This document shows positions 1 to 64,000 of a stretch of 64,000 nt of DNA, in pieces. Made by a program: the position numbers and the translations under genes. The DNA lies in NCBI GenBank assembly GCA_025355505.1, contig JANXZM010000052.1, positions 1 through 64,000 on the forward strand. Reading direction: 5' to 3'. This stretch comes from Acidobacteriaceae bacterium (GTDB lineage: Bacteria > Acidobacteriota > Terriglobia > Terriglobales > Acidobacteriaceae). How positions within the stretch are numbered: position 1 is the first letter of the stretch; each line of letters opens with the position of its first letter. Under the pieces are notes generated by a model. That model was given only the letters and a program-made list of their open reading frames with translations, did not search any database and was not told the origin of the DNA.

Positions 1-16
1 AAATCCGCACACAGGA

Positions 17-190
17 TCATACGACAATCTGCTCGTGCTTTGCTTCTAAAACTCCCGTAGCCGGAGCTGTGGGAATGTGGGAAACGCCGGAGGCGTTTTC
101 CAAGGCGGCTGTATCGCCGTCATTTCCATAGCTCGCTCTCGCCAACCGCTCCGCATACTCGTTCGGCGTCAGATACCCCAGGCGAACCGT
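17..190 (-). pseudogene. C-terminal remnant of an IS3/IS481-type transposase
   Basis: The minus-strand frame reads LGYLTPNEYAERLARAS and then about 40 more residues to a stop at 17. The LGYLTPxEYA stretch is the usual end of DDE integrase-type transposases of the IS3/IS481 group, where it follows a RPHSS-like motif. Here the upstream part is missing: homology stops near 190, where a GC-rich palindrome (205-222) begins, so the DDE core is gone. A small hairpin (around 80-105) lies inside the remnant. It is a decayed mobile element. The exact IS family is uncertain. Confidence 0.55.
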
Positions 191-204
191 TCTGCACGTG
201 TAGA

Positions 205-222
205 GCGGACACTCCTGTCCGT
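205..222. repeat. Dispersed palindrome, GCGGAC-N-GTCC type
   Basis: GCGGACACTCCTGTCCGTT is an imperfect palindrome preceded by GTAGA. Near-identical copies occur at 9846-9868, 36490-36513 and 41235-41252, and looser relatives elsewhere. It behaves as an intergenic REP-like repeat. Confidence 0.7.
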
Positions 223-292
223 TGCCGTTGATTTGTTTGATCTGGAATCGCGAGAAAACAAGTGCAGTGAATTTCCATTTCCATCGACCCAG

Positions 293-612
293 TTTTTTCA
301 TCACACCCAACCAGTGACCGCCATCACTGACATCCCACCCGCCATGCGCGAAAATGAAGATCGGATTGGCCCGGGCAGCAGTGTATCCGTCTCCAGAGAC
401 GGCTGCGATGCCGCACCGAATCCATTGCCAGCGCTCTTTGACAACCTAAATAACACCTGAGCAGTCTTTACCCGCTTCCAATTTGGGACCAAAGCGCAGT
501 ATTTATCAGCTAAGTCCTTATTCCGGAATACTTTGATATAAGTCCTTTCGTTTCAAAGACCGAACCCAAAAATTCCTCCTATCCTTATGATTCCTATAGG
601 CAGGGGGGGTAC
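293..612. repeat. Long degenerate intergenic repeat (copy 1)
   Basis: Positions 293-370 match 56923-57000 (TTTTTCATCACA, AGTGACCGC, CGAAAATGARGAYCGGAT). Positions 511-610 match 45688-45796 (TAAGTCCTTATT, ATACTTTGATATAAGTCC, TTTC-TTCAAAGACC, then AAAAATTCC and a run of seven G). No coding signal is seen across 191-683, so this stretch is filled by repeats. Confidence 0.65.
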
Positions 613-683
613 TAAGTAGTAATATCCTCCGCTTTTACTGACAACTGGGAACTCAGAACTCGGCTGCGGTACACTTCCTCCAC

Positions 684-1148
684 ATGCCCGTCGTCACCTA
701 TCTCGAAGCCATCCGCCAGGGAATCTGGGAAGAGATGGAACGCGACCCCAGTGTGTTTTGCCTGGGCCAGGACATCGGCATCTACGGCGGCGCCTTCAAA
801 GTCACCGACGGCTTCATCGACCGTTTCGGCGCCGAGCGCGTGATTGATACGCCGATTGCGGAGTCGGCCATCGTGGGCGCTGCGTTCGGTGCAGCACTTA
901 CCGGCTTACGCCCCGTGGCCGAGTTCCAGTTCATGGACTTCATCGGCTGCGCCTTCAATCAGATCGTCAACATGGCCGCGAAGTCGCACTACCGTTGGGG
1001 AGCGCCGGCACCGCTGGTGCTGCGCGGGCCAAGCGGCGGCAACGTGCACGGCGGGCCATTCCACTCGCAAAATCCGGAGATGAAAACCCGGGGACAGACG
1101 GAACGTTCCCTGTTTTTTCAGCCTTCACCCGCTTTCGTGACAAATTGA
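684..1148 (+). pseudogene. Truncated E1-beta subunit of a 2-oxoacid dehydrogenase (PdhB/BkdB-like)
   Basis: The first ~132 residues are a clear thiamin-dependent dehydrogenase E1 beta subunit: VTYLEAIRQGIWEEMERDP, then LGQDIGIYGGAFKVTDG, DTPIAESAIVGAAFGAA, EFQFMDFIGCAFNQIVN and RGPSGGNVHGGPFHSQNPE. A full subunit has about 325 residues and would continue with the A-W-F-hTPGLKVV region. Homology ends abruptly near 1080, and about 22 unrelated residues follow, encoded by a palindromic intergenic repeat (GACAGACGGAACGTTCCCTG) before the stop. No E1-alpha or E2 gene is adjacent. The C-terminal half, which carries much of the dimer interface, is absent, so the product is almost certainly inactive. 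Confidence 0.85.
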
Positions 1149-1247
1149 GACAAGCGGCGATGCACTCATCGCAACAAAGGTTGCAAATAAGCCGTGCCGG
1201 CAGTAGTATGACTTTGGGCGCAGCATTTCGCGTTCACCTTGTCTCAA
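1145..1247. repeat. Short segment bounded by inverted TTGAGACAAG
   Basis: TTGAGACAAG at 1145-1154 is matched in inverted orientation by CTTGTCTCAA at 1238-1247. The 103-bp segment lies between the truncated dehydrogenase gene and the GvpL/F gene. It could be a miniature element or chance. Confidence 0.3.
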
Positions 1248-1338
1248 AAAGCCAAATCTTCCAGGTAGAAACGCTGCCCTAGCTTTAAATGAAAATCTAA
1301 AGGGGTGCCCTAGCCCCGGTGCTATTCGGAGAGAATGC

Positions 1339-2085
1339 ATGTCGTGGTACGCGTACTGCCTCACGGAACACCAGACCCTTGCTAACGGTGTTCGCGCCCG
1401 TCGTCCCTTCGTTATAGATGGAATTCAGGGGGTCAATTCCGCCCCCGTTATGAGCTACCCGAGTGGAGAATTCGCGGTTATAGTCAGTGAATATGACCGT
1501 GCGACATCCAAACTGGACGAAAAATCGGTTCTTGAGCATGCTCGGGTTGTGAGCCAGAGCTTCCGCACCGCCACCGTCCTGCCTTTCCGCTTCGGGACGA
1601 TTTTCGACACCGAAGATGCCATCCGCCAGGCTGTTCGATCGAATCGGCGCACTTTTTGCGAGAGCGTTGCCCGGCTTCGTGGCAAGTCCGAAATGCGCAT
1701 CAAGTTGACGGTTCGCGACGGTTCTCTCCGTGGCAACATGGAAGAGATTATCCTGCCCAATACGGTCGGTCGCGAGTACCTTTCCAAACTCCGCGAGAAG
1801 GCATCCCGTGAGCGCGAACGCCAGACCAAGGCTCGCGCCCTCTCCGTCCAGGTGCACAAGCTTTTTAACCCTCTGGAGGAAGAAATCAGCTGCAAGAAGG
1901 TTGACGCCAACGGAATGTTGCTCGATATCGCTCACCTCATCGATACCAAGTCGATCGAAAAGTATCAGAACCGTTACAGCACGGCCGCCAAGCAACTTAA
2001 GAATTGCCATATGGTCGTGACGGGACCGTGGCCGCCCTACCATTTCCTGCCGGGGAAGGTGCGCACCGTGGCCGCCGACAGCTAG
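1339..2085 (+). CDS. Gas vesicle protein GvpL/GvpF family, orphan
   Basis: This 248-residue protein has the GvpL/F layout. It has a short N-terminal strand domain, the motif TVLPFRFGTIFDT (about residues 77-89), a central E-I-K-L-x-V strand, a charged helical middle, and the C-terminal signature VVTGPWPPYHF (about residues 228-238). GvpF/L proteins are accessory proteins of gas vesicle assembly. No gvpA, gvpN or other gvp gene is near, so the role is open; a general chaperone-like or polymer-binding function is possible. The ATG at 1339 has GGAGAG just upstream at 1328-1333, and a strong terminator follows the stop. The gene seems intact although its left neighbour is a pseudogene. Confidence 0.85.
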   Translation: MSWYAYCLTEHQTLANGVRARRPFVIDGIQGVNSAPVMSYPSGEFAVIVSEYDRATSKLDEKSVLEHARVVSQSFRTATVLPFRFGTIFDTEDAIRQAVRSNRRTFCESVARLRGKSEMRIKLTVRDGSLRGNMEEIILPNTVGREYLSKLREKASRERERQTKARALSVQVHKLFNPLEEEISCKKVDANGMLLDIAHLIDTKSIEKYQNRYSTAAKQLKNCHMVVTGPWPPYHFLPGKVRTVAADS

Positions 2086-2104
2086 ACGTCTGTGCGGATT
2101 TTCC

Positions 2105-2136
2105 CCAAGCCCCCTTGCGAGGGGGCTTGGTTTTTG
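2105..2136 (+). terminator. Rho-independent terminator of the GvpL/F gene
   Basis: CCAAGCCCCCT-TGCG-AGGGGGCTTGG forms a perfect 11-bp stem with a 4-nt loop, followed by a T-rich tract, 20 nt after the stop codon. Confidence 0.9.
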
Positions 2137-2216
2137 TGTGGGGACGGGGCTTTGGCTTGCTTCCAGACTACTTCTATCAAAGTGCAGCTTTATGCACTTG
2201 GGCGCGCATAGTTGGA

Positions 2217-2505
2217 TGATCTGCTAGCCTGTCTACGTCTAAGGGATTCACCCTAAGACCCTGATTTTGAACAAGTTCCCGAAATGGGACTTCATCGTTG
2301 CTCCCCGTTACCAATTTGGTTCCGCAAATGCTTATTTCCATGGTAACTGAAGAGGCCGTACTCGTTGGATAACTTCACTCTCGATGTTTTCGACAACTCA
2401 CTCTGTCCGTTCCACTGCTTTGGAGCGGCGCCAAACTAAGTTTCCTCTGATTCCCGCCACTTTGCCTCTTTGAAATTGGTGGCCCCGAAAGGGGCCGCTT
2501 TTTTT
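2217..2505 (+). ncRNA. Candidate structured RNA ending in a terminator (unidentified)
   Basis: No ORF of note lies between 2140 and 2539. The stretch holds a hairpin at 2237-2259 (GTCTAAGGG/CCCTAAGAC, one mismatch), a small hairpin around GTTCCCGAAATGGGAC, an ACCAATTTGGT palindrome, and ends in a strong terminator at 2481-2505. That terminator has no upstream gene of its own, because the GvpL/F gene already has one at 2105. This suggests a separate short transcript, perhaps 6S-like or another small RNA, but no family signature was recognised. It could also be a leader of the next gene. Confidence 0.35.
2481..2505 (+). terminator. Rho-independent terminator upstream of the peptidase pair
   Basis: GGCCCC-GAAA-GGGGCC followed by GC and seven T. 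It rules out the upstream ATG at 2470 as start of the next gene, because that codon lies before this hairpin. Confidence 0.85.
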
Positions 2506-2538
2506 GTTTCTCCCGGTCCTGTACACTCGCCGCTTCCA

Positions 2539-4260
2539 ATGAAATCTGAAAAAACCATTTCTCTCTGCATTCTTCTTCTAGGGGTGGCCCTGGTTGGGCA
2601 GAAACCGGTTAGCGCGCAAAAGCCTCTGGCCGGGCCCGACGATGTCCTGCTCGCCACCATGGAAAAGGAGCTGAATCGCGGCCAGTCCGAGCTGGCCAAG
2701 CAGGATTCTGCCCCCTACTTCACCAGCTACCACGTCACCGACGGGGAATCGCTGGTCATCCTCAGCGCCCAGGGTGGAATTCTAGCCTCATCTCATACGC
2801 GGCACCGCGCCGCCGACGTCAGCATGCGGATCGGCGCGCCCGCTCTTGATAACACGCATGACCAGGAACGTTTCTCGGGCATTACTTCGGGGCAGCTTCC
2901 GCAGCGGGACGACCCCGAGGCCATCGCCCGCGTTCTCTGGAAACTGACGTACGAGGAGTACCGGAAAGCGCGCCAGGCCTACACCAACGTCAAGACCAAG
3001 ACCGCCGTCCGGGCCAAGGACGAAGACGACTCGCCCGACTTCTCCGAGGAGAAGTCGTCGACTTACATCGAGAAAAGTTCTTTGGCTGGGTTTCCCGAGC
3101 AGGAGGCATGGGAAGAACTGGCGCGCCGCTATTCCGCTTATTTCCGAGGCTTCCCCCAAGTCGAAGAGTCCCTGGTTTCTGTTTCCGCGGCGAGGGGCCA
3201 CGATTACATGGTCTCGACCGAAGGCACGAAGATCGTCACCGCCGACGCCATCTTCCGGATTATGATCCAGGCGGAAACGCGGGCCGACGATGGCATGCAA
3301 CTGATGCGCGTGGAAACTTTCCAGTTTTCGGACCCGGCGAAATTTCCGACCGAAGTGGAAGTGGCGGCGAGCGTGAAAAAAATGGCCGACGACTTAAGCG
3401 CGTTGCGCGCGGCTCCGCTCGCCGAACCTTACAGTGGTCCCGCGTTGCTCTCGGGACGCGCGGCCGCGGTTTTCTTTCATGAAGTGCTGGGCCATCGAGT
3501 CGAAGGACAGCGCCAGCGCGGGCGGGCTGAAGGCCAGACCTTCACCAAAAAGGTCAACGAAAAAATTCTGCCGGATTTTCTCAGCGTCACCGACGATCCC
3601 ACGCTGCATAGTATCGCCGGCACGGAACTGTCGGGTTTTTATCGCTACGACGACGAAGGGATTCCCGCTGCGCGGGTTGAGGTGGTGAAAGACGGCATCC
3701 TGAAAAATTTTCTAATGGGGCGATTGCCGGTGAAGAACTTCAGCAATTCGAACGGCCACGGCCGTGCCCAGTCCGGACTGATGCCGGTCGGACGCCAGGG
3801 CAACCTGATCGTCAGTTCTTCGAAGACGATTCCCGACGCCCAACTGCGCTCCCGGTTCATCGAAGAAATCAAGAAGCAGGGAAAACCCCACGGCCTCTAC
3901 TTCGAAGACATCCAGGGCGGATTCACCCTGACCAAGCGCGATCTGCCGCAAGCGTTTCAGGTGTTGCCCGTAATGGTTTGGCGCGTTTATGCGGATGGGC
4001 GTCCCGATGAGCTGGTCCGCGGGGTTGACATCGTGGGGACCCCGCTGACCGTGTTGACGCAGATCGCCGCTACCGGAGACACCACCAGCGTCTTCAACGG
4101 AATTTGCGGGGCCGAATCCGGGAGCGTTCCTGTATCCGCGGCTGCGCCGGCGATGCTGTTCTCGGAGATGGAAGTGCAGAAACGAAAGTACGGCGATACG
4201 CGTCCTCCTATTCTTCCGCCCCCGCCCGGCGCGACGGATGAGCGGGGAGGCGCGAAATGA
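2539..4260 (+). CDS. Secreted TldD-like zinc metallopeptidase
   Basis: The protein belongs to the TldD/PmbA (TldD/TldE) peptidase family. Started at ATG 2539 it has a signal peptide (MKSEKTISLCILLLGVALVG, then cleavage after VSAQ). The metal motif HEVLGH lies at residues 314-319 and is followed by RVEGQ, as in catalytic TldD subunits (HExxxH). The later YDDEGIPAARVEVVKDG and GHGRA motifs are also family-typical. The length of 573 residues is longer than E. coli TldD (481), partly from the signal peptide and an N-terminal extension. E. coli TldD/TldE is cytosolic and cuts unfolded peptides; the signal peptide here implies periplasmic or secreted action, substrate unknown. The next gene overlaps by 4 nt (ATGA) and encodes the probable partner subunit. 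The start at 2470 was rejected because it sits before a terminator. Confidence 0.88.
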   Translation: MKSEKTISLCILLLGVALVGQKPVSAQKPLAGPDDVLLATMEKELNRGQSELAKQDSAPYFTSYHVTDGESLVILSAQGGILASSHTRHRAADVSMRIGAPALDNTHDQERFSGITSGQLPQRDDPEAIARVLWKLTYEEYRKARQAYTNVKTKTAVRAKDEDDSPDFSEEKSSTYIEKSSLAGFPEQEAWEELARRYSAYFRGFPQVEESLVSVSAARGHDYMVSTEGTKIVTADAIFRIMIQAETRADDGMQLMRVETFQFSDPAKFPTEVEVAASVKKMADDLSALRAAPLAEPYSGPALLSGRAAAVFFHEVLGHRVEGQRQRGRAEGQTFTKKVNEKILPDFLSVTDDPTLHSIAGTELSGFYRYDDEGIPAARVEVVKDGILKNFLMGRLPVKNFSNSNGHGRAQSGLMPVGRQGNLIVSSSKTIPDAQLRSRFIEEIKKQGKPHGLYFEDIQGGFTLTKRDLPQAFQVLPVMVWRVYADGRPDELVRGVDIVGTPLTVLTQIAATGDTTSVFNGICGAESGSVPVSAAAPAMLFSEMEVQKRKYGDTRPPILPPPPGATDERGGAK

Positions 4261-6152
4261 CCAGATACGCCTTGTCGTTTTCGCGCGTGATTTTGGGTGG
4301 CGCAGCGCTTCAGCGCCGCGGTAAATGGCTGGTTTTCAGATTCGGCTTAAGCCGCCGCGGTGAGGCTGCTGGGCGGGAGTCCAAAGAGGTGGCGGAAAAG
4401 CCGGCGTTCGATGGGAAGGCGCGACCTCAGCGGCTAAAGCCGGGTTCACAACAATGCAGTAATCGCAGGGCTGAAGCGCTGCTCCACCCAAAACCAAGTT
4501 CAACATGGCGTTATTCAGTCATCTTTTCGGCAATCCTGCTCTGCGCCTTGTCAACTTCGGCATGCGCCGCCGGTTCCGCTTCCGGCGATGTCGTCCTCCG
4601 GGCGCTTCGGGAAGAGATGGACCGCTCCAAAGCCAAGCTGAAATTGGAGAACGTGCCGGCGCCGTACTACATCGAATACCGCGTCACCGAGATCGACCAA
4701 TTCGAAGCCAGCGCGGTTTTCGGCGCGCTGCGCAACCAGCAACATGATCACGGCCGCCTGTTGCGCGTCGTAGTCCGCGTCGGCGACTACAAGCAGGACA
4801 GTTTCTTCGGCACCGGAGAAGGCGTTATCGACCTCGTTCCATTTGATAATGACGTCTACGCCATCCGCCACCGCCTCTGGCTCGCCACCGATCGCGCATA
4901 CAAGGCCGCCACTGAAGCGCTCTCCGCCAAGCAGGCTGCCCTGAAGCAGTTGAAAGTGGATGAGCCGGTTGACGATTTTGCCAAAGCCACGCCGGTCGAA
5001 GCCGTCGAGCCTCTCGCCCGTTTTTCTTCGACTGACTTCACCTCATGGCTTCATCTCCTCGAAGAGGCCTCGGCTCAATATCGCGCCGACAAAGAACTGC
5101 AGAGCTTTGAATCGGCGCTGCGTTTCACTGTCGAGAACCGTTACTTCCTGAACTCCGAGGGCACGGTCGCGCGCGCCGGTCACACCCACTACGTCATCTC
5201 CATCGCCGGCTCAACGCAGGCTTCCGACGGCATGTTGGTGCAACGGGCGCACGCCGACCAGGGGAACGACCTGAAGGATCTTCCCACCCGCGAACAATTT
5301 TTGAAAACCACGGGCCGGATACTGGAGACGCTGAAGTTGCTGCGTGACGCTCCAGTCGTCGATGAGGAATATCGTGGACCAGTGCTGTTTTCGAACGATG
5401 CCGCCGCCACCGTCATCACCGATTTGGTGGAGCCGAATGTTCTCGGCAGGAAACCGCAGCTTGGCGAGAACGCGCGCACCACGGGGAAATGGTCCAGCAG
5501 CTACAAGTCGCGCGTGCTGCCCGATTTCATCAATGTGTTCGACGACCCAACGATCTCCACTATTTCCGGCCAGCCTCTGTTCGGCAGCTACACGCTGGAT
5601 GACGAGGGAGTGAAAGGCCAGCGCGTATCTCTGATTGAGAAAGGACAACTCGTCTCTTATCTCATCGGACGCCAGCCCATCCGTGACTTTCCGGCCTCGA
5701 ACGGACACGGTCGCGCCGCCGCGGCCGCCGCGCCTTTGCCTGATCCCGGCAATCTCGTTTTGGAGTCGATCGATCCCCAGCCGGATGCCGGCCTCAAGGC
5801 AAAGTTGATCGAGCTCTGCAAGAAGCGCGACCTGCCCTATGGACTGTACGTGGAAACTATGGGGCCGTCGCTCCAGCCGCGGCTGCTCTATCGCATCTGG
5901 ACCAAAGATGCCCATGAAGAACTAGTGCGCGGGGGTGTCTTCGGAGATCTCGACGTTCGCTCGCTGCGCAGCGATCTTGTCGCCGCCGGAACCGCGCCCG
6001 CGGTCGAGGACCGTTCCGATCCCGTCTGGTTCAGCGTCGCCAGCCCCGCGCTTTTGTTTGACGAGTTGCAGGTCAAGCGGACGCAAGCCGCCAAACAGAA
6101 ACTTCCTGAGTATCCCGCGCCCGCGCTCGGTGAGGCCGTGAATAAGCCGTGA
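4257..6152 (+). CDS. Secreted TldE/PmbA-like partner subunit (no metal motif)
   Basis: This is a paralogue of the preceding peptidase, with the same YTLDDEGVKGQRVSLIEKG and ASNGHGRA motifs. At the position of HExxxH it reads TDLVEP, so the zinc ligands are gone. This is the relation of TldE to TldD in the heterodimer of E. coli. Its stop/start overlap (ATGA) with the upstream gene suggests translational coupling. The first ~85 codons are odd: a hydrophobic signal sequence (RYSVIFSAILLCALSTSACAAG) appears only at about residues 84-105, after a 203-bp repeat element (4291-4493) that reads through in frame. No ATG, GTG or TTG lies just before the signal sequence, so the true start is unclear. 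Either the long N-terminus is used, or export is impaired. Confidence 0.82.
   Translation: MTRYALSFSRVILGGAALQRRGKWLVFRFGLSRRGEAAGRESKEVAEKPAFDGKARPQRLKPGSQQCSNRRAEALLHPKPSSTWRYSVIFSAILLCALSTSACAAGSASGDVVLRALREEMDRSKAKLKLENVPAPYYIEYRVTEIDQFEASAVFGALRNQQHDHGRLLRVVVRVGDYKQDSFFGTGEGVIDLVPFDNDVYAIRHRLWLATDRAYKAATEALSAKQAALKQLKVDEPVDDFAKATPVEAVEPLARFSSTDFTSWLHLLEEASAQYRADKELQSFESALRFTVENRYFLNSEGTVARAGHTHYVISIAGSTQASDGMLVQRAHADQGNDLKDLPTREQFLKTTGRILETLKLLRDAPVVDEEYRGPVLFSNDAAATVITDLVEPNVLGRKPQLGENARTTGKWSSSYKSRVLPDFINVFDDPTISTISGQPLFGSYTLDDEGVKGQRVSLIEKGQLVSYLIGRQPIRDFPASNGHGRAAAAAAPLPDPGNLVLESIDPQPDAGLKAKLIELCKKRDLPYGLYVETMGPSLQPRLLYRIWTKDAHEELVRGGVFGDLDVRSLRSDLVAAGTAPAVEDRSDPVWFSVASPALLFDELQVKRTQAAKQKLPEYPAPALGEAVNKP
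4291..4493. repeat. REPIN/MITE-like 203-bp element inside the TldE-like gene
   Basis: The ends are inverted repeats: TTTTGGGTGGCGCAGCGC at the left and its near-complement GCGCTGCTCCACCCAAAA at the right (one mismatch over 24 bp). Inner arms GGCTTAAGCCGCCGCGG and CAGCGGCTAAAGCC also pair. A related single arm lies at 41353-41385 in an intergenic region. It sits between the coupled start codon and the signal peptide of the TldE-like gene and keeps the frame open. Confidence 0.75.
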
Positions 6153-6180
6153 ACGGGCGCGGAAGAAGATTGAGACGAGA

Positions 6181-6345
6181 ATGAAAATTTCCAGAATGAA
6201 AATGCTGAACGTGAAAACCCCGACCCCGATCTGCGCCCTCCTGCTCTTTGCCAGCGTTGCCGCGTGGTCACAGACTGCGCCGGCATGGCCGTTATGGGAT
6301 ACGCGCTCGCCAACATGCCGGAGCCGCTGCCGCGATAGGGATTGA
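6181..6345 (+). pseudogene. Remnant of a small exported protein gene
   Basis: ATG 6181 begins a 54-codon ORF with a convincing signal peptide (ICALLLFASVAAWSQ) and then only a short unrelated tail. A second frame over the tail reads MAVMGYALANMPEPLPR and stops, which looks like the end of another coding segment. Together these suggest an internal deletion that fused the two ends out of frame. It follows the peptidase pair on the same strand and may once have been in that operon. Function unknown. Confidence 0.35.
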
Positions 6346-6467
6346 AATCGGAAGTAAGATTGCAGAAGTAGAATCGCAGATTTCGCACTTCCACAAAAGT
6401 TCCGGTAGTGTCCTAACACTGCGTTGAAGATTTGGTGGCGGCCTCGGAAAGAAAGGCCGCCAGTTCG

Positions 6468-7178
6468 TCATTGATCCGCCTTCGCTTTGCGCGCAAGAGC
6501 CTTGATGGTTAGCTCGATGTGATCACGCAGTAGGTCTAGATCATCTGCCGTAATTGTTCCTCTCAGACTCAATTCTGCTCGGGCATCCGGGGAGAGAGCG
6601 AAGGCGTAAGTTTGTACCCCCGGAACGGGCCTAACGGCTGCAACTTGGTTGGTTGTGGTGGCCTGCGCGCTTGCCTGCATAGTGGATTCCTCCGTCTTGC
6701 TGTCATCCCCACTATAGCTATTTTCTTCTCCGCCTACAAGCGCGACGTTAGCTTTGTAGACCTCGATTACATCCTCCGCCGTCTCAGATAAAAACCCCTT
6801 CGTTATCAAAGTGTGGCGCAGGTTGCCATCGCTGGGCAATTGCGATTTGTACACCTGCTTTAGCTCAGCGAACAATGTCGGAGCAAATACCATCCGCTGA
6901 ATTGCTTCGCGTTTCTCAGGGCCATCATCCATCTCAAAATAGACTAGCGCATCTTTGCTAATGCGTAGCGCATTGCCAGAACCCTCCATAATGCCGTATT
7001 GACGCAGTGCTCCGAGAGTTCCTAGCGCAGGCCCACTCAGGCCCTTATATCCCAAGTCTTGCGCCACAACCAGTTTTACGGCAGGGTGTGTGCGCTCTTT
7101 CTCGTAGACCCTTCTCCCCTTTTCGATTGCCTCGGTGAATGGAATCTGCGGGCAATTCGGACTTCGATGTTTGGCCAT
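6468..7178 (-). CDS. Unknown 236-residue cargo protein of IS1-family element 1
   Basis: I do not recognise this family. The N-terminal 60 residues (TEAIEKGRRVYEKERTHPAV, then LGYKGLSGPALGTLGALRQYGIM) look like a winged-helix fold, which would allow DNA binding. The middle is mixed helix and charged. A Gln/Ala/Thr-rich linker sits at about residues 165-185, and the last 40 residues are helical and basic (LRDHIELTIKALARKAKA). The gene points away from the transposase. The shared promoter region carries an inverted repeat (7213-7234), so it could be a regulator of the element. ATG 7178 has GGAGG upstream. It is AT-richer than the host genes. Confidence 0.6.
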   Translation of the reverse strand: MAKHRSPNCPQIPFTEAIEKGRRVYEKERTHPAVKLVVAQDLGYKGLSGPALGTLGALRQYGIMEGSGNALRISKDALVYFEMDDGPEKREAIQRMVFAPTLFAELKQVYKSQLPSDGNLRHTLITKGFLSETAEDVIEVYKANVALVGGEENSYSGDDSKTEESTMQASAQATTTNQVAAVRPVPGVQTYAFALSPDARAELSLRGTITADDLDLLRDHIELTIKALARKAKADQ

Positions 7179-7212
7179 GTATCCTCCAGACGAACCTACA
7201 ATAGCACACTAT

Positions 7213-7281
7213 TATTCTCAAGCGCAAGAGAATAAATTATTCTCGCACAAGTATTGACATTGGAGTTTGTCGGAGTATAAT
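7213..7281 (+). promoter_or_regulatory. Transposase promoter with inverted-repeat operator
   Basis: TTGACA (7254-7259), a 16-bp spacer and TATAAT (7276-7281) form a near-consensus sigma-70 promoter. Just upstream, TATTCTC-AAGCGCAA-GAGAATA (7213-7234) is a perfect inverted repeat, and a third half-site ATTCTCG follows at 7239-7245. The arrangement between two divergent genes suggests repressor control. Confidence 0.7.
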
Positions 7282-7288
7282 TCTGGCT

Positions 7289-7363
7289 ATGAAGAACAAA
7301 GCCCCGATCACCGTTAGAAGCGGCAATCAGGGCTTGAATCCATCGCAGCCGAAGCCACAATGA
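7289..7363 (+). CDS. Possible 24-codon leader ORF before the transposase
   Basis: ATG 7289 lies 8 nt after the -10 box and opens a 24-codon ORF (MKNKAPITVRSGNQG...). The same RNA folds into a strong hairpin at 7299-7335 (AAGCCCCGAT/ATCAGGGCTT with inner CCG/CGG pairs). No clear ribosome site is seen, so translation would be nearly leaderless. It may be a leader that limits transposase expression, or simply untranslated. Confidence 0.25.
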   Translation: MKNKAPITVRSGNQGLNPSQPKPQ

Positions 7364-7417
7364 GACTCGCAACTTCATTATCTGGCAAGTCGGCTGTGAA
7401 CTCAAGGAGATTTCACA

Positions 7418-8371
7418 GTGACCTGCCACAACTGCCAATCACGCTGCAATCGCTTCGGGAAGCATCGCAACGGCCTACAACGCTTCCGCTGTAATCAATG
7501 CCGCCGAACCTTCACGGAAGACCACACGCGACCTCTTGGCGAAATGCGCCTACCTTTCGAGAAAGCCATCTCCATTATCCGGCTGTTCGTCGAAGGTTGT
7601 TCTGTTCGCACGATTGAGCGCGTCACAGAAGTTCACCGCGATACGATTCTCCGCTTACTGGTACTTGCCGGGGAGCGCTGCGAAAGGCTGCTGGCCAATG
7701 CGATCCAAAATCTCCCGGTACTTGACGTAGAAGCCGATGAGATGTGGGGCTATGTCGGAATGAAGGAAAAGGCCAAAGGCCGCGAGCGGAAGGACGTGGC
7801 CGAACTTGGGGATGCGTATACTTACGTCGCAATCGAGCGCAACTCTAAGTTGATCCTCGCGTGGCATATCGGCAAGCGCAATCGTCAAGACACTCTGACG
7901 TTCATCACCAAACTGCGCCGCGCTACTACCGGCAAATTCCAATTCAGCACTGACGGCTGGCCTGCGTATCCCGATGCGGTAGAGCGCGTGTTTGGCACTG
8001 ATATTCACTACGCGCAACTGATTAAGGTTTATGGCGCTTCCCGCGACGGGGAACAGCGATACTCTCCTGCCGAGGTTGTGGATGTGGAGGTAGTCCCAAG
8101 AATCGGAATGCCTGACTATGAGCGCATATGCACATCACATATCGAGCGTCAGAACCTCATGATGCGGATGCATATTCGTAGGTTGACACGGCTTACGAAT
8201 GCGTTCTCAAAAAAGTGGGGGAACCTAAAAGCAGCCGTGGCATTACATTTCGCGTGGTACAATTTTTGTAGGGTTCACGGGACGCTACGTGTCACCCCGG
8301 CTATGGACGCAAACATCACAGACCACGTTTGGGGCATGTCGGAACTGCTTTTCACGAACTATTGCAGTTAA
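7418..8371 (+). CDS. IS1-family transposase with N-terminal zinc ribbon
   Basis: The 317-residue protein begins with a zinc ribbon (C3-x2-C6 and C25-x2-C28) and a helix-turn-helix (about 50-85), as InsA does in IS1. It continues with the DDE domain: EADEMWGYVGMK (D107), STDGWPAY (D179) and HIERQNLMMRMHIRRL (E243). IS1 InsB shows the same order (DEQWSYVGAK, TDGWPLY, IERHNLNLRQHL). Here both parts are one continuous ORF, with no frameshift as in IS1. The start is GTG 7418 with AAGGAGA at 7404-7410. The catalytic triad is complete, so it may be active. Confidence 0.9.
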   Translation: MTCHNCQSRCNRFGKHRNGLQRFRCNQCRRTFTEDHTRPLGEMRLPFEKAISIIRLFVEGCSVRTIERVTEVHRDTILRLLVLAGERCERLLANAIQNLPVLDVEADEMWGYVGMKEKAKGRERKDVAELGDAYTYVAIERNSKLILAWHIGKRNRQDTLTFITKLRRATTGKFQFSTDGWPAYPDAVERVFGTDIHYAQLIKVYGASRDGEQRYSPAEVVDVEVVPRIGMPDYERICTSHIERQNLMMRMHIRRLTRLTNAFSKKWGNLKAAVALHFAWYNFCRVHGTLRVTPAMDANITDHVWGMSELLFTNYCS

Positions 8372-8577
8372 CTTTTGGAAGGTTTCCCCTTGATTGCCGT
8401 GAAGGAACTGATATACCATCCCACTTCGTTACAAAAGTAACCATTTTCCCCATTGTGGAATCCAAAGTGCAAGAGCACTGCGTGACCGATACATGCCCTC
8501 GGTTATGTTGAATCATTGGTACCCTGATCTGACAATCATGGGGTGCCGATAAAACGTTAGGAGAACCAGCGAGGGAA

Positions 8578-9105
8578 ATGATGTTGATGACTGAACCTAC
8601 CGTCGATTTGAAGGACCATCCAATATTGATCACGCTCCAAGACGTGATCTCTGGGAATGGTTTTTTGGTGAGAATCACTGTGTCTGGACGCACATTGATG
8701 CGGCAAGAAGAGGATGGCAAGTGGTGGATGTATGGCGTGCGCCCAGCAGCCATCGCTGAGGCCGGTGGTACCGTTGATGAGGCTTTCCTGAGATTCCGGC
8801 AAGCACATACGCAAGTCTTGCTTGACATCGTGCAAGAAAGCAAGGATTTCGACGAGTTCAGAACAGAAGTGGAGCGTTTCTTCAACGAAAGCGACGTAGA
8901 CGAGCAAGCGTGGGAAGAGGCCCTAAAGGCTGTACGGGATCAGCGTATCGCGCCCCCCGAAGCATTCGCAAAACTGCCGCGCCAATCGCCAGATTCGAGG
9001 CCAGCTCGAATCGAAGTGGAGCGTCTAGACGGAAAAGTCAAGCCGTTTACGGCAAGTGACAACGTATCCATCACATATTCTATAGCCGATAAACAAGCCG
9101 CTTGA
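8578..9105 (+). CDS. HicB-like antitoxin candidate (cargo)
   Basis: Residues ~10-65 read like a HicB half: ISGNGFLVRITVSG, then DGKWWMYGVRPAAIAEAGGTVDEAFLRFRQAHTQVL. This is the partial RNase-H-like pattern dG-W-x-V-x-P-x-x-a-x-G-x-T-x-x-E-A. The remaining ~100 residues are acidic and then basic, without a recognised domain. The next gene starts 1 nt after the stop, which is typical of a coupled toxin-antitoxin pair. Three in-frame ATGs open the gene; GGAGAA and GAGGGA lie upstream. The assignment is by pattern only and a divergent unrelated family is possible. Confidence 0.5.
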   Translation: MMLMTEPTVDLKDHPILITLQDVISGNGFLVRITVSGRTLMRQEEDGKWWMYGVRPAAIAEAGGTVDEAFLRFRQAHTQVLLDIVQESKDFDEFRTEVERFFNESDVDEQAWEEALKAVRDQRIAPPEAFAKLPRQSPDSRPARIEVERLDGKVKPFTASDNVSITYSIADKQAA

Positions 9106-9106
9106 A

Positions 9107-9325
9107 ATGTCGGCATCGAGAGACTTCGCCGATATTCAGCGCATGTTGACCGAGTGTGCCCCCGGGCACACTATTCGGTTTTCAGACCATTTTCGACGCA
9201 TAAAGTATCGGGGATTGATTTACCCATCTCTACCGAAAACCAGAACAATAGAGATCGGGCACGTTCGCAAGATGGTCCGTTATTTCCAGATTCAGGACTG
9301 TGCCAGCAAACACGGCTTGGTCTGA
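9107..9325 (+). CDS. HicA-like toxin candidate (cargo)
   Basis: A basic 72-residue protein. Its C-terminal half, YRGLIYPSLPKTRTIEIGHVRKMVRYFQI, resembles the HicA end (vP-x-H-x-x-k-x-I-x-x-G-T-L-R-x-I-L-r-x-a-g-I), where a small double-stranded-RNA-binding fold cuts mRNA. The catalytic His of HicA is not placed with confidence; His45-like and His51-like residues are not in the usual spot. It starts 1 nt after the HicB-like gene and ends 30 nt before the right terminal repeat of the element. If correct, the IS carries its own addiction module. Confidence 0.45.
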   Translation: MSASRDFADIQRMLTECAPGHTIRFSDHFRRIKYRGLIYPSLPKTRTIEIGHVRKMVRYFQIQDCASKHGLV

Positions 9326-9469
9326 ATCCCAGCAACGCACAATTAGGACACTACAAAAGTTTCCCTCCAGTTGACGCCCGCTCTCCCCCGCGCTTACGAT
9401 AACTGTTCGACTTGATGTGGGAATGAGGGCCTGTGAGGCGCGACTTCCGCGTCAGGGCAGGCAGGAATC

Positions 9470-9835
9470 ATGGATAAGAAGAAACTAGAGACGTTCAGGA
9501 AAAGACTGGAAACCCGGTGCAACGAGCTGCGCCACATGGTGACCCGCAATCAGCAGGACGGTCGTACCGCCGACGAAGAGGCCACCCAGGATGTAGCCGA
9601 CCGCGCCGCCAGTTCCTACAATAAGGAATTCCTGTTCAGCCAGAGCAACAACGACCGCCAGTTGCTCAATATGGTCGATGGAGCTCTCGCTCGCATCCGC
9701 GAAGGCAGCTTCGGAGAGTGCGTCTCCTGCGGCAAAGAGATCAACGCCAAGCGCCTGGAAGCCGTGCCTTGGACCCGCCATTGCATCGAGTGCCAGGAAA
9801 AAGCAGAGCAAGGTCTGCTCGAAGCCGCTCAATAG
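9470..9835 (+). CDS. DksA/TraR-family zinc finger protein
   Basis: The 121-residue protein has an N-terminal coiled-coil (KKLETFRKRLETRCNELRH...) and the C4 zinc finger CVSCGKEINAKRLEAVPWTRHCIECQ (about residues 84-110). This is the DksA/TraR family, whose members bind the RNA polymerase secondary channel and modulate stringent-type control. The acidic DxxD tip is replaced by a DGRTADEEATQDVADRAA segment, close to many Acidobacterial homologues. It is probably monocistronic; palindromic repeats follow. Confidence 0.9.
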   Translation: MDKKKLETFRKRLETRCNELRHMVTRNQQDGRTADEEATQDVADRAASSYNKEFLFSQSNNDRQLLNMVDGALARIREGSFGECVSCGKEINAKRLEAVPWTRHCIECQEKAEQGLLEAAQ

Positions 9836-9845
9836 TTTTTCGTGT

Positions 9846-9868
9846 GGCGCGGACACTCTTGTCCGCGC
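9846..9868. repeat. Dispersed palindrome, GCGGAC-N-GTCCGC type
   Basis: GCGCGGACACTCTTGTCCGC, a nearly perfect palindrome with a variable centre. It sits just downstream of the DksA/TraR gene, where it may also act as a transcript end. Confidence 0.75.
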
Positions 9869-10282
9869 GGAACTCCGCACCAGCCCGGCTGGAAAAATTT
9901 AGGATCGTATCAGGGCATTTCCTCAGCGACACGGTAAATTCTTCCGCCTGTAGAGACGGGGCTCGCGCCCCTGCTGGTCAGCAACAACACCAACACTGGC
10001 ACCATCAACGTCCTCGACGCTGCGCTCGGCTTGCGGAGGGTGGCTTTTTGTACCGCCGCTATTTGGAATTGCGGACTTTGTTCCTAACTCTATGATTATA
10101 AGAGGCTTGACTGGGGATTGGGCACACCCTGCCCGATATGCAAAAATGGCCCCTTCGGGCCATGCTGGCGCCCAACTTTCCCGGACGAATGCAACCAAAG
10201 CAATGGTATGATTCCTCATCCCCCTCCACGCTGGGCCTCGGGGCTCGGCGAAGGAAAAATCTTTAACCTAAGGGTGAATATT
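9869..10282. other. Intergenic stretch before pqqA
   Basis: No coding signal was seen. It holds a hairpin at about 9956-9975 (GACGGGGCTCGCGCCCC) and another at about 10147-10165 (GGCCCCTTCGGGCC). It probably contains the pqqA promoter, but no convincing -35/-10 pair was found. Confidence 0.5.
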
Positions 10283-10360
10283 ATGGCTTGGACCAGTCCA
10301 GTTTTCGAAGAAATCGTTCTCTGCTGCGAGATCAACTCCTACGTGAGCGCAGAACTCTAA
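10283..10360 (+). CDS. pqqA: PQQ precursor peptide PqqA
   Basis: A 25-residue peptide, MAWTSPVFEEIVLCCEINSY followed by VSAEL. PqqA peptides are 22-40 residues long and carry a conserved Glu-x3-Tyr pair that is cross-linked to make pyrroloquinoline quinone. Here these are Glu16 and Tyr20. It lies 9 nt before pqqB, in the order ABCDE. AGGG at 10271-10274 could be the ribosome site. The two cysteines just before Glu16 are unusual compared with the proteobacterial peptides. Confidence 0.9.
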   Translation: MAWTSPVFEEIVLCCEINSYVSAEL

Positions 10361-10369
10361 ACCCGCAAG

Positions 10370-11296
10370 ATGCGCATTCAGATCCTCGGTTCTGCGGCCG
10401 GGGGTAGGTTCCCGCAGTGGAATTGCGGCTGCGGAAACTGCGTGGGTGTTCGCAAAAACGTGCGCGAGAAGAAATTTCCCGGCACAGCGCGCACGCAATC
10501 TCAGCTTGCGCTGAGCACCGACGGCTCTACATGGTTTCTAGCCGGAGCCTCTCCCGATTTGGCGTTTCAAATCGAAAACTTTCCTTTGCTTCATCCTCGT
10601 GGGCTGCGCGATTCGCCTGTCGCCGGCGTGGTTTTAGCAAGCTGCGATCTCGACCACATAGTGGGATTGCTGCTGCTCCGCGAGCTTCAGCCTTTGCGCG
10701 TGTATGCCGCTGCCTCGATCTTGCGGATTCTGCGTGAGGAGAACAGCATGTTTGGCATGTTGAACCGGGTGGAGCCGCAGGTGATCTGGGCGCCCATGAC
10801 TGCGGGTGCGCCGTTTCCCTTGCTGTCCGCCGACGGGAAAGATTCGGGGTTACGATGTGAGGTCTGCTACCTTTCCGGCCGCTATCCGAAATATGTTAAG
10901 ACTAAAATTGAGGAACTCGCCCGCGATGAAGCGACGGCAGCGTTGTTCTTCGCATCCGCTTCGGGAAAACGAGTGGCTTATATTCCCGCTGTCGGCAGCC
11001 TCAGCGATACACTGCTGGAAAAGATCGATAATGCGGACCTGCTGCTATTCGACGGCACCTTCTGGAGCGATGACGAGCTGAAACGCGTTCAGGGCAGCGG
11101 CGAAACCGCGCACCAGATGGGACACATTCCAGTGGAAGAAAGTCTGCGCGTGCTAAAGGGTATTCACGTTGGGCGCAAGATGTTTGTTCATCTCAACAAC
11201 ACGAATCCGATTCTGAACGAGGCGAGTGCCGAACATGGGGCGGTGCGCCAAGCCGGCTGGGAAGTGGCGGAGGACAATTGGCAACTGGAACTGTAG
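10370..11296 (+). CDS. pqqB: PqqB, metallo-beta-lactamase-fold PQQ biosynthesis protein
   Basis: The 308-residue protein opens with the PqqB signature IQILGSAAGGRFPQWNCGCGNC. It continues with the beta-lactamase-like fold, including ASCDLDHIVGLLLLRE (metal-site region) and FDGTFWSDDEL and AHQMGHIPV near the C-terminus. PqqB is thought to hydroxylate a tyrosine-derived intermediate. The length fits the family (~305). It overlaps the start of pqqC by 19 nt, so the two are likely coupled. Confidence 0.95.
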   Translation: MRIQILGSAAGGRFPQWNCGCGNCVGVRKNVREKKFPGTARTQSQLALSTDGSTWFLAGASPDLAFQIENFPLLHPRGLRDSPVAGVVLASCDLDHIVGLLLLRELQPLRVYAAASILRILREENSMFGMLNRVEPQVIWAPMTAGAPFPLLSADGKDSGLRCEVCYLSGRYPKYVKTKIEELARDEATAALFFASASGKRVAYIPAVGSLSDTLLEKIDNADLLLFDGTFWSDDELKRVQGSGETAHQMGHIPVEESLRVLKGIHVGRKMFVHLNNTNPILNEASAEHGAVRQAGWEVAEDNWQLEL

Positions 11297-12063
11297 CGCC
11301 GGGAAACAGCACAAACGCTGCCAAGCTTACGTTCGAGGAATTGCGCGCGGCGCTGCGCCAGATCGGGGAAGAGCGCTATCACCACAAACATCCCTTCCAC
11401 TTGCTGATGCACGAAGGCAAACTCAGCCGCGGACAGTTGCAGGCGTGGGCGCTGAACCGTTATTACTACCAATCGATAATTCCGATCAAGGACGCGATCA
11501 TTCTTTCGCGAGCCGCCGACCCGTCATTCCGCCGCGTCTGGCGGAAACGCATTGTGGATCATGACGGAGATGACCAGCGCAATGGCGGAATCCTGCGCTG
11601 GGTCAAGCTGGCGGAAGCGACCGGACTCGATAGAGAACGGGTGATGAGTGCGCACGAGGTTCTGCCGGCAACGCGCTTTATTGGAAATGAGTATCTCAAC
11701 CTGGTGCGGACGCGGCCCTTTGTGGAGTGCGTGGCTTCGTCGCTGACCGAACTTTTTTCGCGCGACCTGATCGCGCTGCGCATGGAGAAAATGCGTCAGC
11801 ACTATCCCTGGCTCGCTTCCGCGCTCGACTATTTTGAGGCGCGGTTGACGGAGGCGCCGGAAGACGCCGCCTTCGCGATCCAGTATGTGTTCGACCAGGC
11901 TGGGACGCGCGCAGAGCAGGAGGGCGTCATGCAGGCATTGCGCGACAAGTGTGACATTCTGTGGGCGCAGCTCGACGCGCTCTATTTCGCTTATGTCGAA
12001 CCGGGCTGGCCGCCGCCAGGGGCTTTTCGGATTGACGCGAAATATGAGGGGAATCGTGGCTGA
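11278..12063 (+). CDS. pqqC: PqqC, final oxidase of PQQ synthesis
   Basis: PqqC closes the ring and does the eight-electron oxidation that yields PQQ. Family motifs are visible: YHHKHPFHLLMHEGKLSRGQLQAWALNRYYYQ, PIKDAIILSRA and RIVDHDGD. The HGD-type turn and ELFSRDLIALRMEKMRQHYPWL helix also match. The length is 261 residues. The only plausible start is TTG 11278, with GGCGGAGG at 11267-11273, inside the end of pqqB. The stop overlaps the beginning of pqqD. Confidence 0.93.
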   Translation: MATGTVAPGNSTNAAKLTFEELRAALRQIGEERYHHKHPFHLLMHEGKLSRGQLQAWALNRYYYQSIIPIKDAIILSRAADPSFRRVWRKRIVDHDGDDQRNGGILRWVKLAEATGLDRERVMSAHEVLPATRFIGNEYLNLVRTRPFVECVASSLTELFSRDLIALRMEKMRQHYPWLASALDYFEARLTEAPEDAAFAIQYVFDQAGTRAEQEGVMQALRDKCDILWAQLDALYFAYVEPGWPPPGAFRIDAKYEGNRG

Positions 12064-12331
12064 GCTGACGGATGCAAGCGTTCCGAAGTTTGCGGTGGGC
12101 TGCCGCTGGGGCGGGACCACGGAAGCGCCGGTCGTGCTGTTTCCAGAAGGCACGATCCGTGTGGAAGGAACGGGCCGCATCATTCTCGAACTCTGCGACG
12201 GACATTTTACGTTCGCCGAAATCGTTCAGAAGCTGGAAACGCAGTTTATGCTGGCGCCGAAGGGGAAGATTCGCACCGAGGTCCAGACATTTCTGGAGCA
12301 ACTGCACGTTAAGCGAATCGTTGACTATTAG
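12056..12331 (+). CDS. pqqD: PqqD, PqqA-binding chaperone
   Basis: This ~91-residue protein matches PqqD: VPKFAVGCRWGGTTEAPVVLFPEG, then IRVEGTGRIILELCDGHFTFAEIVQKLETQF. It is a RiPP-recognition fold that presents PqqA to PqqE. GTG 12056 has GAGGGG at 12046-12051 and is preferred. ATG 12044 is in frame and would add four residues. It overlaps pqqC by 8 nt. A 78-bp palindrome separates it from pqqE. Confidence 0.88.
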   Translation: MAELTDASVPKFAVGCRWGGTTEAPVVLFPEGTIRVEGTGRIILELCDGHFTFAEIVQKLETQFMLAPKGKIRTEVQTFLEQLHVKRIVDY

Positions 12332-12353
12332 AACGCGAGCAAGAAATAAGTTT

Positions 12354-12431
12354 GTCATCCTGAGCGAAGCGAAGGATCTGCTTTCTTGTAGCTGCAAAAA
12401 ACAGCAGGTCCTTCGCTTCGCTCAGGATGAC
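12354..12431. repeat. Long inverted repeat between pqqD and pqqE
   Basis: GTCATCCTGAGCGAAGCG opens a 29-nt arm that is repeated in inverted form to 12431, with one mismatch and a ~20-nt loop. It would form a very stable hairpin inside the pqq transcript. Partial copies lie at 47363-47391 and 60648-60676. Confidence 0.9.
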
Positions 12432-12454
12432 AACGCTCGGTGAGTTGATTCCCA

Positions 12455-13582
12455 ATGCCGAATCCGCTGGCCCTGATTGCCGAGATCACGCACCGCTGCC
12501 CGCTGCACTGCGTGTACTGCTCGAATCCGCTGGAGCTGACTTCGCGCAAAGAAGAGCTCGCGACCGTCGACTGGCTGCGCGTTTTCGGCGAGGCTGCCGC
12601 GCTCGGCGTTCTGCATCTTCACCTCACCGGAGGCGAACCGCTGGCGCGGCCGGATCTGGCCGAGCTGATAGCAGGTGCGCGCCAGTCGCGTCTGTACACG
12701 AACCTGATCACCTCTGGAATCGGGCTTTCACGCGAGCGTCTGGCCCAGCTTGTGGAAGCGGGCCTTGACCATATCCAACTGAGCTTTCAGGATTCAAGCG
12801 AAGGCCCGGCCAACTGGATTGCCGGGGCGCGCGCACACGCGCACAAGATCGAACTGGCCGGATGGATACGCTCGCATCGCATCGCGTTTACGGCAAACCT
12901 GGTCGTTCACCGGCAGAACATCGAGCACCTTGAGGGCATGATCGAAGGGATCGAGGCGCTCCATCCCGATCGCATGGAAATCGCGCACGCGCAATACTAC
13001 GGCTGGGCGCTGCAGAACCGGTCGGCATTGCTGCCCACGCGCGCGCAACTGGACCGGGCGTTGGCGGTGGTTGCAGCAGCCGAGGAACGTCTGCGCGGCA
13101 AGGTCCGCATCGATATGGTCGTTCCCGACTACCACGCCCGCTACCCCAAGGCCTGCATGGGCGGCTGGGGACGCCAGTTGATGCTGATCGATCCCGCCGG
13201 CCGTGCGCTGCCATGTCATGCGGCGGGCGTGATTCCGGGCATGTGCTTTGACAACGTGCGCGAACACACGCTCGATTGGATCTGGCAAAGCTCCGCAGCA
13301 TTCCAGAAATTTCGCGGCGAAGACTGGATGCCCGAACCCTGCCGCTCCTGCGACCGACGAAAAGAAGATTTTGGCGGATGCCGTTGCCAGGCGTATCTCT
13401 TGACGGGCGATGCCAGCGCGACCGATCCGGTGTGCGAGCTTGCGCCGTTGCATCATCTGATTGAGGATGCGGTGCGCGAGGATGCGGCGACAGGTCTCGC
13501 TCCCGAAGCTCGCGAGGCTCCCTTCCATGTTCTGCAGGAGCAGATGGCTGGGTTCTGGAGGTATCGGACGGATCCGAAGTGA
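12455..13582 (+). CDS. pqqE: PqqE, radical SAM enzyme of PQQ synthesis
   Basis: PqqE makes the Glu-Tyr carbon bond in PqqA. The SAM cluster motif is HRCPLHCVYC (Cys15, Cys19, Cys22), followed by HLTGGEPLARPDL. The C-terminal SPASM region contains CMGGWGRQLMLIDPAGRALPCHAA and the cysteine-rich EPCRSCDRRKEDFGGCRCQAY. The length of 375 residues is normal. It starts at ATG 12455, right after the inverted repeat, with no strong ribosome site. No pqqF-like protease gene is in the window, so maturation must use another peptidase. Confidence 0.95.
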   Translation: MPNPLALIAEITHRCPLHCVYCSNPLELTSRKEELATVDWLRVFGEAAALGVLHLHLTGGEPLARPDLAELIAGARQSRLYTNLITSGIGLSRERLAQLVEAGLDHIQLSFQDSSEGPANWIAGARAHAHKIELAGWIRSHRIAFTANLVVHRQNIEHLEGMIEGIEALHPDRMEIAHAQYYGWALQNRSALLPTRAQLDRALAVVAAAEERLRGKVRIDMVVPDYHARYPKACMGGWGRQLMLIDPAGRALPCHAAGVIPGMCFDNVREHTLDWIWQSSAAFQKFRGEDWMPEPCRSCDRRKEDFGGCRCQAYLLTGDASATDPVCELAPLHHLIEDAVREDAATGLAPEAREAPFHVLQEQMAGFWRYRTDPK

Positions 13583-13704
13583 AGAATGTCAGGGGTGACA
13601 TTATCTTGGAGCATCTAGATGTGGCAGTTGCGCTTTGACGCTCTGGAAATCGGCCTGTTAGACTGAAAGATTGTTAGCCCACCCTTAAGCGAAGAAGGAA
13701 GCCC

Positions 13705-14433
13705 GTGCGCGCAGAAACCCGGCATCAACTGAAACAAGATCGCTTCAGCAAGGTCACCCTCGAGGCAGCGGAGAACGCCGCGCACTGGAGCGAGGAGCAC
13801 AAGACGAAACTCATCGTCATTGTGATTGCAGTTGTCGTCATAGCCGCGATTGCGATTGGCGGCTGGTACTACGTCAACCAGCAGGACGAAAAAGCGAGTG
13901 CCGAGCTTTCAGCGGCGGTCCGCACTTTTGAAACGCAGGTGCGTCCGGCAGGCGTGCCAGCGCAACCGGGGTTTGAGAGCTTTGCGTCGCCACAGGATCG
14001 CGGCACGGCGGCGCGGAAGCAGTTCCAGGCCATCGTCGATAAGTATCCGCACACCCATACTGCCGACATGGCGCGCTATTTCGTGGGGCTGGCCTCGGCA
14101 CAGCTTCGCGATAACGCGGCAGCGGAGCGCAGTTTGCAGGAGGCGGCCGGCTCTTCGAACGCCGACCTTGCGGCATTGGGCAAGTTCGCGCTGGCTTCGG
14201 TTTATCGGGGGGAAAATAAGGACACGCAGGCGGTCGATCTTTATAAGCAGTTGATCGACAAGCCTACGCTCGTCGTCAGCAAGGCGACGGCGCAACTCGA
14301 ACTCGCCGGGTTCTACGAGTCGCGGCAGAAGCCAGACGAAGCCAAGAAGATTTATGACCAGGTAGAGAAAGAAAATCCTTCGACCGAAGCAGCCTCGCTG
14401 GCGCAGCGGAAGGCCACCGCTCTCAAACAATAG
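13705..14433 (+). CDS. Membrane-anchored TPR protein (YfgM-like)
   Basis: The start is GTG 13705 with GAAGGAAG upstream. Residues 1-35 are charged (HQLKQDRFSKVTLEAAENAAHWSEEHKTK) and are followed by one strong membrane helix (LIVIVIAVVVIAAIAIGGWYYV, about 36-57). The rest is periplasmic helical repeats of tetratricopeptide type: FQAIVDKYPHTHTADMARYFVGLASAQL, then ALASVYRGENKDTQAVDLYKQLI. This resembles YfgM, a SecYEG/chaperone-associated protein in E. coli, but the role here is inferred only. The minus-strand neighbour converges on it. Confidence 0.8.
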   Translation: MRAETRHQLKQDRFSKVTLEAAENAAHWSEEHKTKLIVIVIAVVVIAAIAIGGWYYVNQQDEKASAELSAAVRTFETQVRPAGVPAQPGFESFASPQDRGTAARKQFQAIVDKYPHTHTADMARYFVGLASAQLRDNAAAERSLQEAAGSSNADLAALGKFALASVYRGENKDTQAVDLYKQLIDKPTLVVSKATAQLELAGFYESRQKPDEAKKIYDQVEKENPSTEAASLAQRKATALKQ

Positions 14434-14500
14434 CAACAAATTTGTTAGTGGAGAGCCGGGGCGTCCCGCCCAGCCACGATGCTTTCGCGGACGCGCACCG

Positions 14501-14520
14501 GACGGGCGAGGACGCCCGTC
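14501..14520. repeat. Dispersed palindrome, GACGGGCG-N-CGCCCGTC type
   Basis: GACGGGCGAGGACGCCCGTC lies between two convergent genes and is a looser member of the GC-rich palindrome family. Confidence 0.6.
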
Positions 14521-14538
14521 GCTCCATCGTCTTACGTC

Positions 14539-15675
14539 TTAGCTGTCGATGCGGCGCAGGCAGGCGATCAGGCGCTCGCAATCTTCGAGAGTGTTATAGA
14601 CGTGCGGCGCCACTCGAATCGAGTTTCCGCGGACGCTGACGTACACCTTCTCTCTTGCGAGCATTTCCGGGAGTTCCTTGGGAATCTCCGCTTTCCTTCG
14701 CAGGGCCAGATAGTGGGGCGCGCGCAAGGGTTCGGCGGGCGCGGAAAAACCCAAGTCTGCGGCCGCGCTTGCCAGTTGACGATTGAGCGCGCCGGCCGTC
14801 TCCGAAATCTGCGCGACTTCCCACTCCAGCAACTGCTTCATGGCGCGGACGGCGGCGGGCAACAGCGCGAAGTTGGAGCGCTCTCCCATATCGAATCGGC
14901 GCGCACCGGCGTCGTAATTTTCCGTGTACAAGATGAGGCTGGCGAAATCGCGAGCGTTGGCGCGCTGAATCCAATTTTCTTCGAGCGGCATTCCGCCCTG
15001 CCATTTTGGAGCAACGTAGAGAAGCCCAACGGAATAGGGCCCAAGCAGCCATTTGTAGCTGGCGGCGACGGCGAAATCCGGCTGCACATCGCGCGCGCTG
15101 AAGGGCAGCGCGCCGAGAGACTGCGTGAGATCGAGAACGAGCGCGGCCCCGATCTTACGGCAAGCTCCGCCGATGCGGACGAGGTCGAGTCTTCCGCCGC
15201 TTGTCCAGTGCACGTGCGGGAGTGCGGCGATGGCCACTTCGGCAGTCAGGGAATTGAGAACGGCGGCGGTCCAGTCGTGATCTTCAGGCCACGGAACGAT
15301 CTTCAGAGACGCGCCGGTTTCTTCGGCGAGCCGCTGCCACGGATAGTAGTTGGAGGGGAACTGCTCGGCGAGCACGAGAATGCACTGGCCTTTTTTTACC
15401 GGCAGATTACGCGCGGCGGTGGCGATGCCGTAGCTGGCCGAGGGGACGATGGCGATATCGTCGGCGGAGCAGTCGACCAGCTGCGCGGCGGTGGCGCGAA
15501 ATTCGTCGGAGCCGGTAAAAAATTTGTCGGGAGTAATTTCCCACGGATGCGCTTTGCGAGCCAGCGCTGCGTTTCCGGCCTCGATGACCGGCTTCATCAG
15601 CGGCGACATGTAGGCGCAGTTCAGGTAGGCGACGTCATCGGGGATGTCGAAGAGATGGCGCTGACAGGGAATCAT
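14539..15675 (-). CDS. Class V PLP-dependent aminotransferase / desulfurase-like
   Basis: The 378-residue protein has the class V fold: LFDIPDDVAYLNCAYMSPL near the N-terminus, NLPVKKGQCILVLAEQFPSNYYPW, and the PLP aspartate in LVLDLTQSLGALP. The Schiff-base lysine is in AASYKWLLGPYSVG (about residue 229). The C-terminal RVAPHVYNTLEDCERLIACL is typical. Members include cysteine desulfurases, kynureninases and isopenicillin-N epimerase-like enzymes. The substrate cannot be told, and the desulfurase Cys loop is not evident. It is divergent from the GH5 gene, with starts 50 nt apart. Confidence 0.85.
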   Translation of the reverse strand: MIPCQRHLFDIPDDVAYLNCAYMSPLMKPVIEAGNAALARKAHPWEITPDKFFTGSDEFRATAAQLVDCSADDIAIVPSASYGIATAARNLPVKKGQCILVLAEQFPSNYYPWQRLAEETGASLKIVPWPEDHDWTAAVLNSLTAEVAIAALPHVHWTSGGRLDLVRIGGACRKIGAALVLDLTQSLGALPFSARDVQPDFAVAASYKWLLGPYSVGLLYVAPKWQGGMPLEENWIQRANARDFASLILYTENYDAGARRFDMGERSNFALLPAAVRAMKQLLEWEVAQISETAGALNRQLASAAADLGFSAPAEPLRAPHYLALRRKAEIPKELPEMLAREKVYVSVRGNSIRVAPHVYNTLEDCERLIACLRRIDS

Positions 15676-15724
15676 GGGCTAGTCTGTGGCCATCAGTGTA
15701 TCAATGCGGAAGGGTTTGCCGACG

Positions 15725-16891
15725 ATGAGTGGAAAGAAGATGAGTCGAGTGAAATTGTGGGTGGCCTTTTTATTGTTGTCAGTCCTGCTGGCGAACTGTG
15801 CGGCGGCACAGACGGGTGGCCCGGCGAGCGGCAAAGCCTCGCTGGCGTTCGCGCGGGCTGAAAGACTGAAACGTGGGATCAACGCAAGTGAGTGGTTCGC
15901 GCAGGTGTATGACAAGCGGGGCTATACGCTGGAACATTTTCAGGCTTGGACGACGGCGGAAGACCTGGCGCTGATTAAGTCGATGGGCTTCGATCATGTG
16001 CGGTTGAGCGTGAATCCGCAGCCGATGTTTGACGCGCGCGAGCCAAACAAGATTCCGGCGGAGTATCTCGCGTCTCTGGATGCGGCGGTGAAGATGATAC
16101 TGGACCGCGGGCTGGCGGTGATGATTGACCTGCATCCGGACAGTGATTTCAAAGCGCGACTCGCGAAGGAAGACGAGTTTGTTGAGAGGTTCGCGGATTT
16201 CTGGCGTGCTCTGGCGGCACACTATTCGACGTGGGATGCGGATCGCGTGTTCCTCGAAATCATGAATGAGCCGGAGTTCGCCGATCGCTATCGCTGGCTC
16301 GGTGTGCAAATGAAGCTGGCGGCGGCGATCCGGGAGGGTGCGCCGCGGCACACGATCATTGCGGCGGGAGCGCGCTGGTCGGACGACGATGAACTGGTTT
16401 TTCAGGAGCCGTTGCACGATGCGAACGTCATTTACAACTTTCATTTTTATGAGCCGCATATTTTCACGCATCAGGGGGCAACTTGGAGCGCGTATTACTG
16501 GCATTGGCTGCGCGGGTTGAAATATCCGTCGAGTATGGAATCGGCGGAGCGTGCGGCTGCGCTGGTACCGGATGAGGTGGACCGCTTGCAAGTGATCCGA
16601 TATGGGCGCGAGCACTGGGACGCGGCCCGCATTGAATCCGAAATGAAGCAGGCAGCGGAGTGGGCGCGGCGGCGCGGAGTTCCGCTGGTGTGCAACGAGT
16701 TTGGCGTATATCGGGAGTATGCCGATCCGCAAGACCGGGCGGCATGGCTGCACGATGTGCGGACGGCGCTCGAGCAGAACGGGATTGGCTGGGCGATGTG
16801 GGATTACTCGGGATCGTTTGGCGTGGTTACGAAGAAAGAGGGGAAGGCAGTGGCGGATGAGGGGGTGCTAAGGGCGCTGGGGCTGAAGTGA
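15725..16891 (+). CDS. Secreted GH5-family glycoside hydrolase (cellulase-like)
   Basis: A signal peptide (VKLWVAFLLLSVLLANCAAAQ) precedes a GH5 barrel. KRGINASEWF marks the first strand. The acid/base is Glu182 in FLEIMNEPEF and the nucleophile is Glu325 in PLVCNEFGVY. HFYEPHIFTHQGATW and GWAMWDYSGSFG give the other active-site residues. Likely substrates are beta-glucans or mannans in plant debris. Three ATGs are in frame (15704, 15725, 15740); 15725 is chosen because GGAAGGG lies 10 nt before it. It ends 2 nt before the stop of the convergent SEC-C gene. Confidence 0.88.
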   Translation: MSGKKMSRVKLWVAFLLLSVLLANCAAAQTGGPASGKASLAFARAERLKRGINASEWFAQVYDKRGYTLEHFQAWTTAEDLALIKSMGFDHVRLSVNPQPMFDAREPNKIPAEYLASLDAAVKMILDRGLAVMIDLHPDSDFKARLAKEDEFVERFADFWRALAAHYSTWDADRVFLEIMNEPEFADRYRWLGVQMKLAAAIREGAPRHTIIAAGARWSDDDELVFQEPLHDANVIYNFHFYEPHIFTHQGATWSAYYWHWLRGLKYPSSMESAERAAALVPDEVDRLQVIRYGREHWDAARIESEMKQAAEWARRRGVPLVCNEFGVYREYADPQDRAAWLHDVRTALEQNGIGWAMWDYSGSFGVVTKKEGKAVADEGVLRALGLK

Positions 16892-16892
16892 G

Positions 16893-18761
16893 TCATACAA
16901 TTGGAATGGCGAACGGGTGATTCACCAAGTCGTTCACACTATTAGAGTTTAGCAGTTCTACCAGTTCGTGGTACGTGCAGACTCGCGGCACGCTCCTCGG
17001 TACCAGGAACTCCCGCTCATCAAAAGTCCACCAGAACTCGGGGAACGCGCTGCAGACCACCGGAACAACGTGGCTGATCTCCACAGGAATGAAGTAGTTT
17101 GCACCCGACCGTGATTTCGCTATTTCTGCCCCCCGCCTGTCACTAGCGTCAAGCCACTGTTCGTTCAGAATGCGCCTATTCCTTACTGCTCTGTAATCAC
17201 CTCGGAAATACTCTCGAGTCAGGGAATACGCCTTGCAATCAATTAAAAACAGCAGAGCCCCGACCTGAATATAGGCATCGACTTCAGCAAACGCGGTTTC
17301 TTCCCCTTTTCTCTTCAGCTTTAGGCCCGGCTTGATGGGCATGCTGATGACTGGGCAATCCGAACTCAGTCGATCAGCGACATAGGTCTCGAAATGCGAC
17401 CCCTTAATTTGTCTCATCTCGCTGTCAAGCTGTAGGTCCATCATGACGTTTGCCAACAGCACGGGTGTCAGATTTAAATCAAATATCCAAATGCCCGGAT
17501 TCTGATGCAGGGCCCCAACCCCGCGACGCATCAATGGGTCGTACTCCTGTGCGCTTCCGCTGGACGACAGCAATCGGACAAATATTGAGACTACCTCCTG
17601 CGGATCTCCTTGCTCGGCCTCAACTTGAAACAACTCTTTCAGACACGCAGTCAATTTTTCAGTAAAAAAGGAAGGCTCTGCGAAGACTAGCCCACGGTTC
17701 AAATACGTGAATTGCGCGGGTTCTTCGCTCCATCGGTCGCAAATATAGTTTTTAAGGGCTACAAAGGACAGTCGCAATTGTCGGAGCGTCAGGCCGGTCA
17801 CCGCTTCGACCTGTAGTGCAAAGGGCTCGATGAAGGAAAAACAATCCAGAAGGACTCTAAATGGCAAAAAGCCTGGGCCTTTGATCCGCGCACTGGTGCC
17901 TATCTGGTACACGTAGTCCCGGTCGGTATTGTAAGGAAAACCGATGGTGGACCATCTATCCGCGCGCAGTTCGGCTGACGGAAACTCCTGTCTTGCGGCG
18001 AAGGCGGAGAAAAAACCGACCGGGCTAAACGTTAAAGAAAATTCTTGACGCCGTCGATCGTAAAGAAGCATCAGCTCCGTTTCTTCCGGGTTAGGCTCTG
18101 CGATCAGGATCCCATCCTCACCGATTTTCAGTTGCGCGCTCTTGTTCACCCTTCGATATAGGACTTGCAGATTCGTGATTTCGCCGAACAGCACGCCTAG
18201 TACGCCGAAAAGGCGAGTGATGTCATCATCCGAGATTTCGAAGCCAAAGGTCCCGTCTATGTGAGTTTCCAGTTGCGAATCTTGTTTGGCACCATGCTTG
18301 AAAAAGAGTGCAGTCTTAACCGTTGACGATTCCTGTAGTAGAACTTCCTGGTTTGCTCCACCAACGTTGATCGACAGCCATCCGGGAATGCGGCGGTCAA
18401 TCGATAGCCAAAAAAGGGGCTCGTGTCGCGTGATTATTGGGGCACACTCATCTTCAAGCCAACTAACGTACTCCCGAAGAAGGGTGGCATTTGCTTCGAT
18501 ATCGGGTCCACAGCTCCCGAATAATTCAATGATCCTGTTGTCGAGCTTTTTCCGGGTGCCCGCGACGGTCGCCACGATTCCCGTTTTATTTTTTAAAAAT
18601 AGACGATGAACGCGCTGCGTTTGAAGGTCGGTTGAAAATGGTGGCTTATCGTTACAGCAGCGCTTGTACTTCTTGCCGCTGCCACATGGACAAGGATCGT
18701 TTCGCCCAATCTTAGTCACTGTCTTAGACAATAGAGTCAAGCTTAAGGATACCGCGTCCAC
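16893..18761 (-). CDS. SEC-C motif protein with C-terminal PD-(D/E)XK-like nuclease domain
   Basis: Residues 18-40 are a SEC-C zinc motif: IGRNDPCPCGSGKKYKRCC. The long middle (about 60-460) is not recognised. The C-terminal part has a restriction-endonuclease-like pattern: SHFETYVADRL, then FAEVDAYIQVGALLFLIDCKAYS with Asp495, Asp508 and Lys510. Such single-gene SEC-C plus nuclease-like proteins are often found in accessory regions, so a role in defence or DNA turnover is possible but unproven. The gene is clearly AT-richer than its neighbours, which suggests transfer. The start is GTG 18761; GTG 18719, just before TKIGRNDPC, is an equally good choice. No partner gene is adjacent. Confidence 0.7.
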   Translation of the reverse strand: MDAVSLSLTLLSKTVTKIGRNDPCPCGSGKKYKRCCNDKPPFSTDLQTQRVHRLFLKNKTGIVATVAGTRKKLDNRIIELFGSCGPDIEANATLLREYVSWLEDECAPIITRHEPLFWLSIDRRIPGWLSINVGGANQEVLLQESSTVKTALFFKHGAKQDSQLETHIDGTFGFEISDDDITRLFGVLGVLFGEITNLQVLYRRVNKSAQLKIGEDGILIAEPNPEETELMLLYDRRRQEFSLTFSPVGFFSAFAARQEFPSAELRADRWSTIGFPYNTDRDYVYQIGTSARIKGPGFLPFRVLLDCFSFIEPFALQVEAVTGLTLRQLRLSFVALKNYICDRWSEEPAQFTYLNRGLVFAEPSFFTEKLTACLKELFQVEAEQGDPQEVVSIFVRLLSSSGSAQEYDPLMRRGVGALHQNPGIWIFDLNLTPVLLANVMMDLQLDSEMRQIKGSHFETYVADRLSSDCPVISMPIKPGLKLKRKGEETAFAEVDAYIQVGALLFLIDCKAYSLTREYFRGDYRAVRNRRILNEQWLDASDRRGAEIAKSRSGANYFIPVEISHVVPVVCSAFPEFWWTFDEREFLVPRSVPRVCTYHELVELLNSNSVNDLVNHPFAIPIV

Positions 18762-18802
18762 GGTGGTATTTCCCGTGGGGCAACCACATGGGTAGAACTG
18801 CG

Positions 18803-19138
18803 TTAGTCCAAGCTCCCCTGCTCAATCACAACATTCTCTCGCACGATCAGGCGGTGGGCGGCCATCTCGCGAAGCTTGGGGAGAACGCGGGTGACGTGCT
18901 CGTCGGTATCGACAAAGGAAAGTACGACGGGCAACTCGCCTCCGGCTTCGACGAGGTGGGCGGTGTGGACTTTGCCACGTCCGAGGAAGCCGGCTACGGC
19001 GTGGAAGGCGACGGCTCCGAAGACATTTTGTTCGCGCAGATATTTCAGGATTTCAAGATGAAGCGGGCGATGATGCCAGGAATCGCCTTCGGTGAGATAG
19101 AGGGTGACTTGAACGGCCATAACTTCGCCGGCTGCCAT
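18803..19138 (-). CDS. DUF190 family protein (CrcB-associated)
   Basis: MAVQVTLYLTEGDSWHHRPLHLEILKYL followed by VFGAVAFHAVAGFLGRGKVHTAHL and VLSFVDTDEHVTRVLPKL is the DUF190 signature, a small PII-like fold. These genes commonly follow crcB. The ATG at 19138 lies 1 nt after the crcB stop with GAGGGGG upstream. The ATG at 19120 is an alternative. A regulatory or structural role for the fluoride channel is inferred from context. Confidence 0.88.
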   Translation of the reverse strand: MAAGEVMAVQVTLYLTEGDSWHHRPLHLEILKYLREQNVFGAVAFHAVAGFLGRGKVHTAHLVEAGGELPVVLSFVDTDEHVTRVLPKLREMAAHRLIVRENVVIEQGSLD

Positions 19139-19139
19139 T

Positions 19140-19511
19140 TTACAACCCCCTCGCCAACGCAGCGCCAGCCAGAACGGCGGCGAGGCAGAGTGCGTTGCTG
19201 GCAACGATGTTGATGCCGGTGAGGAGCCATTGCCCCTGCTCCATGAGCGCGAAGCTTTCGAAGGCGTAACTGGAGAAAGTGGTGTAGGAGCCGCAGAAGC
19301 CGATGGCGATCAGGAGGCGCCAGCGCGGGTCGAGCAGCGCGCGTTCGGCGGAAAAGACGAGAAAGAATCCGAGGACGAGGCTGCCGGTGATGTTGATGAG
19401 CAGCGTGCCATAGGGGAACGCGGAGGAGAAATCACGGGCGATCAGGGTGCTGAGGAAGTAGCGGGCGCTGGCTCCGACAACGGCGCCGACGGCGATCCAG
19501 AGATAATTCAC
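19140..19511 (-). CDS. crcB: Fluoride channel CrcB/FluC
   Basis: The 123-residue protein has four membrane helices and the family motifs GAVVGASARYFLS, FPYGTLLINITGSLVLGF and GFCGSYTTFSSYAFE. Fluc channels export fluoride as dual-topology dimers. The start is GTG 19511 with AGGAGG at 19521-19526. A fluoride riboswitch lies directly upstream (19538-19584), which confirms the assignment. Confidence 0.95.
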   Translation of the reverse strand: MNYLWIAVGAVVGASARYFLSTLIARDFSSAFPYGTLLINITGSLVLGFFLVFSAERALLDPRWRLLIAIGFCGSYTTFSSYAFESFALMEQGQWLLTGINIVASNALCLAAVLAGAALARGL

Positions 19512-19537
19512 GACGGGAGTCCTCCTGCAAAAGTTCT

Positions 19538-19584
19538 GTAGGAGTTATCAGCCCGGAGGGCGGTTAACGGCGAACTCCATCGCC
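19538..19584 (-). promoter_or_regulatory. Fluoride riboswitch (crcB motif)
   Basis: The minus strand reads GGCGATGGAGTTCGCC, then TTAACCGCC, CTCCGG and GCTGATAACTCCTAC. This matches the crcB motif consensus (GGNGAUGG...UAACCGC...GCUGAUGRCNCCUAC) in order and spacing. The last CTCCT can pair with the crcB Shine-Dalgarno AGGAG (19521-19526), so ligand binding would free the ribosome site and switch translation on. Confidence 0.92.
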
Positions 19585-19762
19585 AGCGCATCAGTATAGC
19601 GCAGGGTGCCAGGGAGAGCGGGCATGACTTTGGTGCGAGGGTGGACTCCCCGCCAGCGGACGGGGAAGCGAACTGCGAGGGCATTCGCCACCGGCGTGTG
19701 GCCAAGGCTCTCAAAAGGTACAATAAAACGGATAGAGGTCACAGCCGAGGCGAGCTAGATTC

Positions 19763-20140
19763 ATGTACGAAGTCACAGTGGAAGACACATTCGCGGCAGG
19801 GCACTACCTGCGCAACTACAAGGGCAAGTGCGAGAACCCGCACGGCCACAATTACAAAATTCGTGTGACCCTGGCCGGCGCTGAACTGGACAAGGCCGGC
19901 CTGCTGCTCGATTTCAAAGACCTGAAAGACGTTATGAAGCACGCCATTGACCGTCTCGACCACCAGATGATCAACGACATCGAGCCCTTCACCGTGCTCA
20001 ACCCCTCCGCCGAAAATCTCGCGAAATATTTCTACGACGAAACCAACACGCGCTTGAGCAGCGTAACCAGCGGCAGGGTGAGAGTGAAAGACGTCACCGT
20101 TTTCGAAACGGATACAACCACGGCCAAGTACGCCGAGTGA
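19763..20140 (+). CDS. queD: 6-carboxytetrahydropterin synthase QueD
   Basis: QueD converts dihydroneopterin triphosphate to 6-carboxy-tetrahydropterin, the second step to preQ0 and queuosine. The zinc ligands are His14 (AAGHYL), His27 and His29 (ENPHGHNY), with the catalytic Cys23. LDFKDLK, LDHQMIND and PSAENLAKYFYD are also family motifs. The length of 125 residues is normal. queE follows 93 nt downstream, after a palindromic repeat. Confidence 0.95.
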   Translation: MYEVTVEDTFAAGHYLRNYKGKCENPHGHNYKIRVTLAGAELDKAGLLLDFKDLKDVMKHAIDRLDHQMINDIEPFTVLNPSAENLAKYFYDETNTRLSSVTSGRVRVKDVTVFETDTTTAKYAE

Positions 20141-20233
20141 GGCCGTCGGGCGATCTGGTGCTCTGAGTGGCAAATCGATCTGTTTTTGAATTTCGATCAC
20201 CCGATGGCCCGATGACCAGATCACGTCACTTCC
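20141..20233. repeat. Palindromic intergenic repeat between queD and queE
   Basis: GGCGATCTGGTGCTC near 20152 is mirrored by GATGACCAGATCACG near 20213-20227, with CGATCACCCGATGGCCCG between them. This is a REP-like hairpin. No gene fits here. Confidence 0.5.
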
Positions 20234-20917
20234 ATGCAGATTACCGAGATCTACAAATCGCTCCAGGGCGAATCGACATATTCCGGAATGCCCTGCGTTT
20301 TTGTGCGTCTGACCGGATGCAACCTGCGTTGCTCGTGGTGCGACAGCGAGTTCAGTTTTTACGGTGGGCACAAGATGACGCTGCAGGAAGTGCTGACCGA
20401 AGTCGCCCGACTGAGTCCGGCCGGCGGACTGGTCGAGATCACCGGCGGCGAGCCCATGTTGCAGGAACGGGAAGTCATCCCGCTGATGGAGCAACTTCTA
20501 GACGCCGACTACCAGGTGCTGCTCGAGACCAGCGGCGAACGCCCCCTGGCGCGGGTTCCGAAACAAGTCATCAAGATCGTTGACGTGAAGTGTCCGCACT
20601 CCGGGGAACCCAACACCTTCGCGCTCGAGAATCTGAAAGCGCTCCGGCCCCACGACGAACTGAAGTTCGTCTTGACCGACCGCACGGACTACGAATTCGC
20701 CCGCGACTTCGTTCTGAATCACGCGCTGGCCGAGCGCGTTCACGCCATTTTATTTTCCCCTGGGTTCGAAAAGGCTGCGGCTGGCTCGCGAGATACTTCC
20801 CACTGCCTGCTCGATCCGCAAGAACTCGCGGAATGGATTCTCGCCGATGAAACTCCCGCGAGGCTCAGCCTGCAAATCCACAAACTGATCTGGAATCCCG
20901 CCGCCAAGGGTGTCTAG
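20234..20917 (+). CDS. queE: 7-carboxy-7-deazaguanine synthase QueE
   Basis: This radical SAM enzyme makes the deazapurine ring for queuosine. The cluster motif is TGCNLRCSWCDSEFSFYGG (Cys29, Cys33, Cys36), following the typical ITEIYKSLQGESTYSGMPCVFVRL opening. EITGGEPMLQ and VLLETSGERPL complete the core. The length of 227 residues is normal. With queD it gives two of the preQ0 steps; queC and queF are not in the window. Confidence 0.95.
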   Translation: MQITEIYKSLQGESTYSGMPCVFVRLTGCNLRCSWCDSEFSFYGGHKMTLQEVLTEVARLSPAGGLVEITGGEPMLQEREVIPLMEQLLDADYQVLLETSGERPLARVPKQVIKIVDVKCPHSGEPNTFALENLKALRPHDELKFVLTDRTDYEFARDFVLNHALAERVHAILFSPGFEKAAAGSRDTSHCLLDPQELAEWILADETPARLSLQIHKLIWNPAAKGV

Positions 20918-20993
20918 CACGGCGATTGTTCGATGAGTCCTCCGATCGAGGGACGGGCGTCTCGCGCGGCTCTCCAGCAACCGACAGCACTGC

Positions 20994-22928
20994 CTACGCG
21001 GTGTTTTCCGGCACCCGGTTCTCCGCTCGCAGGTGGGCCACCACCAGTCGTATGTCCTCGAAGCTGACATACGGAGGCACCGCTTCCTTGATGTCTCTCA
21101 GTTTTTCGATTCCCTGCTTCAGGCAAGCCGCCTCAATCAGCGGCTGCGCGTCGGGAGAAATCCACTTCGGATTTAACTTCAGCTGGCCGGTTTCAATGAG
21201 GCTTGCCACCGTGCACACGACGGTCGAAATCTGCCGGGCTCGGATGCGCGCAATCTCCTCAAAGCTGCATCCCTCATTCAAAAGCTTAAGCGTCTGTTCC
21301 GCCGGAGCGGCCTCGTTAGCGACGGGCGGCGTGGCGCGCGCTCCATCGCCATAGTTCCGTAAAACTTGTAGAATTTCGGCCCCGTACACGTCGGCTTTTT
21401 TTTCGCCAATCCCCGGCACCTGCTTCAACTCCGCAAAATTGGCGGGACGCCGGCGGCACAACTCCTGCAGGGTGCTGTCGTGCAGAATAATGTACGCGGG
21501 CACTTTGTTCTCCCGCGCCATATTTCGGCGCCATTCGCGCAGATACTCGGCCAGAGCTGGTTCCGCTTCCGCCGGCGCCGTATCCCGCACCCGCCGTTTT
21601 TCCGGCGGCGGCAGCGATCGGAAAGTAGACGGGAAAGCGGTGGGCGAAAACGGCGCCTGCCGGGTCACAACCTCCGGCAAGTCAACCCTCACCGTCTCCT
21701 TATTCAGCCACTCCGGCCTAACGCCGCAATTGTCGCAACTTCCGCAGCTCTCCCATTGCGGAGTCTCTCCGAAGTGGAGACAAATCTGCCGTTGGCGGCA
21801 GCCGGAAGAATCGGCGAACCGGCTGATCACGCGTTTCCGAGCGGATGACCGTTCCCGCTCCGCGTCATCGGAAATCTGACGAATAAAATAATCGAGCAAA
21901 ACATGGTCCTGCTTCTGCCAGAGCAGCACGCAATCCGCCGGCCGGCCATCGCGCCCGGCGCGGCCAGCCTCCTGGTAATACTGCTCAATGGACTTCGGCA
22001 GCGACAGGTGAATCACCGCACGCACCGCGGGCTTGTTGATGCCGAGCCCGAACGCGATGGTTCCCACCAGCACCCGTACTTCGTCCGACATCCATCGTTC
22101 CTGATTCTGCCGGCGCATGGACGATTCCAGCTTCGCGTGATAAGGAATCGCCGCAATCCCGCTCTCCTCCAGATATTCGACGGTCTCCTCCACCCGGCGA
22201 ATCGTGGGCGAATACACGATCACGCTCTCGCCCGCGTAGCGCCGCAAAGCGCGGGCAAGCAACTCCATCTGCGTCCGCGCTTCGCACTTATGCACCACGT
22301 AGCGCAAATTATCGCGATGGAAGCTGGCGATGTAACAATCCGGCTCGCGCATCTGCAACTGTTTGAGAATGTCGTGCCGCACCTGCCGCGTCGCGCTGGC
22401 GGTGAAGGCCGCAATCGGAAGCTTCGGAAAGCTGGTGCGCAGGCGGCTCAGTTGCCGGTAGTCCGGTCGAAACTCGTGCCCCCACTCGGAAATGCAATGC
22501 GCCTCATCCACGGCAAAGAACCCGACGGGCACTTTGGTTAGCCATTCGAAAGTATTTCCGCCGGCCAGCCGTTCTGGCGAAAGATAGAGCAGCCGATATT
22601 CCCCTCGCGCCGCTTTCTCCATCACCTCTCGTCGTTCCGCCGAACTCTGAGAACTATTGATCACCGCCGCCGGAATACCCATTTGCGCCAGTTGCGCCGC
22701 CTGGTCCTGCATTAGCGCGATCAGCGGAGAAACCACCACCGCCGTCTTTCCCGAAATTACCGCCGGAAGCTGGTAGCACAGCGACTTCCCGCCTCCCGTC
22801 GGCATCACCACGCAAGTATCGTGGGCGGCGAGCACACTTCGGATGACATTCTCCTGCTTGGGGCGAAACTCGTGGTATCCCCAGTAGCGTCGCAGCACTT
22901 CCGACAGGTTTGGGCCAGCTTGGGGCAT
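20994..22928 (-). CDS. recQ: ATP-dependent DNA helicase RecQ
   Basis: Helicase motifs are complete: VVMPTGGGKSLCYQ (Walker A), AVDEAHCISEWGHEFRPDY (DEAH), AFTASAT, and QYYQEAGRAGRDGRP. The zinc cluster CRQRQICLHFGE...CGSCDNC follows. No winged-helix RQC domain is obvious; an HRDC domain (LREWRRNMARENKVPAYIILHD, VPGIGEKKAD) and a C-terminal HTH_40-like end complete it. The ATG at 22928 lies in the 8-bp target duplication of IS1-family element 2 and was probably the native start. In-frame ATGs inside the IS (22973, 22979) would add 15-17 residues. The old upstream promoter is now 3 kb away. Confidence 0.92.
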   Translation of the reverse strand: MPQAGPNLSEVLRRYWGYHEFRPKQENVIRSVLAAHDTCVVMPTGGGKSLCYQLPAVISGKTAVVVSPLIALMQDQAAQLAQMGIPAAVINSSQSSAERREVMEKAARGEYRLLYLSPERLAGGNTFEWLTKVPVGFFAVDEAHCISEWGHEFRPDYRQLSRLRTSFPKLPIAAFTASATRQVRHDILKQLQMREPDCYIASFHRDNLRYVVHKCEARTQMELLARALRRYAGESVIVYSPTIRRVEETVEYLEESGIAAIPYHAKLESSMRRQNQERWMSDEVRVLVGTIAFGLGINKPAVRAVIHLSLPKSIEQYYQEAGRAGRDGRPADCVLLWQKQDHVLLDYFIRQISDDAERERSSARKRVISRFADSSGCRQRQICLHFGETPQWESCGSCDNCGVRPEWLNKETVRVDLPEVVTRQAPFSPTAFPSTFRSLPPPEKRRVRDTAPAEAEPALAEYLREWRRNMARENKVPAYIILHDSTLQELCRRRPANFAELKQVPGIGEKKADVYGAEILQVLRNYGDGARATPPVANEAAPAEQTLKLLNEGCSFEEIARIRARQISTVVCTVASLIETGQLKLNPKWISPDAQPLIEAACLKQGIEKLRDIKEAVPPYVSFEDIRLVVAHLRAENRVPENTA

Positions 22929-22983
22929 TGTTGGTAGTGTCTCAGTTTCAAAATAGTCGCTGAGCTGTGGCATACTCATTTCC

Positions 22984-23199
22984 GTGGCCAAAAGACCGCG
23001 AGAACCGATTCAGCTTGCCAAGCAGGTATTCGACATTGCTATTGGCGATACTGAGGATACCATCAGCGAATCCAAGCGCCATCCCTCGAAGCGACGGTCT
23101 GGCGGATTAAAGGGCGGCGCGTCAAGAGCTAAACGTTTAACGCCAGAAGAGCGACGCAAGATCGCCAGTGCGGCAGCAAAAGCACGTTGGGCGAAATAG
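22984..23199 (+). CDS. Small basic protein with KGG...LTPEERRKIA motif (cargo)
   Basis: A 71-residue protein: MAKRPREPIQLAKQVFDIAIGD, then GGLKGGASRAKRLTPEERRKIASAAAKARWAK. Small proteins of this form are widespread in soil bacteria and often lie in accessory DNA. The C-terminal half looks like a nucleic-acid-binding basic helix, and the function is not known. The start is GTG 22984, which overlaps the region where recQ could begin on the other strand. It sits 36 bp inside the left terminal repeat. Confidence 0.65.
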   Translation: MAKRPREPIQLAKQVFDIAIGDTEDTISESKRHPSKRRSGGLKGGASRAKRLTPEERRKIASAAAKARWAK

Positions 23200-23305
23200 C
23201 GTTCGAGCCATTAGGCCGTGTTCTTCGGTGATCCCTACAGATCAGCTTGATTGACAGACTTGGGGTATGATGGCTAGCGTTACGTCAGGAGCTTGCCCAT
23301 GTCGC

Positions 23306-23566
23306 CTAATTTGCGTGCCCGTTCTTTTTCTCCTGAGGAGCTTGCGGCGTCTGGTTTGGCGTCGGCTGTGCAAATAATGCTGGAGTTATCGTCGCGAAAT
23401 TTCCAAAGATTTGCGAATTTACGGCTTGATCAACAGCCGCTTTCTCCCCCACTCCTAGAGCATAATAAGACTTCCCGTACATCTCGCGGGAAGCGCTCAG
23501 CCCGGCCAAAAAGTAAAGCTCGGCGCAAATGAACTTCAAAATATCTAACTGAAAATTCTCTGCCAT
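23306..23566 (-). CDS. Unknown 86-residue protein downstream of the AlbA_2 gene (cargo)
   Basis: ATG 23566 has AAGGAGA 7 nt upstream, which favours this frame over an overlapping plus-strand ORF. The N-terminal half is hydrophobic to helical (FQLDILKFICAELYFLAGLSA). The second half is polar and ends with a Pro/Gln-rich tail. It starts 22 nt after the AlbA_2 gene, so they are probably one transcript. No family recognised. Confidence 0.5.
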   Translation of the reverse strand: MAENFQLDILKFICAELYFLAGLSASREMYGKSYYALGVGEKAAVDQAVNSQIFGNFATITPALFAQPTPNQTPQAPQEKKNGHAN

Positions 23567-23588
23567 ACAAATCTCCTTGTTCTAGTCG

Positions 23589-25037
23589 TTATTGTTTCTT
23601 TTGGTAGGTGAATCCACCACCGCGTGTATTCGGGACGCCTTCGATCAGGTTCTTTTCAACCATCTTCTGCAAGATTCTTTTCATCTGGTCGGCGTCCTTG
23701 GTGAAGGTTATTTCACGCGCTTTCTTATTCCTTATCGTTTCGTGGGTTTCGAGATGCTGCATGATTCTTTGCTCTGGCGATGCCAGCGGTTCATGCAATA
23801 TTCTTATGAGCACAGCGTTGTTGCGTTCTTCGATGATCGGATCGCGCAGGCCCAAGTCCCGCATTTTTTCGAAAGCAGTGTTTAAGCCCTCTCCGACATC
23901 TTGGTTGGGAGGATTGGGAAATTTGTTTAGTAGTCGAACAATGGTTCCGTTTCGCGCGAAGCGTTCATCCAGAATGTTGGTGGGTGTAATGTGAGCAGGC
24001 AGTCGTCCGGGGCTTTGCACTTCGATCCTATTGTCAAAAATGCGAATATGAACGTCGTCGGCAATGCTGTAATCCCTGTGAATCACAGCGTTGGTGATGA
24101 TTTCATGTAAGGTTTCCCTCGGGTATTTGATCGCCTCGAATCCCTTCGCCCCCAAGTGTTGAATTTTTTCTATTTCGCTGACCGTAGTCGAGACAGCTTT
24201 ATCGATTTGATCATAGAGGCATCCTTCAATCGTGATGGGAAGGAACGTCAACACATCACGGAAACCCGCTTCATCCTGAGTTTCGTACCGATAAACCTTG
24301 ATGCCGCAACGTTTCGCGAGAATGGCCTGCGGTTCTTCCGCAAACAAAAGCAGTCCGGCCACGGTCGGCATCTGGTTCACAATGAGTTGCTGTTTTCTCA
24401 GCCATGTCTCAGGTGGCGCTTTTGGAACTACAGAATCTAGAAACCACTTCGTTTTCGGAGAATCGATGATTAATTCATTGGGCGCGGAAACAGTTTGACT
24501 TTCGAAGGAAATAAGACCCTTCGCATATTCCAATCGTTTCAATTGTTCCGGCATGCTCTGCGGAAGATTCTGTGCGCCTGCGCGGATATAAGCGATGCCT
24601 TCTGTGGACTTGATGATCTCTTGCGTGCGGCTTACCTGAACATGCAGCATGACACCTTGGCGATCGGCGCAACGTAGATACTCATACTGAAATTCTTTTC
24701 CCAACGGAAATGTTCTGGTAAAGGCCTGGAGGTGACCGTTGGCAGATTCAACATCGGAGAATCCCTGCCATTCCCGCTTTTTTACGTTACCGCCCAGCAT
24801 CTGCTCAGTAATGCCAATGTATAGATCACCGCCGTCTGTATTTGCGAAAGCGGAAATTGTGTTGGTTAACTTCGCCGGTGAAATTGCAGTCGATTTCACC
24901 TCGGAGTATTGGCCTTCCTCCACCTGAGTAAGCAGGTCGGCTTGAGACTGATCGATCTCGATCGCAGCCGTTTGTAAACCAAATAAAGCCGGTTGAAATT
25001 CGGACATATTTTTCACTTGACTAGGAATATGTGACAT
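23589..25037 (-). CDS. AlbA_2 (Schlafen) domain / ATPase-like DNA-binding protein (cargo)
   Basis: The 482-residue protein has an N-terminal AlbA_2 domain: EGQYSEVKSTAISPAKLTNTISAFANTDGGDLYIGITE (about 37-75). The middle has PREVLHEI-type GHKL signatures: YPRETLHEIITNAVIHRDYSIADDVHIRIFDNRIEVQSPGRLP (about 310-350). The C-terminus is a winged-helix-like segment. This is the layout of 'putative DNA binding domain / RecG-related' regulators, and AlbA_2 also occurs in defence genes. It is divergent from the transposase and shares its promoter region. It is much AT-richer than the host DNA. The alternative start MSEFQPALF is at 25007. Confidence 0.8.
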   Translation of the reverse strand: MSHIPSQVKNMSEFQPALFGLQTAAIEIDQSQADLLTQVEEGQYSEVKSTAISPAKLTNTISAFANTDGGDLYIGITEQMLGGNVKKREWQGFSDVESANGHLQAFTRTFPLGKEFQYEYLRCADRQGVMLHVQVSRTQEIIKSTEGIAYIRAGAQNLPQSMPEQLKRLEYAKGLISFESQTVSAPNELIIDSPKTKWFLDSVVPKAPPETWLRKQQLIVNQMPTVAGLLLFAEEPQAILAKRCGIKVYRYETQDEAGFRDVLTFLPITIEGCLYDQIDKAVSTTVSEIEKIQHLGAKGFEAIKYPRETLHEIITNAVIHRDYSIADDVHIRIFDNRIEVQSPGRLPAHITPTNILDERFARNGTIVRLLNKFPNPPNQDVGEGLNTAFEKMRDLGLRDPIIEERNNAVLIRILHEPLASPEQRIMQHLETHETIRNKKAREITFTKDADQMKRILQKMVEKNLIEGVPNTRGGGFTYQKKQ

Positions 25038-25091
25038 TCTAATGTTCCGTATTGATGTATGTCAAGTTCTTAATTAAACTGAATTATATGC

Positions 25092-25120
25092 TTGACATGA
25101 AAGTGACGGAGGTGTAATTT
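25092..25120 (+). promoter_or_regulatory. Promoter of the element 2 transposase
   Basis: TTGACA (25092-25097), a 17-bp spacer, then TAATTT (25115-25120), 8 nt before the ATG. The message would be almost leaderless. Confidence 0.5.
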
Positions 25121-25127
25121 CAATGAC

Positions 25128-25949
25128 ATGAACCGCCTTTCAGTTGCAGCCCGCGCCAAGATTCTGGGGATGCTGGTAGAGGGAAACAGCCTGCGGTCGT
25201 GCAGTCGCATGGCTGACGTTTCCATCAACACCGTTACGAAACTGCTGGTCGATCTCGGAGCAGCCTGCGAGAACTCCCACAATGAGCGCGTCAATAACGT
25301 TCGGGTACGCCGTTTGCAGTGCGATGAAATTTGGTCCTTCGTTGGTGCGAAAGCAAAGAATGTTAGCGCAGAGAAAAAACTAGAGGGATGGGGCGATGTT
25401 TGGACGTGGACAGCGATTGATGCCGATACGAAACTCTGCGTCAGTTACCTAGTGGGCGGTCGTAGCGCAGATTGGGCAATCGACTTCATGAAAGACGCTG
25501 CCAGCCGCATCCGTGGCCGGGTGCAGATCACCACGGACGGCCACAAGGCTTATCTAGAGGCAGTCGAAGAAGCATTCGGAGCCGATGTTGATTACGCACA
25601 ATTGCAGAAGATTTACGGCGCACCAGCAGAGAACGACACACGATATTCCCCGGCAACGTGCATCGGTTGCGAAATGAAAACAGTTAGCGGTGATCCCGAT
25701 CCCAAGCATGTGAGCACGTCCTACGTCGAACGTCACAACCTGACGATGCGAATGGGAATGCGGCGCTTCACTCGTTTGACGAACGGCTTCCCCAAGAAGA
25801 TCGAGAACCATGCTGCGATGGTCGCGATCCATGCGGTGTACTACAATTTCGCCAGAATCCACAAGACGCTCCGAATTACTCCGGCGATGGCCGCTGGTCT
25901 ATCTGATCACGTCTGGTCGCTTGAGGAAATCGTACTTCTGGCAAACTGA
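25128..25949 (+). CDS. IS1-family transposase without zinc ribbon
   Basis: A 273-residue IS1-type DDE transposase. It has an N-terminal helix-turn-helix (AARAKILGMLVEGNSLRSCSRMADVSINTVTKLL), then QCDEIWSFVGAK (D66), ITTDGHKAY (D137) and YVERHNLTMRMGMRRF (E201). Compared with the transposase at 7418 it lacks the N-terminal zinc ribbon, but the catalytic core aligns along its whole length (RYSPA, RLTN-F-KK, YNF-RIH-TLR-TPAM). The stop lies 9 bp before the right end of the element. The triad is complete. Confidence 0.92.
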   Translation: MNRLSVAARAKILGMLVEGNSLRSCSRMADVSINTVTKLLVDLGAACENSHNERVNNVRVRRLQCDEIWSFVGAKAKNVSAEKKLEGWGDVWTWTAIDADTKLCVSYLVGGRSADWAIDFMKDAASRIRGRVQITTDGHKAYLEAVEEAFGADVDYAQLQKIYGAPAENDTRYSPATCIGCEMKTVSGDPDPKHVSTSYVERHNLTMRMGMRRFTRLTNGFPKKIENHAAMVAIHAVYYNFARIHKTLRITPAMAAGLSDHVWSLEEIVLLAN

Positions 25950-26088
25950 GACACTACCGCATTGTTCGCAGTATAGCCTCAGAGCTATCCTCGAAGTTTG
26001 TGAGGGCTCGACGCCAGATTTGTGATGAATTCAGGTTTGTGCAGAAACAGGAAACACGCAGAGACGGGCCGCCCCCGGCCGTCCAGTT

Positions 26089-26763
26089 TCACGGAATGAC
26101 GATCCGGCTGCCTGCCGCTTCTGGGCCGACGATGGCCGAGTGCTTTTCAGGGAACTGCGCAAATAGGAAATCGACGAACGCCCGCGACTTCGGCCTGCCG
26201 GATGTCCGTCCCAAGCCCATGCGCAAGAGGAATACCAGCGCCTTCAAAACTTCGGAATCCCGCAGCCGTGTGTGGCCGATTTGCTGCTGTTCGGCCTCGC
26301 GAAACTCCCTGACCATGGTCTCGACTTCGCGAGCGATGTCTCGAACGATGTTCTGCTGCGCCACGTTGGCGATTGCCGGTTCGTAAATGAGGCTGGAGTT
26401 CACCAGCGTTTGGTAGCTCTTGGCCAGCGAACTGACAGCCGCAATCAAATCACGGTCTGCGAGCGAGCGATCGGCTCGGGCGCTCTTGGCCAGCGCGAAG
26501 CTGAGTCCCAGGATCAGTTCCTCGCGTTCGTAGAGAAACTGCTCATTGATCTCAACCTCAGGGAACAGAGCTTCGCGCTCCTGTTCGCTAAATTGGCCGT
26601 TGTGCTCTTTCGCGTGCTCCCGCGACTGCTGGAGATAAGGACAGTCGCTGGGGCAGTCGAGCGTCACCTCGCGCTGCTCGCCGCAGCACTGCGGGCAGAT
26701 TTTCCCGTGCACAGCCGGGCAAAACCGCTTTTCTTTTCGTTCTTCACAGATCGCACAACTCAA
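26089..26763 (-). CDS. Zinc-cluster protein of unknown function
   Basis: The N-terminus has a dense cysteine cluster: CAICEERKEKRFCPAV then ICPQCCGEQREV and CPSDCPYL. The remaining ~160 residues are helical (EREELILGLSFALAKSARA, LREFREAEQQQIGHTRL), without a recognised family. A longer frame to 26940 exists, but its first part is encoded by a low-complexity repeat, so TTG 26763 with GAGGA upstream is the more likely start. Before the IS insertion it lay just upstream of recQ on the same strand. Confidence 0.6.
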   Translation of the reverse strand: MSCAICEERKEKRFCPAVHGKICPQCCGEQREVTLDCPSDCPYLQQSREHAKEHNGQFSEQEREALFPEVEINEQFLYEREELILGLSFALAKSARADRSLADRDLIAAVSSLAKSYQTLVNSSLIYEPAIANVAQQNIVRDIAREVETMVREFREAEQQQIGHTRLRDSEVLKALVFLLRMGLGRTSGRPKSRAFVDFLFAQFPEKHSAIVGPEAAGSRIVIP

Positions 26764-27101
26764 GATCAGTTCCTCGAATTCGATTATTTCACGGAAAGAG
26801 CCAGGCTCTACCGCCGAGACGCCTCGAAATAAAACGAGCTGCGAGCGTGCAGCTTCGACGCTTTGCGCGATCAGGTTCTGGGTTGCTGGAAGCTCAAGGC
26901 GCGAAGCGCGAAGCTCAAAGCTCAAAGCTGGCTTGTGCACCGTTACTGATGCAACATTGGAAGCGCAGATCGTGTATAAACGCCGCTAATCGCTGCTATA
27001 AGCGATTTCTATTTGTCTGCTTGCACCTGACGCGATAGCCTGTCTGTTCACCCCGGTCATTCAATCTGATTGCTGGGCAGCACACGAACTTAAGGAGAGG
27101 C

Positions 27102-28532
27102 ATGTCAACTGAACTGCGGAATTTTCTGGCGATCCCCTACGACGAACTGGAAGAGATGAATCTGGAAGCGAAGAAGCAGCGCCTGGACCGCGTGGCTCCT
27201 CACAAAGTTCAGGAGGAGCGGCTGAAGTATCTGGCGGCCGAATCGCGCATCAAGGCCGTGACCGTGATGTTCAGCGACCTGGAAGGACGTCTGCACATGC
27301 TGGACTATGACAAGAAATTCCTGCTGAACAGCTTCGACAACCTGACTTTTGACGGTTCGTCGATTCGCGGCTTCACGGCGCAGCGGGAAAGCGATCTGCG
27401 TTTAGGCATTGACTGGGCTGCCTTCTACTGGGGACCGGCGGATGTGTTCGGGCCCGGCAAGGTGATGGTGTTCGGCGAAGTGATCGACAAGGGCGGCGAG
27501 CCTTACTCGGCCGACATGCGCGGCGTCCTCAAGACTTTTGCCGCGGGTCTGCACAAGAAGCACGGATACACTTTGAACGCGGCCAATGAGATTGAAGGCT
27601 TCCTGTTTCAGGGTTCGGACGCCGAGCGCACTTACCACGAAACTGGCAAGTTCGAATACGTGAACACGGGCGGCTATTACCATTCGTTGCCGGGCGATCC
27701 GCTGCGCAATTTCATCGATACGACCGCGGAAGTGCAGCGCTCGATGGGATTCCAGAATGAAAAAGATCACCCGGAAGTTGCTCCGTCGCAGTTCGAGATC
27801 AACTACAGCTATGCGGAAGTGGTGGCTGCGGCTGACCAGATCCAGCTTTATAAGCTGATCTGCCGTCAGGTCGCGCGCAACCTTGGACTGACTGCGTCAT
27901 TCCTGCCCAAGCCGGTTGTCGGCGTCAACGGCAGCGGCATGCACACCAATGTTTCGATCAGCAAGGGCGGTAAGAATCTGTTCTGGGATCCGAAGGGCGA
28001 AGAAAAGCTGAGCAAGCCGGGATGGGAGTTCGTGGACCGCATTCTGACCCACGGCAACGACATCTGCCTGCTGCTGAATCCGAGTGTTAACGCGTATCGC
28101 CGTCTGGATCCCCACTTCGAAGCGCCGAACCAGATCAAGGCGTCGGCGGTCGATCGCGGCTCGATGGTCCGTATCCCGATCGGCAACGAGCGCAGCATGC
28201 GCGTGGAAGTGCGCTCGGTGGCTCCAGACGCGAATCCGTATCTGGTCATGCTCTCGATCTTCAAGGCGGGACTTGAGGGCAACACGGCGAAGATCAAGAA
28301 CCTGCGTCAGGCGGAACGGTATCTTCCGGACAACATATACGCCGCACTCGATAACTTCCGGAAAGCCGACTGGACGTCGGAGTTGCTGGGCAAGGACGTG
28401 AAAGCGCGTTACGCCGACCTGAAGCAGGCCTCGGCCGATCGCTGTCCGCGCCTCCTGGGCACGTACGTGAAAGCGCCCGAAGTGCAGTACCACCACGACG
28501 TCTATAACCAGTATCTTTGGAACAAATTTTAG
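27102..28532 (+). CDS. glnA: Type I glutamine synthetase
   Basis: GlnA joins ammonia to glutamate. Key motifs are visible: TFDGSSIRGFTAQRESD, NEIEGFLF (metal ligands), PSQFEINYSYAEVVAAADQIQLYK, VVGVNGSGMHTNVSI, LNPSVNAYRRLDPHFEAPNQ and NERSMRVEVRSVAPDANPY. The length is 476 residues. The usual adenylylation-loop tyrosine motif (NLYDLPPEE) of the beta subtype is not seen near the C-terminus, so control by adenylylation is doubtful. ATG 27102 has AAGGAGAGG. A GC-rich palindrome (28550-28575) follows. Confidence 0.95.
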   Translation: MSTELRNFLAIPYDELEEMNLEAKKQRLDRVAPHKVQEERLKYLAAESRIKAVTVMFSDLEGRLHMLDYDKKFLLNSFDNLTFDGSSIRGFTAQRESDLRLGIDWAAFYWGPADVFGPGKVMVFGEVIDKGGEPYSADMRGVLKTFAAGLHKKHGYTLNAANEIEGFLFQGSDAERTYHETGKFEYVNTGGYYHSLPGDPLRNFIDTTAEVQRSMGFQNEKDHPEVAPSQFEINYSYAEVVAAADQIQLYKLICRQVARNLGLTASFLPKPVVGVNGSGMHTNVSISKGGKNLFWDPKGEEKLSKPGWEFVDRILTHGNDICLLLNPSVNAYRRLDPHFEAPNQIKASAVDRGSMVRIPIGNERSMRVEVRSVAPDANPYLVMLSIFKAGLEGNTAKIKNLRQAERYLPDNIYAALDNFRKADWTSELLGKDVKARYADLKQASADRCPRLLGTYVKAPEVQYHHDVYNQYLWNKF

Positions 28533-28549
28533 TTGGTTCTGCTCGCGCA

Positions 28550-28575
28550 GGGACGGACGCCCTCGTCCGTCCGTC
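28550..28575. repeat. Dispersed palindrome after glnA
   Basis: GGGACGGACGCCCTCGTCC continues with GTCCGTCC. The arms are GGACGGAC and GTCCGTCC. It is a member of the GC-rich palindrome family and may end the glnA transcript. Confidence 0.65.
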
Positions 28576-28685
28576 CTCGCCGAGCGCAGCTCGGCCTCTT
28601 TTCCGCTCCGAAGGGATTAGTTCCTGTCATTACCCTTTCGGGGACTATGGCCCGCCGCTTCTACTTGCGATAATTGTTGTTTCCG

Positions 28686-30383
28686 ATGGAACTCAAACTC
28701 GTTGACGAGCGCTGGCTCCCCAAATCAGTTCTCTGCCTGCGCGATTACAGTCTGAATAAATTCCTGCGCGATTTGGTGGCTGGGATCACCGTAGGCCTGG
28801 TGGCTCTGCCGCTGGCTATGGCGTTTGCCATCGCATCAGGACTCACGCCGCAGGCTGGTATTTACTGCGCCGTGGTCACCGGCTTTTTGATTTCCGCGCT
28901 GGGCGGATCCTCAACCCAGATCGGTGGCCCGACCGGAGCCTTTGTGGTCGTCATTTCCGGTATTGTTGCCGCTCACGGTGTCGATGGCCTCTTCATGTGC
29001 ACCGTGATGGCCGGAATCATTCTCGTCATCATGGGCCTTACCGGCATGGGCGCCGCGGTGAAGTACATTCCACGGCCGATCGTTATCGGCTTTACCAATG
29101 GCATTGCCATCCTCATCGCCAGCACCCAGGTGAAGGATTTCTTCGGCCTTAAGCTGGAAAAAGTTCCCGGTGTGTTTTTCGCGCGCATCGAGGCGCTGGT
29201 ACTGAACTTTCATACTTTTTCGCTCGAAGCCACCGCGTTGGCCGTCGGCACAATCGTCATCATTGTTGTGTGCCGTGCGGTTTCCAATCGCGTCCCTGGC
29301 GCAATTGTGGCCTTGGTGCTGGGCACGCTCACGGTCTGGATTTTCAAACTGCCGGTCGCAACCATCGGTTCGCGCTTCAATGGAATTCCCAGCGGCATGC
29401 CGCATCTCCACATTCCCTTGTTTCGTTTTGATTTGATTCACGGACTTCTCGGACCGGCAATGACAGTTGCCATGCTGGGCGCGATCGAGTCGCTGATGTC
29501 GGCGGTAGTGTCGGATCGTATGAGCAATGATCGGCACAATCCGAATGTTGAACTGGTGGCGCAGGGCATCGCCAATGTGGTTTCGCCGATGTTTGGCGGC
29601 CTGCCGGCAACCGGTGCCATCGCTCGCACTGCGACCAACATCCGTGCGGGGGCAAAAACACCGGTTGCAGGCATAATTCACGCCCTGACCCTGTTGGCGA
29701 TTCTGCTTTTTGCTTCGAAGCTCGTGAGTTTCGTGCCCATGGCGGTGCTGGCGGGAATCCTGATGGTGGTGTCTTACAACATGGGTGAGTGGAGCGAGAT
29801 TCCGTCGCTGCTCAGGCTTACGAAAACCGACGTCAGCGTCTGGCTGGTTACGTTCGCGCTGACCGTCTTCGCCGATCTGACGGTTGCCGTGCAGGCGGGC
29901 ATGATCCTGGCGGCGCTGCTGTTCATCAGCCGCGTGGCTGCCACCACGACCGTTTCGCAGGTGACCGACGACTACGTTGAAGATGGGCGCGTGCACATTC
30001 TGCAGGATAAGGACATCCCGTATTACGCAACCATTTTTCGCATCCACGGGCCGTTTCTGTTCGGTGCGACCGACAAGATTGACGTGGTCACCGAGCATAT
30101 TCACAAGCTGCCACCAGTCGTGATTCTGCGGCTGCGAAATATGACCGCGCTAGATGCCACCGGACTCTTCGCGCTGGAAGAGGTCGCGCGGACTCTGAAG
30201 GCGAGCGGTCGCGCGTTGATTCTTTGTGGCGCGAGAGAACAGCCGTTGCAGCTCATCCAACAGACGGAGTTCGAGGAGTTGGTCGGTCCCGAAAACATTT
30301 GCGACAACGTGCAGGACGCTCTGCGCCGCGCCGAAGAAGCCTTTGAAAGGCTGCAACCCGCGGGGAAGCCGACGGCAAGGTAG
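28686..30383 (+). CDS. SulP-family anion transporter with STAS domain
   Basis: The protein has ten or more membrane helices. SulP signatures are AGITVGLVALPLAMAFAIASG, then GGSSTQIGGPTGAFVVV and the mid-protein FGGLPATGAIARTATNIRAGAKTP. A cytoplasmic STAS domain follows (about residues 440-560: YYATIFRIHGPFLFGATDKID, TALDATGLFALEEVA). Substrates of the family are sulfate, bicarbonate or other anions and are not predictable here. ATG 28686 is chosen over TTG 28674. It is monocistronic; a 164-bp repeat element follows. Confidence 0.9.
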   Translation: MELKLVDERWLPKSVLCLRDYSLNKFLRDLVAGITVGLVALPLAMAFAIASGLTPQAGIYCAVVTGFLISALGGSSTQIGGPTGAFVVVISGIVAAHGVDGLFMCTVMAGIILVIMGLTGMGAAVKYIPRPIVIGFTNGIAILIASTQVKDFFGLKLEKVPGVFFARIEALVLNFHTFSLEATALAVGTIVIIVVCRAVSNRVPGAIVALVLGTLTVWIFKLPVATIGSRFNGIPSGMPHLHIPLFRFDLIHGLLGPAMTVAMLGAIESLMSAVVSDRMSNDRHNPNVELVAQGIANVVSPMFGGLPATGAIARTATNIRAGAKTPVAGIIHALTLLAILLFASKLVSFVPMAVLAGILMVVSYNMGEWSEIPSLLRLTKTDVSVWLVTFALTVFADLTVAVQAGMILAALLFISRVAATTTVSQVTDDYVEDGRVHILQDKDIPYYATIFRIHGPFLFGATDKIDVVTEHIHKLPPVVILRLRNMTALDATGLFALEEVARTLKASGRALILCGAREQPLQLIQQTEFEELVGPENICDNVQDALRRAEEAFERLQPAGKPTAR

Positions 30384-30402
30384 GCCGCAAGTGTGTGGGA
30401 AG

Positions 30403-30566
30403 GGCACGACTTCAGAGGCTGCGGAAAAATGCAATTTGCCCAGGAAAAACGACCACCGGGGCTGAAGCCCGCAGTGATTTTAGGCGACTTACGTGGCCCT
30501 GAAGGGCCGCTCTTCCACAGTGATGTACAGATTCGTGACTTTTTCCGCAGCCTGTTCAGTCGTGCC
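30403..30566. repeat. 164-bp REPIN-like element after the SulP gene
   Basis: The left end GGCACGACTTCAGAGGCTGC continues GGAAAAA and is mirrored at the right end by TTTTTCCGCAGCCTGTTCAG...TCGTGCC. About 32 bp pair with few mismatches. Two smaller hairpins lie inside (GGGGCTGAAGCCC and GGCCCTGAAGGGCC). No gene is present in 30384-30626. Confidence 0.8.
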
Positions 30567-30626
30567 GTAAGTGCCGCTGAATGAAATACGGCTTCATCCG
30601 CTGAGGGCAGCTGGGGGCGCAGCCTT

Positions 30627-31712
30627 CTAATGCATCGCCGCCATATTCGTGAGGTTGGCATTCAGGTAGCGGCTCATCGCCAAGTCGACAATGGTGCCGA
30701 TCATTTCCGTGTAGGAGAGTCCCGATGCCTTTGCCGCCATGGCAAATTCCTGCCGGCTGGCCAGCCACGGATTCGGATTCGCTTCGATGACGTACACGTC
30801 GCCGTTGGGGGCCAGTCGCATGTCGATGCGCCCATAGTCGCGCAGCTTCAGTGCCCGGTACGCGGCCAGCGCTGTATCTCCCAGCCGCTTCATCGTATCC
30901 TCGTCCAGATTTTCCGCGACTTGCGATTTTGTCAGCTTGTAGGCTTCGGTGTTCTTCTCAAACTTCACATCGTAGCTGGCGATTTTTGGCGTGCCTTCGG
31001 GCAGGCGTGACAGGTCGAGCTCCACCATTGGCAAAACCTGCGACCGCTCGTAGCTGCCCAGAATCCCGGCGTAAATTTCGCGACCCTCGATGTATTCCTC
31101 AATCAGGGCCGGCGAGTCGAATTCATCCTGGATGTACTCGACGCGCTCCATCAACTCCTTGACGTTTTTGACGACAGCGCCGGCGTCGATGCCGATCGAT
31201 CCATCCTCCCACGACGGTTTGACGATCAGCGGAAAAGAAATGTCGTGGGCATGTTCAATGCGTCCGCGGTAGGAGGTCGCAAAGAACGGAGTTTTGATGC
31301 CGTGAAAGGCGAAGATTTTCTTGGCAATCGCTTTGTCCTGGGCGAGAAAAATGGCATGCGGACCCGCGCCGGTATAGCGTAATCCCAGCAAGTCGACATA
31401 CGCGACCACGTTCATTTCCTTGGTGTCGTCGCCGTCGAAAGACTCGGTCAGGTTAAAAATGAGGTCGGCATCGCAACGCGAGAGCGAGTGCAGCGACTGT
31501 GGGCGCCCATCCAGCTCGAAATACGAAGGCTCGTGCCCCAACTTTTGCAGCGCTTCGAAAATTTCCTCGCGATCGGTCTTCTCTTTTTTTACCTTCTTTA
31601 CTTTCTTGCGAGGCTTCCGCGCAGGAACCGCCTCTTCCTTTGCCGCCGCCGCGACCGGATCCTCGTTCCACACGTCGTACAGCAGCGCGATCTTCAGTTT
31701 TGCTCCGATCAT
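30627..31712 (-). CDS. ATP-grasp ligase, D-Ala-D-Ala ligase-like
   Basis: The central and C-terminal ATP-grasp parts are clear: IFLAQDKAIAKKIFAFHGIKTPFFA, PLIVKPSWEDGSIGID, PALIEEYIEGREIYAGILG, and YGRIDMRLAPNGDVYVIEANPNPWLA with the metal ligands. A Lys-rich insert (KPRKKVKKVKKEK) sits near residue 40. The peptide made is unknown, and a peptidoglycan role is not required. ATG 31712 has GAGGAGAG. It is 36 nt downstream of the zinc peptidase gene and probably co-transcribed. Confidence 0.88.
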   Translation of the reverse strand: MIGAKLKIALLYDVWNEDPVAAAAKEEAVPARKPRKKVKKVKKEKTDREEIFEALQKLGHEPSYFELDGRPQSLHSLSRCDADLIFNLTESFDGDDTKEMNVVAYVDLLGLRYTGAGPHAIFLAQDKAIAKKIFAFHGIKTPFFATSYRGRIEHAHDISFPLIVKPSWEDGSIGIDAGAVVKNVKELMERVEYIQDEFDSPALIEEYIEGREIYAGILGSYERSQVLPMVELDLSRLPEGTPKIASYDVKFEKNTEAYKLTKSQVAENLDEDTMKRLGDTALAAYRALKLRDYGRIDMRLAPNGDVYVIEANPNPWLASRQEFAMAAKASGLSYTEMIGTIVDLAMSRYLNANLTNMAAMH

Positions 31713-31748
31713 TAGTCTCTCCTCGGAAACCAAAAGCCAAAAGCTTTT

Positions 31749-32804
31749 TTACGGCTGAATGAACTTTCCTTTCGTCACGTAGGTCATCACCAGTGCGGTG
31801 GCATAGGCGGTAACTTCCGCCAGATGTTCCGCGCTGCGTGTTTTGTCGGCGCGCAAGTCGAGTTCACCGGCGCGTTTTTCGATTGTGTCTATCAAAGTTT
31901 TGATCAGCGGACGTTGCGCGCCGGTCCACTGCGCAACTTTGTCGATCACCGCCTTGCGGTGCTGATGGAGAAATTCGTGCGCCGGCGCCGCCGTTTTCCG
32001 CCGCTTGGATACGGGAAAAATGTCGCGCAAATCCGTGTCCGGCGTGAGCTCGCTGACCGCAACTTCTTCCCGCGCCGCCTGCTGAAAGTGGTAGAAGTCC
32101 GCCACCGTAGTTTCCATTTCATCGACCGTGATGTCGGTCTGTCCGCGCCGTCGTACCGGGTCGCTTTTCCCCAACTTGCGTGCCAGCCGGTTCAGGTAGA
32201 GCAGCTTCTCGATCGCGCCCCACCCGCGATACCGCTTACGCCAGTTCGAGCGCGGCGTCAGCCAAACCGCGAACGTTTCGGCAAAATCTTCATCCGGATG
32301 CTTCTGCGCATACCATCCCGGCAAGTGCCGCACATAGTCGCGGGAAAACGGCGCGGGCCGGTAGTTGTCGCGATACGGGCGGCGGAATGGCCCGAAGATC
32401 TGCTTCCACTCGGGCTTGATATGCAGCTTGTACGCATAGGTGAACGCGTGTCCCGCTTCATGCCGCAGGTACATCATGATTTCTCTCGCGTCTTCCAGGT
32501 CGTGCGTTTCTTTTTCCAGTTGCGCCAGCGCCGCATTCGCCAGATAAAACGGAATCCCGATGATCGGCTCGCCGGACGGACAGCCCCACTCGTCCGTCAA
32601 ATAACAGGCCGGACGAAATTTAGTCAGCCCCTTCGCCTCCAGCTCACGATAGAGCTGTTCGACAAAGCGCTCCACCGGTGACCCTGCAAGCGTAAGTCCC
32701 AGCTCGCGAATCGGCCGACTCAGAAGTTCCTGGTACGCGGGTTCAGGTTTAGCAATATCGTGCACAAACGCTCGCTCACAAAGAGTCTGCAACCGCGCGG
32801 GCAC
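31749..32804 (-). CDS. Putative zinc metallopeptidase
   Basis: The 351-residue protein has the metal motif YLRHEAGHAFTYAYKL (HEAGH near residue 114) and a downstream HPDEDFAETFAVWLTPR that can give the third ligand. No signal peptide is seen, so it is cytosolic. It is followed by the ATP-grasp ligase on the same strand. The pairing of a ligase with a peptidase suggests synthesis or processing of a small peptide or peptide-tagged molecule; this is inference only. Confidence 0.75.
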   Translation of the reverse strand: MPARLQTLCERAFVHDIAKPEPAYQELLSRPIRELGLTLAGSPVERFVEQLYRELEAKGLTKFRPACYLTDEWGCPSGEPIIGIPFYLANAALAQLEKETHDLEDAREIMMYLRHEAGHAFTYAYKLHIKPEWKQIFGPFRRPYRDNYRPAPFSRDYVRHLPGWYAQKHPDEDFAETFAVWLTPRSNWRKRYRGWGAIEKLLYLNRLARKLGKSDPVRRRGQTDITVDEMETTVADFYHFQQAAREEVAVSELTPDTDLRDIFPVSKRRKTAAPAHEFLHQHRKAVIDKVAQWTGAQRPLIKTLIDTIEKRAGELDLRADKTRSAEHLAEVTAYATALVMTYVTKGKFIQP

Positions 32805-32920
32805 ACACGGGGGGAGGCAGTATCACTATCGTGAACAGTAATGGAAAGCGGGTCGATTGGGGAGTGACTGCGGTAATGCGGGGTGGCGCGCTGTCTTGAC
32901 CGGTCGGTTACGGTGATTCA

Positions 32921-33385
32921 TCAATTTGTGGGAAACCTCAAACTGACTTTCCCGCTTTTGCTGATGCTCGCAATAAACGGCGGATCGTACCGGCGACAGA
33001 ATCGCGCCATCTCTCGCAGCGCGACAGCCAGCATGGCGGCCATCTCAGCCCCGCTGTAGTTCCCAGACGCAAAATAGAACTCCCTTATTCGGTATCGCTG
33101 GATTGCGGATTTTTCCAATTCATTGAACCGGATTCTCTTGTCTTTTGTGAGAAGTATCCAGCCGCGCTTGCCAACGAACGGAAGCCACGCGGTATCTTCC
33201 ACTCCTTGCGCGAAGTGGTTCCCGTGGCGCTCGTGCTTCACCCCATGCTGGGTGAGAGCGTCGAGAATGGGTTTGCAGTTGTGAAGATTTTCGTCAAGGT
33301 AGAGAACGAAGTCTTCAGGCAGCGACGGCTGCCGTGCGCTGCTCCCACCGGATCGCTTCTTCGATCTGTTTTGGCGAGACGCCAT
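32921..33385 (-). CDS. PIN-like (VapC45/DUF5615-type) toxin candidate
   Basis: The core reads VLYLDENLHNCKPILDALTQHG (acidic DEN motif at about residues 30-32), then AWLPFVGKRGWILLTKDKRIRFNELE. This is the PIN-like fold of DUF5615/VapC45 toxins, which are RNases. It overlaps the end of the DUF433 gene by 71 nt. DUF433 antitoxins are the standard partners of this toxin family. The long Ser/Arg-rich N-terminus may not be translated; a later start cannot be excluded. Confidence 0.78.
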   Translation of the reverse strand: MASRQNRSKKRSGGSSARQPSLPEDFVLYLDENLHNCKPILDALTQHGVKHERHGNHFAQGVEDTAWLPFVGKRGWILLTKDKRIRFNELEKSAIQRYRIREFYFASGNYSGAEMAAMLAVALREMARFCRRYDPPFIASISKSGKVSLRFPTN

Positions 33386-33992
33386 ATTCGGAAGCCAGGT
33401 CGGGCACGGATTCCCGGGCGTTGAACCGGGAAGAAACGACCGCAGTCGAGATGCCGGTACCGGCGATCACAGGCTTGCCGAAACCCACCGCCGGATTGAT
33501 CAGGATCAGCCTGGGTTCGTTCGCTGTTCGCTCCATGACAAATGGGTAAAGCTTGAAGAGACCTTTGGGATCGCGTTCGATGCGTTCCAGGTAAAGTTCC
33601 ATTACGCCGGGGATCAGGATCTGTTCATCTTTCGACAGATTCACAACCTTTCCAACGTGCTCAATGAACAAGTCGCGGCGATCGGTCTGGAAAGCCTGTT
33701 CCACGAGGGGGTGACGATGCTGAACGTACTTCGCCAGAGTGGCGAGCGACTTTCGCACTTTGGGAATGCGCACGTCGTAGATGGCGCGCATGCTGCTCAA
33801 CATGTAGCACTCGAGCAGGTTCATAAACGACAAGCGAGAAGGCTCGCTGCCGGCCAGGCGAATGAGTGCGGGGACAGGTCCACCCCCGTGAACCCAATAC
33901 CGAAGAGTGTTAAGCGGCACCCGGAGGTATTGGGCCGCTTCTGTGATCCCGTAGACCGGGGTTTCCATCAACCTGTCGCATGCTGGTTTCAT
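33315..33992 (-). CDS. DUF433-domain antitoxin with N-terminal HTH
   Basis: Residues 12-50 form a MerR/excisionase-like helix-turn-helix (VYGITEAAQYLRVPLNTLRYWVHGG). The C-terminal 55 residues are DUF433: PAVGFGKPVIAGTGISTAVVSSRFNARESVPDLASEYGVSPKQIEEAIRWE. This is the antitoxin form that pairs with PIN-like toxins. The ATG at 33992 overlaps the ATPase stop (ATGA), and the toxin gene overlaps its 3' end. Translation of all three genes is therefore likely coupled. Confidence 0.85.
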   Translation of the reverse strand: MKPACDRLMETPVYGITEAAQYLRVPLNTLRYWVHGGGPVPALIRLAGSEPSRLSFMNLLECYMLSSMRAIYDVRIPKVRKSLATLAKYVQHRHPLVEQAFQTDRRDLFIEHVGKVVNLSKDEQILIPGVMELYLERIERDPKGLFKLYPFVMERTANEPRLILINPAVGFGKPVIAGTGISTAVVSSRFNARESVPDLASEYGVSPKQIEEAIRWEQRTAAVAA

Positions 33993-35260
33993 TGCGTTTG
34001 CTCCTCCGTCTCCGAGCCGGAGCCGCCTATCAGTTCTTCGGTCTGAGTGTACGCCCTAATCCAAACGGCAAAAGAGCGGGAAGGAAGCTTGTAGGTTCCC
34101 TTGGTACCCGGTTTGGCAACCATGACGCCTCGGGACTTGAGGGCAGCGAGGGCATTGTCGAGTGTTGACGCTTTGATCGCCGTAGCTTCCTTTCGGATCA
34201 CTGCCTTCGTCACCCAATCGTCAAAGTGCCTTGCCATGACGCGCAGGACCTGGCGATATTCGTCTGAGCCGATTTGTTCGAAAAACTGCTTTTCGAAATA
34301 CTTCAATCCGAGCTGTTTGAGAGCCCCAGCTTCGCCGTAAGCGCCCTTCTGTACGTCCTCCACATCGATATTGTTGTCGTCATCCGCGTCAAAAGCGCAG
34401 TATGCAAACTGTTGAATAAAATGCGGGTACCCCTCCGTAATGAAAGACAGGCTCTCTTCCGCATCGGGTGTGATCGAGACGTCGAAACCGTTCTTTTTCT
34501 TTGCCGCTTCGAGTCCCCGTTGAATCGCTGTTGCGCAGTCCTTCATTGAAAGACGGTCCAGAGCAAAAATCTTGAATAGACGAAGTGAAGACTCGTGGCT
34601 TTTTCGGAGTCTCTCCTTCACAGCGGTGAGTCCGGCCAGACCGATGCAAACGCGGTCACAGCCACGGAGTTTCAGTCGCTCTGTGAGCAGTTTGACGAAG
34701 GTACCAAGATTGGCGGACACCGGGAGCTTGTCCGCTTCATCAATCAGAATCAAGACCCCGTCGACCTCAGAACCGAGATTCTTCAAGGATTCTGCGATTG
34801 CAAAGGACAGATCTTCCACCAATTCTGTGTCCCTAAGAACCTCCTTCGCCCCCTCGCGATATCGTATTCCCCCAAGCTCCCACTTCTTGATGAACTCCCA
34901 TGCGGACCGAGCGAACTCCTTCACCTGCGCTTTTGCAGAGATCTGTCGACTTAGTTCGGAGGCGATGCTCTGCACAATATCCGAGTAGGTATGACTTGGG
35001 CCGAGGCAAACACTTACTGTTATGAAGTTGAAATTCTGAGGGTTCTCAAGAGGCTTGACCTCGCCCTTCGCCGCCCATGTCAAGTTGAGAAGGAGCGAGG
35101 ACTTGCCGATCCCGCGTTCCCCGTCGATTAGGAAATGCGTTGGATTTCCGTGCTTCGTCTGGAACAGAGTCTTTTCTAGAGCAACGAGCTCATCGGATCT
35201 ACCAGCAAACATGCCTGGATGGACGATTTCGTTCGGACGAAATGGGTTGAACCGATACAA
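33989..35260 (-). CDS. AAA ATPase (Orc1/AAA_16-like) coupled to the DUF433-PIN pair
   Basis: The 423-residue protein has PFRPNEIVHPGMFAGRSDELVAL, then Walker A DGERGIGKSSLL (about residues 46-57), Walker B GVLILIDEADKLP, and a winged-helix C-terminus (WVTKAVIRKEATAIKASTLDNALAALKSRGVM). This is the P-loop layout of ATPases with a sensor for nucleic acid or peptide ligands (Orc1/Cdc6, STAND-like). It overlaps the antitoxin gene by 4 nt and is AT-richer than its surroundings. An ATPase is not a normal part of DUF433-PIN modules, so a three-part defence or partition function is possible. Confidence 0.82.
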   Translation of the reverse strand: MYRFNPFRPNEIVHPGMFAGRSDELVALEKTLFQTKHGNPTHFLIDGERGIGKSSLLLNLTWAAKGEVKPLENPQNFNFITVSVCLGPSHTYSDIVQSIASELSRQISAKAQVKEFARSAWEFIKKWELGGIRYREGAKEVLRDTELVEDLSFAIAESLKNLGSEVDGVLILIDEADKLPVSANLGTFVKLLTERLKLRGCDRVCIGLAGLTAVKERLRKSHESSLRLFKIFALDRLSMKDCATAIQRGLEAAKKKNGFDVSITPDAEESLSFITEGYPHFIQQFAYCAFDADDDNNIDVEDVQKGAYGEAGALKQLGLKYFEKQFFEQIGSDEYRQVLRVMARHFDDWVTKAVIRKEATAIKASTLDNALAALKSRGVMVAKPGTKGTYKLPSRSFAVWIRAYTQTEELIGGSGSETEEQTQ

Positions 35261-35311
35261 AACGACCCCGTCTCTACTGTATCAGCAGCCCACCCCCATT
35301 CGGCTCTTAGT

Positions 35312-35737
35312 CTATCCGCTGGCCGAGCCTGAGTACAGGCGCAGGGGCAGCACCGAGGCGTAGTTCTGGAAATCACGATCGGTGGTGAGAATGGTCCAGC
35401 CGCGGCGGTGGGCGGCGGCGCAGATCAGGAAATCGATGGCCGATCCCGCGATGCCCCGAGTGCGGCACCGATTGTTCATGTGGGCGGCTTCTTCGTAGTC
35501 CTCGGCTTCGAGTGGGTGCTCAGGGAAGGCCCGCAGGTAGTCGCGGAGTTTGCGAAACTGGGCTTCCTCGCGAATGCCGGAAAGCAGTTCCTGGCGGACT
35601 GGCCCCAGCAACTGCACGCGTCCCTCGCGAACCAACTCGGCCAGGGTTTCGGTGAGCTGTCGCTCCCTAGGGCTGAGTTGCTCGGGCTTGCGCCGCAGGG
35701 CCAGCGACCACACGGGCGTATCCACCAGCACCATCAT
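35312..35737 (-). CDS. vapC: VapC toxin, PIN-domain RNase
   Basis: A PIN domain with the four acidic residues: Asp6 (VLVDTPVWS), Glu49 (VRQELLSG), Asp101 (GSAIDFLICAAA) and Asp119 (ILTTDRDFQNYA). The length of 141 residues is normal. The ATG overlaps the VapB stop (ATGA). VapC toxins cut tRNA or rRNA. The gene is next to the ATPase-DUF433-PIN operon but is a separate pair. Confidence 0.9.
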   Translation of the reverse strand: MMVLVDTPVWSLALRRKPEQLSPRERQLTETLAELVREGRVQLLGPVRQELLSGIREEAQFRKLRDYLRAFPEHPLEAEDYEEAAHMNNRCRTRGIAGSAIDFLICAAAHRRGWTILTTDRDFQNYASVLPLRLYSGSASG

Positions 35738-35988
35738 GGACGGCGACGCGAACTTTTACGGGGAGCGCGACCGATATTCCGCTGCCGTTCGCTCTTGTAG
35801 TCGTAGGCGGGGTCAACTGAGTTAGAATCCGCCGGGAAAGTACCGAAGGCTTCCAGGATGCGCATCTGCTGACGCTTGCGGACGTATTCCTCCAGAGCGG
35901 CGGTGACCGCCTCCTTTTTGGACTTGTGACTTCCGGCGCGGCGGGCATCCTCGATGAGTTGGTCGTCCAATGCGAGGTTGGTTGCCAT
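35734..35988 (-). CDS. vapB: VapB-type antitoxin
   Basis: Started at ATG 35988, the 84-residue protein has a ribbon-helix-helix head: MATNLALDDQLIEDARRAGS, then KKEAVTAALEEYVRKRQQMRILE. The C-terminus is disordered and Arg-rich, for toxin binding. It overlaps vapC by 4 nt. A palindrome covers its start and serves as the probable operator. A longer start at 36006 is possible but falls inside the operator. Confidence 0.85.
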   Translation of the reverse strand: MATNLALDDQLIEDARRAGSHKSKKEAVTAALEEYVRKRQQMRILEAFGTFPADSNSVDPAYDYKSERQRNIGRAPRKSSRRRP

Positions 35989-36018
35989 GTGTAAATAATT
36001 ACACATCGTAATGTGTAA
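35987..36018 (-). promoter_or_regulatory. VapB operator, ATGTGTAA palindrome
   Basis: ATGTGTAA-ATAA-TTACACAT (35987-36006) is a perfect palindrome over the vapB start codon. A third ATGTGTAA half-site is at 36011-36018. This is the expected form of an autoregulatory site for a ribbon-helix-helix antitoxin. Confidence 0.7.
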
Positions 36019-36109
36019 GTAAAGCGCAAAATCGCTTGTGTGAAAACGAAACAGAGGTGTTCGCGGGTCGCGATAAGAGAATATCCGCGTAACCGTAGGC
36101 GAAGAGCTC

Positions 36110-36131
36110 GGGCGGACGAATGCGTCCGCCC
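36110..36131. repeat. Dispersed palindrome, GGGCGGAC-N-GTCCGCCC type
   Basis: GGGCGGACGAATGCGTCCGC continues CC. The arms match perfectly. It ends 10 nt before the duplicated gyrA tail. Confidence 0.7.
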
Positions 36132-36141
36132 CTACGCGAGC

Positions 36142-36390
36142 TTACTGAATCAGCGTCCCACTCCCATTCGGTTCTTCCGGCGGAATCACCACCACCGCCA
36201 CCCGGTCTCCCGGCTCAACGTTCAGTAGCCGCACGCCCTGCGCCGAGCGCCCGGATTCGCGGATGAACTTCGATTCGATGCGGACGATCTTGCCGTATTG
36301 GCTGATCAGCATCACCGCGGATTTCTCACTCACCTGCGAAATGCCGACGACTTTGCCGTTGCGTTCCGTGGTCTTGACGTTGATCACGCC
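36142..36390 (-). pseudogene. Duplicated 3' end of gyrA
   Basis: The 249-bp segment encodes the last ~82 residues of GyrA ([21 protein letters not shown] to the final NGSGTLIQ) and is about 95% identical to the end of the full gene at 38323. It has no gyrA upstream and begins abruptly; the shared sequence stops at 36390, where the full gene continues. Third-position differences show that some time has passed since duplication. It is not functional. Confidence 0.92.
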
Positions 36391-36422
36391 TTAGGCTGCG
36401 AGTTACTTTCTTGGGATATCAG

Positions 36423-36482
36423 TTGGGAGGTAACTCATCCAACCTTGATTCAAAAGGTCGAATGGATGGAAGTAACCTCCAA
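36423..36482. repeat. Imperfect inverted repeat beside the gyrA tail copy
   Basis: TTGGGAGGTAACTCATCCAA (36423-) is mirrored by ATGGATGGAAGTAACCTCC (to 36480). It lies between the duplicated gyrA tail and the lipoprotein gene, at the likely junction of a rearrangement. Confidence 0.45.
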
Positions 36483-36489
36483 GAGAGTG

Positions 36490-36513
36490 AGCGCGGACAA
36501 GAGTGTCCGCGCT
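36490..36513. repeat. Dispersed palindrome, GCGCGGACA-N-TGTCCGCGC type
   Basis: AGCGCGGACAAGAGTGTCCG continues CGCT. The palindrome is nearly perfect and is the reverse form of the 9846 copy. Confidence 0.75.
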
Positions 36514-36549
36514 ACACAATGGCGTGCGGGGTTTCCGGCGCCGAAGCAG

Positions 36550-37968
36550 TTACTGGCAACTTGTAAAACCCAAGGTTGCCGCGGTCAGGCTGTTGCCCGC
36601 GGTCACTGCGAGCGGAGCGTTCGTGCTGGTCTGGCTGGTTTGCAGGTCCGAGGGACTGCAATCGAGCGTACTGGCCGAGCCGGGGACAAACGCGACCGCG
36701 TCCACGGTGTAGTTGACCGCGCCGCTTGCGGGAGGCGCGGGTGTCTGGTTGCCGCTCGTGCTGAACGTCCCCACGCTCGGATTCGACGCGGGCACGGAAA
36801 GCGTGTAGCTGGCGCAATCGGTGTTCGCCGGACACGAACCGCCGGCGGCCGTGCTGAGGGTCGCGGTGGCGGCCGACTGTTGTGCCAGCGGCGTGATGAT
36901 GAGCACCGTGGCACTGTTCACCGTGATGGACTGAAGAGCGGAGAGCGACAGGTCGGCTGCGGTGCCTGCGCTGCCGGTGCTGGTTGTGATCTGACCGGTG
37001 ATGGAGGCCGGAGCCGCGGCGGCCGTCAGCGGAACGTGCCCCAGACTATTGCCGGCCTGCACGCCGGTGATCGCGGTGGCGGCATAGGCCGTGCCCGCGC
37101 CGTTGATCGCCGAGATCACGACGTCATACGTGCCGGAGGGCACCGGGCAGAAGACGAACTGGCCCGTTGCGTCCGGGACCGTTTCCATGATCACCCGGTC
37201 CACGCCGGTGCCGTCGTTCTGCTCCAGGGCCACCACGGTGTTTCCGCCCACGATGGCGGCTCCCGTGGCGCCGTCCACAACAATGCCCTGAATCGAAGCG
37301 GAAGTCAGACTGGCTTCGCCGCCGTGCAACACTGGTTTCAGCCGGTAGTGGCCGTTGCCTTGCACAACGATGGACGCGCAGGCATTGAAATCGATGTTCA
37401 AGTCTTTGGTATCGCCCGCTGCCACCTTGAATTGTCCACCCGCAATCTGGCCGGAAGGAATCTTGATGCCGGTCTGGGACTCAGACGAGAGTTGGAGGGC
37501 GTAGGGCGTGTTGCTGGGATCGCTGGTCAGCATCACGCAATTGGCGGCGACATCGCACTGGTTCCCTGCGACCGTGGTGCCATTGGCGGCAAGCAACACA
37601 CGAATCTGCTGGTATGTGCCCGGCTGAATTTCCGTGGCAGAACCTAACGTGGCCAGGAAGCACTGGTTGTTCGCCATTCCCAGCAGATCCACCTGTTTCG
37701 GATTGTTCTTCAGCGACGGCGTCAGGTCAACCCAGCCCGCATCGGTAGGCGCGGCATTCGCGCTCTGGTGGATCTCCACGTCGGTGATGGTCAGATAGAC
37801 ATGGCTGAACGGGCCTTGCGGCGCTCCACAGGTCGCCGGGTCGCTTACAGTCGTGCTGGCAGTTGCCATTTGGTTGGAGCTTGTACTGCTTCCGCCTCCG
37901 CAACCCGACACGACGAGGGCGGCAGCCAGGGACGCCAGGAAAAAGCAAACGTAAACGGCGCGACGCAT
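36550..37968 (-). CDS. DUF4382 lipoprotein
   Basis: A 472-residue exported protein with a lipobox (ALVVSGC, Cys23) and then the DUF4382 domain: GPFSHVYLTITDVEIHQSA, WVDLTPSLKNNPKQVDLL and GTYQQIRVLLAANG. A second part (about 240-320) reads IQGIVVDGATGAAIVGGNTVVALEQ and SGTYDVVISA, a carboxypeptidase-regulatory-like sandwich. The Ser/Thr/Ala-rich C-terminus has no clear fold. Such lipoproteins are common in Acidobacteria; function unknown. It lies between gyrA and the duplicated gyrA tail. Confidence 0.85.
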   Translation of the reverse strand: MRRAVYVCFFLASLAAALVVSGCGGGSSTSSNQMATASTTVSDPATCGAPQGPFSHVYLTITDVEIHQSANAAPTDAGWVDLTPSLKNNPKQVDLLGMANNQCFLATLGSATEIQPGTYQQIRVLLAANGTTVAGNQCDVAANCVMLTSDPSNTPYALQLSSESQTGIKIPSGQIAGGQFKVAAGDTKDLNIDFNACASIVVQGNGHYRLKPVLHGGEASLTSASIQGIVVDGATGAAIVGGNTVVALEQNDGTGVDRVIMETVPDATGQFVFCPVPSGTYDVVISAINGAGTAYAATAITGVQAGNSLGHVPLTAAAAPASITGQITTSTGSAGTAADLSLSALQSITVNSATVLIITPLAQQSAATATLSTAAGGSCPANTDCASYTLSVPASNPSVGTFSTSGNQTPAPPASGAVNYTVDAVAFVPGSASTLDCSPSDLQTSQTSTNAPLAVTAGNSLTAATLGFTSCQ

Positions 37969-38322
37969 GATATTTGGTCCTCCGGAATGGAAATCTCGAT
38001 TCTGTCAATCGAAGAAGAGCGATGGTTCTGTCGGACAATTGCGAGGGTTGCGATGGCAACGCGACGGACGCGCCCCACCATAGCCCCAAGCATAGAGATG
38101 CACGCGAGAGGCCGCAGGGCGCTACGTGAAATGGCTTGCTTATCAATGGATTACGGGTTGTAAAGAACCGCGGCAGTGAGCAGTTTTTACTCACTGGGAA
38201 CGTTTTTGCCGCGTGCGGCACCCTTTCGGGCACGCCGTGGATTACGCGAAACAGGCTGTCAGACGCCAGGTTTCGAGGTTTCGGTTTCCGGCCCGGGGCG
38301 GCCCGGCTTCCAAACAGCTAAT

Positions 38323-40977
38323 TTACTGAATCAGCGTCCCACTCCCATTCGGTTCTTCCGGCGGAATCACCACCGCCGCCGCGACCCGGTCTCCCGGTTC
38401 AACGTTCAGCAACCGGACACCCTGCGCCGAGCGCCCGGATTCGCGGATGAACTTTGATTCGATGCGGATGATCTTGCCGTATTGGCTGATCAGCATCACC
38501 TCGGATTTCTCACTCACCTGCGAAATGCCGACGACTTTGCCGTTGCGTTCCGTGGTCTTGACGTTGATCACGCCCTTGCCGCCGCGATTGGTGAGGCGAT
38601 ACTCGTCGGCGGGAGTGCGCTTTCCGTATCCGTTCTCGGTGACGGAAAGAATGAGCGAGCCTTTTTCCGGGATCAAGTCGGCAATCTCGGGAGCGATATT
38701 GCCTTCTTTCGCGATCGCCTTCGCCTCCGGCTTGATCGTGGTGGCCATCCCGACGATGTAATCTTTTTCGCCAAGATTCATGCCGCGCACGCCAGTCGCG
38801 TTGCGTCCCATGGAGCGCACGTCGTTCTCGTCGAAGCGTATCGCCTGCCCGTCATGCGAGGCGAGGAAGACGATCTGGTTGCCGTCTGTCAGCGAGGCTG
38901 CGACCAGTTCGTCACCCTGTTCGATATTGATGGCGATGATGCCACGCTGCATCACGTGCGAGAAGTCTTTCACCGCAGTTTTTTTCACCGTGCCATTGTG
39001 AGTCGCAAAGAAGACGTACCTGCCCTCTTCTTCCAGATCGCGGACGGCGAGCATGGTGCGCACCGTTTCGCCCGGCTGCAAACCCACCAGGTTCCCAACG
39101 TGCTTGCCCTTGCCGGCGGCGGCGATGTCGGGAATCTCATAGACCTTAAGCCAGTACACGCGTCCGGTGTTGGTGAAGATCAAGATAAAGGCATGGGTTG
39201 AGGCGATGAACAGATGCTCGACGAAATCCTCGTCGCGCGTCTTCATGCCGGTGCGCCCGGTCCCGCCGCGCCGCTGCATGCGGTAAGTCGAGATCGGAGT
39301 CCGCTTCATGTAGCCGGAGTGGCTGACCGTGACCGCAACTTGCTCGTCGGCGATCAGGTCTTCCAGCATGATTTCCGCAGCTTCGTCTTCGATGACGGTG
39401 CGGCGCGCGTCGCCGTAGAGCTTCTTGACCTCTTCCAGTTCCTTGATGATGACGTTGCGCAGCTTCTTCTCGGAGGCAAGAATCGATTCGAACTCGGCGA
39501 TGGCCTCGCGCACCTGCTTCAACTCATTCGAAATTTCATCGATCGAGAGCTTGGTCAAGCGATGCAGTTGCAGTTCGAGAATAGCGTCAGCCTGTTTCGC
39601 CGTGAACGGCCTGTCGGTTTCGATCTTTGGAGCGCGTCCGCTGGTGTTGATGTCAATTTTCTTGCCGCCGAAGTACGCGACCAAATTCTCTCTCGCGTCC
39701 CCGCGGTTCGCGCTGCCCCGGATGATGGCGATCACGTTGTCGAGGTGATCGAGCGCGGTCAGGTAGCCTTCCAAAATATGCTCGCGATCCTTCGCTTTGT
39801 TGAGCAAAAACGAAGTGCGGCGGCGCACCACATCCACGCGATGGTCGATGAAGTGTTTGATCGCCTGGATCAGCCCCATTTCCTTGGGCTGGCCGTTGAC
39901 CACGGCCAGCAAAATCATGCTGAAGCCTTCCTGCATCGAGGTGTGCTTGAAAAGCTGGTTCAGCACAATCTGCGGTTCGGCTCCGCGCTTGAGCTCGATC
40001 ACGATGCGCATCCCGTCGCGATCGCTTTCGTCGCGAATGTCGGAAATGTCGTCGATGGTCTTCTGATTGACCAGGTCGGCAATGCGCTCGATCAGGCGCG
40101 CCTTATTCACCTGATAGGGAATCTCGGTGACGATGATCGCCTGCTTTTCTTTGGTGACGTTCTCAATGGCGGCGCGCGCGCGCATCATGAAACGGCCGCG
40201 GCCGCTTGTGTAAGCCGCCTCAATGCCCGTTTTGCCGTGAATGATGCCGTAGGTTGGGAAGTCGGGACCTTTGACGATCTTCAGGATCTCCGGGAGCGAT
40301 GCTGCCGGATTATTCACCAGCATGATGGTGGCATCGACGATTTCCGTCAAATTGTGCGGCGGTATTTTCGTCGCCATGCCAACCGCAATTCCATCGGAGC
40401 CGTTGACCAGCAAGTTGGGATAACGCGCGGGAAGAACGGCGGGCTGCGTTTCCGTGCCATCGTAGTTCGGATAAAAGTCAACCGCTTCTTTGTCGAGATC
40501 TTCTAGCAGCGCGGTGGAGACGCGCGTCAACCGAGCTTCGGTGTAACGATCGGCTGCGGGCGGGTCGCCATCAACCGAGCCGAAGTTGCCTTGTCCATCG
40601 ACCAGCGGCGCGCGCATGGCAAACGGCTGCGCAAGTCTTACCAACGCGTCATACACCGCCAGGTTTCCGTGCGGATGGTACTTGCCCATCACTTCGCCGA
40701 CGATGCGAGCACACTTGCGCGTGGCGCGTCCCGGAGCCAATCCCATCTGCTGCATCGTGTAAAGAATGCGGCGATGCACAGGCTTCAATCCGTCGCGGAC
40801 ATCGGGCAGCGCGCGGCCGATAATCACCGACAACGAGTAGTCGAGGTACGACCGCTTCATCTCGTCTTCAATGTTGACGGGCAGCATGTTGAGGGCGCCT
40901 GGACCGCTTGGAGATTGTCCGTCGCCTTCAGGAGGAGGAGTTAAGGGAAGTTCAGGATTTTGGGGATCGTCAGCCAT
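38323..40977 (-). CDS. gyrA: DNA gyrase subunit A
   Basis: The 884-residue protein covers the whole subunit: [30 protein letters not shown], the active-site tyrosine in [14 protein letters not shown], and the C-terminal beta-pinwheel with the GyrA box [12 protein letters not shown] Pro-rich 30-residue N-terminal extension precedes the core. In the quinolone pocket it reads [13 protein letters not shown], so E. coli Asp82-Ser83 are Asn-Leu. Introduction of Leu at Ser83 is a classical quinolone-resistance change. The last 82 residues are duplicated at 36142. A TATAAT-like -10 box lies at 41143-41148. Confidence 0.97.
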
Positions 40978-41440
40978 GAAGTTCAGTTCTCGGTTCTCAG
41001 TAGTGAGTTCTCAGCAAAGCCCGATGGAGAGACGGGCGTGCCCGCCCGTCAAGCGGAGCGAAGCTCAGCCCGCCCTGTCCCACCATAAATCCAGCTAAGT
41101 TCTTGCATCTACAGGCATTATCTGTCCGGATTTACTACGGAATTATACCACGTGCGGGGCTCCCGATGAGCCCGCGACTATTGCCATTTGAGGCTAGTCA
41201 TAGCATTTGATTTTGGGTGCCAGTGGTCGTGTAGAGCGGACACTCCTGTCCACTGCCTTTGACTCTGATCGTTTCCAACTAAAAGTGCGCCGGCCCGATG
41301 TTGCAAGTGACTCTAGATGCCCGCAGCCCTTCTCTGCACAAGTGGAAACGCATTTGATTTTTGGTGGCGCAGCGGTTCACCGCTGCGATCAAGGCCAATC
41401 CATCCCGACGGCTTCAGCCAGCGAGGGACCCGCTGCCAGC
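40978..41440. other. Intergenic stretch upstream of gyrA with repeats
   Basis: It holds GACGGGCGTGCCCGCCCGTC (41031-41050), the palindrome GCGGACACTCCTGTCCAC (41235-41252), and a half-copy of the GGTGGCGCAGCG element (41353-41385). The minus strand has TATAAT at 41143-41148, a possible gyrA -10 box without a clear -35. No gene fits. Confidence 0.5.
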
Positions 41441-42640
41441 CTACGCTCGCCGCAGCGTCAACAGCGTAATCTCCGGAGGCACCCCAATCCGCACCGGAAA
41501 CCCAAACGTCCCCAGCCCGCGATTCACATAAAGCGCAGCCTTCTGCGAGCTGTTGCCGTTCGTTGCAATCGGCAGCCGATAGAGTCCCGCAACAAACGGC
41601 GTGATCAACCGAGCCGGGCTGACGCTGTGATCCACAATCTCAAATTTCACCTGCCCGCCATGAGTGTGCCCCGCCAGGCTGAGCTCGATGCCCAACTCAG
41701 CCGCGCGCCGAAAAGAATTAGGATTGTGCGAGAGCAAAATGTTAGGCATGTCGCGCCGAACCAGGGGCTCGATCTCCTGCAACATCGGCCCGGTACGCTC
41801 GGCGCTGGTCATATGGTCGCGCTGATAATCGACGCCCATCAGATTGAAACGCCCTCCATTGTGTTCGACAACGGCGCTCCGGGCGCGCAGCAGCCGCATT
41901 CCATTTTCGCGGAAGAGCCGCTCCGCCTCATCTTCCACGCCCGCATAAATTTCGTGATTCCCATTGCATCCCCAAACGCCAAGCGGAGCGCGCAGCCGGC
42001 TCAACTCGGCAATGCAGGCGTCCAGCGGATCGCCTTCGCTGGAGACAAAGTCTCCCGTAACAAAAGAAATGTCAGGCTGCAGAGAGTTAGCCATGTCCAC
42101 CGCGCGCCGAATCTCGTGCGGCGGCATGTAGTCGCCAATGTGTATGTCGCTAAGCTGAGCGATGCGCAGCCCATCCAGCTCCGGCGGAAGATTCGCCACC
42201 GGCACATCGACGCGCTCGATGGTGTAGCGCAAACGCCCGGCGGCAAATCCATAAGTAGCAGCAAGAAACGGAAAGCCTCCAGCAAGCACGGCGGCGTATT
42301 GAAAGAATGTCCGGCGCGAGGGACTGAAGCCACCCGCGACCGCGCCGGGACGAAGTCGCGCCGCAACGTTAGTGACCCACTCGATTGCTCCTACCGATTC
42401 GACCGCCAGAAATCCGAAGAATGAAGCGACCATCCACAGGCGGGCAAATGTAGTCAGCGATTTGCCGAGGTTGAAGCTGCCCAAGCTTGGACTATGAACG
42501 GCGAGACGCGAGATCCCATGCCCCAGTAACGGATCAAGCAGAGTAGCCAGCAGCGCAGCGGCGAGCACGATCAGTCCGGCATGAAGGCCGAAACGCCAGT
42601 TGGCATTCGAGAACGCGCCAATCCACGTCCACGCCCGCAT
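41441..42640 (-). CDS. Membrane-anchored metallophosphoesterase (YkuE-like)
   Basis: The calcineurin-like core is complete: RIAQLSDIHIGDYMPP (D, H), ISFVTGDFVSSEGDPLD (GDF), GVWGCNGNHEIYAG (GNHE), and LSLAGHTHGGQVKFE (GHTH). The N-terminus has three membrane helices and a Tat-like SPSRRTFFQYAAVLAGGFPFLA segment. In frame upstream of ATG 42640 lies another hydrophobic stretch (FFALFLLAVYAVQRFWF) without an ATG, GTG or TTG, so the true start may use a rare codon. YkuE-like enzymes act on envelope phospho-compounds. Confidence 0.88.
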   Translation of the reverse strand: MRAWTWIGAFSNANWRFGLHAGLIVLAAALLATLLDPLLGHGISRLAVHSPSLGSFNLGKSLTTFARLWMVASFFGFLAVESVGAIEWVTNVAARLRPGAVAGGFSPSRRTFFQYAAVLAGGFPFLAATYGFAAGRLRYTIERVDVPVANLPPELDGLRIAQLSDIHIGDYMPPHEIRRAVDMANSLQPDISFVTGDFVSSEGDPLDACIAELSRLRAPLGVWGCNGNHEIYAGVEDEAERLFRENGMRLLRARSAVVEHNGGRFNLMGVDYQRDHMTSAERTGPMLQEIEPLVRRDMPNILLSHNPNSFRRAAELGIELSLAGHTHGGQVKFEIVDHSVSPARLITPFVAGLYRLPIATNGNSSQKAALYVNRGLGTFGFPVRIGVPPEITLLTLRRA

Positions 42641-43179
42641 AAACCAGAATCGCTGGACGGCGTAGACAGCTAATAGAAACAGCGCAAAGAAGAAAACTCG
42701 GCTAAGAATCAGGGCAATACTCCGTTAAGAAACTCTTTTGGTTAGATGCATTGCGGGCTGGAGAAGGCTCGGCTAGGGGGCGTCGAGTATGACGCGCCGC
42801 GAAGGTCGGGTATGGCCAGTTCCCTCCCGACCTTGTATTTTCTCCCTCAACAGATGGACGGCGTAGCCTGGGCGACCCGCCAACACGAAACCGAGCAGTC
42901 ACCAGTAGGCTAGTGACCTAGGTCACAATCGCGCACGGCGCATTGAAGTCTAATGTCTAGGAGGGGATGTGCCGATTTGATGATGATGAAGAGGAGGGGG
43001 TATACTTCAAGGGAGCAGATTCTCCTTCCCCAATTGCCTGCTTGACAGAGGGTAGTACAATCCTTGGCAACGCGGTTAACGCGCGGAGTTTTTTGATACC
43101 TGAGCATCCGCTCAGCCCGCCCGTGAATCAGAATAACGTAAGGAGACCCTTCTGCAGCGGCAACGAAACGAGGAACGCG
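42641..43179. other. Intergenic stretch with an orphan terminator
   Basis: A hairpin at 42804-42840 (GGTCGGG, loop, CCCGACC then TTGTATTTT) looks like a plus-strand terminator but has no upstream plus-strand gene. A ribosome-site-like AAGGAGA sits at 43139-43145 without a good start. No gene was found. Confidence 0.35.
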
Positions 43180-43542
43180 ATGCCTGAAGGCCAACAGGTC
43201 AACTTCAAAGTCATCTTTGAAGACCCAACGGCAGGGCCGGTTCCGCTATTCAGCAACCACGTTGGTATTTCGCGAGCCGGAACTGAGGTCCAATTTGAGT
43301 TTGCTTTCTTGGACATCAATCTGATCGCGAGCATACTGCAAGGCCACAAGGAAGGTATCAGAGCCGAGTCGCCAATTGAAATTACCGGCAGAACCGTGGC
43401 AAAAATAGTGATGCCCATGCACGTCTTCCTGCAGATGGGTGGGCACCTGCAAACCTTGGTGAAGCAAATTGAGGCGGAACTGCAGACGGAGAATGAGGAG
43501 GAACAGGAACATGAGCCCAGCACTAGCATCCCCGATGTATAG
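43180..43542 (+). CDS. DUF3467-like small protein, first of a three-gene operon
   Basis: The 120-residue protein contains VPLFSNHVGISRAGTEVQFEFAF and ITGRTVAKIVMPMHVFLQMGGHLQTLVKQIE. This recalls DUF3467, whose members carry a YSN-x-V-x-x-s-x-x-D/E-F-x-x-x-F strand and a later R-x-V-x-x-V-x-M-x-p helix. The resemblance is by eye. An acidic tail (TENEEEQEHE) ends it. ATG 43180 has AGGA 5 nt upstream. It overlaps the next gene by 32 nt. Composition is AT-richer than the host. Confidence 0.6.
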   Translation: MPEGQQVNFKVIFEDPTAGPVPLFSNHVGISRAGTEVQFEFAFLDINLIASILQGHKEGIRAESPIEITGRTVAKIVMPMHVFLQMGGHLQTLVKQIEAELQTENEEEQEHEPSTSIPDV

Positions 43543-43753
43543 GAGCGCCAGCGCGGTAAGGACCGCCCAACCATCCGAGTCTATCGGCGTGCTTGATGAG
43601 ACCATGGCTCGCAAAGTGTTGCTCTATGTTGCGAAGACCAAGCACGAAGAGGAATACCGGCAGGCAGTCGCCGCACTTGTTGCTTGTGGGCCGCAAGTTG
43701 ACGTCCCGACAGATGCTGACCTGAAAAGCAAGGGTGTGAGAATTCGGTTCTGA
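43511..43753 (+). CDS. Unknown 80-residue protein, second of the operon
   Basis: ATG 43511 follows GGAGGAACAGGAAC, inside the end of the preceding gene. The C-terminal half is well-formed (VLLYVAKTKHEEEYRQAVAALVACGPQVDVPTDADLKSKGVRIRF), the first part is low in structure. No family recognised. It ends 10 nt before the third gene. Confidence 0.5.
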   Translation: MSPALASPMYRSASAVRTAQPSESIGVLDETMARKVLLYVAKTKHEEEYRQAVAALVACGPQVDVPTDADLKSKGVRIRF

Positions 43754-43763
43754 CAGGACACAC

Positions 43764-44609
43764 ATGCCTGCTGATGAGGCATCTTGGTATGATGCCAATC
43801 CCGACAGAACGTCACTGTATCAGGGGGATGTCCTCGACAACATCCCCCTAGTTTTTATCCCTCCCAAGATTTCCAAGTGGATTATCCTTCGACCTAGCCT
43901 GAAGGGCGCAGCCACTGTCGATGACGTCCTTGGAGGTCAGATTCCCAAATGGTTTCAAGCCAATGTCGAAGGACAAATTAAGGATGTGTGGCAGCATGGT
44001 GACGGAGAAGAATACGTAGCCGCCAAGGCAAAGAAGATGCGGGTGCTACTAGTCACCCAATCGTGTGATTTAGCGCAGAGGAGCAACTACCAAGTTGCAC
44101 CAGTGTTCCCGGTAACGAAGCTCCCAGTAGCGAAGCTAGACAATCTTCGGGCCAACGAGTTTATATATCTGTTTTATCTTCCGGCCCGGCCACCCGCTAT
44201 CGCAGAGGACAGCTTTGCGGATTTGAGCCAGATAACGGGAATTCCAAGAGCTTATTTCAGGGCGGATTCCGCGATAGCTAGGTTGAACCAAGCTACAACC
44301 CGTGCCCTACAAGCCCAGATTGCGGAGTTCTACGGTCGTCCGTTCGGTTTCAACACGCGGGACAGAGCCCCACATACGGCAGAGTATGCCTGTTCGCGGT
44401 GCTTCCATCAGCACTTCAGACTTCAAAAGAAACCGGTTAACAAAGAGAGTAATTTCCCTGAATGCGAACTGTGCAATGATGGCCTTTGGGTTCGCATCAG
44501 TGATGCGGTTCAGGGAGATCTCGAGTTTGTCGGATCTATTTCAGCGCAAGCTGAGGAGGGACCTTTAGATTCCGGCACAAACATACCACCCCCTAAGGTG
44601 GGTGGATAG
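43764..44609 (+). CDS. Unknown 281-residue protein with 'VTQSCDL' motif and zinc ribbon
   Basis: Residues ~20-35 read LYQGDVLDNIPLVFIPP. A central MRVLLVTQSCDLAQRSNYQVAPVFPV segment (about residue 95) resembles a motif seen in several uncharacterised accessory proteins. Residues ~210-245 form a zinc ribbon (CSRC...CELC). No established function. Co-direction and tight spacing with the two preceding genes suggest one operon. It meets a VapBC pair tail-to-tail over an inverted repeat. Confidence 0.6.
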   Translation: MPADEASWYDANPDRTSLYQGDVLDNIPLVFIPPKISKWIILRPSLKGAATVDDVLGGQIPKWFQANVEGQIKDVWQHGDGEEYVAAKAKKMRVLLVTQSCDLAQRSNYQVAPVFPVTKLPVAKLDNLRANEFIYLFYLPARPPAIAEDSFADLSQITGIPRAYFRADSAIARLNQATTRALQAQIAEFYGRPFGFNTRDRAPHTAEYACSRCFHQHFRLQKKPVNKESNFPECELCNDGLWVRISDAVQGDLEFVGSISAQAEEGPLDSGTNIPPPKVGG

Positions 44610-44657
44610 GCCAACCCAGTCGACCTTAGCGGGTCAAGTCGCCGGGTTGCCGGTGTC

Positions 44658-44688
44658 CAACTCATAGCGCTCTTTGCGATGAGTTGGA
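44658..44688. terminator. Inverted repeat between convergent genes
   Basis: CCAACTCAT-(13 nt)-ATGAGTTGG, perfect 9-bp arms, between the stops of the unknown operon and vapC. No T-run follows, so it is only a possible two-way terminator. Confidence 0.4.
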
Positions 44689-44721
44689 TTCCGCGCGGAA
44701 GGCAGCCCCGCGACTCTCCCA

Positions 44722-45153
44722 TCAATCCCGCAGCGGATCCAACACCTCAACCGCGCCATAACGCTGGCCGTGAGACAAGTCCTCGGAGTAGAGAACCGCC
44801 GCTCCGCAGCTCTCGGCGGCGTGCAGAATCAAGGCGTCCCAGTACGAGACCTTGTACCGCGTTTCGATCCCAAGTGCCGCGAGGATCGATTGCGGAGTGT
44901 TGATGACGATCTCCCAACTCAAGTAGTCCTCAATCAGCTTGGCGATCTCGTCGCTTGGCAGCGGATGCGCCACGCGGCGGCGCAGATTTACGCAGAGCTC
45001 CTGAAGAACCTGCGTACTCAAAGCGCCCTGCCCCGTGGTCCACAGATGCTCAATCAGTTGGCGGGCGCGTTCGTGCTTCGGGCCAGCATCGCGGTCATGG
45101 GCGTAAATCAGGATGTTGGTGTCGACAAAATACTTGGGATTTGTCGGGGTCAT
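44722..45153 (-). CDS. VapC-family PIN toxin
   Basis: A second PIN protein: YFVDTNILIYAHDRDAGPKH (Asp10), LSTQVLQELCVNLRR (Glu52), KVSYWDALILHAAESCGAAVLYSEDLSHG (Asp101 and Asp121). The length is 143 residues. It follows the CopG-like antitoxin gene by 10 nt. The sequence differs clearly from the VapC at 35312, so the two pairs are independent. Confidence 0.9.
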   Translation of the reverse strand: MTPTNPKYFVDTNILIYAHDRDAGPKHERARQLIEHLWTTGQGALSTQVLQELCVNLRRRVAHPLPSDEIAKLIEDYLSWEIVINTPQSILAALGIETRYKVSYWDALILHAAESCGAAVLYSEDLSHGQRYGAVEVLDPLRD

Positions 45154-45163
45154 CTTCGTGAGA

Positions 45164-45397
45164 TCATCGCTCGTAAAGCTCGTCGCGCGACCGAGGCGGA
45201 GTCCAACTCAGGTTCATTCCTTCGCGCAGTCGTGCCAAGGCGCGCCGGCGTGAACGATCATAGCTCTTGCGCTCGCGCAAGATTTGCTCCAGACGCGCCG
45301 CCAGCATCGCGCTGATCGAAGTGCCTTCTTCCGCCGCCAGGATGCGAATCTCCCGCAGCAGCGCAGCATCCAGCTTCAATGTAATATTGCTCTTCAT
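45164..45397 (-). CDS. CopG/ribbon-helix-helix antitoxin
   Basis: A 77-residue protein with an RHH head (NITLKLDAALLREIRILAAEEGTSISAMLAARLEQIL) and an Arg-rich tail ending in SRDELYER. It is the antitoxin partner of the PIN gene 10 nt downstream. Confidence 0.85.
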   Translation of the reverse strand: MKSNITLKLDAALLREIRILAAEEGTSISAMLAARLEQILRERKSYDRSRRRALARLREGMNLSWTPPRSRDELYER

Positions 45398-45687
45398 AAA
45401 TGCACATTTCTACGTGCAGCACGATTATACGTGCTCACGCGCTCGGCGTCCATCGGAACCCAATCGTGGCCACCGATTCATCACAAAAATCCTGTACCCA
45501 CGTCACAGACTTCGAACCCCCAGGGGCGCGATAATCGAAATTTGATTGGGGCAGCGGAGAGATGTGTCCGTCCGAGAAAACGGGCCTCGAACCCCTAAAC
45601 ACCTCTGCGATCTTTGAAAATTGGCACTTGACACGCTTTACCCCACTTCGGAGACGGACAAGACGCGAGACGCGACAAGAAATCGCG

Positions 45688-45796
45688 TAAGTCCTTATTT
45701 ATGAATACTTTGATATAAGTCCTTTCGATTCAAAGACCAAGTGGAAAAATTCCCGCTAACTCCATGATTCCATAAGACCAGGGGGGAGGGGGGTAC
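45688..45796. repeat. Degenerate intergenic repeat (copy 2)
   Basis: It matches 511-612 over about 100 bp: TAAGTCCTTATT, ATACTTTGATATAAGTCCTT, TCAAAGACC, AAAAATTCC and a G-run. The region 45398-45923 contains no gene. Confidence 0.7.
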
Positions 45797-45923
45797 CGGT
45801 ACTAACCAGTTAACAAGCTCCCCAAAGTGCCCCTTTGAGCAAGGCTAAGAGACTTGGGAGCAACAAAAAAGTTCGCACCCCTGTCCTCTTTTGGGAAGTT
45901 AACGTGGAAGTCTTTGCTGGCGC

Positions 45924-47312
45924 TCAGCGCAGCAGCTTGGCCCGCTCCCGAGCGTTCTGCAGCGCCCGCTTGACGTGACGAGGCGCGGTGCCGCCGGGGA
46001 CGTCGTGCAACGCGAGCACCTCAGTAAGTCCGAGGCAGGAGTGGAAGTCCGCGTCAAAGCTCGAGCTAATCGCCTGCAGGTCGGCGAGTGGCAGTTTTTG
46101 CAAATCGCATCCGCGTTCCATTGCCAAGGCGACGGCCTTGCCAACCGCTTCGTGGGCAAGGCGCGAGGGCACTCCGCGTTCGACTAGATATGCAGCTGCG
46201 GCCCAGGCGTTCATGAATCCCGATTGCGCGGCCTGATTCATCTTGGCGTCGTTGAATTCGACGGTGTTCATGAATCCGGTCACGAGCGGCAACATGCCGA
46301 TGACGGTGTCGGAGGCGTCGAACACCGGCTCCTGCGTTTCCTGCAGGTCTTTGTTGTAGGCGAGCGGCAGGCCCTTCACCAAAGTTTGCAGCGTGGTGGA
46401 GCAACCCATGACACGAGCCGCTTTGCCGCGCACCAGTTCCAGCAAGTCGGGGTTTTTTTTCTGCGGCATGGCGCTGCTGCCGGTGGAGTAAAGCTCGGGC
46501 AACTCGACAAACCCGTAAGCAGGCGTGGAGAACAAGATCATCTCCTCGGCCCAGCGGCTGAGGTGAAGAGCAAGCAACGAAAGCGCGGCGACAAATTCGA
46601 TGGCAAAGTCGCGGTCGCTTGTAGCGTCGATACTGTTGGCCGTCGGGCCATCGAACCCCAGCTCCGCGGCCATGGCTTGACGATTAAGTGTTAGCGTGGC
46701 TCCGGCAACGGCACCCGATCCGAGTGGGCAAAGGTTCGCGCGCTTGCGGCAGTCGGCGAGGCGAGAGGCGTCGCGGAGAAACATTTCGACATAGGCAAGC
46801 AGCCAATGCGCGACCAGAACAGGTTCGGCCGGTTGCAGGTGCGTGTAAGCAGGCATAGCCAAAGACGTGCTGCCGGCGGCCTCGGCTCGAGAGACGATCG
46901 CCTCGACCCAATCGGCAATCAGGTTTTGCAGGGTGTCGCTGCTTTGGCGCACGAAGAGGCGGAGGTCGGTTGCGATCTGTTCGTTGCGGCTGCGTCCGGT
47001 GTGCAACTTGTAGCCGGTGGGGCCGATCAGCGCAGCGAGTTGCTTTTCGACGAAGTGGTGGACGTCTTCGGCTTCCGGGTCGTTGAGAAACTCTGGTGCA
47101 TCCTCGGCTCGCCGACGGATTTCTTCCAGCGCTTTCACGATTGCGGAAAGCTCTTCGGAGGAAAGCACTCCGGCGTGTCCGAGAGCGTTGGCGTGGGCGC
47201 GGCTGGCGGCGAGTTCGAAGGGCAGCAGCCGTTGGTCGTAGGGAAACGACCGCTGCCATTTTTCAAATTCGGGGTCAAGCGGCTGCCGAAAGCGGCCGGA
47301 CCACATCTTCAT
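45924..47312 (-). CDS. argH: Argininosuccinate lyase
   Basis: ArgH splits argininosuccinate into arginine and fumarate. The signature GSSAMPQKKNPDLLELVRGK is intact, with the catalytic serine in GSSAMPQKKN. LHTGRSRNEQ, MPAYTHLQPAEPV and NSIDATSDRDFAIEFV are also present. ATG 47312 (MKMWSGRF) has GAGG 7 nt upstream and matches the family start better than the ATG at 47348. It is the last gene of argR-F-G-H, separated from argG by a tandem repeat. Confidence 0.96.
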   Translation of the reverse strand: MKMWSGRFRQPLDPEFEKWQRSFPYDQRLLPFELAASRAHANALGHAGVLSSEELSAIVKALEEIRRRAEDAPEFLNDPEAEDVHHFVEKQLAALIGPTGYKLHTGRSRNEQIATDLRLFVRQSSDTLQNLIADWVEAIVSRAEAAGSTSLAMPAYTHLQPAEPVLVAHWLLAYVEMFLRDASRLADCRKRANLCPLGSGAVAGATLTLNRQAMAAELGFDGPTANSIDATSDRDFAIEFVAALSLLALHLSRWAEEMILFSTPAYGFVELPELYSTGSSAMPQKKNPDLLELVRGKAARVMGCSTTLQTLVKGLPLAYNKDLQETQEPVFDASDTVIGMLPLVTGFMNTVEFNDAKMNQAAQSGFMNAWAAAAYLVERGVPSRLAHEAVGKAVALAMERGCDLQKLPLADLQAISSSFDADFHSCLGLTEVLALHDVPGGTAPRHVKRALQNARERAKLLR

Positions 47313-47362
47313 TTTGCGACCTCGGAGGCGACGTTGATGAGTGACCATGGTACGGCGAGGAC

Positions 47363-47457
47363 AGCAGGTCCTTCGCTTCGCTCAGGATGACAAATCATTT
47401 TCGAGATGACAATTCATTTTCAGGATGACAATTGATTTTCGAGATGACAAATCATGC
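47363..47457. repeat. Half-palindrome plus 19-bp tandem repeat between argG and argH
   Basis: 47363-47391 is one arm of the GTCATCCTGAGCG repeat (minus sense). It runs into 3.8 copies of a 19-bp unit at 47386-47457: GATGACAAATCATTTTCGA, GATGACAATTCATTTTCAG, GATGACAATTGATTTTCGA, then GATGACAAATCATGC. The first unit starts with the GATGAC end of the arm. Confidence 0.85.
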
Positions 47458-48711
47458 TTACTTTGGCAATTTATGTAAAGTGCCCACGGCAGCGCGACCA
47501 TGTTGGGTCTGGGCGCGGCAACGCGAGGGCAATCCCAGGATGCGGATGAAGCCTTCAGCGTCTTTCTGATCATAACTTGCGTCCATGGTGAATGAGGAGA
47601 GGTCGGTGCGGTAGAGGGAGTAATCGGACTTGCGGCTGATGATGTTTACGTTGCCTTTGTAGAGCGACAGCGTAACCGCGCCGGTCAGATTCTGTTGCGT
47701 GGATTCAACGAAGGCGTCAAGCGCTTCGCGCAGCGGAGTGAACCACAGGCCGAAGTAAACGAGTTCGGCATACTTGAGCGCGACGTGTTGCTTGAAGTGC
47801 AGCAGGTCTCGATCGAGGCAAAGGGCTTCGAGTTCGCCGTGGGCGGCGAGCAGGAGCGTGCCTCCGGGAGTTTCATAGCAGCCGCGCGACTTGATGCCGA
47901 CGAAGCGGTTCTCGACCAGGTCGATGCGCCCAATCGCGTTGCGTCCGCCGATTTCGTTCAGCAGTTCGACCAGCGAAACAGGAACGAGATCCATGCCATT
48001 TACGGAAACGGGCGCGCCTTTTTCGAATCCAATTTCAACTTGTTCTTCCCGATCGGGAGCCTCTTGCGGCGATTTGGTCATTTGCCACGTGCTCGCGAAC
48101 GGTGCGTTGGCGGGGTCTTCGAGCTCTCCGCCTTCGTGACTCAGGTGCCAGAGATTGCGATCGCGGCTGTGAATCTTCTCGCGGCTCGCGGTCACGGGAA
48201 TGCCGCGCTTCTCAGCGTAGTCGAGACAATCTTCGCGCGATTTCAAATCCCATTCGCGCCATGGCGCCACAACTTTCAGTTCGGGAGCGAGCGCCTGGTA
48301 AGCCATCTCGAAGCGAACCTGATCGTTGCCTTTGCCGGTGCAGCCGTGGCTGACGGCCGAAGCTCCTTCGCGCAGCGCGACTTCGACCTGATGCTTGGCA
48401 ATCACGGGGCGGGCGAGCGAGGTGCCGAGCAGATACTTGTTTTCGTACACGGCCCCCGCTTTCAGCGCGGGCCAGACGTAGCCGGTCAGAAACTCTTCGC
48501 GCAGATCCTCGACCACTACCTTGCTGGCTCCGGTTTTGTAGGCTTTCTCGACAACGGCCTCGACGTCATCTCCCTGGCCAACGTCGGCGACCATGGCGAT
48601 CACTTCGCAGGCATAGTTTTCCTTGAGCCATGGAATGATGATGGAGGTATCAAGCCCACCGGAGTAGGCGAGAACAATCTTCTCTGGCGTCTTAGTTTTA
48701 GGCATGTGCAT
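47458..48711 (-). CDS. argG: Argininosuccinate synthase
   Basis: ArgG joins citrulline and aspartate with [21 protein letters not shown] gives the PP-loop (SGGLDTS), followed by [15 protein letters not shown] and [25 protein letters not shown]. The C-terminal [26 protein letters not shown] is also typical. The length of 417 residues is slightly long. It overlaps the end of argF by 14 nt, so translation is probably coupled. Confidence 0.97.
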
Positions 48712-49735
48712 GTGCGCTCCTGGCCGGGAAGCGGCCCACGCCGCCGCCCAATAGCCATACGAGAATGGCTTTCTGAATGTGCAGACGATTTTCCGCCTGA
48801 TCGAAGACGACCGAGTTCAGCGAATCGATGACTTGATCCGTCACCTCGCAGCCGCGATGCGCGGGCAGACAATGCATGAACCGCGCATGGGGCTTGGCGA
48901 ACTGCATGAGCGCAGCGTTGACCTGATAAGGGGCGAAGATGGCGGCGCGTTCTTCGGCTTCCTGTTCGTGTCCCATGCTTGCCCAGGCATCGGTGTAGAC
49001 GGCATCGGCATCGGCAACGGCTTTGCGCGGGTCGGTCAGGATGCGAAGCGAAGCCTTGGTCTCATCCGCAATGGCCTTGGCCATGGTGACGATGAAGGGA
49101 TTGAGACCGTAGCGCTCGGGCGTCGCAATGGAAACTTTTGCGCCTGCCAACGCGCCCGCCAGCAGCAGGGAGTGGGCCATGTTGTTGCCATCGCCAACGT
49201 AGGCGAAATGAATTTTTGAGAGATCGCCGAAATGTTCGTGCAGGGTAAAAAAGTCGGCGAGCGCCTGGCAGGGATGTTCGAGTTCGCTGAGAGCGTTGAT
49301 GACGGGAACGTCGGCGTAGGTGGCCATCTGTTCGACGGCCGCATGGCTGAAGGTGCGCAGCACGATGATATCGATCCAGCGTTCGAGGTTGTGGGCGATG
49401 TCGTAGAGAGACTCGCGGGCATTGAGGCGGCTGGCCGTCTGGTCGACGAAGAATGTGCTGCCGCCCAGGCTGTCCATGCCGGCTTCAAAGGTTAGGCGGG
49501 TGCGCAGGGAGGGCTTTTCGAAGAACATGACCATTTGCTTGCCGGCGAGAACCTCGCGGAAGTCCGCGGGCCGCTGCTTGAGCATGGAGGCGAGGTTAAA
49601 GAGCGCGAGGATTTCGGCGGGGGTGAGGTCGTGGATGGAGACGAGATCGCGCGGCGCGGGCGGTTCCGGCAGCAGGTGCGGCGGGTTTATCTTCATGGTT
49701 GGAGGGTTCGTCAATGGCAGGGGCTCGGTTCTCAT
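48698..49735 (-). CDS. argF: Ornithine carbamoyltransferase
   Basis: ArgF makes citrulline from ornithine and carbamoyl phosphate. The carbamoyl-phosphate motif [25 protein letters not shown] and the ornithine motif [10 protein letters not shown] are intact. [19 protein letters not shown] covers the flexible loop. The family-like start is around MKINPPHLL (49696), and ATG 49735 adds 13 Pro-rich residues. It is the first structural gene after argR, overlapping argG. Confidence 0.96.
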
Positions 49736-49812
49736 TTACTTTTCGTAGCGCTCCATTTCCGAAAAAATTCGATCGCGGTTGCCGGTGGTGGCGGCTGGTC
49801 CCGGCAGGCCGC

Positions 49813-50253
49813 TTACGATAGCTGGCGAATACGTCGGGCGAGCGCCTGCGCTTTCTTCTTGTCGGTGGCGATGACCAGCACGGTGTCGTCGCCGGCGAGT
49901 GTGCCGACGACCTCAGGCCAGTGCGAGGCGTCGAGTGCGGCGGCGACGGGCTGCGCGCTGCCGACCGTGGTTTTCACCACCAGCAGGTTCTGGGCCTGGC
50001 GAATTTCGACCACAAACTGACGAGCGAGATGCATCACCGAGGGCAAAACGCTTTCCGCGCCCCGGCTCTCGCCGGCGCGGCGATAGCCCTCGGGGCCTTT
50101 CACCAGTTTGAGTTCGTGGATGTCGCGGGAGAGGGTCGCCTGGCCCACGTCGAAGCCCTTGCGCTCAAGCCGGTGCTGGAGCGAGTCCTGGCTTTGGACG
50201 GGACCGTTGTCGAGCAGGCCGAGGATGGCTTTGTGGCGCGCTGTTTTTGACAT
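49813..50253 (-). CDS. argR: Arginine repressor ArgR
   Basis: MSKTARHKAILGLLDNGPVQSQDSLQHRLERKGFDVGQATLSRDIHELKLVK is the winged-helix DNA-binding part. The C-terminal part (VVEIRQAQNLLVVKTTVGSAQPVAAALD and VVGTLAGDDTVLVIA) is the arginine-binding hexamer domain, with the GDD motif intact. The start is ATG 50253. An ARG box lies exactly over the start codon (50251-50268), so it probably represses its own operon, argR-F-G-H. Confidence 0.95.
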   Translation of the reverse strand: MSKTARHKAILGLLDNGPVQSQDSLQHRLERKGFDVGQATLSRDIHELKLVKGPEGYRRAGESRGAESVLPSVMHLARQFVVEIRQAQNLLVVKTTVGSAQPVAAALDASHWPEVVGTLAGDDTVLVIATDKKKAQALARRIRQLS

Positions 50254-50268
50254 GAATAAAAATGCAAC
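50251..50268 (-). promoter_or_regulatory. ARG box over the argR start
   Basis: CATGAATAAAAATGCAAC matches the consensus TNTGAATWWWWATTCANW with one core mismatch. A second, weaker half-site ATGCATAAGTAT follows at about 50272-50283. Two boxes in tandem are usual for ArgR operators. Confidence 0.75.
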
Positions 50269-50456
50269 AGAATGCATAAGTATCCACGTGAGGGGAAGGC
50301 CGTGTCAAGCGGGAAATGCGCGGTGGAATGCTCCGGGTCACGGAGGACTGGGGTTCGCGACGGGCCACGGGCCACGAGCAATCGGTCGAAAGGTTGCTGG
50401 AAGCTGGCAGCGAACTTGCGGCACGCCACTCCCGGTCAATCCATATCGCTGAACTC

Positions 50457-51170
50457 TTATTGCCGGGTAGTGCCAGCCGGGATCTGGAAATCGACGCCAT
50501 GATCGTCGTTGGCTTTGCGGGTGGCGGGAAGATCGAGGTCGGCGAGCAGGATTTTGTGGGTGCGGCCGAGGGCGAAGTCAAACAGCGCGTCGCCGACGAT
50601 GGCGTAGTTGAGCACGTCGGCGTAATGGCCGTCCTTGAAAACGAGCACAGTCGAGGGCTGTGCGGCCACGGGCTCTTGTGGTTCAACGGGAGTTGGTTTG
50701 TCGGAGGCGGCAGCTTTCGGAGCTGAATCCTGGCCCGCGGTACGTTTGGTGGCAGTGTCGGGATTCGGCTGGCGAGGAGCGCGAACATAGTCGTCGGCCG
50801 AGTCGTCAGTTTCCAAGGCGTAGGGAACAGCGTATGGAATGTATACAGGCTGGCTGATGCCGACGGGGAAAAAGGAGCGATCCTGGGGTTGGTGACGGCG
50901 TCCGGAGAACAGCGAAAAATTCGAATTTACCGGCAAGAAGAAGTTATTGCAGCAGGTCCCAAAAACCGGGTGGCTGTTGCCGTAACCGGTTGGTCCGAGA
51001 GACGTTACGCCGGCGCGGATACCGGGATTGGGGTTGGTCCTGCCGCCAAAGCCGTACGAAGTGACCGAGGCTGGGACACCGTTAATCTGAGCTTGAACAG
51101 GCAGGCAGGCGGCGACAGAAAACGCCACCAAGAAGGACAGCAGGAAACAGGATCGCACACGGGCCAGCAT
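50457..51170 (-). CDS. Exported protein of unknown function (Acidobacterial type)
   Basis: Signal peptide LARVRSCFLLSFLVAFSVAACLPVQAQ starts at ATG 51170. A Gly/Asn/Pro-rich part follows (GFGGRTNPNPGIRAGVTSLGP). The C-terminal 50 residues hold a well-conserved-looking unit: PSTVLVFKDGHYADVLNYAIVGDALFDFALGRTHKILLADLDLPATRKANDDHGVDFQIP. I recognise this last unit as recurring in acidobacterial proteins, but no function is known. It may be a surface protein with an attached beta unit. Confidence 0.7.
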   Translation of the reverse strand: MLARVRSCFLLSFLVAFSVAACLPVQAQINGVPASVTSYGFGGRTNPNPGIRAGVTSLGPTGYGNSHPVFGTCCNNFFLPVNSNFSLFSGRRHQPQDRSFFPVGISQPVYIPYAVPYALETDDSADDYVRAPRQPNPDTATKRTAGQDSAPKAAASDKPTPVEPQEPVAAQPSTVLVFKDGHYADVLNYAIVGDALFDFALGRTHKILLADLDLPATRKANDDHGVDFQIPAGTTRQ

Positions 51171-51276
51171 GGGAAGCCCCCCCACAGGGTACACCAATTT
51201 ACATCCTTACCAATTAGAACTCGCGGGTGCCGCGAAAGTTGCGCAAAAAATTTGGGCTGGGGCGGACAACAAGCAG

Positions 51277-51510
51277 TTACGCCGCGGTGAGTGGCGCGCT
51301 GGAAGTGAGCCGGCGCAGTTCCAGCATCCGGTGGCGGACGTACCCGTCCTCGGTCAAATGCGCGGAAGCAACGGCTTTGCGGCTGCTGGCAACCATCTGG
51401 TCGAGTGGGCGGCGTTCGGGGAATAGTGGGTCGAGCTCCCGGCAGAATTCACAAGGCCGGCTGGAGCGTGTGTCGAAGCGACTGATGACGGCGGGGTCGA
51501 TGTGTTCCAC
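51277..51510 (-). CDS. Possible 77-residue protein with CxxC motif
   Basis: The start GTG 51510 has GGAGCC 8 nt upstream. The product MEHIDPAVISRFDTRSSRPCEFCRELDPLFPERRPLDQ... has a CEFC pair and a mixed helical tail. No other gene occupies 51171-51844. Codon use looks like that of the region, but no family is known, and it could be spurious. Confidence 0.4.
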   Translation of the reverse strand: MEHIDPAVISRFDTRSSRPCEFCRELDPLFPERRPLDQMVASSRKAVASAHLTEDGYVRHRMLELRRLTSSAPLTAA

Positions 51511-51844
51511 AAAAAGCGGCTCCTGGTTGGGGCGAAAACGGATTCGCCCGGTTTGTGAGGCAGAGTCGCAATATTCCGCCTCGGCTGATTATTGACTGTT
51601 TGGACGACGCCTTTGTACTACAAGGGCAGGGACCTGTACAAGCCCTTCGTGGCGGGCGCGGATTTGCCGCGAGATGCGAGCCACGAGCTACGAGTAAACA
51701 GATGTAGGGGTGTGCTTGTAGATCGAGACTCGAAGCCGGTGGAAGCGCGGTAATTCCGTCTGTAACGTGGTGCGACGCTGGGCGGTAATTTCTGGCATGA
51801 TAAGACTGCGCTTCAATTTTGGAGATCAGTATTCTGGAGATCGT

Positions 51845-52537
51845 GTGAATCGCGCTGATGCCAACCCGAGTATTGTGTTTTTTTTCGACGTGGACAATAC
51901 GCTGCTCGACAACGACCGCGTGGCGGAAGATCTGAAGCGGTACCTCACCAATGAAGTGGGCGAGGCCAGCGCCGGGCGCTATTGGGAAATCTTCGAGCAG
52001 TTGCGCTCGGAACTCGGATACGCGGATTATCTGGGCGCTTTGCAGCGTTATCGCGTCGAGCGCCCGCGCGAACTGAAGTTTCTGGCAGTGTCGCACTTCA
52101 TGATCAATTATCCCTTTGCCACCCGGCTGTTTCCGGAGTCGCTGGATGCGGTGCAGTACGCGCGGCGTTTGGGGCGGGCGGTGATCTTGAGCGACGGCGA
52201 TGTAGTTTTTCAGCCCCGCAAAGTGGACCGATCGGGCCTGCATGAGATCTTCGAAGGGCACGTCTTGATCTACATCCACAAGGAACTGGAACTGGACGAT
52301 GTGGAGGCGAGGTATCCGGCGGCACACTACGTGATGGTGGACGACAAGGCGCGAATTCTGGCGGCGATGAAGAAGCATTGGGGGGCGCGGGTGACGACGG
52401 TGTTTCCGCGCCAGGGACACTACGCGCTGGATGCGGCGCTGGCGGCGCAGTATCGGCAGCCGGATATTACGCTGAAGCAGATTGGTGAGTTGCGAAAATA
52501 TTCGCTGGAACAGATTTTGGCAGCGGCGGAAAAGTGA
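51845..52537 (+). CDS. HAD-family hydrolase
   Basis: Motif I is FFFDVDNTLLDNDRV, motif II lies in GRAVILSDGDVVFQP (Ser/Asp), and motif III/IV is HYVMVDDKARILAAM. The cap (residues ~20-110) is helical. The length is about 230 residues. Substrate unknown. GTG 51845 with GGAGA 4-5 nt upstream is chosen. ATG 51797 is in frame with a weaker ribosome site. Confidence 0.85.
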   Translation: MNRADANPSIVFFFDVDNTLLDNDRVAEDLKRYLTNEVGEASAGRYWEIFEQLRSELGYADYLGALQRYRVERPRELKFLAVSHFMINYPFATRLFPESLDAVQYARRLGRAVILSDGDVVFQPRKVDRSGLHEIFEGHVLIYIHKELELDDVEARYPAAHYVMVDDKARILAAMKKHWGARVTTVFPRQGHYALDAALAAQYRQPDITLKQIGELRKYSLEQILAAAEK

Positions 52538-52640
52538 AGGCCGACTCGGCCGCGGAAGAATGCGGGTTTCGTGTCAGGGTCCGCCTTAGCGATATCGTAA
52601 GCTCTTCAACCTTCGAGGCCGCTTCAGGGCGCTGGGTGGC

Positions 52641-53015
52641 CTACTCGGCTTCTTCCTCTTCCTGCGATGCTCCCGCTCGGACCAGGTTTTCCAGTTCTCG
52701 GTTGAGACTAGAGTGGCTGGCCTCGGGCAATTCCAAAAAGCGAAAAGGCTGGAGGCATCCATTGGTCGCCCACATGGGAAACAGCATTTGCGCGCGACAG
52801 CGGATGCTGGTGCAGCCGAGGTGGAACAGGACCGTCACCCGGATGCCCTCGTCGAGCGGATGTTCGAGCGAGAGCAGCCCACCGTTGATGGAGAGCTGAC
52901 TCATGCGGCTGCGGATCTGACGTCCGTTTTCGAGCAGCACCAGGGCAAGGATGGAGCCGCCGAGCTTGACGCGCAAGCCCCGCTTTCCTTTTTGCACGAT
53001 AGCGGTGGAAGACAT
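52641..53015 (-). CDS. PilZ-like domain protein
   Basis: A 124-residue protein: KGKRGLRVKLGGSILALVLLENGRQIRSRMSQLSINGGLLSLEHPLDEGIRVTVLFHLG. This is the beta-barrel pattern of PilZ domains (basic start, then N/S-x-G-G strands), but the RxxxR motif for cyclic-di-GMP is incomplete. The C-terminus is acidic. The role, perhaps c-di-GMP sensing or a related barrel, is not certain. Confidence 0.6.
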   Translation of the reverse strand: MSSTAIVQKGKRGLRVKLGGSILALVLLENGRQIRSRMSQLSINGGLLSLEHPLDEGIRVTVLFHLGCTSIRCRAQMLFPMWATNGCLQPFRFLELPEASHSSLNRELENLVRAGASQEEEEAE

Positions 53016-53159
53016 TGTCGATCAATTTTGCATCAGACGGCCGCTGTAGGGCAGATTACGAAAGTCAGGGCCCCCGGCACTGGCCCCACATGGCGTCGTT
53101 TTCAGGTTGGCACGGGTGCGCCGCACATGCGAAAATGCTCCACCGTTTGGAGGAGACCA

Positions 53160-53645
53160 ATGACGAAACGAATGGCTGTGCTGGCTTTAGCGGTTTGTAT
53201 GATGTTCCTCGCTTTCACGCAAACCGGTTTTGGGCAAAAGGGAAAGAAAGTCTCGGTTGCAGGCGGGGCGGTCGATAAGGCCTACCTGCAGAAGATTTGG
53301 GATGGCTGGGCGACGCTGGACGCAGCGGGACAGAAACAGTACTACGCGCAGGGCCCGCACGTGTTTTTCGACACTGCGCCGCTCAAATATGGCAGCTGGG
53401 ACGAGTACCAGTCCACGGTGAGCAAAGAGCTTGGAGACTACAAGGCCGCAAGGTTCACGGTGAATGACGACGAGCAGATTCACAAAAGCGGGGATGCTTA
53501 CTGGATCACAGCCACGGTAGCGTCGGACCTGACGCAAAAGTCGGGCAAGCGCGAGATGGCGACATACCGCTGGACGGCCGTCTTCGAAAAGCAGGATGGA
53601 AAGTGGCTGATCGTGCACGAGCACGTGTCGGGGCCGCTGCCGTAG
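53160..53645 (+). CDS. Exported SnoaL/DUF4440-like protein
   Basis: ATG 53160 has GGAGGAGA upstream. A signal peptide (RMAVLALAVCMMFLAFTQTGFGQ) is followed by a cone-shaped SnoaL/ketosteroid-isomerase fold: VDKAYLQKIWDGWATLDAAGQKQYYAQGPHVFFDTAPLKYGSWDEYQ and TYRWTAVFEKQDGKWLIVHEHVS. These folds are used as enzymes or binding modules. Function not predicted. Confidence 0.8.
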   Translation: MTKRMAVLALAVCMMFLAFTQTGFGQKGKKVSVAGGAVDKAYLQKIWDGWATLDAAGQKQYYAQGPHVFFDTAPLKYGSWDEYQSTVSKELGDYKAARFTVNDDEQIHKSGDAYWITATVASDLTQKSGKREMATYRWTAVFEKQDGKWLIVHEHVSGPLP

Positions 53646-53797
53646 GCGGCTGGTTTCGGATCAGGGAATCTTTTTAGCGATGCCCTGAGTTCTTCCGCCT
53701 GTCGATACGGGCTTGCCGTGTCTCCTTATGGATGGGTGCGGGGAGAGACGGGGCAAGCCGCGTCTCTACGGAAAGCTTGTTCGCTCATTGCCGGTCG
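53646..53797. other. Intergenic stretch between convergent genes
   Basis: It carries two related short repeats, TGTCGATACGGGCTTGCC near 53700 and AGAGACGGGGCAAGCCGCGTC near 53744. They are loose members of the GC-rich repeat set. Nothing else seen. Confidence 0.45.
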
Positions 53798-54565
53798 TTA
53801 GTGGTAGCCCTTCCAGAAAAAGTACAGCGTCATCGCCATCCCCACCGCAATGACGAAGCCGCGTATCCACGCGCCCGGAAGCTTCTGGGCGTAATGGGCG
53901 CCGAAGTATCCGCCAAAGAGCGCACCCACAATCATGACGCTGCCCTGCTTCCAGGCCACAACACCGGCGAGGATGAAGGTGAGGACCGCGAGGCCGTTGA
54001 TGATGCCGCCGAGCACGACTTTCAAGGCGTTCATGGCGTGAATGTCGGTCATGCCGAGCGCGGCCAGCATAGCGAGATTCAGAATCCCAACCCCGCCACC
54101 GAAGTAGCCTCCGTAGACCGCAACCACCAGTTCGAAGAGTGCCGCGACGGCCAGAGCCGAGGTGGAAGCATCCGCGGCGATGGAGCCTCTGGACCCGCGT
54201 GCCAGGCGGCCGCCGAATATAAACAGCAGCGTGGCTCCCAGCATGAGCCAGGGCAGAACTCGCAGGAAGGTTTGGGCGGGCGTGTGGAGCAAAAGGAAGG
54301 CGCCGGTGATTCCTCCGATAACGCTGGTGACGGCGAGCGGAATCATGACGCGGCGCGAAAGGTCGAGGTGCTTGCGATAAGCGCCCGAGCTGGCCGTCAC
54401 TCCCACCCAGAGCGCCACGGTATTGGTGGCGTTGGCCGCGATGGGAGCGACTCCGCTGAACATGAGCGCCGGGAAAGCGATGAAGCTGCCGCCGCCCGCG
54501 ACGGCGTTCAGCGCGCCGCCCAGAACGCCCGCGAAAAAGAGGAAGACGATGGTCGGGATAGCCAA
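53798..54565 (-). CDS. TauE/SafE-family sulfite exporter-like permease
   Basis: Seven to eight membrane helices with the family motifs AGVLGGALNAVAGGGSFIAFPALM near the N-terminus and VAVYGGYFGGGVGILNLAMLAALGM in the middle. NALKVVLGGIINGLAVLTF and GGYFGAHYAQKL are also typical. The length is 255 residues. Members export sulfite, sulfoacetate or similar anions; the substrate is not predictable here. Confidence 0.88.
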   Translation of the reverse strand: MAIPTIVFLFFAGVLGGALNAVAGGGSFIAFPALMFSGVAPIAANATNTVALWVGVTASSGAYRKHLDLSRRVMIPLAVTSVIGGITGAFLLLHTPAQTFLRVLPWLMLGATLLFIFGGRLARGSRGSIAADASTSALAVAALFELVVAVYGGYFGGGVGILNLAMLAALGMTDIHAMNALKVVLGGIINGLAVLTFILAGVVAWKQGSVMIVGALFGGYFGAHYAQKLPGAWIRGFVIAVGMAMTLYFFWKGYH

Positions 54566-54721
54566 GTATCAGGTTTACCACACCGGCGGAAAAGCAGCGC
54601 AACGTTGAAGATTAGTCCGGCCCACGGCAGATAACCTTATCCGCACTCCCACGTGCAACGCCCAGCGGAGCGAAGGTCCGCAGTTCGCGATGGTTACTCC
54701 AGAGTTGCGCGGTGGTTCGGA

Positions 54722-56782
54722 TCAGCGTGCTTCGATGCCCTTGTCGTACATTGCGCCGTAGTTTAAATACTGCGCGACGGGGTCGTTCAAGTAGTTGATC
54801 TCAACTTTTTCAACTTCGCCGTTCTTGGCAAACTTGGCGGTCAAGCGCGCGTTCACGCCGGCAAAGTATGTTGGCAGCTTGAGCTTCTGATAACGCGCCA
54901 GCACCTGATCGCGCAGCGCCGGATCGAAGTGGACGCCGTACTTGTCAACCAGCGCCTTGATGGCGTCGTAGTCGCCTTCCGCCTTGATGCGCATGAGTTC
55001 GGCGAGAAGCATGCCCACGCCCTGCCGCATCTTTTGATAGTCGGCCACGCGAACGTAGGCTTTACCGTCGCGCGTGAATTGCTCGATCGAACCGGGAACC
55101 TTGTCGGCGATGTAGTGTGCGACTAACTGCCGATCGCGCTGGTGGTCTTCTTCTATGGTGTCGCCATGTGGAATGCGCCGCAGTTGGGTCAGGGCGACCA
55201 AGGCCGCGCTGTCGTACATGGCCTTGGCCACTTCTTCATGGTTTGAGATCAGGCCAAGTTCTTTCAGCTTGGGATCCCACACGTTCCACAGCGCCATCAA
55301 GTCGGCGCGCCCTTCCTCAAGCGTGGAAAAATATTCCTTCAGGAAAGGTTGGGCACCGCCGCTGACGCGGTTGCTCAGCTTGCCGGAGCCGTGGCCGATC
55401 ACTTCGTGCATGGCGACCAGCAGGTCGCTAGCTTCTGTGCCGTACTTTGAGGCGCGTTCGACCTCGGCAGCGTCGGCGGTGAATTCGGCGGTGGCTGTCT
55501 TGCCGGTGGATTCTTCCAGGGCGCGTTTGCTCCCCATGAACAGAAAATTCTTCGAGCCGTATTTTTCGTGGATTTCGTTTTCGTTTGGCAGATTGTCGCC
55601 GATCGTACTCACGCTGAAATCGCCGGTTTCGATCAGGGTTTCGACCGCTTTCACCACCGGAAGTTTGAACGACTCGCGCTTATACTTCGCGTCCCAGGGA
55701 GCCTTCTGTTCGAAATAGCCGGCATTTTCCGCCAGTTTTTTCATGGCGGTCGTGACCGGCTTATCGGTGATGGTCACAAAACTCTGCGAACTTCCTTTCG
55801 CGCCGCGTGCATCGCGATAGACCTCGATGAAGCCGTTGTCAAAGTCCACGGTGGCATCGTTTTGAACCCAGGTGGCGCCGAAGGCCACCCATTCCGCATA
55901 TTCGCCGGTCTGGTAGAAGCGGATGAGATGGTCGATCGCTTCGGCTTGCTGGGGTTCGGCGTAACCGCGCGCTTTCTGGAAACACTCGACAGCCTTCTTC
56001 AGGAACGTGGCATAGAGTCCGGGAGGAACCTTGCCGTCGGGCGTGCCGGCGCGGTAAACCAGTTCCGTAAGTTTGCCGTCAGCGCCTTTCACCACTCGCG
56101 AATTCAGCGGATACTTTTCTTGAAATCCCTTCAGATCGTCCAGACGCACGCCTTGATAAAAAGTATTCGAACTGGCCTGGATCGTGTCTTTTCCGCCCAC
56201 CGGACTTTTGGCGGTCATCATCGGCTCAAATGCGGGGTCGAAAAATGAAGGTCGCAAAGACTCCAGTTCTCGTGTCACGTCCGATGGTTTCTTCAGCGGC
56301 GGGAGATCGGCGTAGGCCGTCCGAAATGCTCCGTTTTGCTGCGCGATCAGGGCGGATTTTTCCAGTTGCTCAAAGGTAAAAGCGGGCAGAAATTTCTGGG
56401 ATGTCAGCTCATTGTGGTTGCCCCTGCTGGCCCAGAAAAGTTTCGCAAATTCAGCGATCTTGGCCATCGCCGCCGGATCGATTCCCTTCGGACGCGCCAC
56501 GATTTCTTCGAGCAGGCGTCTCTGGCGCAGACCGTAGGCGGACAATTGATCGTAAATAATTGGGTCGATGGCGATCGAAGCCTGCGTCAGCCAATACGCC
56601 AGGGCCTGCTGCCGGGGCGAAAGCGCCTGGAAACTGGGCGCGTGCAGTTGAATGAATGCCGTGTCCCCGACGCGCTCGACCAGGATGTTGCTGGCCTTGT
56701 CCTGTTGGCACAGCGCCGGAGTGGCGATCATCGTGAGCAAGAGCAAATACGAAAGAAAGAGTGCGAGACTAAGCGGCTTCAA
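54722..56782 (-). CDS. Secreted dipeptidyl-peptidase III-like protein (M49)
   Basis: A signal peptide (LSLALFLSYLLLLTMIATPALCQ) leads a 686-residue M49-type protein. The zinc motif is MHEVIGHGSGKL (HExxGH), and the third ligand lies in STLEEGRADLMALW. NTFYQGV, ATVDFDNGFIEVYRDARG and QASSNTFYQG are typical of bacterial M49. This family removes dipeptides from N-termini. Eukaryotic DPP III is cytosolic, whereas this one is exported. It is the largest gene in the arm. No neighbour suggests a substrate. Confidence 0.9.
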   Translation of the reverse strand: MKPLSLALFLSYLLLLTMIATPALCQQDKASNILVERVGDTAFIQLHAPSFQALSPRQQALAYWLTQASIAIDPIIYDQLSAYGLRQRRLLEEIVARPKGIDPAAMAKIAEFAKLFWASRGNHNELTSQKFLPAFTFEQLEKSALIAQQNGAFRTAYADLPPLKKPSDVTRELESLRPSFFDPAFEPMMTAKSPVGGKDTIQASSNTFYQGVRLDDLKGFQEKYPLNSRVVKGADGKLTELVYRAGTPDGKVPPGLYATFLKKAVECFQKARGYAEPQQAEAIDHLIRFYQTGEYAEWVAFGATWVQNDATVDFDNGFIEVYRDARGAKGSSQSFVTITDKPVTTAMKKLAENAGYFEQKAPWDAKYKRESFKLPVVKAVETLIETGDFSVSTIGDNLPNENEIHEKYGSKNFLFMGSKRALEESTGKTATAEFTADAAEVERASKYGTEASDLLVAMHEVIGHGSGKLSNRVSGGAQPFLKEYFSTLEEGRADLMALWNVWDPKLKELGLISNHEEVAKAMYDSAALVALTQLRRIPHGDTIEEDHQRDRQLVAHYIADKVPGSIEQFTRDGKAYVRVADYQKMRQGVGMLLAELMRIKAEGDYDAIKALVDKYGVHFDPALRDQVLARYQKLKLPTYFAGVNARLTAKFAKNGEVEKVEINYLNDPVAQYLNYGAMYDKGIEAR

Positions 56783-56922
56783 GAATGGCCTCCATGCAGT
56801 TTCGGCCCGAACCGGACCAAACTCCGCAGGCTACCACAAACTGAGCAACAGCCGACATCGTTCGGCCTCGCTTTGCGCGGCAGGAGAGAGTGCGCCCAGC
56901 CGCCGCTTTGTCGACCACCGGA

Positions 56923-57120
56923 TTTTTCATCACATTCAACAGTGACCGCTGTCATAGACGTGCTAATCGCCATACTCGAAAATGAGGACCGGATAGGCAG
57001 CGCGCGCTCGATGCGCCTGATCGAGCCCGATCAGACCATTTCGACGCTAAGTCCATTGTTTTGTAGAGTCTGGAGGTAAGTCGTTATGTTTCAATGGTTT
57101 AGCGCAAATCGGGGGGGGTA
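56923..57120. repeat. Degenerate intergenic repeat (copy 3)
   Basis: TTTTTCATCACATTCAACAG, AGTGACCGC and CGAAAATGAGGACCGGATAG match 293-370. Then TAAGTCGTTATG and a run of eight G (57110-57118) match the plan of the first copy. 56783-57376 contains no gene; a GC-rich palindrome (GCGGGCGAGGGCGCCCGCTC) lies at 57275-57294. Confidence 0.65.
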
Positions 57121-57376
57121 CAAACCAATAATCATCCCGTTCCAACTGCAAAAGCCAAAATAAAAAATTTAAAACATGAAAGCGGTAGCGCGGACCTCGT
57201 CCCTGTGCGAAACACGCATTGCATAATGATCGGTTCCGACATCAACGTCAAAATCAAAGGCAAAGTCAAAGGCAGCGGGCGAGGGCGCCCGCTCTACACG
57301 AACAACGGCTTCACTTCGCCTGACGTAGGGCCAGCGCTGTCGCATGCTAGAATCGTTGTTGTAACGTCCCTAACCG

Positions 57377-58504
57377 ATGCTTCCCGATATCGAAAAACTA
57401 CTGGAGCTGCAGATCGCGGACAAAGAAATCCGCAAGCTGCAGGATGAAGTCGCCGCGCTGCCGAAACGCATGGCGGTGATCGAGCAAAAACTGGCTGGGA
57501 CAAAGGCGCACCTGGAGAAGGTGCGAACCGCCGCCAAAAGCGACGAGGCCAACCGCAAGAAGTTCGAAGCCGCCATTAAAGATCTGCAAGGGAAGATTTC
57601 GAAGTATCGCGACCAGTCTCTCGATGTAAAAACCAACGACCAGTACAAAGCGCTGCTGCACGAGATCCAGTTTGCCGAGCAGGAGATCCGCCTCAACGAG
57701 GACCGCATCCTGGAGGTGATGGTCAACGTTGACGCGCGTGAAAAAGAAGTGAAAGCGGCGGAAGCGGAGCTTCAGGCCGAGACGGCCGAGATTGAAAAAG
57801 AAAAAGAAGAAGCGCGAACAATCACCGCCGAAGATGAGAAAAAGCTCTTGGAGTGGAATGCCAAACGCGACGCCCTGCGGCGCGGGATTTCCGAAGATTT
57901 TCTTCGTCACTATGAGCGCGTGATGAAGTTCCGCGGCAGCGGACTGGCGGAAGTCCGCGAGCACAAATGCATGGGCTGCCAGGTGATGCTGCGGCCTCAG
58001 ACCTACAACGAAGTCCGTAATGGCGAGAAGGTAATGGTCTGCGAATCGTGTTCGAGAATTTATTATTTCAATCCTGCGAACGAAGTGAAGCCGGAGCAGG
58101 AAGTTGTGACCGTTACCGGGAGAAAACGCGCGCGCCCCAAGGCGGAGGCGCCGCAGGCATGGTTCTACCGTCCGGATTACGGCGAAGAAGGCGAAGTGCT
58201 GCTGGTCTTCAGCAATAGCGGCGACAGTTCGACGCGGCGCATTTATGAAATGCACACTGGGCGTCAATTCGGCGACGTGCTGGTGCGCGAAGGAAGTTAC
58301 CGCCTGGCGTTTCCCGAGGACCTGACCGACGCCGCCCTGCGGCTCAACGGCCATTGGGACGAAAAAGAAATCGACGGATGGGGTTCCGAGATTCCCTCCA
58401 ACGCGCTCGACCTTCTGCAGAAAGATCTGCTCGCCATCTGGCGCGAGCACAAAGCGGGTCACAAGCACTCTGCCTCTCCGGCGGAACAACCGACTGCCCG
58501 CTAG
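57377..58504 (+). CDS. Coiled-coil protein with C4-type zinc ribbon and extra domain
   Basis: Residues 1-170 are one long coiled coil (LLELQIADKEIRKLQDEVAALPKRMAVIEQKLAGTKAHLEKV, EEARTITAEDEKKLLEW). The zinc ribbon follows: HKCMGCQVMLRPQTYNEVRNGEKVMVCESCSRIYYF (about 196-235). This is the zf-RING_7/CdsZ type. A C-terminal extension of ~135 residues (WFYRPDYGEEGEVLLVFSNSG...) is not part of the usual 240-residue family and has no known fold. The role is unclear; family members may bind nucleic acid or other proteins. Confidence 0.85.
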   Translation: MLPDIEKLLELQIADKEIRKLQDEVAALPKRMAVIEQKLAGTKAHLEKVRTAAKSDEANRKKFEAAIKDLQGKISKYRDQSLDVKTNDQYKALLHEIQFAEQEIRLNEDRILEVMVNVDAREKEVKAAEAELQAETAEIEKEKEEARTITAEDEKKLLEWNAKRDALRRGISEDFLRHYERVMKFRGSGLAEVREHKCMGCQVMLRPQTYNEVRNGEKVMVCESCSRIYYFNPANEVKPEQEVVTVTGRKRARPKAEAPQAWFYRPDYGEEGEVLLVFSNSGDSSTRRIYEMHTGRQFGDVLVREGSYRLAFPEDLTDAALRLNGHWDEKEIDGWGSEIPSNALDLLQKDLLAIWREHKAGHKHSASPAEQPTAR

Positions 58505-58559
58505 ATGCTGAAGTTTCTGTAACCCGCGCCAGTTCGCGAATATTTAATAGTTAAAACTT

Positions 58560-59186
58560 TTATTTGGCAGCGTACGGGTTTGGATACCGCAGCGCCTTAG
58601 CCAGATTTCTGCCGCGGATGATCCCAGCGGAGTGATAGGTCAGTCCCCAGGAATCGATCGAAGACATATCCGGGAAGATGCAGGCCTCGAGCGCGGTATC
58701 GATCGGATCGGACTTCTGCACCCACCCACCGCCGTTCAAGTTGATGCCACCGAACAGATCGGTGCCGCCAAGCTGCGAGCAGTAGCAGGATCCAGGATTG
58801 CCGTTGCAACTCCCGCCATAGGGAACCTCCGCGTAATAGGCGAGGGCGGCCAACGTGGGCTTATCGCTGTAGAGGGTGGAAAGCAGCACGTGAATCCGCG
58901 AGCCATCTTTCTTAGACGTGAACTTGCAAAATTGGCGCTCCCCGGAAAGGCGGAACCAGTTTTCCGGATCGGCATTGGTGTTGAAGTAGGGTGCGCGAAC
59001 ATCGACTTCGCCGCCGTGCCTGACGCAATACTTCTCAGCTTTGGCAAGGTCGGTATCCGGAGAGTGGGCATTCCCGGGACTACCAGCTTGAACGGGTGTG
59101 GCGGCGGGAAGAATAATCGCAATTGCTAGCGCGATACAAATCATCATCATCAGTGCGACGAGTGGACGTTTCACGAAAAGCCTCAT
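58560..59186 (-). CDS. Exported protein of unknown function
   Basis: Signal sequence MRLFVKRPLVALMMMICIAL followed by AIAIILPAATPVQA, start ATG 59186. The mature part has two cysteine-rich stretches (EKYCVRHGGEVDVRAPYFN...ERQFCKF and SCNGNPGSCYCSQLGG), so disulfides are likely in the periplasm. The first part recalls DUF333-like putative hemolysin proteins (C-x-x-x-G-G), but not firmly. The longer frame upstream is mostly shadow of the divergent aminotransferase region. Confidence 0.6.
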   Translation of the reverse strand: MRLFVKRPLVALMMMICIALAIAIILPAATPVQAGSPGNAHSPDTDLAKAEKYCVRHGGEVDVRAPYFNTNADPENWFRLSGERQFCKFTSKKDGSRIHVLLSTLYSDKPTLAALAYYAEVPYGGSCNGNPGSCYCSQLGGTDLFGGINLNGGGWVQKSDPIDTALEACIFPDMSSIDSWGLTYHSAGIIRGRNLAKALRYPNPYAAK

Positions 59187-59360
59187 GGGGGACTTGGAAA
59201 TCGACGATCGGTTTTTTTCGATCAATTGAGGTGGAAAGGTTAACACGAAAGCAAAGGGCGTTCCCGCGCTCGTTTTGCGTCGCGCGGTCATGTTTGCGGC
59301 GGAACTTAAGTCCGATCTTGCCGCCGATTTCGAGGTATTATTACGCCCACGAGGTGAGTG

Positions 59361-60569
59361 ATGGCCAACGATCTCAACATCCCTTCCGCGTCCCGCCGGA
59401 CGTTTCTCAGTCTGTCGGCCGCGGCATCCGCCGGGCTGGCGTTTGGCATTGTGACCGAACCGATGCTGGCTAACGCTCGGGTGCACAACCTTCCGAAAGA
59501 TGCGATGAGCAATGGCGCGATCAGGATTGACGCCAACGAAAACCCGCTTGGGCCCGGTGCTTCGGCGCGCGAAGCGGCAGCCGCCATGGTCTCGCAGGGC
59601 GGCCGCTATTCCGACTGGCTCACCGACGATCTGGTGAAGACGCTGGCGGAAATGGAAGGCCTGAAGCTGGAACAGGTGCGCGTCTATCCGGGATCGAGCG
59701 AGCCTCTTCATCACGCTGTGACGACTTTCGCCTCAGGGCAGCGCAGCTACGTGACCGCCGATCCGGGATACGAAGCCGGAATGTTTGCCGCCAATGCGGT
59801 TGGCGCCAAAGTGGTGAAAGTCCCGTTGACGAAAAGTTACGCGCACGATGTGAAGGCGATGCTGGCCGCGGGGCCCGACGCGGGCGTGTTCTATATATGC
59901 ACCCCTAACAATCCGACCGGCACGCTCACCAGTCATTCCGATATCGAATACCTGGTCGAGAACAAGCCCAAGGGTTCCGTGGTGCTGGTGGATGAAGCCT
60001 ACATTCATTTTTCCGACGCGATTTCGGTAATGGATCTGGTGAAAGCCGGCAAGGACGTGATCCTGCTGCGCACCTTCTCGAAGATATACGGCATGGCGGG
60101 CCTGCGCTGTGGCGCCGTATATGCCCGCCCCGACCTGCTGGAGAAAATCGAGAACTACGGCGGCTGGAATGCCATGCCGATCACCGCGCTCGCGGCTGCA
60201 TCGGCCAGTCTGAAAGACGCGCAACTGCTGCCCGAACGCAAGCGCATCAATGCCAATATCCGCGGCCAGGTCTTTGCCTGGCTTGACCGGAACGGCTACG
60301 CCTACGTTCCCTCGGAATCGAATTGCTTCATGCTCGACGCGAAACGGCCGGCGAAAGCGGCAATCGATGCCATGGCCAAGCAAAATATATTTGTAGGACG
60401 CATCTGGCCGGCCTGGCCAACCTATACGCGCATCACGGTAGGAACCGCGCCCGAGATGGAGCAGTTCCAGGTTGCGTGGCAGAAGGTGATGTCAGGAGCG
60501 GTGGTCGCCAGTGCCGGCGCGATTCCGAGCAGAAAGCGGAATCTAGACGGCATCGTGATCCGAGCCTAA
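59361..60569 (+). CDS. Tat-exported class I/II aminotransferase (HisC-like)
   Basis: The N-terminus has a Tat signal: SRRTFLSLSAAASAGLAFG. The rest is a histidinol-phosphate aminotransferase-like fold: IRIDANENPLGPG, the PLP residues in YICTPNNPTGT and VLVDEAYIHF, and the lysine in LLRTFSKIYGMAGLRCG. Cytosolic HisC has no signal; an exported aminotransferase of this form may act on amino-acid-like compounds in the periplasm. ATG 59361 has GAGGTGAG upstream. It diverges from the exported protein at 58560. Confidence 0.88.
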   Translation: MANDLNIPSASRRTFLSLSAAASAGLAFGIVTEPMLANARVHNLPKDAMSNGAIRIDANENPLGPGASAREAAAAMVSQGGRYSDWLTDDLVKTLAEMEGLKLEQVRVYPGSSEPLHHAVTTFASGQRSYVTADPGYEAGMFAANAVGAKVVKVPLTKSYAHDVKAMLAAGPDAGVFYICTPNNPTGTLTSHSDIEYLVENKPKGSVVLVDEAYIHFSDAISVMDLVKAGKDVILLRTFSKIYGMAGLRCGAVYARPDLLEKIENYGGWNAMPITALAAASASLKDAQLLPERKRINANIRGQVFAWLDRNGYAYVPSESNCFMLDAKRPAKAAIDAMAKQNIFVGRIWPAWPTYTRITVGTAPEMEQFQVAWQKVMSGAVVASAGAIPSRKRNLDGIVIRA

Positions 60570-60647
60570 GAGTTTTACCCTGCTCATCCCGAACAAAGCG
60601 AGGGGCCGCTTGCATGGCCCCGCTGCCATGGGTTGTTTACATGAATT

Positions 60648-60676
60648 GTCATCCTGAGCGAAGGACCTGCTGTTCT
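60648..60676. repeat. Single arm of the GTCATCCTGAGCG repeat
   Basis: GTCATCCTGAGCGAAGGACC continues TGCTGTTCT. Compared with the 12354 copy, GAAGC is deleted once. There is no matching inverted arm nearby. Confidence 0.8.
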
Positions 60677-60796
60677 TGCCTTAGCACGGTCGCGGATTGG
60701 GGCGCGGCTTCCACGATTTAGGAATTTAATCTCCGGGCAGTGCGGCTGCGTTCCTTTCCTAACTACGCAGATCAAGTCCGCGGTTATCATCTATCC

Positions 60797-62026
60797 ATGC
60801 CGAAAAAACGCGCCGCCTCCGCCAAACACGCGGAGCCTTCCGTGAAACTTTCCACCCGAGGAGTCGCCCGCCTGCAAGGCCGGCACCCGTGGGTCTATCG
60901 CTCGGATATCACCGAAGAAAAAGATATCCCCCCCGGCGCAGTAGTGCGCGTCCTCGATCAGCGCGGGAAATTTCTGGGGACCGCGCTCTACAGCTCTTCC
61001 TCGCAGATCGCGATCCGCATGATCTCTCACGGCTCGGTGCCGGATCTGCCTGCACTGGTAGCCGAGCGCATTCGCGCCGCCATCGCCTACCGCAAGGAAC
61101 TCGTTTCCAATAGCGACGCCTACCGCATGGTTTTCAGCGAGGCCGATTTTCTTCCCGGCTTGATCGTCGATCGCTATAACGACGTGCTCACGCTGCAAAT
61201 CCTTACCCAGGCCATGGACGCCGCAGCGGTGCGCGAAGCGATCCTGCAAACGCTGCGCAAAGAACTGCAACCGGCGGGAATTGTCGAGCGCGTCGATCCG
61301 CGTATTCGAGAACTGGAGCAATTGCCGCCGCTGCCATCGGGACTGCTTTGGGGGAAGAAGAGTTCGACCGAATTCAGAATGAACGGCGAAGATCCGAAAG
61401 GCGTACGCTTTCACTACGACGGACTTGAAGGCCAGAAGACCGGGGCGTTTCTCGATCAGAGGGAAAACTATGCGGCGGCGGCCGAATACGCGCATGGGGA
61501 AGCGCTCGACGCTTTCTGCTACCAGGGCGGATTCGCGCTGCACCTGGCTCTGCACCCGGCAGCAAAGTGTTCGAGCGTCACCGGAGTAGACAGCTCGCGC
61601 CCCGCGCTGGAAATGGCGGAGAAGAACGCGAGGCTGAATGGACGCGAACTGGAGTGGATCGAGGCGAACGCTTTCGATCTGCTAAGAGAGTACGCGGCAG
61701 CGAACCGGCGCTACGACACCATCGTTCTCGATCCGCCGGCGTTTGCAAAGACCAAGCGCGACGTGGAAAAGGCCCTGGGCGGCTACAAGGAACTCAACCT
61801 GCGCGCCATGAAAATGCTGCGCAACGGAGGGATTCTAGTCACCTGTTCCTGCTCCTTCCACGTCGGGGCCGCGGACTTCCTCAAAGTGGTGGCCGACGCC
61901 GCCCAGGACGCCCACAAATCCCTGCGCGTAGTCGAGCACCGGGGAGCAGCGAAAGACCATCCCATCCTGCTGAATGTGCCCGAAACCAGCTATCTTCAGT
62001 GCTTGATATTGAGTGTAAGCAATTGA
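60797..62026 (+). CDS. Class I SAM-dependent rRNA methyltransferase (RlmI/RlmK type)
   Basis: A PUA-like N-terminus (VKLSTRGVARLQGRHPWVYRSDI, GKFLGTALYS) precedes a methyltransferase domain: TGAFLDQRENY, ALDAFCYQGGFALHLAL, VTGVDSSRPALEMAEKNA and TIVLDPPAFAKTKRDVEKALGGYKELN. CSCSFHVGA is the catalytic cysteine region. The layout matches RlmI (m5C1962 of 23S rRNA) and relatives. ATG 60797 is preferred over 60740, which would add 19 unlikely residues. Confidence 0.88.
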   Translation: MPKKRAASAKHAEPSVKLSTRGVARLQGRHPWVYRSDITEEKDIPPGAVVRVLDQRGKFLGTALYSSSSQIAIRMISHGSVPDLPALVAERIRAAIAYRKELVSNSDAYRMVFSEADFLPGLIVDRYNDVLTLQILTQAMDAAAVREAILQTLRKELQPAGIVERVDPRIRELEQLPPLPSGLLWGKKSSTEFRMNGEDPKGVRFHYDGLEGQKTGAFLDQRENYAAAAEYAHGEALDAFCYQGGFALHLALHPAAKCSSVTGVDSSRPALEMAEKNARLNGRELEWIEANAFDLLREYAAANRRYDTIVLDPPAFAKTKRDVEKALGGYKELNLRAMKMLRNGGILVTCSCSFHVGAADFLKVVADAAQDAHKSLRVVEHRGAAKDHPILLNVPETSYLQCLILSVSN

Positions 62027-62126
62027 AAAATATAGGGATTTAAGTAGTAAACGTAGGCAGCGAAAAGACGCTCGAAAGCAAGGAGCCCAAGAGCGCCGGC
62101 GAAGCTGCCTAAGCGATGCTCACGCA

Positions 62127-62150
62127 GAGGCGGACGCCCTCGCCCGCCTC
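62127..62150. repeat. Dispersed palindrome upstream of the nucleotidyltransferase
   Basis: GAGGCGGACGCCCTCGCCCG continues CCTC. It is a GC-rich palindrome of the dispersed family. Confidence 0.6.
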
Positions 62151-62225
62151 GTTGCTTCTGTGTGGCCGACTTCAGCCCTTGGCTTGGCCGTTGGATTCGG
62201 TGACAATGTTGGGGGCAAGGAAGCC

Positions 62226-62747
62226 ATGAAGGCAACGCTCGAAGCAATCAACCAGATGCAAGCGGATGGCGTCATCGGCAAGTACGCCATTGGCGGAGCG
62301 GTGGGCGCAACATTTTATCTGCAACCTGCGGCAACGCTCGACGTGGACATCTTTGTAACGCTCCCGACCACCCCTGGCGGGCTGCTGCTCAGCCTTGCTC
62401 CGATTTACGACTACCTTAAGGCCCACGGCGGCACGGTGGAGGATGAGTACATTGTCATCGACGGCTGGCCGGTGCAGTTCCTTTCTCCCAGTGACGAATT
62501 GGAGCGCGAGGCTGTGGCGGAATCCGTCGAGACGGCAGTCGAGGGCACCCCTACGTGGGTGATGACCGCCGAACACCTGGTCGCTATCGCGCTGCGAACC
62601 GGGCGGCCCAAGGACCACAACCGCATTTTGCAGTTTATCGAACAGGACGCGGTGGATCGGGGAAAGCTGCAAGGTATCCTAGATCGTCATGGGTTGGCTT
62701 CGCGATGGAAGCAGTTCGAGCATAAGTTTGGAGGCACTCATGAGTAA
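62226..62747 (+). CDS. Minimal nucleotidyltransferase-like protein
   Basis: Residues 1-60 hold the pattern KYAIGGAVGATFYLQPAATLDVDIFVTL, a GG-strand followed by a D-x-D metal motif. This is that of pol-beta-fold nucleotidyltransferases such as AbiEii/MNT. The remaining 110 residues are helical. The length is ~173 residues. The next gene overlaps its stop by 8 nt and encodes a 51-residue basic protein. NTases of this kind act in toxin-antitoxin systems, but no HEPN partner is seen. Confidence 0.7.
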   Translation: MKATLEAINQMQADGVIGKYAIGGAVGATFYLQPAATLDVDIFVTLPTTPGGLLLSLAPIYDYLKAHGGTVEDEYIVIDGWPVQFLSPSDELEREAVAESVETAVEGTPTWVMTAEHLVAIALRTGRPKDHNRILQFIEQDAVDRGKLQGILDRHGLASRWKQFEHKFGGTHE

Positions 62748-62895
62748 GCCAAAATTGCGGGCGCGGCTCGCTGCGCTCAGCTTTTCCGAGAAGATCAAGA
62801 TCCTGGAAAAACTTCGCGACCGCGACCGTGCGATTGCCGCCAGCGGGCTTAGAGGACAGGCCGAACGAGGCGCTAACAATAAGGCGGCCAAATAG
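62740..62895 (+). CDS. Small basic protein coupled to the nucleotidyltransferase
   Basis: A 51-residue protein starting at ATG 62740 (GGAG 6 nt upstream), overlapping the NTase stop: MSKPKLRARLAALSFSEKIK followed by ILEKLRDRDRAIAASGLR. It is mostly one amphipathic helix with a basic tail. Tight coupling suggests a partner of the NTase, perhaps antitoxin or toxin. No family recognised. Confidence 0.5.
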   Translation: MSKPKLRARLAALSFSEKIKILEKLRDRDRAIAASGLRGQAERGANNKAAK

Positions 62896-63007
62896 AGCAA
62901 ATCGAATATAGAGTCGGCGTAGGGCGGACGGCCTCGTCCGTTGGGGATGCTCACGTAGGGACAACCGCCCTCGGCTGTCCAGCCGGGCGAAGCCCGGCGG
63001 TTGTAAA

Positions 63008-63043
63008 CTTAGCGGGAGGCGAGAAACTGCGCCTCCCGCTAAG
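63008..63043. repeat. Strong hairpin before clpB
   Basis: CTTAGCGGGAGGC-(10 nt)-GCCTCCCGCTAAG, 13-bp perfect arms. In 62896-63272 it is joined by a GGCGGACGGCCTCGTCC palindrome (62922) and AATTAC-rich runs at about 63045-63082 and 63225-63262 in inverted order. No gene fits the stretch. Confidence 0.7.
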
Positions 63044-63272
63044 TCTGCAATTTCGTAATCAGGTAATTTTGTAATTTACCCGTCTGGCAAGGACGCCAAT
63101 ACGAGGTTCCGTGACATAGAGGGAGTGCTGCCCAGAGTGTCGGAGAAGATTTCCAGTAACCTCGAGTGCTACGTGCGTGATCTTGAGAACGATTCAGACC
63201 TTGACGTTTAGGTGGACACGGTTTTCAGATTACCCAATTACCCGATTACCAAATTACAAAATGGAGTAACCC

Positions 63273-64000
<728 letters not shown>

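Follow-up and report, generated by a model that had tools for sequence, protein, structure and literature searches.

The window analysed here, 64,000 nucleotides in all, belongs to contig 74 of an acidobacterial MAG of 4.16 Mb (G000), whose nearest named relatives by tldE are Acidobacteriaceae/Terriglobia MAGs, several of them with palsa or fen isolate names. It carries a tldD-like gene and a tldE-like gene (Table 1), and the stop codon of the former overlaps the start codon of the latter in an ATGA (4257-4260). The TldD-like product contains an HExxxH motif and has, as judged by eye, a signal peptide of its own; for TldE, no solved structure was matched at E<=0.01. The tldE frame is open without interruption over its full length and, between its ATG and the core of its signal peptide, crosses a quasi-palindrome (at about 4288-4500) with inverted arms of 47 nt each (4288-4334 and 4450-4496), which are 79% complementary and 115 nt apart. 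A repeat inside the leader with the frame still open is what the original prediction had described, and it is borne out by the uninterrupted frame and by the dispersal of the element throughout the genome; the signal sequence, which had been placed about 84 residues inside the protein, lies close to that position.

Table 1. Features of the tldD-tldE locus in the window, and places of Acido-Lenti-1 in other loci
Feature	Position	Strand	Basis
tldD-like gene	2539..4260	+	PF19289, 102.6 bits; stop overlaps tldE start
Shine-Dalgarno-like GGGGAGG	4244..4250	+	sequence
tldE-like gene, 631 aa	4257..6152	+	PF19289, 61.4 bits; orthologs
Original signal-peptide start, MTRYALSFSR	4257..4287	+	similar in relatives
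A core, two hairpins	4296..4361	+	sequence and copy comparison
Middle joint, remnant resembling the family's terminal repeat	4362..4424	+	by eye
B core, inverted copy, two hairpins	4425..4489	-	sequence and copy comparison
Hydrophobic core, residues 87-98	4515..4550	+	Kyte-Doolittle mean 2.66
Likely signal-peptidase site, STSACA/A	4551..4571	+	inferred by eye
Acido-Lenti-1 places	L032:1419-1464, L036:3148-3238, L198:3220-3265, L201:3358-3403		

The element combines two cores, A and an inverted B, each with two short hairpins, and its likeness to other copies extends to about 4510 (by eye). The interval 4235-4530 is predicted to fold as RNA at -141 kcal/mol (z -5.7), with none of 200 shuffles as good. 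A BLAST search of its own genome returns 62 matches at E<=10, a count that spans both strands and in which palindromic copies are therefore counted twice, and the homologous element of G003 matches 21 of the 24 genomes of the genus (E<=1e-8); among the matches listed, those elsewhere in the genus cover a single half of the A/B composite. The family looks MITE-like, because 14 of 55 other copies carry a terminal-repeat-like motif on both sides (versus 0.05% in random flanks); the tldE copy does not have this motif at its outer ends. Acidobacterial transposases of the tyrosine type that have terminal repeats are on record (excerpts of PMC3733652), and these enzymes are possible movers of the repeats. 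The term 'REPIN-like', which the original prediction had used, holds for the layout, in that two inverted hairpin units are shared with REPINs, and fails on the tags: neither GTAG nor CGTC occurs on either strand of 4284-4518, and the REPIN label was rejected. Acido-Lenti-1 (RF01687) was also rejected as the identity of the window element, which scores 17.1 bits against a cut-off of 37 bits.

TldE was found at E<=1e-100 in 15 of the 24 genus genomes, and 13 of the leaders are readable, those of G020 and G021 being cut by contig ends. Repeat DNA lies in nine of the 13. The A/B element occurs in five leaders (G000, G003, G004, G012 and G019), all of them from MAGs: both cores are present in G000, G003, G012 and, as two pieces, in G004, and G019 shows B only, the edge of the element there adjoining an assembly gap. 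The G007 leader retains the A half alone, and those of G008 and G010 consist of a stub of A and then Acido-Lenti-1 (59.0 and 43.3 bits, Rfam), the family for whose cut-off the window element is too weak a match. The long leader of G002 is largely built from two other repeats, one of which provides residues at the likely cleavage site (CGADTPVRA, by eye); palindromes of the GCGGACA-TGTCCGC kind found in this leader also lie in the window at 9842-9868 and 36491-36517. The remaining four leaders (G022, G011, G016 and G018) are short and ordinary, as are most readable tldE leaders outside the genus, where those of G027 and G057 are ambiguous. That the element-free relatives, including more distant ones, are short-leadered from the corresponding start agrees with the predicted capture inside the leader, and no ortholog with the same long leader and no repeat is present among the 13, the one long leader that lacks this element, that of G002, being largely other repeats. 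One MAG labelled Hyphomicrobiales (L067, PMAF01000107.1) has the tldE leader of the acidobacterial L066 in the stretch compared; it was not counted as a separate species, and its label is probably a binning error.

In a protein tree, all A/B-descended carriers fall into one clade (UFBoot 97), within which G022 nests beside G007 (UFBoot 92), and this suggests a history of one old insertion, one shrinkage, one loss and later invasion; a nucleotide tree, which is weaker there, places G012 and G002 differently. The repeats might instead have entered species by species at an insertion hot spot, as other families occupy the same site in G008/G010 and in G002, and the arms resemble tldE copies no more closely than they do copies elsewhere in the genomes. 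We consider such independent entry true for the later arrivals and unlikely for the A/B element, whose tldE copies have a common composite order and share codons that are rare in other copies, namely a Lys codon in A (5/5 tldE copies versus at most 9/57 elsewhere, counted by hand) and Asn/Asp codons in B (5/5, few elsewhere); these features argue for common descent.

At the old start, GGGAGG and an ATG or GTG are kept in 8/8 A/B-descended carriers, a conservation to be read together with the tldD C-terminus, which by itself holds part of the tldE start region. The start overlaps the tldD stop in seven of these carriers (in G007, tldD ends 13 nt earlier), and all eight retain the open frame. 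Between the element end and the hydrophobic core, no ATG, GTG or TTG is found in 7/8, and the core is kept in 8/8; because of these two observations, we prefer a tldE that most likely starts at the ATGA, giving one unusually long signal peptide. Translation could also begin downstream of the repeat, from a rare start codon like ATT, ATC or CTG, which would make the repeat an untranslated insert between tldD and tldE and the old ATG a relic. The strong hairpins of an element without protein constraint would suit such a start, as would the ATG found right before the core in G004, but the other seven carriers have no canonical start there and the old start codon and open frame persist in all, so that we regard it as unlikely. 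By contrast, in another gene of G000 (L210) the repeat lies upstream of the signal peptide and is followed by AAGGAGG and a GTG start.

A leader far longer than usual, with a net charge of +13 ahead of the core, might equally be thought to hold TldE in the cytoplasm or to anchor it in the membrane. Such a loss of export is very unlikely, given that the core survives throughout the carriers and that the TldD partner, by eye, retains its signal peptide. The original prediction had offered two outcomes of the capture, an internal start at a rare codon or a loss of export, and the missing canonical starts and the retained core favour neither. In an AlphaFold model, residues 1-84 have pLDDT under 50 and are followed by a helix (83-103) and then the folded enzyme domain; residues 1-23 of the G003 protein might form a separate membrane segment. 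Signal-peptidase cleavage follows the A-x-A rule, by which the likely site (Table 1) was placed by eye; the initiation, export and cleavage of TldE are inferred. The predicted signal peptide exceeds the autotransporter signals of 42-56 residues given in rows of a table in PMC2805444.

Taken together, it is probable that a mobile repeat inserted itself within the n-region of the signal peptide of tldE, and that the gene is still started at its ATGA and read through the repeat to give one long signal peptide, with the repeat residues discarded. In this scheme, a MITE-like palindromic repeat with two inverted cores would have entered the n-region about ten codons past the start, before speciation, and the gene would have survived because the element had an open frame and a length that left the downstream frame unchanged. 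Ribosomes would still initiate at the ATGA codon and translate the repeat, producing a long, basic and disordered n-region followed by a hydrophobic core of the usual kind. The whole leader would be handled by Sec and signal peptidase as one long signal peptide, and the repeat-encoded residues would for this reason be discarded. Later, the element may have shrunk (G007), been lost (G022) or been invaded by another repeat (G008 and G010).

The peptide encoded by the element is nearly unconstrained: its dN/dS is 0.56-1.7 (six pairs) versus 0.10-0.15 in mature TldE, and a conserved leader peptide was rejected on these values near 1. The DNA itself is unevenly conserved between species, with hairpin arms of the tldE element differing by 2-10%, spacers by 26-40% and fourfold sites by 40%, and the UnbV copy described below behaves similarly in three pairs (arms 0/38, spacers 4-11/20). 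This arm conservation is one of DNA or RNA and not of protein; either selection on the hairpins or conversion directed by the arms may be its cause. A hairpin constraint specific to tldE is not favoured, given the same pattern in the UnbV copy and given that two intergenic pairs (G004/G015 and G004/G017) also retain the greater part of their arms. Compensatory changes were seen in one hairpin of an apparently orthologous intergenic copy (G004 L122:1434-1686 versus G015 L143:243-495). In a simple neutral simulation, the chance of the frame staying open in four lineages is 1.4%. With the intended arms, tldE copies are open in 5/5 cases for A and 5/5 for B, rows scored 'stop' or 'fs' being opposite arms in the wrong register and left out; copies outside tldE are open in the B frame in 38/72 rows and in the A frame in 14/70 rows, the latter with two length classes mixed. 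We therefore do not take the open frame as strong proof, both because of the simulated value and because the repeat is often open elsewhere.

The same repeats, or sister families of them, have also been captured in frame by other genes. In the penicillin acylase (PF01804), the comparison took 14 of 15 loci, and among the 14 aligned orthologs nine have clear repeats from four families, two have weaker ones and three have none (by eye). The repeat of the G004 acylase lies at about residues 330-373, and is placed on the spacer side because the solved beta chains of the family begin to align at residue 396 and no solved alpha chain reaches beyond residue 287. The UnbV/ASPIC protein, for which 11 of 12 loci were taken, has family C in a linker in 3/11 orthologs, and Tgt (PF01702; L215:853-2064) has an in-frame half repeat of family D, VSEKKQALRFAQDDN, in a loop just past the window (G000:C74:67937-67981). 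Copies of family D (TTGTCATCCTGAGCGAAGCGAAGGA) lie in the window at 12352-12433 and 47360-47394, and the family is in frame in an acylase gene elsewhere in G000. Families B-E have two of six frames open each and A has three of six, with one frame used per family in the captures seen. Of 20 places with long open frames over repeats, among the matches listed, two were judged to be real captures (L133 and L134), the rest being intergenic, antisense or interrupted by stops; 12 places taken from 75 rows yielded one further capture (the Tgt of L215), and the others lay upstream of the true start or were spurious.

Acido-Lenti-1, although filed as an RNA, is a dispersed repeat in these genomes, including G000; two genomes read it in frame within the tldE leader, and another two within the acylase spacer. 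Since removal is expected both for the leader of TldE and for the spacer of the acylase, we tentatively raise the idea, itself somewhat doubtful, of a cryptic niche in which protein parts that are cut off take up successive palindromic families, always in an open frame, so that selfish DNA would persist within working genes at almost no cost and with hairpins kept, Acido-Lenti-1 being one such family. The captures in the UnbV linker and in Tgt do not fit such a niche. In these peat-soil bacteria, repeat DNA seems able to persist in stretches of protein whose removal is probable, Acido-Lenti-1 is recast as a repeat able to be protein-coding, and in the tldE leader different repeat families appear to have succeeded one another in frame. 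A prediction from this is that some exported proteins have leaders 50-100 residues long, which programs for calling start sites or predicting signal peptides may overlook.

In the open-access literature, no paper describing elements of this kind within coding genes of Acidobacteriota was found, and the closest parallels come from other bacteria. The MIRUs of mycobacteria are likewise small repeats at coupled starts, with a spacing of -4 nt (excerpts of PMC12548453), but they sit at the start codon with an ORF of their own and an overlapping stop and start, whereas the repeat here, about 30 nt into the gene, is part of the tldE frame and lengthens it. In Yersinia, the signal peptide of YPO1552 is partly derived from a MITE, YPAL/RU-2 (excerpts of PMC2229807); repeat DNA thus contributes to a signal peptide in both cases, there as part of the signal of a new protein and here by lengthening the n-region of an old one. 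The closest likeness is to the Rickettsia palindromic elements (RPEs) and their Wolbachia counterpart, described in the excerpts of PMC10969869 and PMC2229807 as dispersed palindromes of 100-200 bp that belong to several families and are fused in frame into conserved genes, usable in one frame. The window element is also a dispersed palindromic repeat of many copies, the repeats have been inserted in frame in conserved genes (tldE, penicillin acylase, the UnbV protein and Tgt), and one reading frame is used per family in the captures seen. The setting differs in the phylum, in the place within a signal peptide and in the different families found at one site, and the two are likened by description and not by sequence. 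By this analogy, the tldE element may work like the Rickettsia palindromic elements, which would add free-living Acidobacteriota to Rickettsia and Wolbachia as bacteria with protein-coding palindromes.

Follow-up and report, generated by a model that had tools for sequence, protein, structure and literature searches.

Two gyrA haplotypes in tandem: displaced gyrA 3' ends in an Acidobacteriaceae genome are probably the product of homology-anchored illegitimate recombination

Genomic islands located at the 3' ends of genes keep their target gene intact and carry a fragment of its 3' end at the far side of the insert. For the type VI (T6SS) effector-immunity arrays of Vibrio cholerae, homology-facilitated illegitimate recombination has been proposed, in which the 3' end of the effector gene is shifted back (PMC5361080). 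For restriction-modification genes, insertion with long target duplication has been described (Nobusato et al. 2000, as cited in PMC3031569). Here we describe a locus from an Acidobacteriaceae genome (G000) in which a complete gyrA gene is followed by displaced copies of its own 3' end. It is located in a window of 64,000 nucleotides, by which we mean the whole stretch of DNA that was analysed.

The locus resembles the Vibrio arrays: a conserved upstream gene would anchor the incoming DNA, the old 3' end is pushed downstream together with its neighbor, and repetition builds an ordered array with stranded 3' ends (PMC5361080). However, the anchored gene in Vibrio is a variable toxin whose function changes, whereas in the window this role falls to gyrA, a housekeeping gene that remains functional and is followed by unrelated cargo (toxin-antitoxin modules and a lipoprotein). 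Orphaned 3' ends strung downstream of an intact gene are likewise a feature of the rhs/CDI C-terminal displacement loci as these are cited in PMC5361080; according to this citation the rhs/CDI tips are alternative toxin domains, whereas the tails in the window are near-identical alleles of the end of one essential protein. With the restriction-modification cases, as summarized in PMC3031569, the window shares small selfish-type genes between long variable direct repeats of host sequence as well as single-copy relatives. It differs from that summary in the 3' flanks of its two repeats, which are unlike each other and native to two separate relatives. In common with islands at gene 3' ends the window has an intact target and a far-side fragment, but it has no tyrosine integrase on the contig, no fixed core and only very small cargo. 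Nothing relevant was found when the literature was searched for integration at gyrA.

The features of the locus are listed below in the direction of transcription; relatives are referred to by genome numbers.

38323..40977, minus strand: functional gyrA, complete, 884 aa (Pfam DNA_topoisoIV and six gyrA-C repeats)
37969..38322, minus strand: haplotype 1 sequence collinear with G010, comprising the gyrA 3' flank and the region upstream of the DUF4382 gene
36550..37968, minus strand: lipoprotein gene with DUF4382 and CarboxypepD_reg, 472 aa (PF14321, E = 2e-27)
36426..36513, minus strand: two hairpins downstream of the DUF4382 gene (folding z = -7)
36389..36401, minus strand: novel joint, GCAGCCTAAG passing into AAGGCGTGATC of gyrA
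36142..36390, minus strand: displaced gyrA 3' end, 249 bp, decayed, direct repeat of 38323-38574
36007..36141, minus strand: 3' flank of the displaced 249-bp tail, a 95.5% match to the sequence that natively follows gyrA in G008
35734-36006, minus strand: VapB (cassette 35312..36006, directly downstream of gyrA in G008 and G017)
35312-35737, minus strand: VapC PIN toxin of the same cassette
35274-35308, minus strand: second displaced gyrA 3' end beyond VapBC, about 34 bp, reading EPNGGGLLIQ* (35 bp with the same joint in G008)
32921..35260, minus strand: outer cargo of an AAA_16 ATPase, a DUF433/HTH protein and a PIN_10 protein
31749..32804, minus strand: conserved Peptidase_Mx-like neighbor closing the variable interval, 112 bp from gyrA in G004

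The final 252 bp of gyrA are repeated at 36390..36142, with 240 of 249 positions identical, nine substitutions and one 3-bp deletion. This is the direct repeat of about 95% identity that the first-pass annotation had placed at 36142-36390, and the BLAST match (E = 8e-112) leaves its description standing. Exactly two copies were found in the genome; the spacing between 36142-36390 and 38323-38574 shifts from 2181 to 2184 across the deletion. The displaced tail consists of gyrA C-terminal sequence and ends at the gyrA stop codon. Compared with the functional gene, which is up to 95% identical to gyrA of relatives, it has five synonymous and three nonsynonymous codons and lacks one codon. The changes (E to A, I to V, A to V and the lost codon) all affect strongly conserved sites: among 146 other gyrA tails these sites hold E/Q in 143, I/L in 145, A in 140 and A in 134. 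None of the replacement residues was seen in the 146 tails, for which reason we read the 249-bp copy as a remnant that has been released from GyrA constraint for some time. Both tails of the window share derived bases at alignment sites 227 and 238, and they are closer to each other than either is to G008 or G010. To G008 the displaced tail shows 89.6% identity, which is no closer than the functional gyrA.

Between the repeats the first-pass annotation had noted a DUF4382 lipoprotein gene and nested inverted repeats. The gene assignment was confirmed by the PF14321 match, and a signal peptide and a lipobox-like VVSGC could be read from the sequence. The protein is 87% identical to its counterpart in G010, and the gene is present in 2 of 24 genus genomes (window and G010) and was not found in the remaining 22. 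Inverted repeats do exist, as the folding score indicates, but they form two separate hairpins at 36490-36513 and about 36426-36480 and are not nested. The former, AGCGCGGACA-NNNN-TGTCCGCGCT, belongs to a repeat that is dispersed throughout the genus, with 38 matches in this genome and as many as 42 in others of the genus; the latter is without a match in other genomes of the genus. Immediately past the displaced 249-bp tail, at about 36103-36135, there is a related hairpin. At the joint 36390/36391, GCAGCCTAAG, which is also found downstream of DUF4382 in G010, abuts AAGGCGTGATC of gyrA with about 3 bp in common (AAG). Searched against the genus, the 88 bp between DUF4382 and the 249-bp tail matched only the dispersed hairpin, apart from the match of GCAGCCTAAG to G010. 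A promoter and terminator scan was uninformative.

Comparison with relatives divides the locus into two halves. The left half (gyrA, flank, DUF4382) is collinear with G010 from 41153 down to 36479, and G010 has no duplicate. The right half (gyrA tail, flank, VapBC) is collinear with G008 from 36392 down to 35272, and G008 has neither the DUF4382 gene nor the 249-bp duplicate. Accordingly the flank past the functional gyrA matches the gyrA flank of G010, and the flank past the 249-bp copy matches that of G008 at 141/148 positions. DUF4382 is thus the normal downstream neighbor of one gyrA copy, as in G010, and VapBC that of the other, as in G008. Because both sides are ordinary gyrA neighborhoods and neither relative has this duplicate, we read the window as two gyrA haplotypes in tandem, whose structure is accounted for by the single new joint at 36390/36391.

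Third-position identity between the window and G008 was 76% for gyrA and 72% for the metallophosphatase gene upstream of it; for VapB it was 93%, for VapC 90% and for the next core genes 84%. Since identity to G008 is higher on the VapBC side, this side was probably exchanged more recently than gyrA. From VapBC through the next core genes (27102-36006, compared with L064) third-position identity to G008 was 79-93%, against 72-76% on the gyrA side, which suggests a recombination tract starting near the gyrA stop codon. With G010 as reference, the divergence of the DUF4382 gene is on a par with that of gyrA (72% against 74%), and the gene shows no excess similarity. As the 249-bp tail is no closer to G008 than the functional gyrA is, donor and recipient are assignable only with a conspecific genome or by assuming gene conversion. 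A G008-like import from the right into a native gyrA-DUF4382 arrangement is possible, but gene conversion or an unsampled donor would be needed to reconcile it with the tail.

The second gyrA tail at 35274-35308 had been missed in the first-pass annotation. Lying beyond VapBC, it is older than the 249-bp tail and probably the trace of an earlier event of the same kind. The 35-bp tail of G008 and its outer flank align to the gyrA end and native flank of G004 (score 112). G004 represents the empty site, with gyrA separated by only 112 bp from the Peptidase_Mx-like gene. Judged from these alignments, there appear to be no layers in G004, one in G008 and two in the window. The joint between VapBC and the short tail is identical in G008 and the window genome, whereas the tail alleles differ at 6 of 35 positions and the outer flanks and contexts differ as well; this points to reuse of the VapBC-tail unit or to later replacement of the outer part. 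The outer cargo (AAA_16, DUF433/HTH and PIN_10) is possibly a toxin-antitoxin or defence set. Only weak relatives of its AAA_16 ATPase occur within the genus.

Genus genomes differ in what lies between gyrA and the Peptidase_Mx-like gene. The interval is empty in G004 and holds VapBC in G008 and G017, a decayed VapBC in G009, an M48 peptidase in G003, DUF4382 plus M48 in G010, a pair of AAA_21 proteins in G022 and a DUF3800 protein in G012. In G011 and G001 it contains a methyltransferase-like gene, assigned by reading the sequence. From its gene content we regard the interval as a variable site at which each species takes different small gene blocks.

We scanned 147 loci of the family downstream of gyrA, 134 of which had more than 1 kb of sequence, and found displaced gyrA tails in 4 of these 134 (window genome, G008, G121 and G165); reverse-strand control scores were at most 35. 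G121 and G165 belong to another genus than the window genome. In G165 gyrA is followed by HigB-HigA and then by a decayed gyrA tail, the 3' flank of which differs from that of the functional gyrA. G121 carries HigA only, a 123-bp tail, SocA/Panacea-type cargo and then an 87-bp tail, with 111 bp of flank common to its two repeats. The 123-bp tail of G121 and the tail of G165 have the same inner end. HigB-HigA is intact in G165 (L281:452-1073), and its sister G121 retains HigA alone as an orphan antitoxin. All differences in the G121 tail are synonymous, which we considered as proof of an allelic origin and dropped, given that G165 shows the insertion to be old and that the G121 copies may be gene-converted. 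Overall the inner ends of the displaced tails are scattered (-252, -35, about -125 and -87), and the tails represent about four insertion events. In 68 gyrA loci drawn from Acidobacteriota and other phyla, the sole tail came from the record of G008 itself. In a control with 809 genes including gyrA, the non-gyrA matches inspected were tandem paralogues or a short cargo-free tandem repeat, and the others look low-complexity or paralogous. An enrichment of displaced tails at gyrA over other genes is suggestive only, because few cases underlie it and the window was picked for this feature. In a family relative (L180, gyrA-oriented, about 1138-2110) the 3' end of another gene (130 bp plus 66 bp of flank) is duplicated about 153 bp downstream without cargo, which looks like a simple tandem repeat.

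In our view the likely and best explanation of the locus is homology-anchored (homology-facilitated) illegitimate recombination in the variable interval that follows gyrA. DNA of one haplotype would have paired with the other haplotype via shared core genes serving as homology anchor, and the other end would have been joined inexactly, connecting the region downstream of DUF4382 to position -252 of the second gyrA. In this way the full-length gyrA would survive intact, while of the other gyrA a 249-bp tail would be left stranded as a scar; a prior event of the same kind would have stranded the 34-bp tail beyond VapBC. The sequence features that point to such a course are halves collinear with different relatives, differing flanks of the tails, varying inner ends, the decay of the tail and the analogues in another genus. 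One junction is homologous and the other is novel with about 3 shared bp, as homology-facilitated illegitimate recombination would leave them. We infer that the DNA was imported, e.g. by natural transformation; a ComEC homologue in the genome makes DNA uptake possible, although ComEC alone is no proof of competence. One point against this recombination is that the functional and the 249-bp tail have derived bases in common and resemble each other more than they resemble G008 or G010; it requires that the haplotypes both stem from close, unsampled relatives of the window lineage, or that gene conversion has acted. Another is that the 249-bp joint is known from one assembly. A further one is the identical VapBC-tail joint in G008 and G000, which is unpredicted by one random joint per event without later exchange. 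That joint, with its different alleles and outer flanks in the two genomes, fits the more tentative and rather unlikely idea that the gyrA end is a portable homology arm: small blocks, often toxin-antitoxin modules, which bring no recombinase themselves, would spread with an acquired tail between species of the family by ordinary homologous recombination at gyrA.

The first-pass annotation had proposed integration of DNA carrying a partial gyrA or a tandem duplication with loss. The former comes close to the recombination preferred here, with one inexact joint and two gyrA-bearing haplotypes, except that DUF4382 is not a plain insert. It had further proposed to test whether DUF4382 is absent where the duplicate is absent; the outcome is mixed, since 22 of the 24 genus genomes lack both, but G010 has DUF4382 without the duplicate. 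The same two-copy arrangement in distant relatives, taken there as a sign of old age, was not found for this pair; the other genus does have an analogue, which involves other cargo. A tandem duplication of the gyrA segment followed by partial loss could explain the derived bases common to both tails and why each finds its closest match in the other. It is nevertheless very improbable, as the copies have non-homologous 3' flanks and sit in two different ancestral contexts, each unduplicated in another species.

If the gyrA 3' end were an attachment site for small elements, with an integrase acting in trans or since lost, each insertion would leave a displaced gyrA end. The repeats do terminate at the gyrA 3' end like those of classical 3'-end attachment sites, integrases are present elsewhere in the genome, G008 and G000 have the same VapBC joint although tail alleles and outer flanks differ between them, and G121 and G165 share a HigBA joint. 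Against this stand the four inner ends, hence no common core, and cargo without a tail in G010 and G017. In addition, a search confined to tyrosine integrases (Phage_integrase) had no match on the whole 105.7-kb contig, and no tyrosine integrase is evident among the cargo ORFs. We regard such a site as improbable. Selfish cargo that inserts and duplicates a long target, as for restriction-modification genes, would account for variable-length direct repeats around small toxin-antitoxin-type cargo (VapBC, HigBA) with a single copy in relatives, and for the 111 bp of flank shared in G121. The 3' flanks of the copies differ, however, in the window (one matching G010, the other G008) and in G165, and are not those of one target site; moreover DUF4382 is neither a toxin-antitoxin nor a restriction-modification gene, and gyrA-DUF4382 occurs in G010 without a repeat. 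Target duplication is thus quite doubtful. Finally, a chimeric contig assembled from two strains in a metagenome would be expected to look like a single novel joint between haplotypes, the 249-bp duplicate occurs in this genome only, and most relatives are metagenome assemblies. Yet about 3 bp in common at the joint are too short for a k-mer join, the window contains no N, the 249-bp tail has changes never found in live gyrA alleles, and equivalent tails are present in the assemblies G008, G121 and G165. Since the tail is decayed, the overlap very short and the window free of N, we give hardly any credence to a chimera of two living strains.

Stranded gyrA tails can be misannotated as additional gyrA copies. 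Under homology-anchored recombination, new genes would have been added beside the essential gyrA several times without harm to gyrA. The locus would then be a layered, readable record of how an essential gene gains neighbors without help from a mobile element, its empty, one-step and two-step stages being represented in different species. If it is true that the tails act as homology arms, this may be a simple route for the spread of toxin-antitoxin genes.
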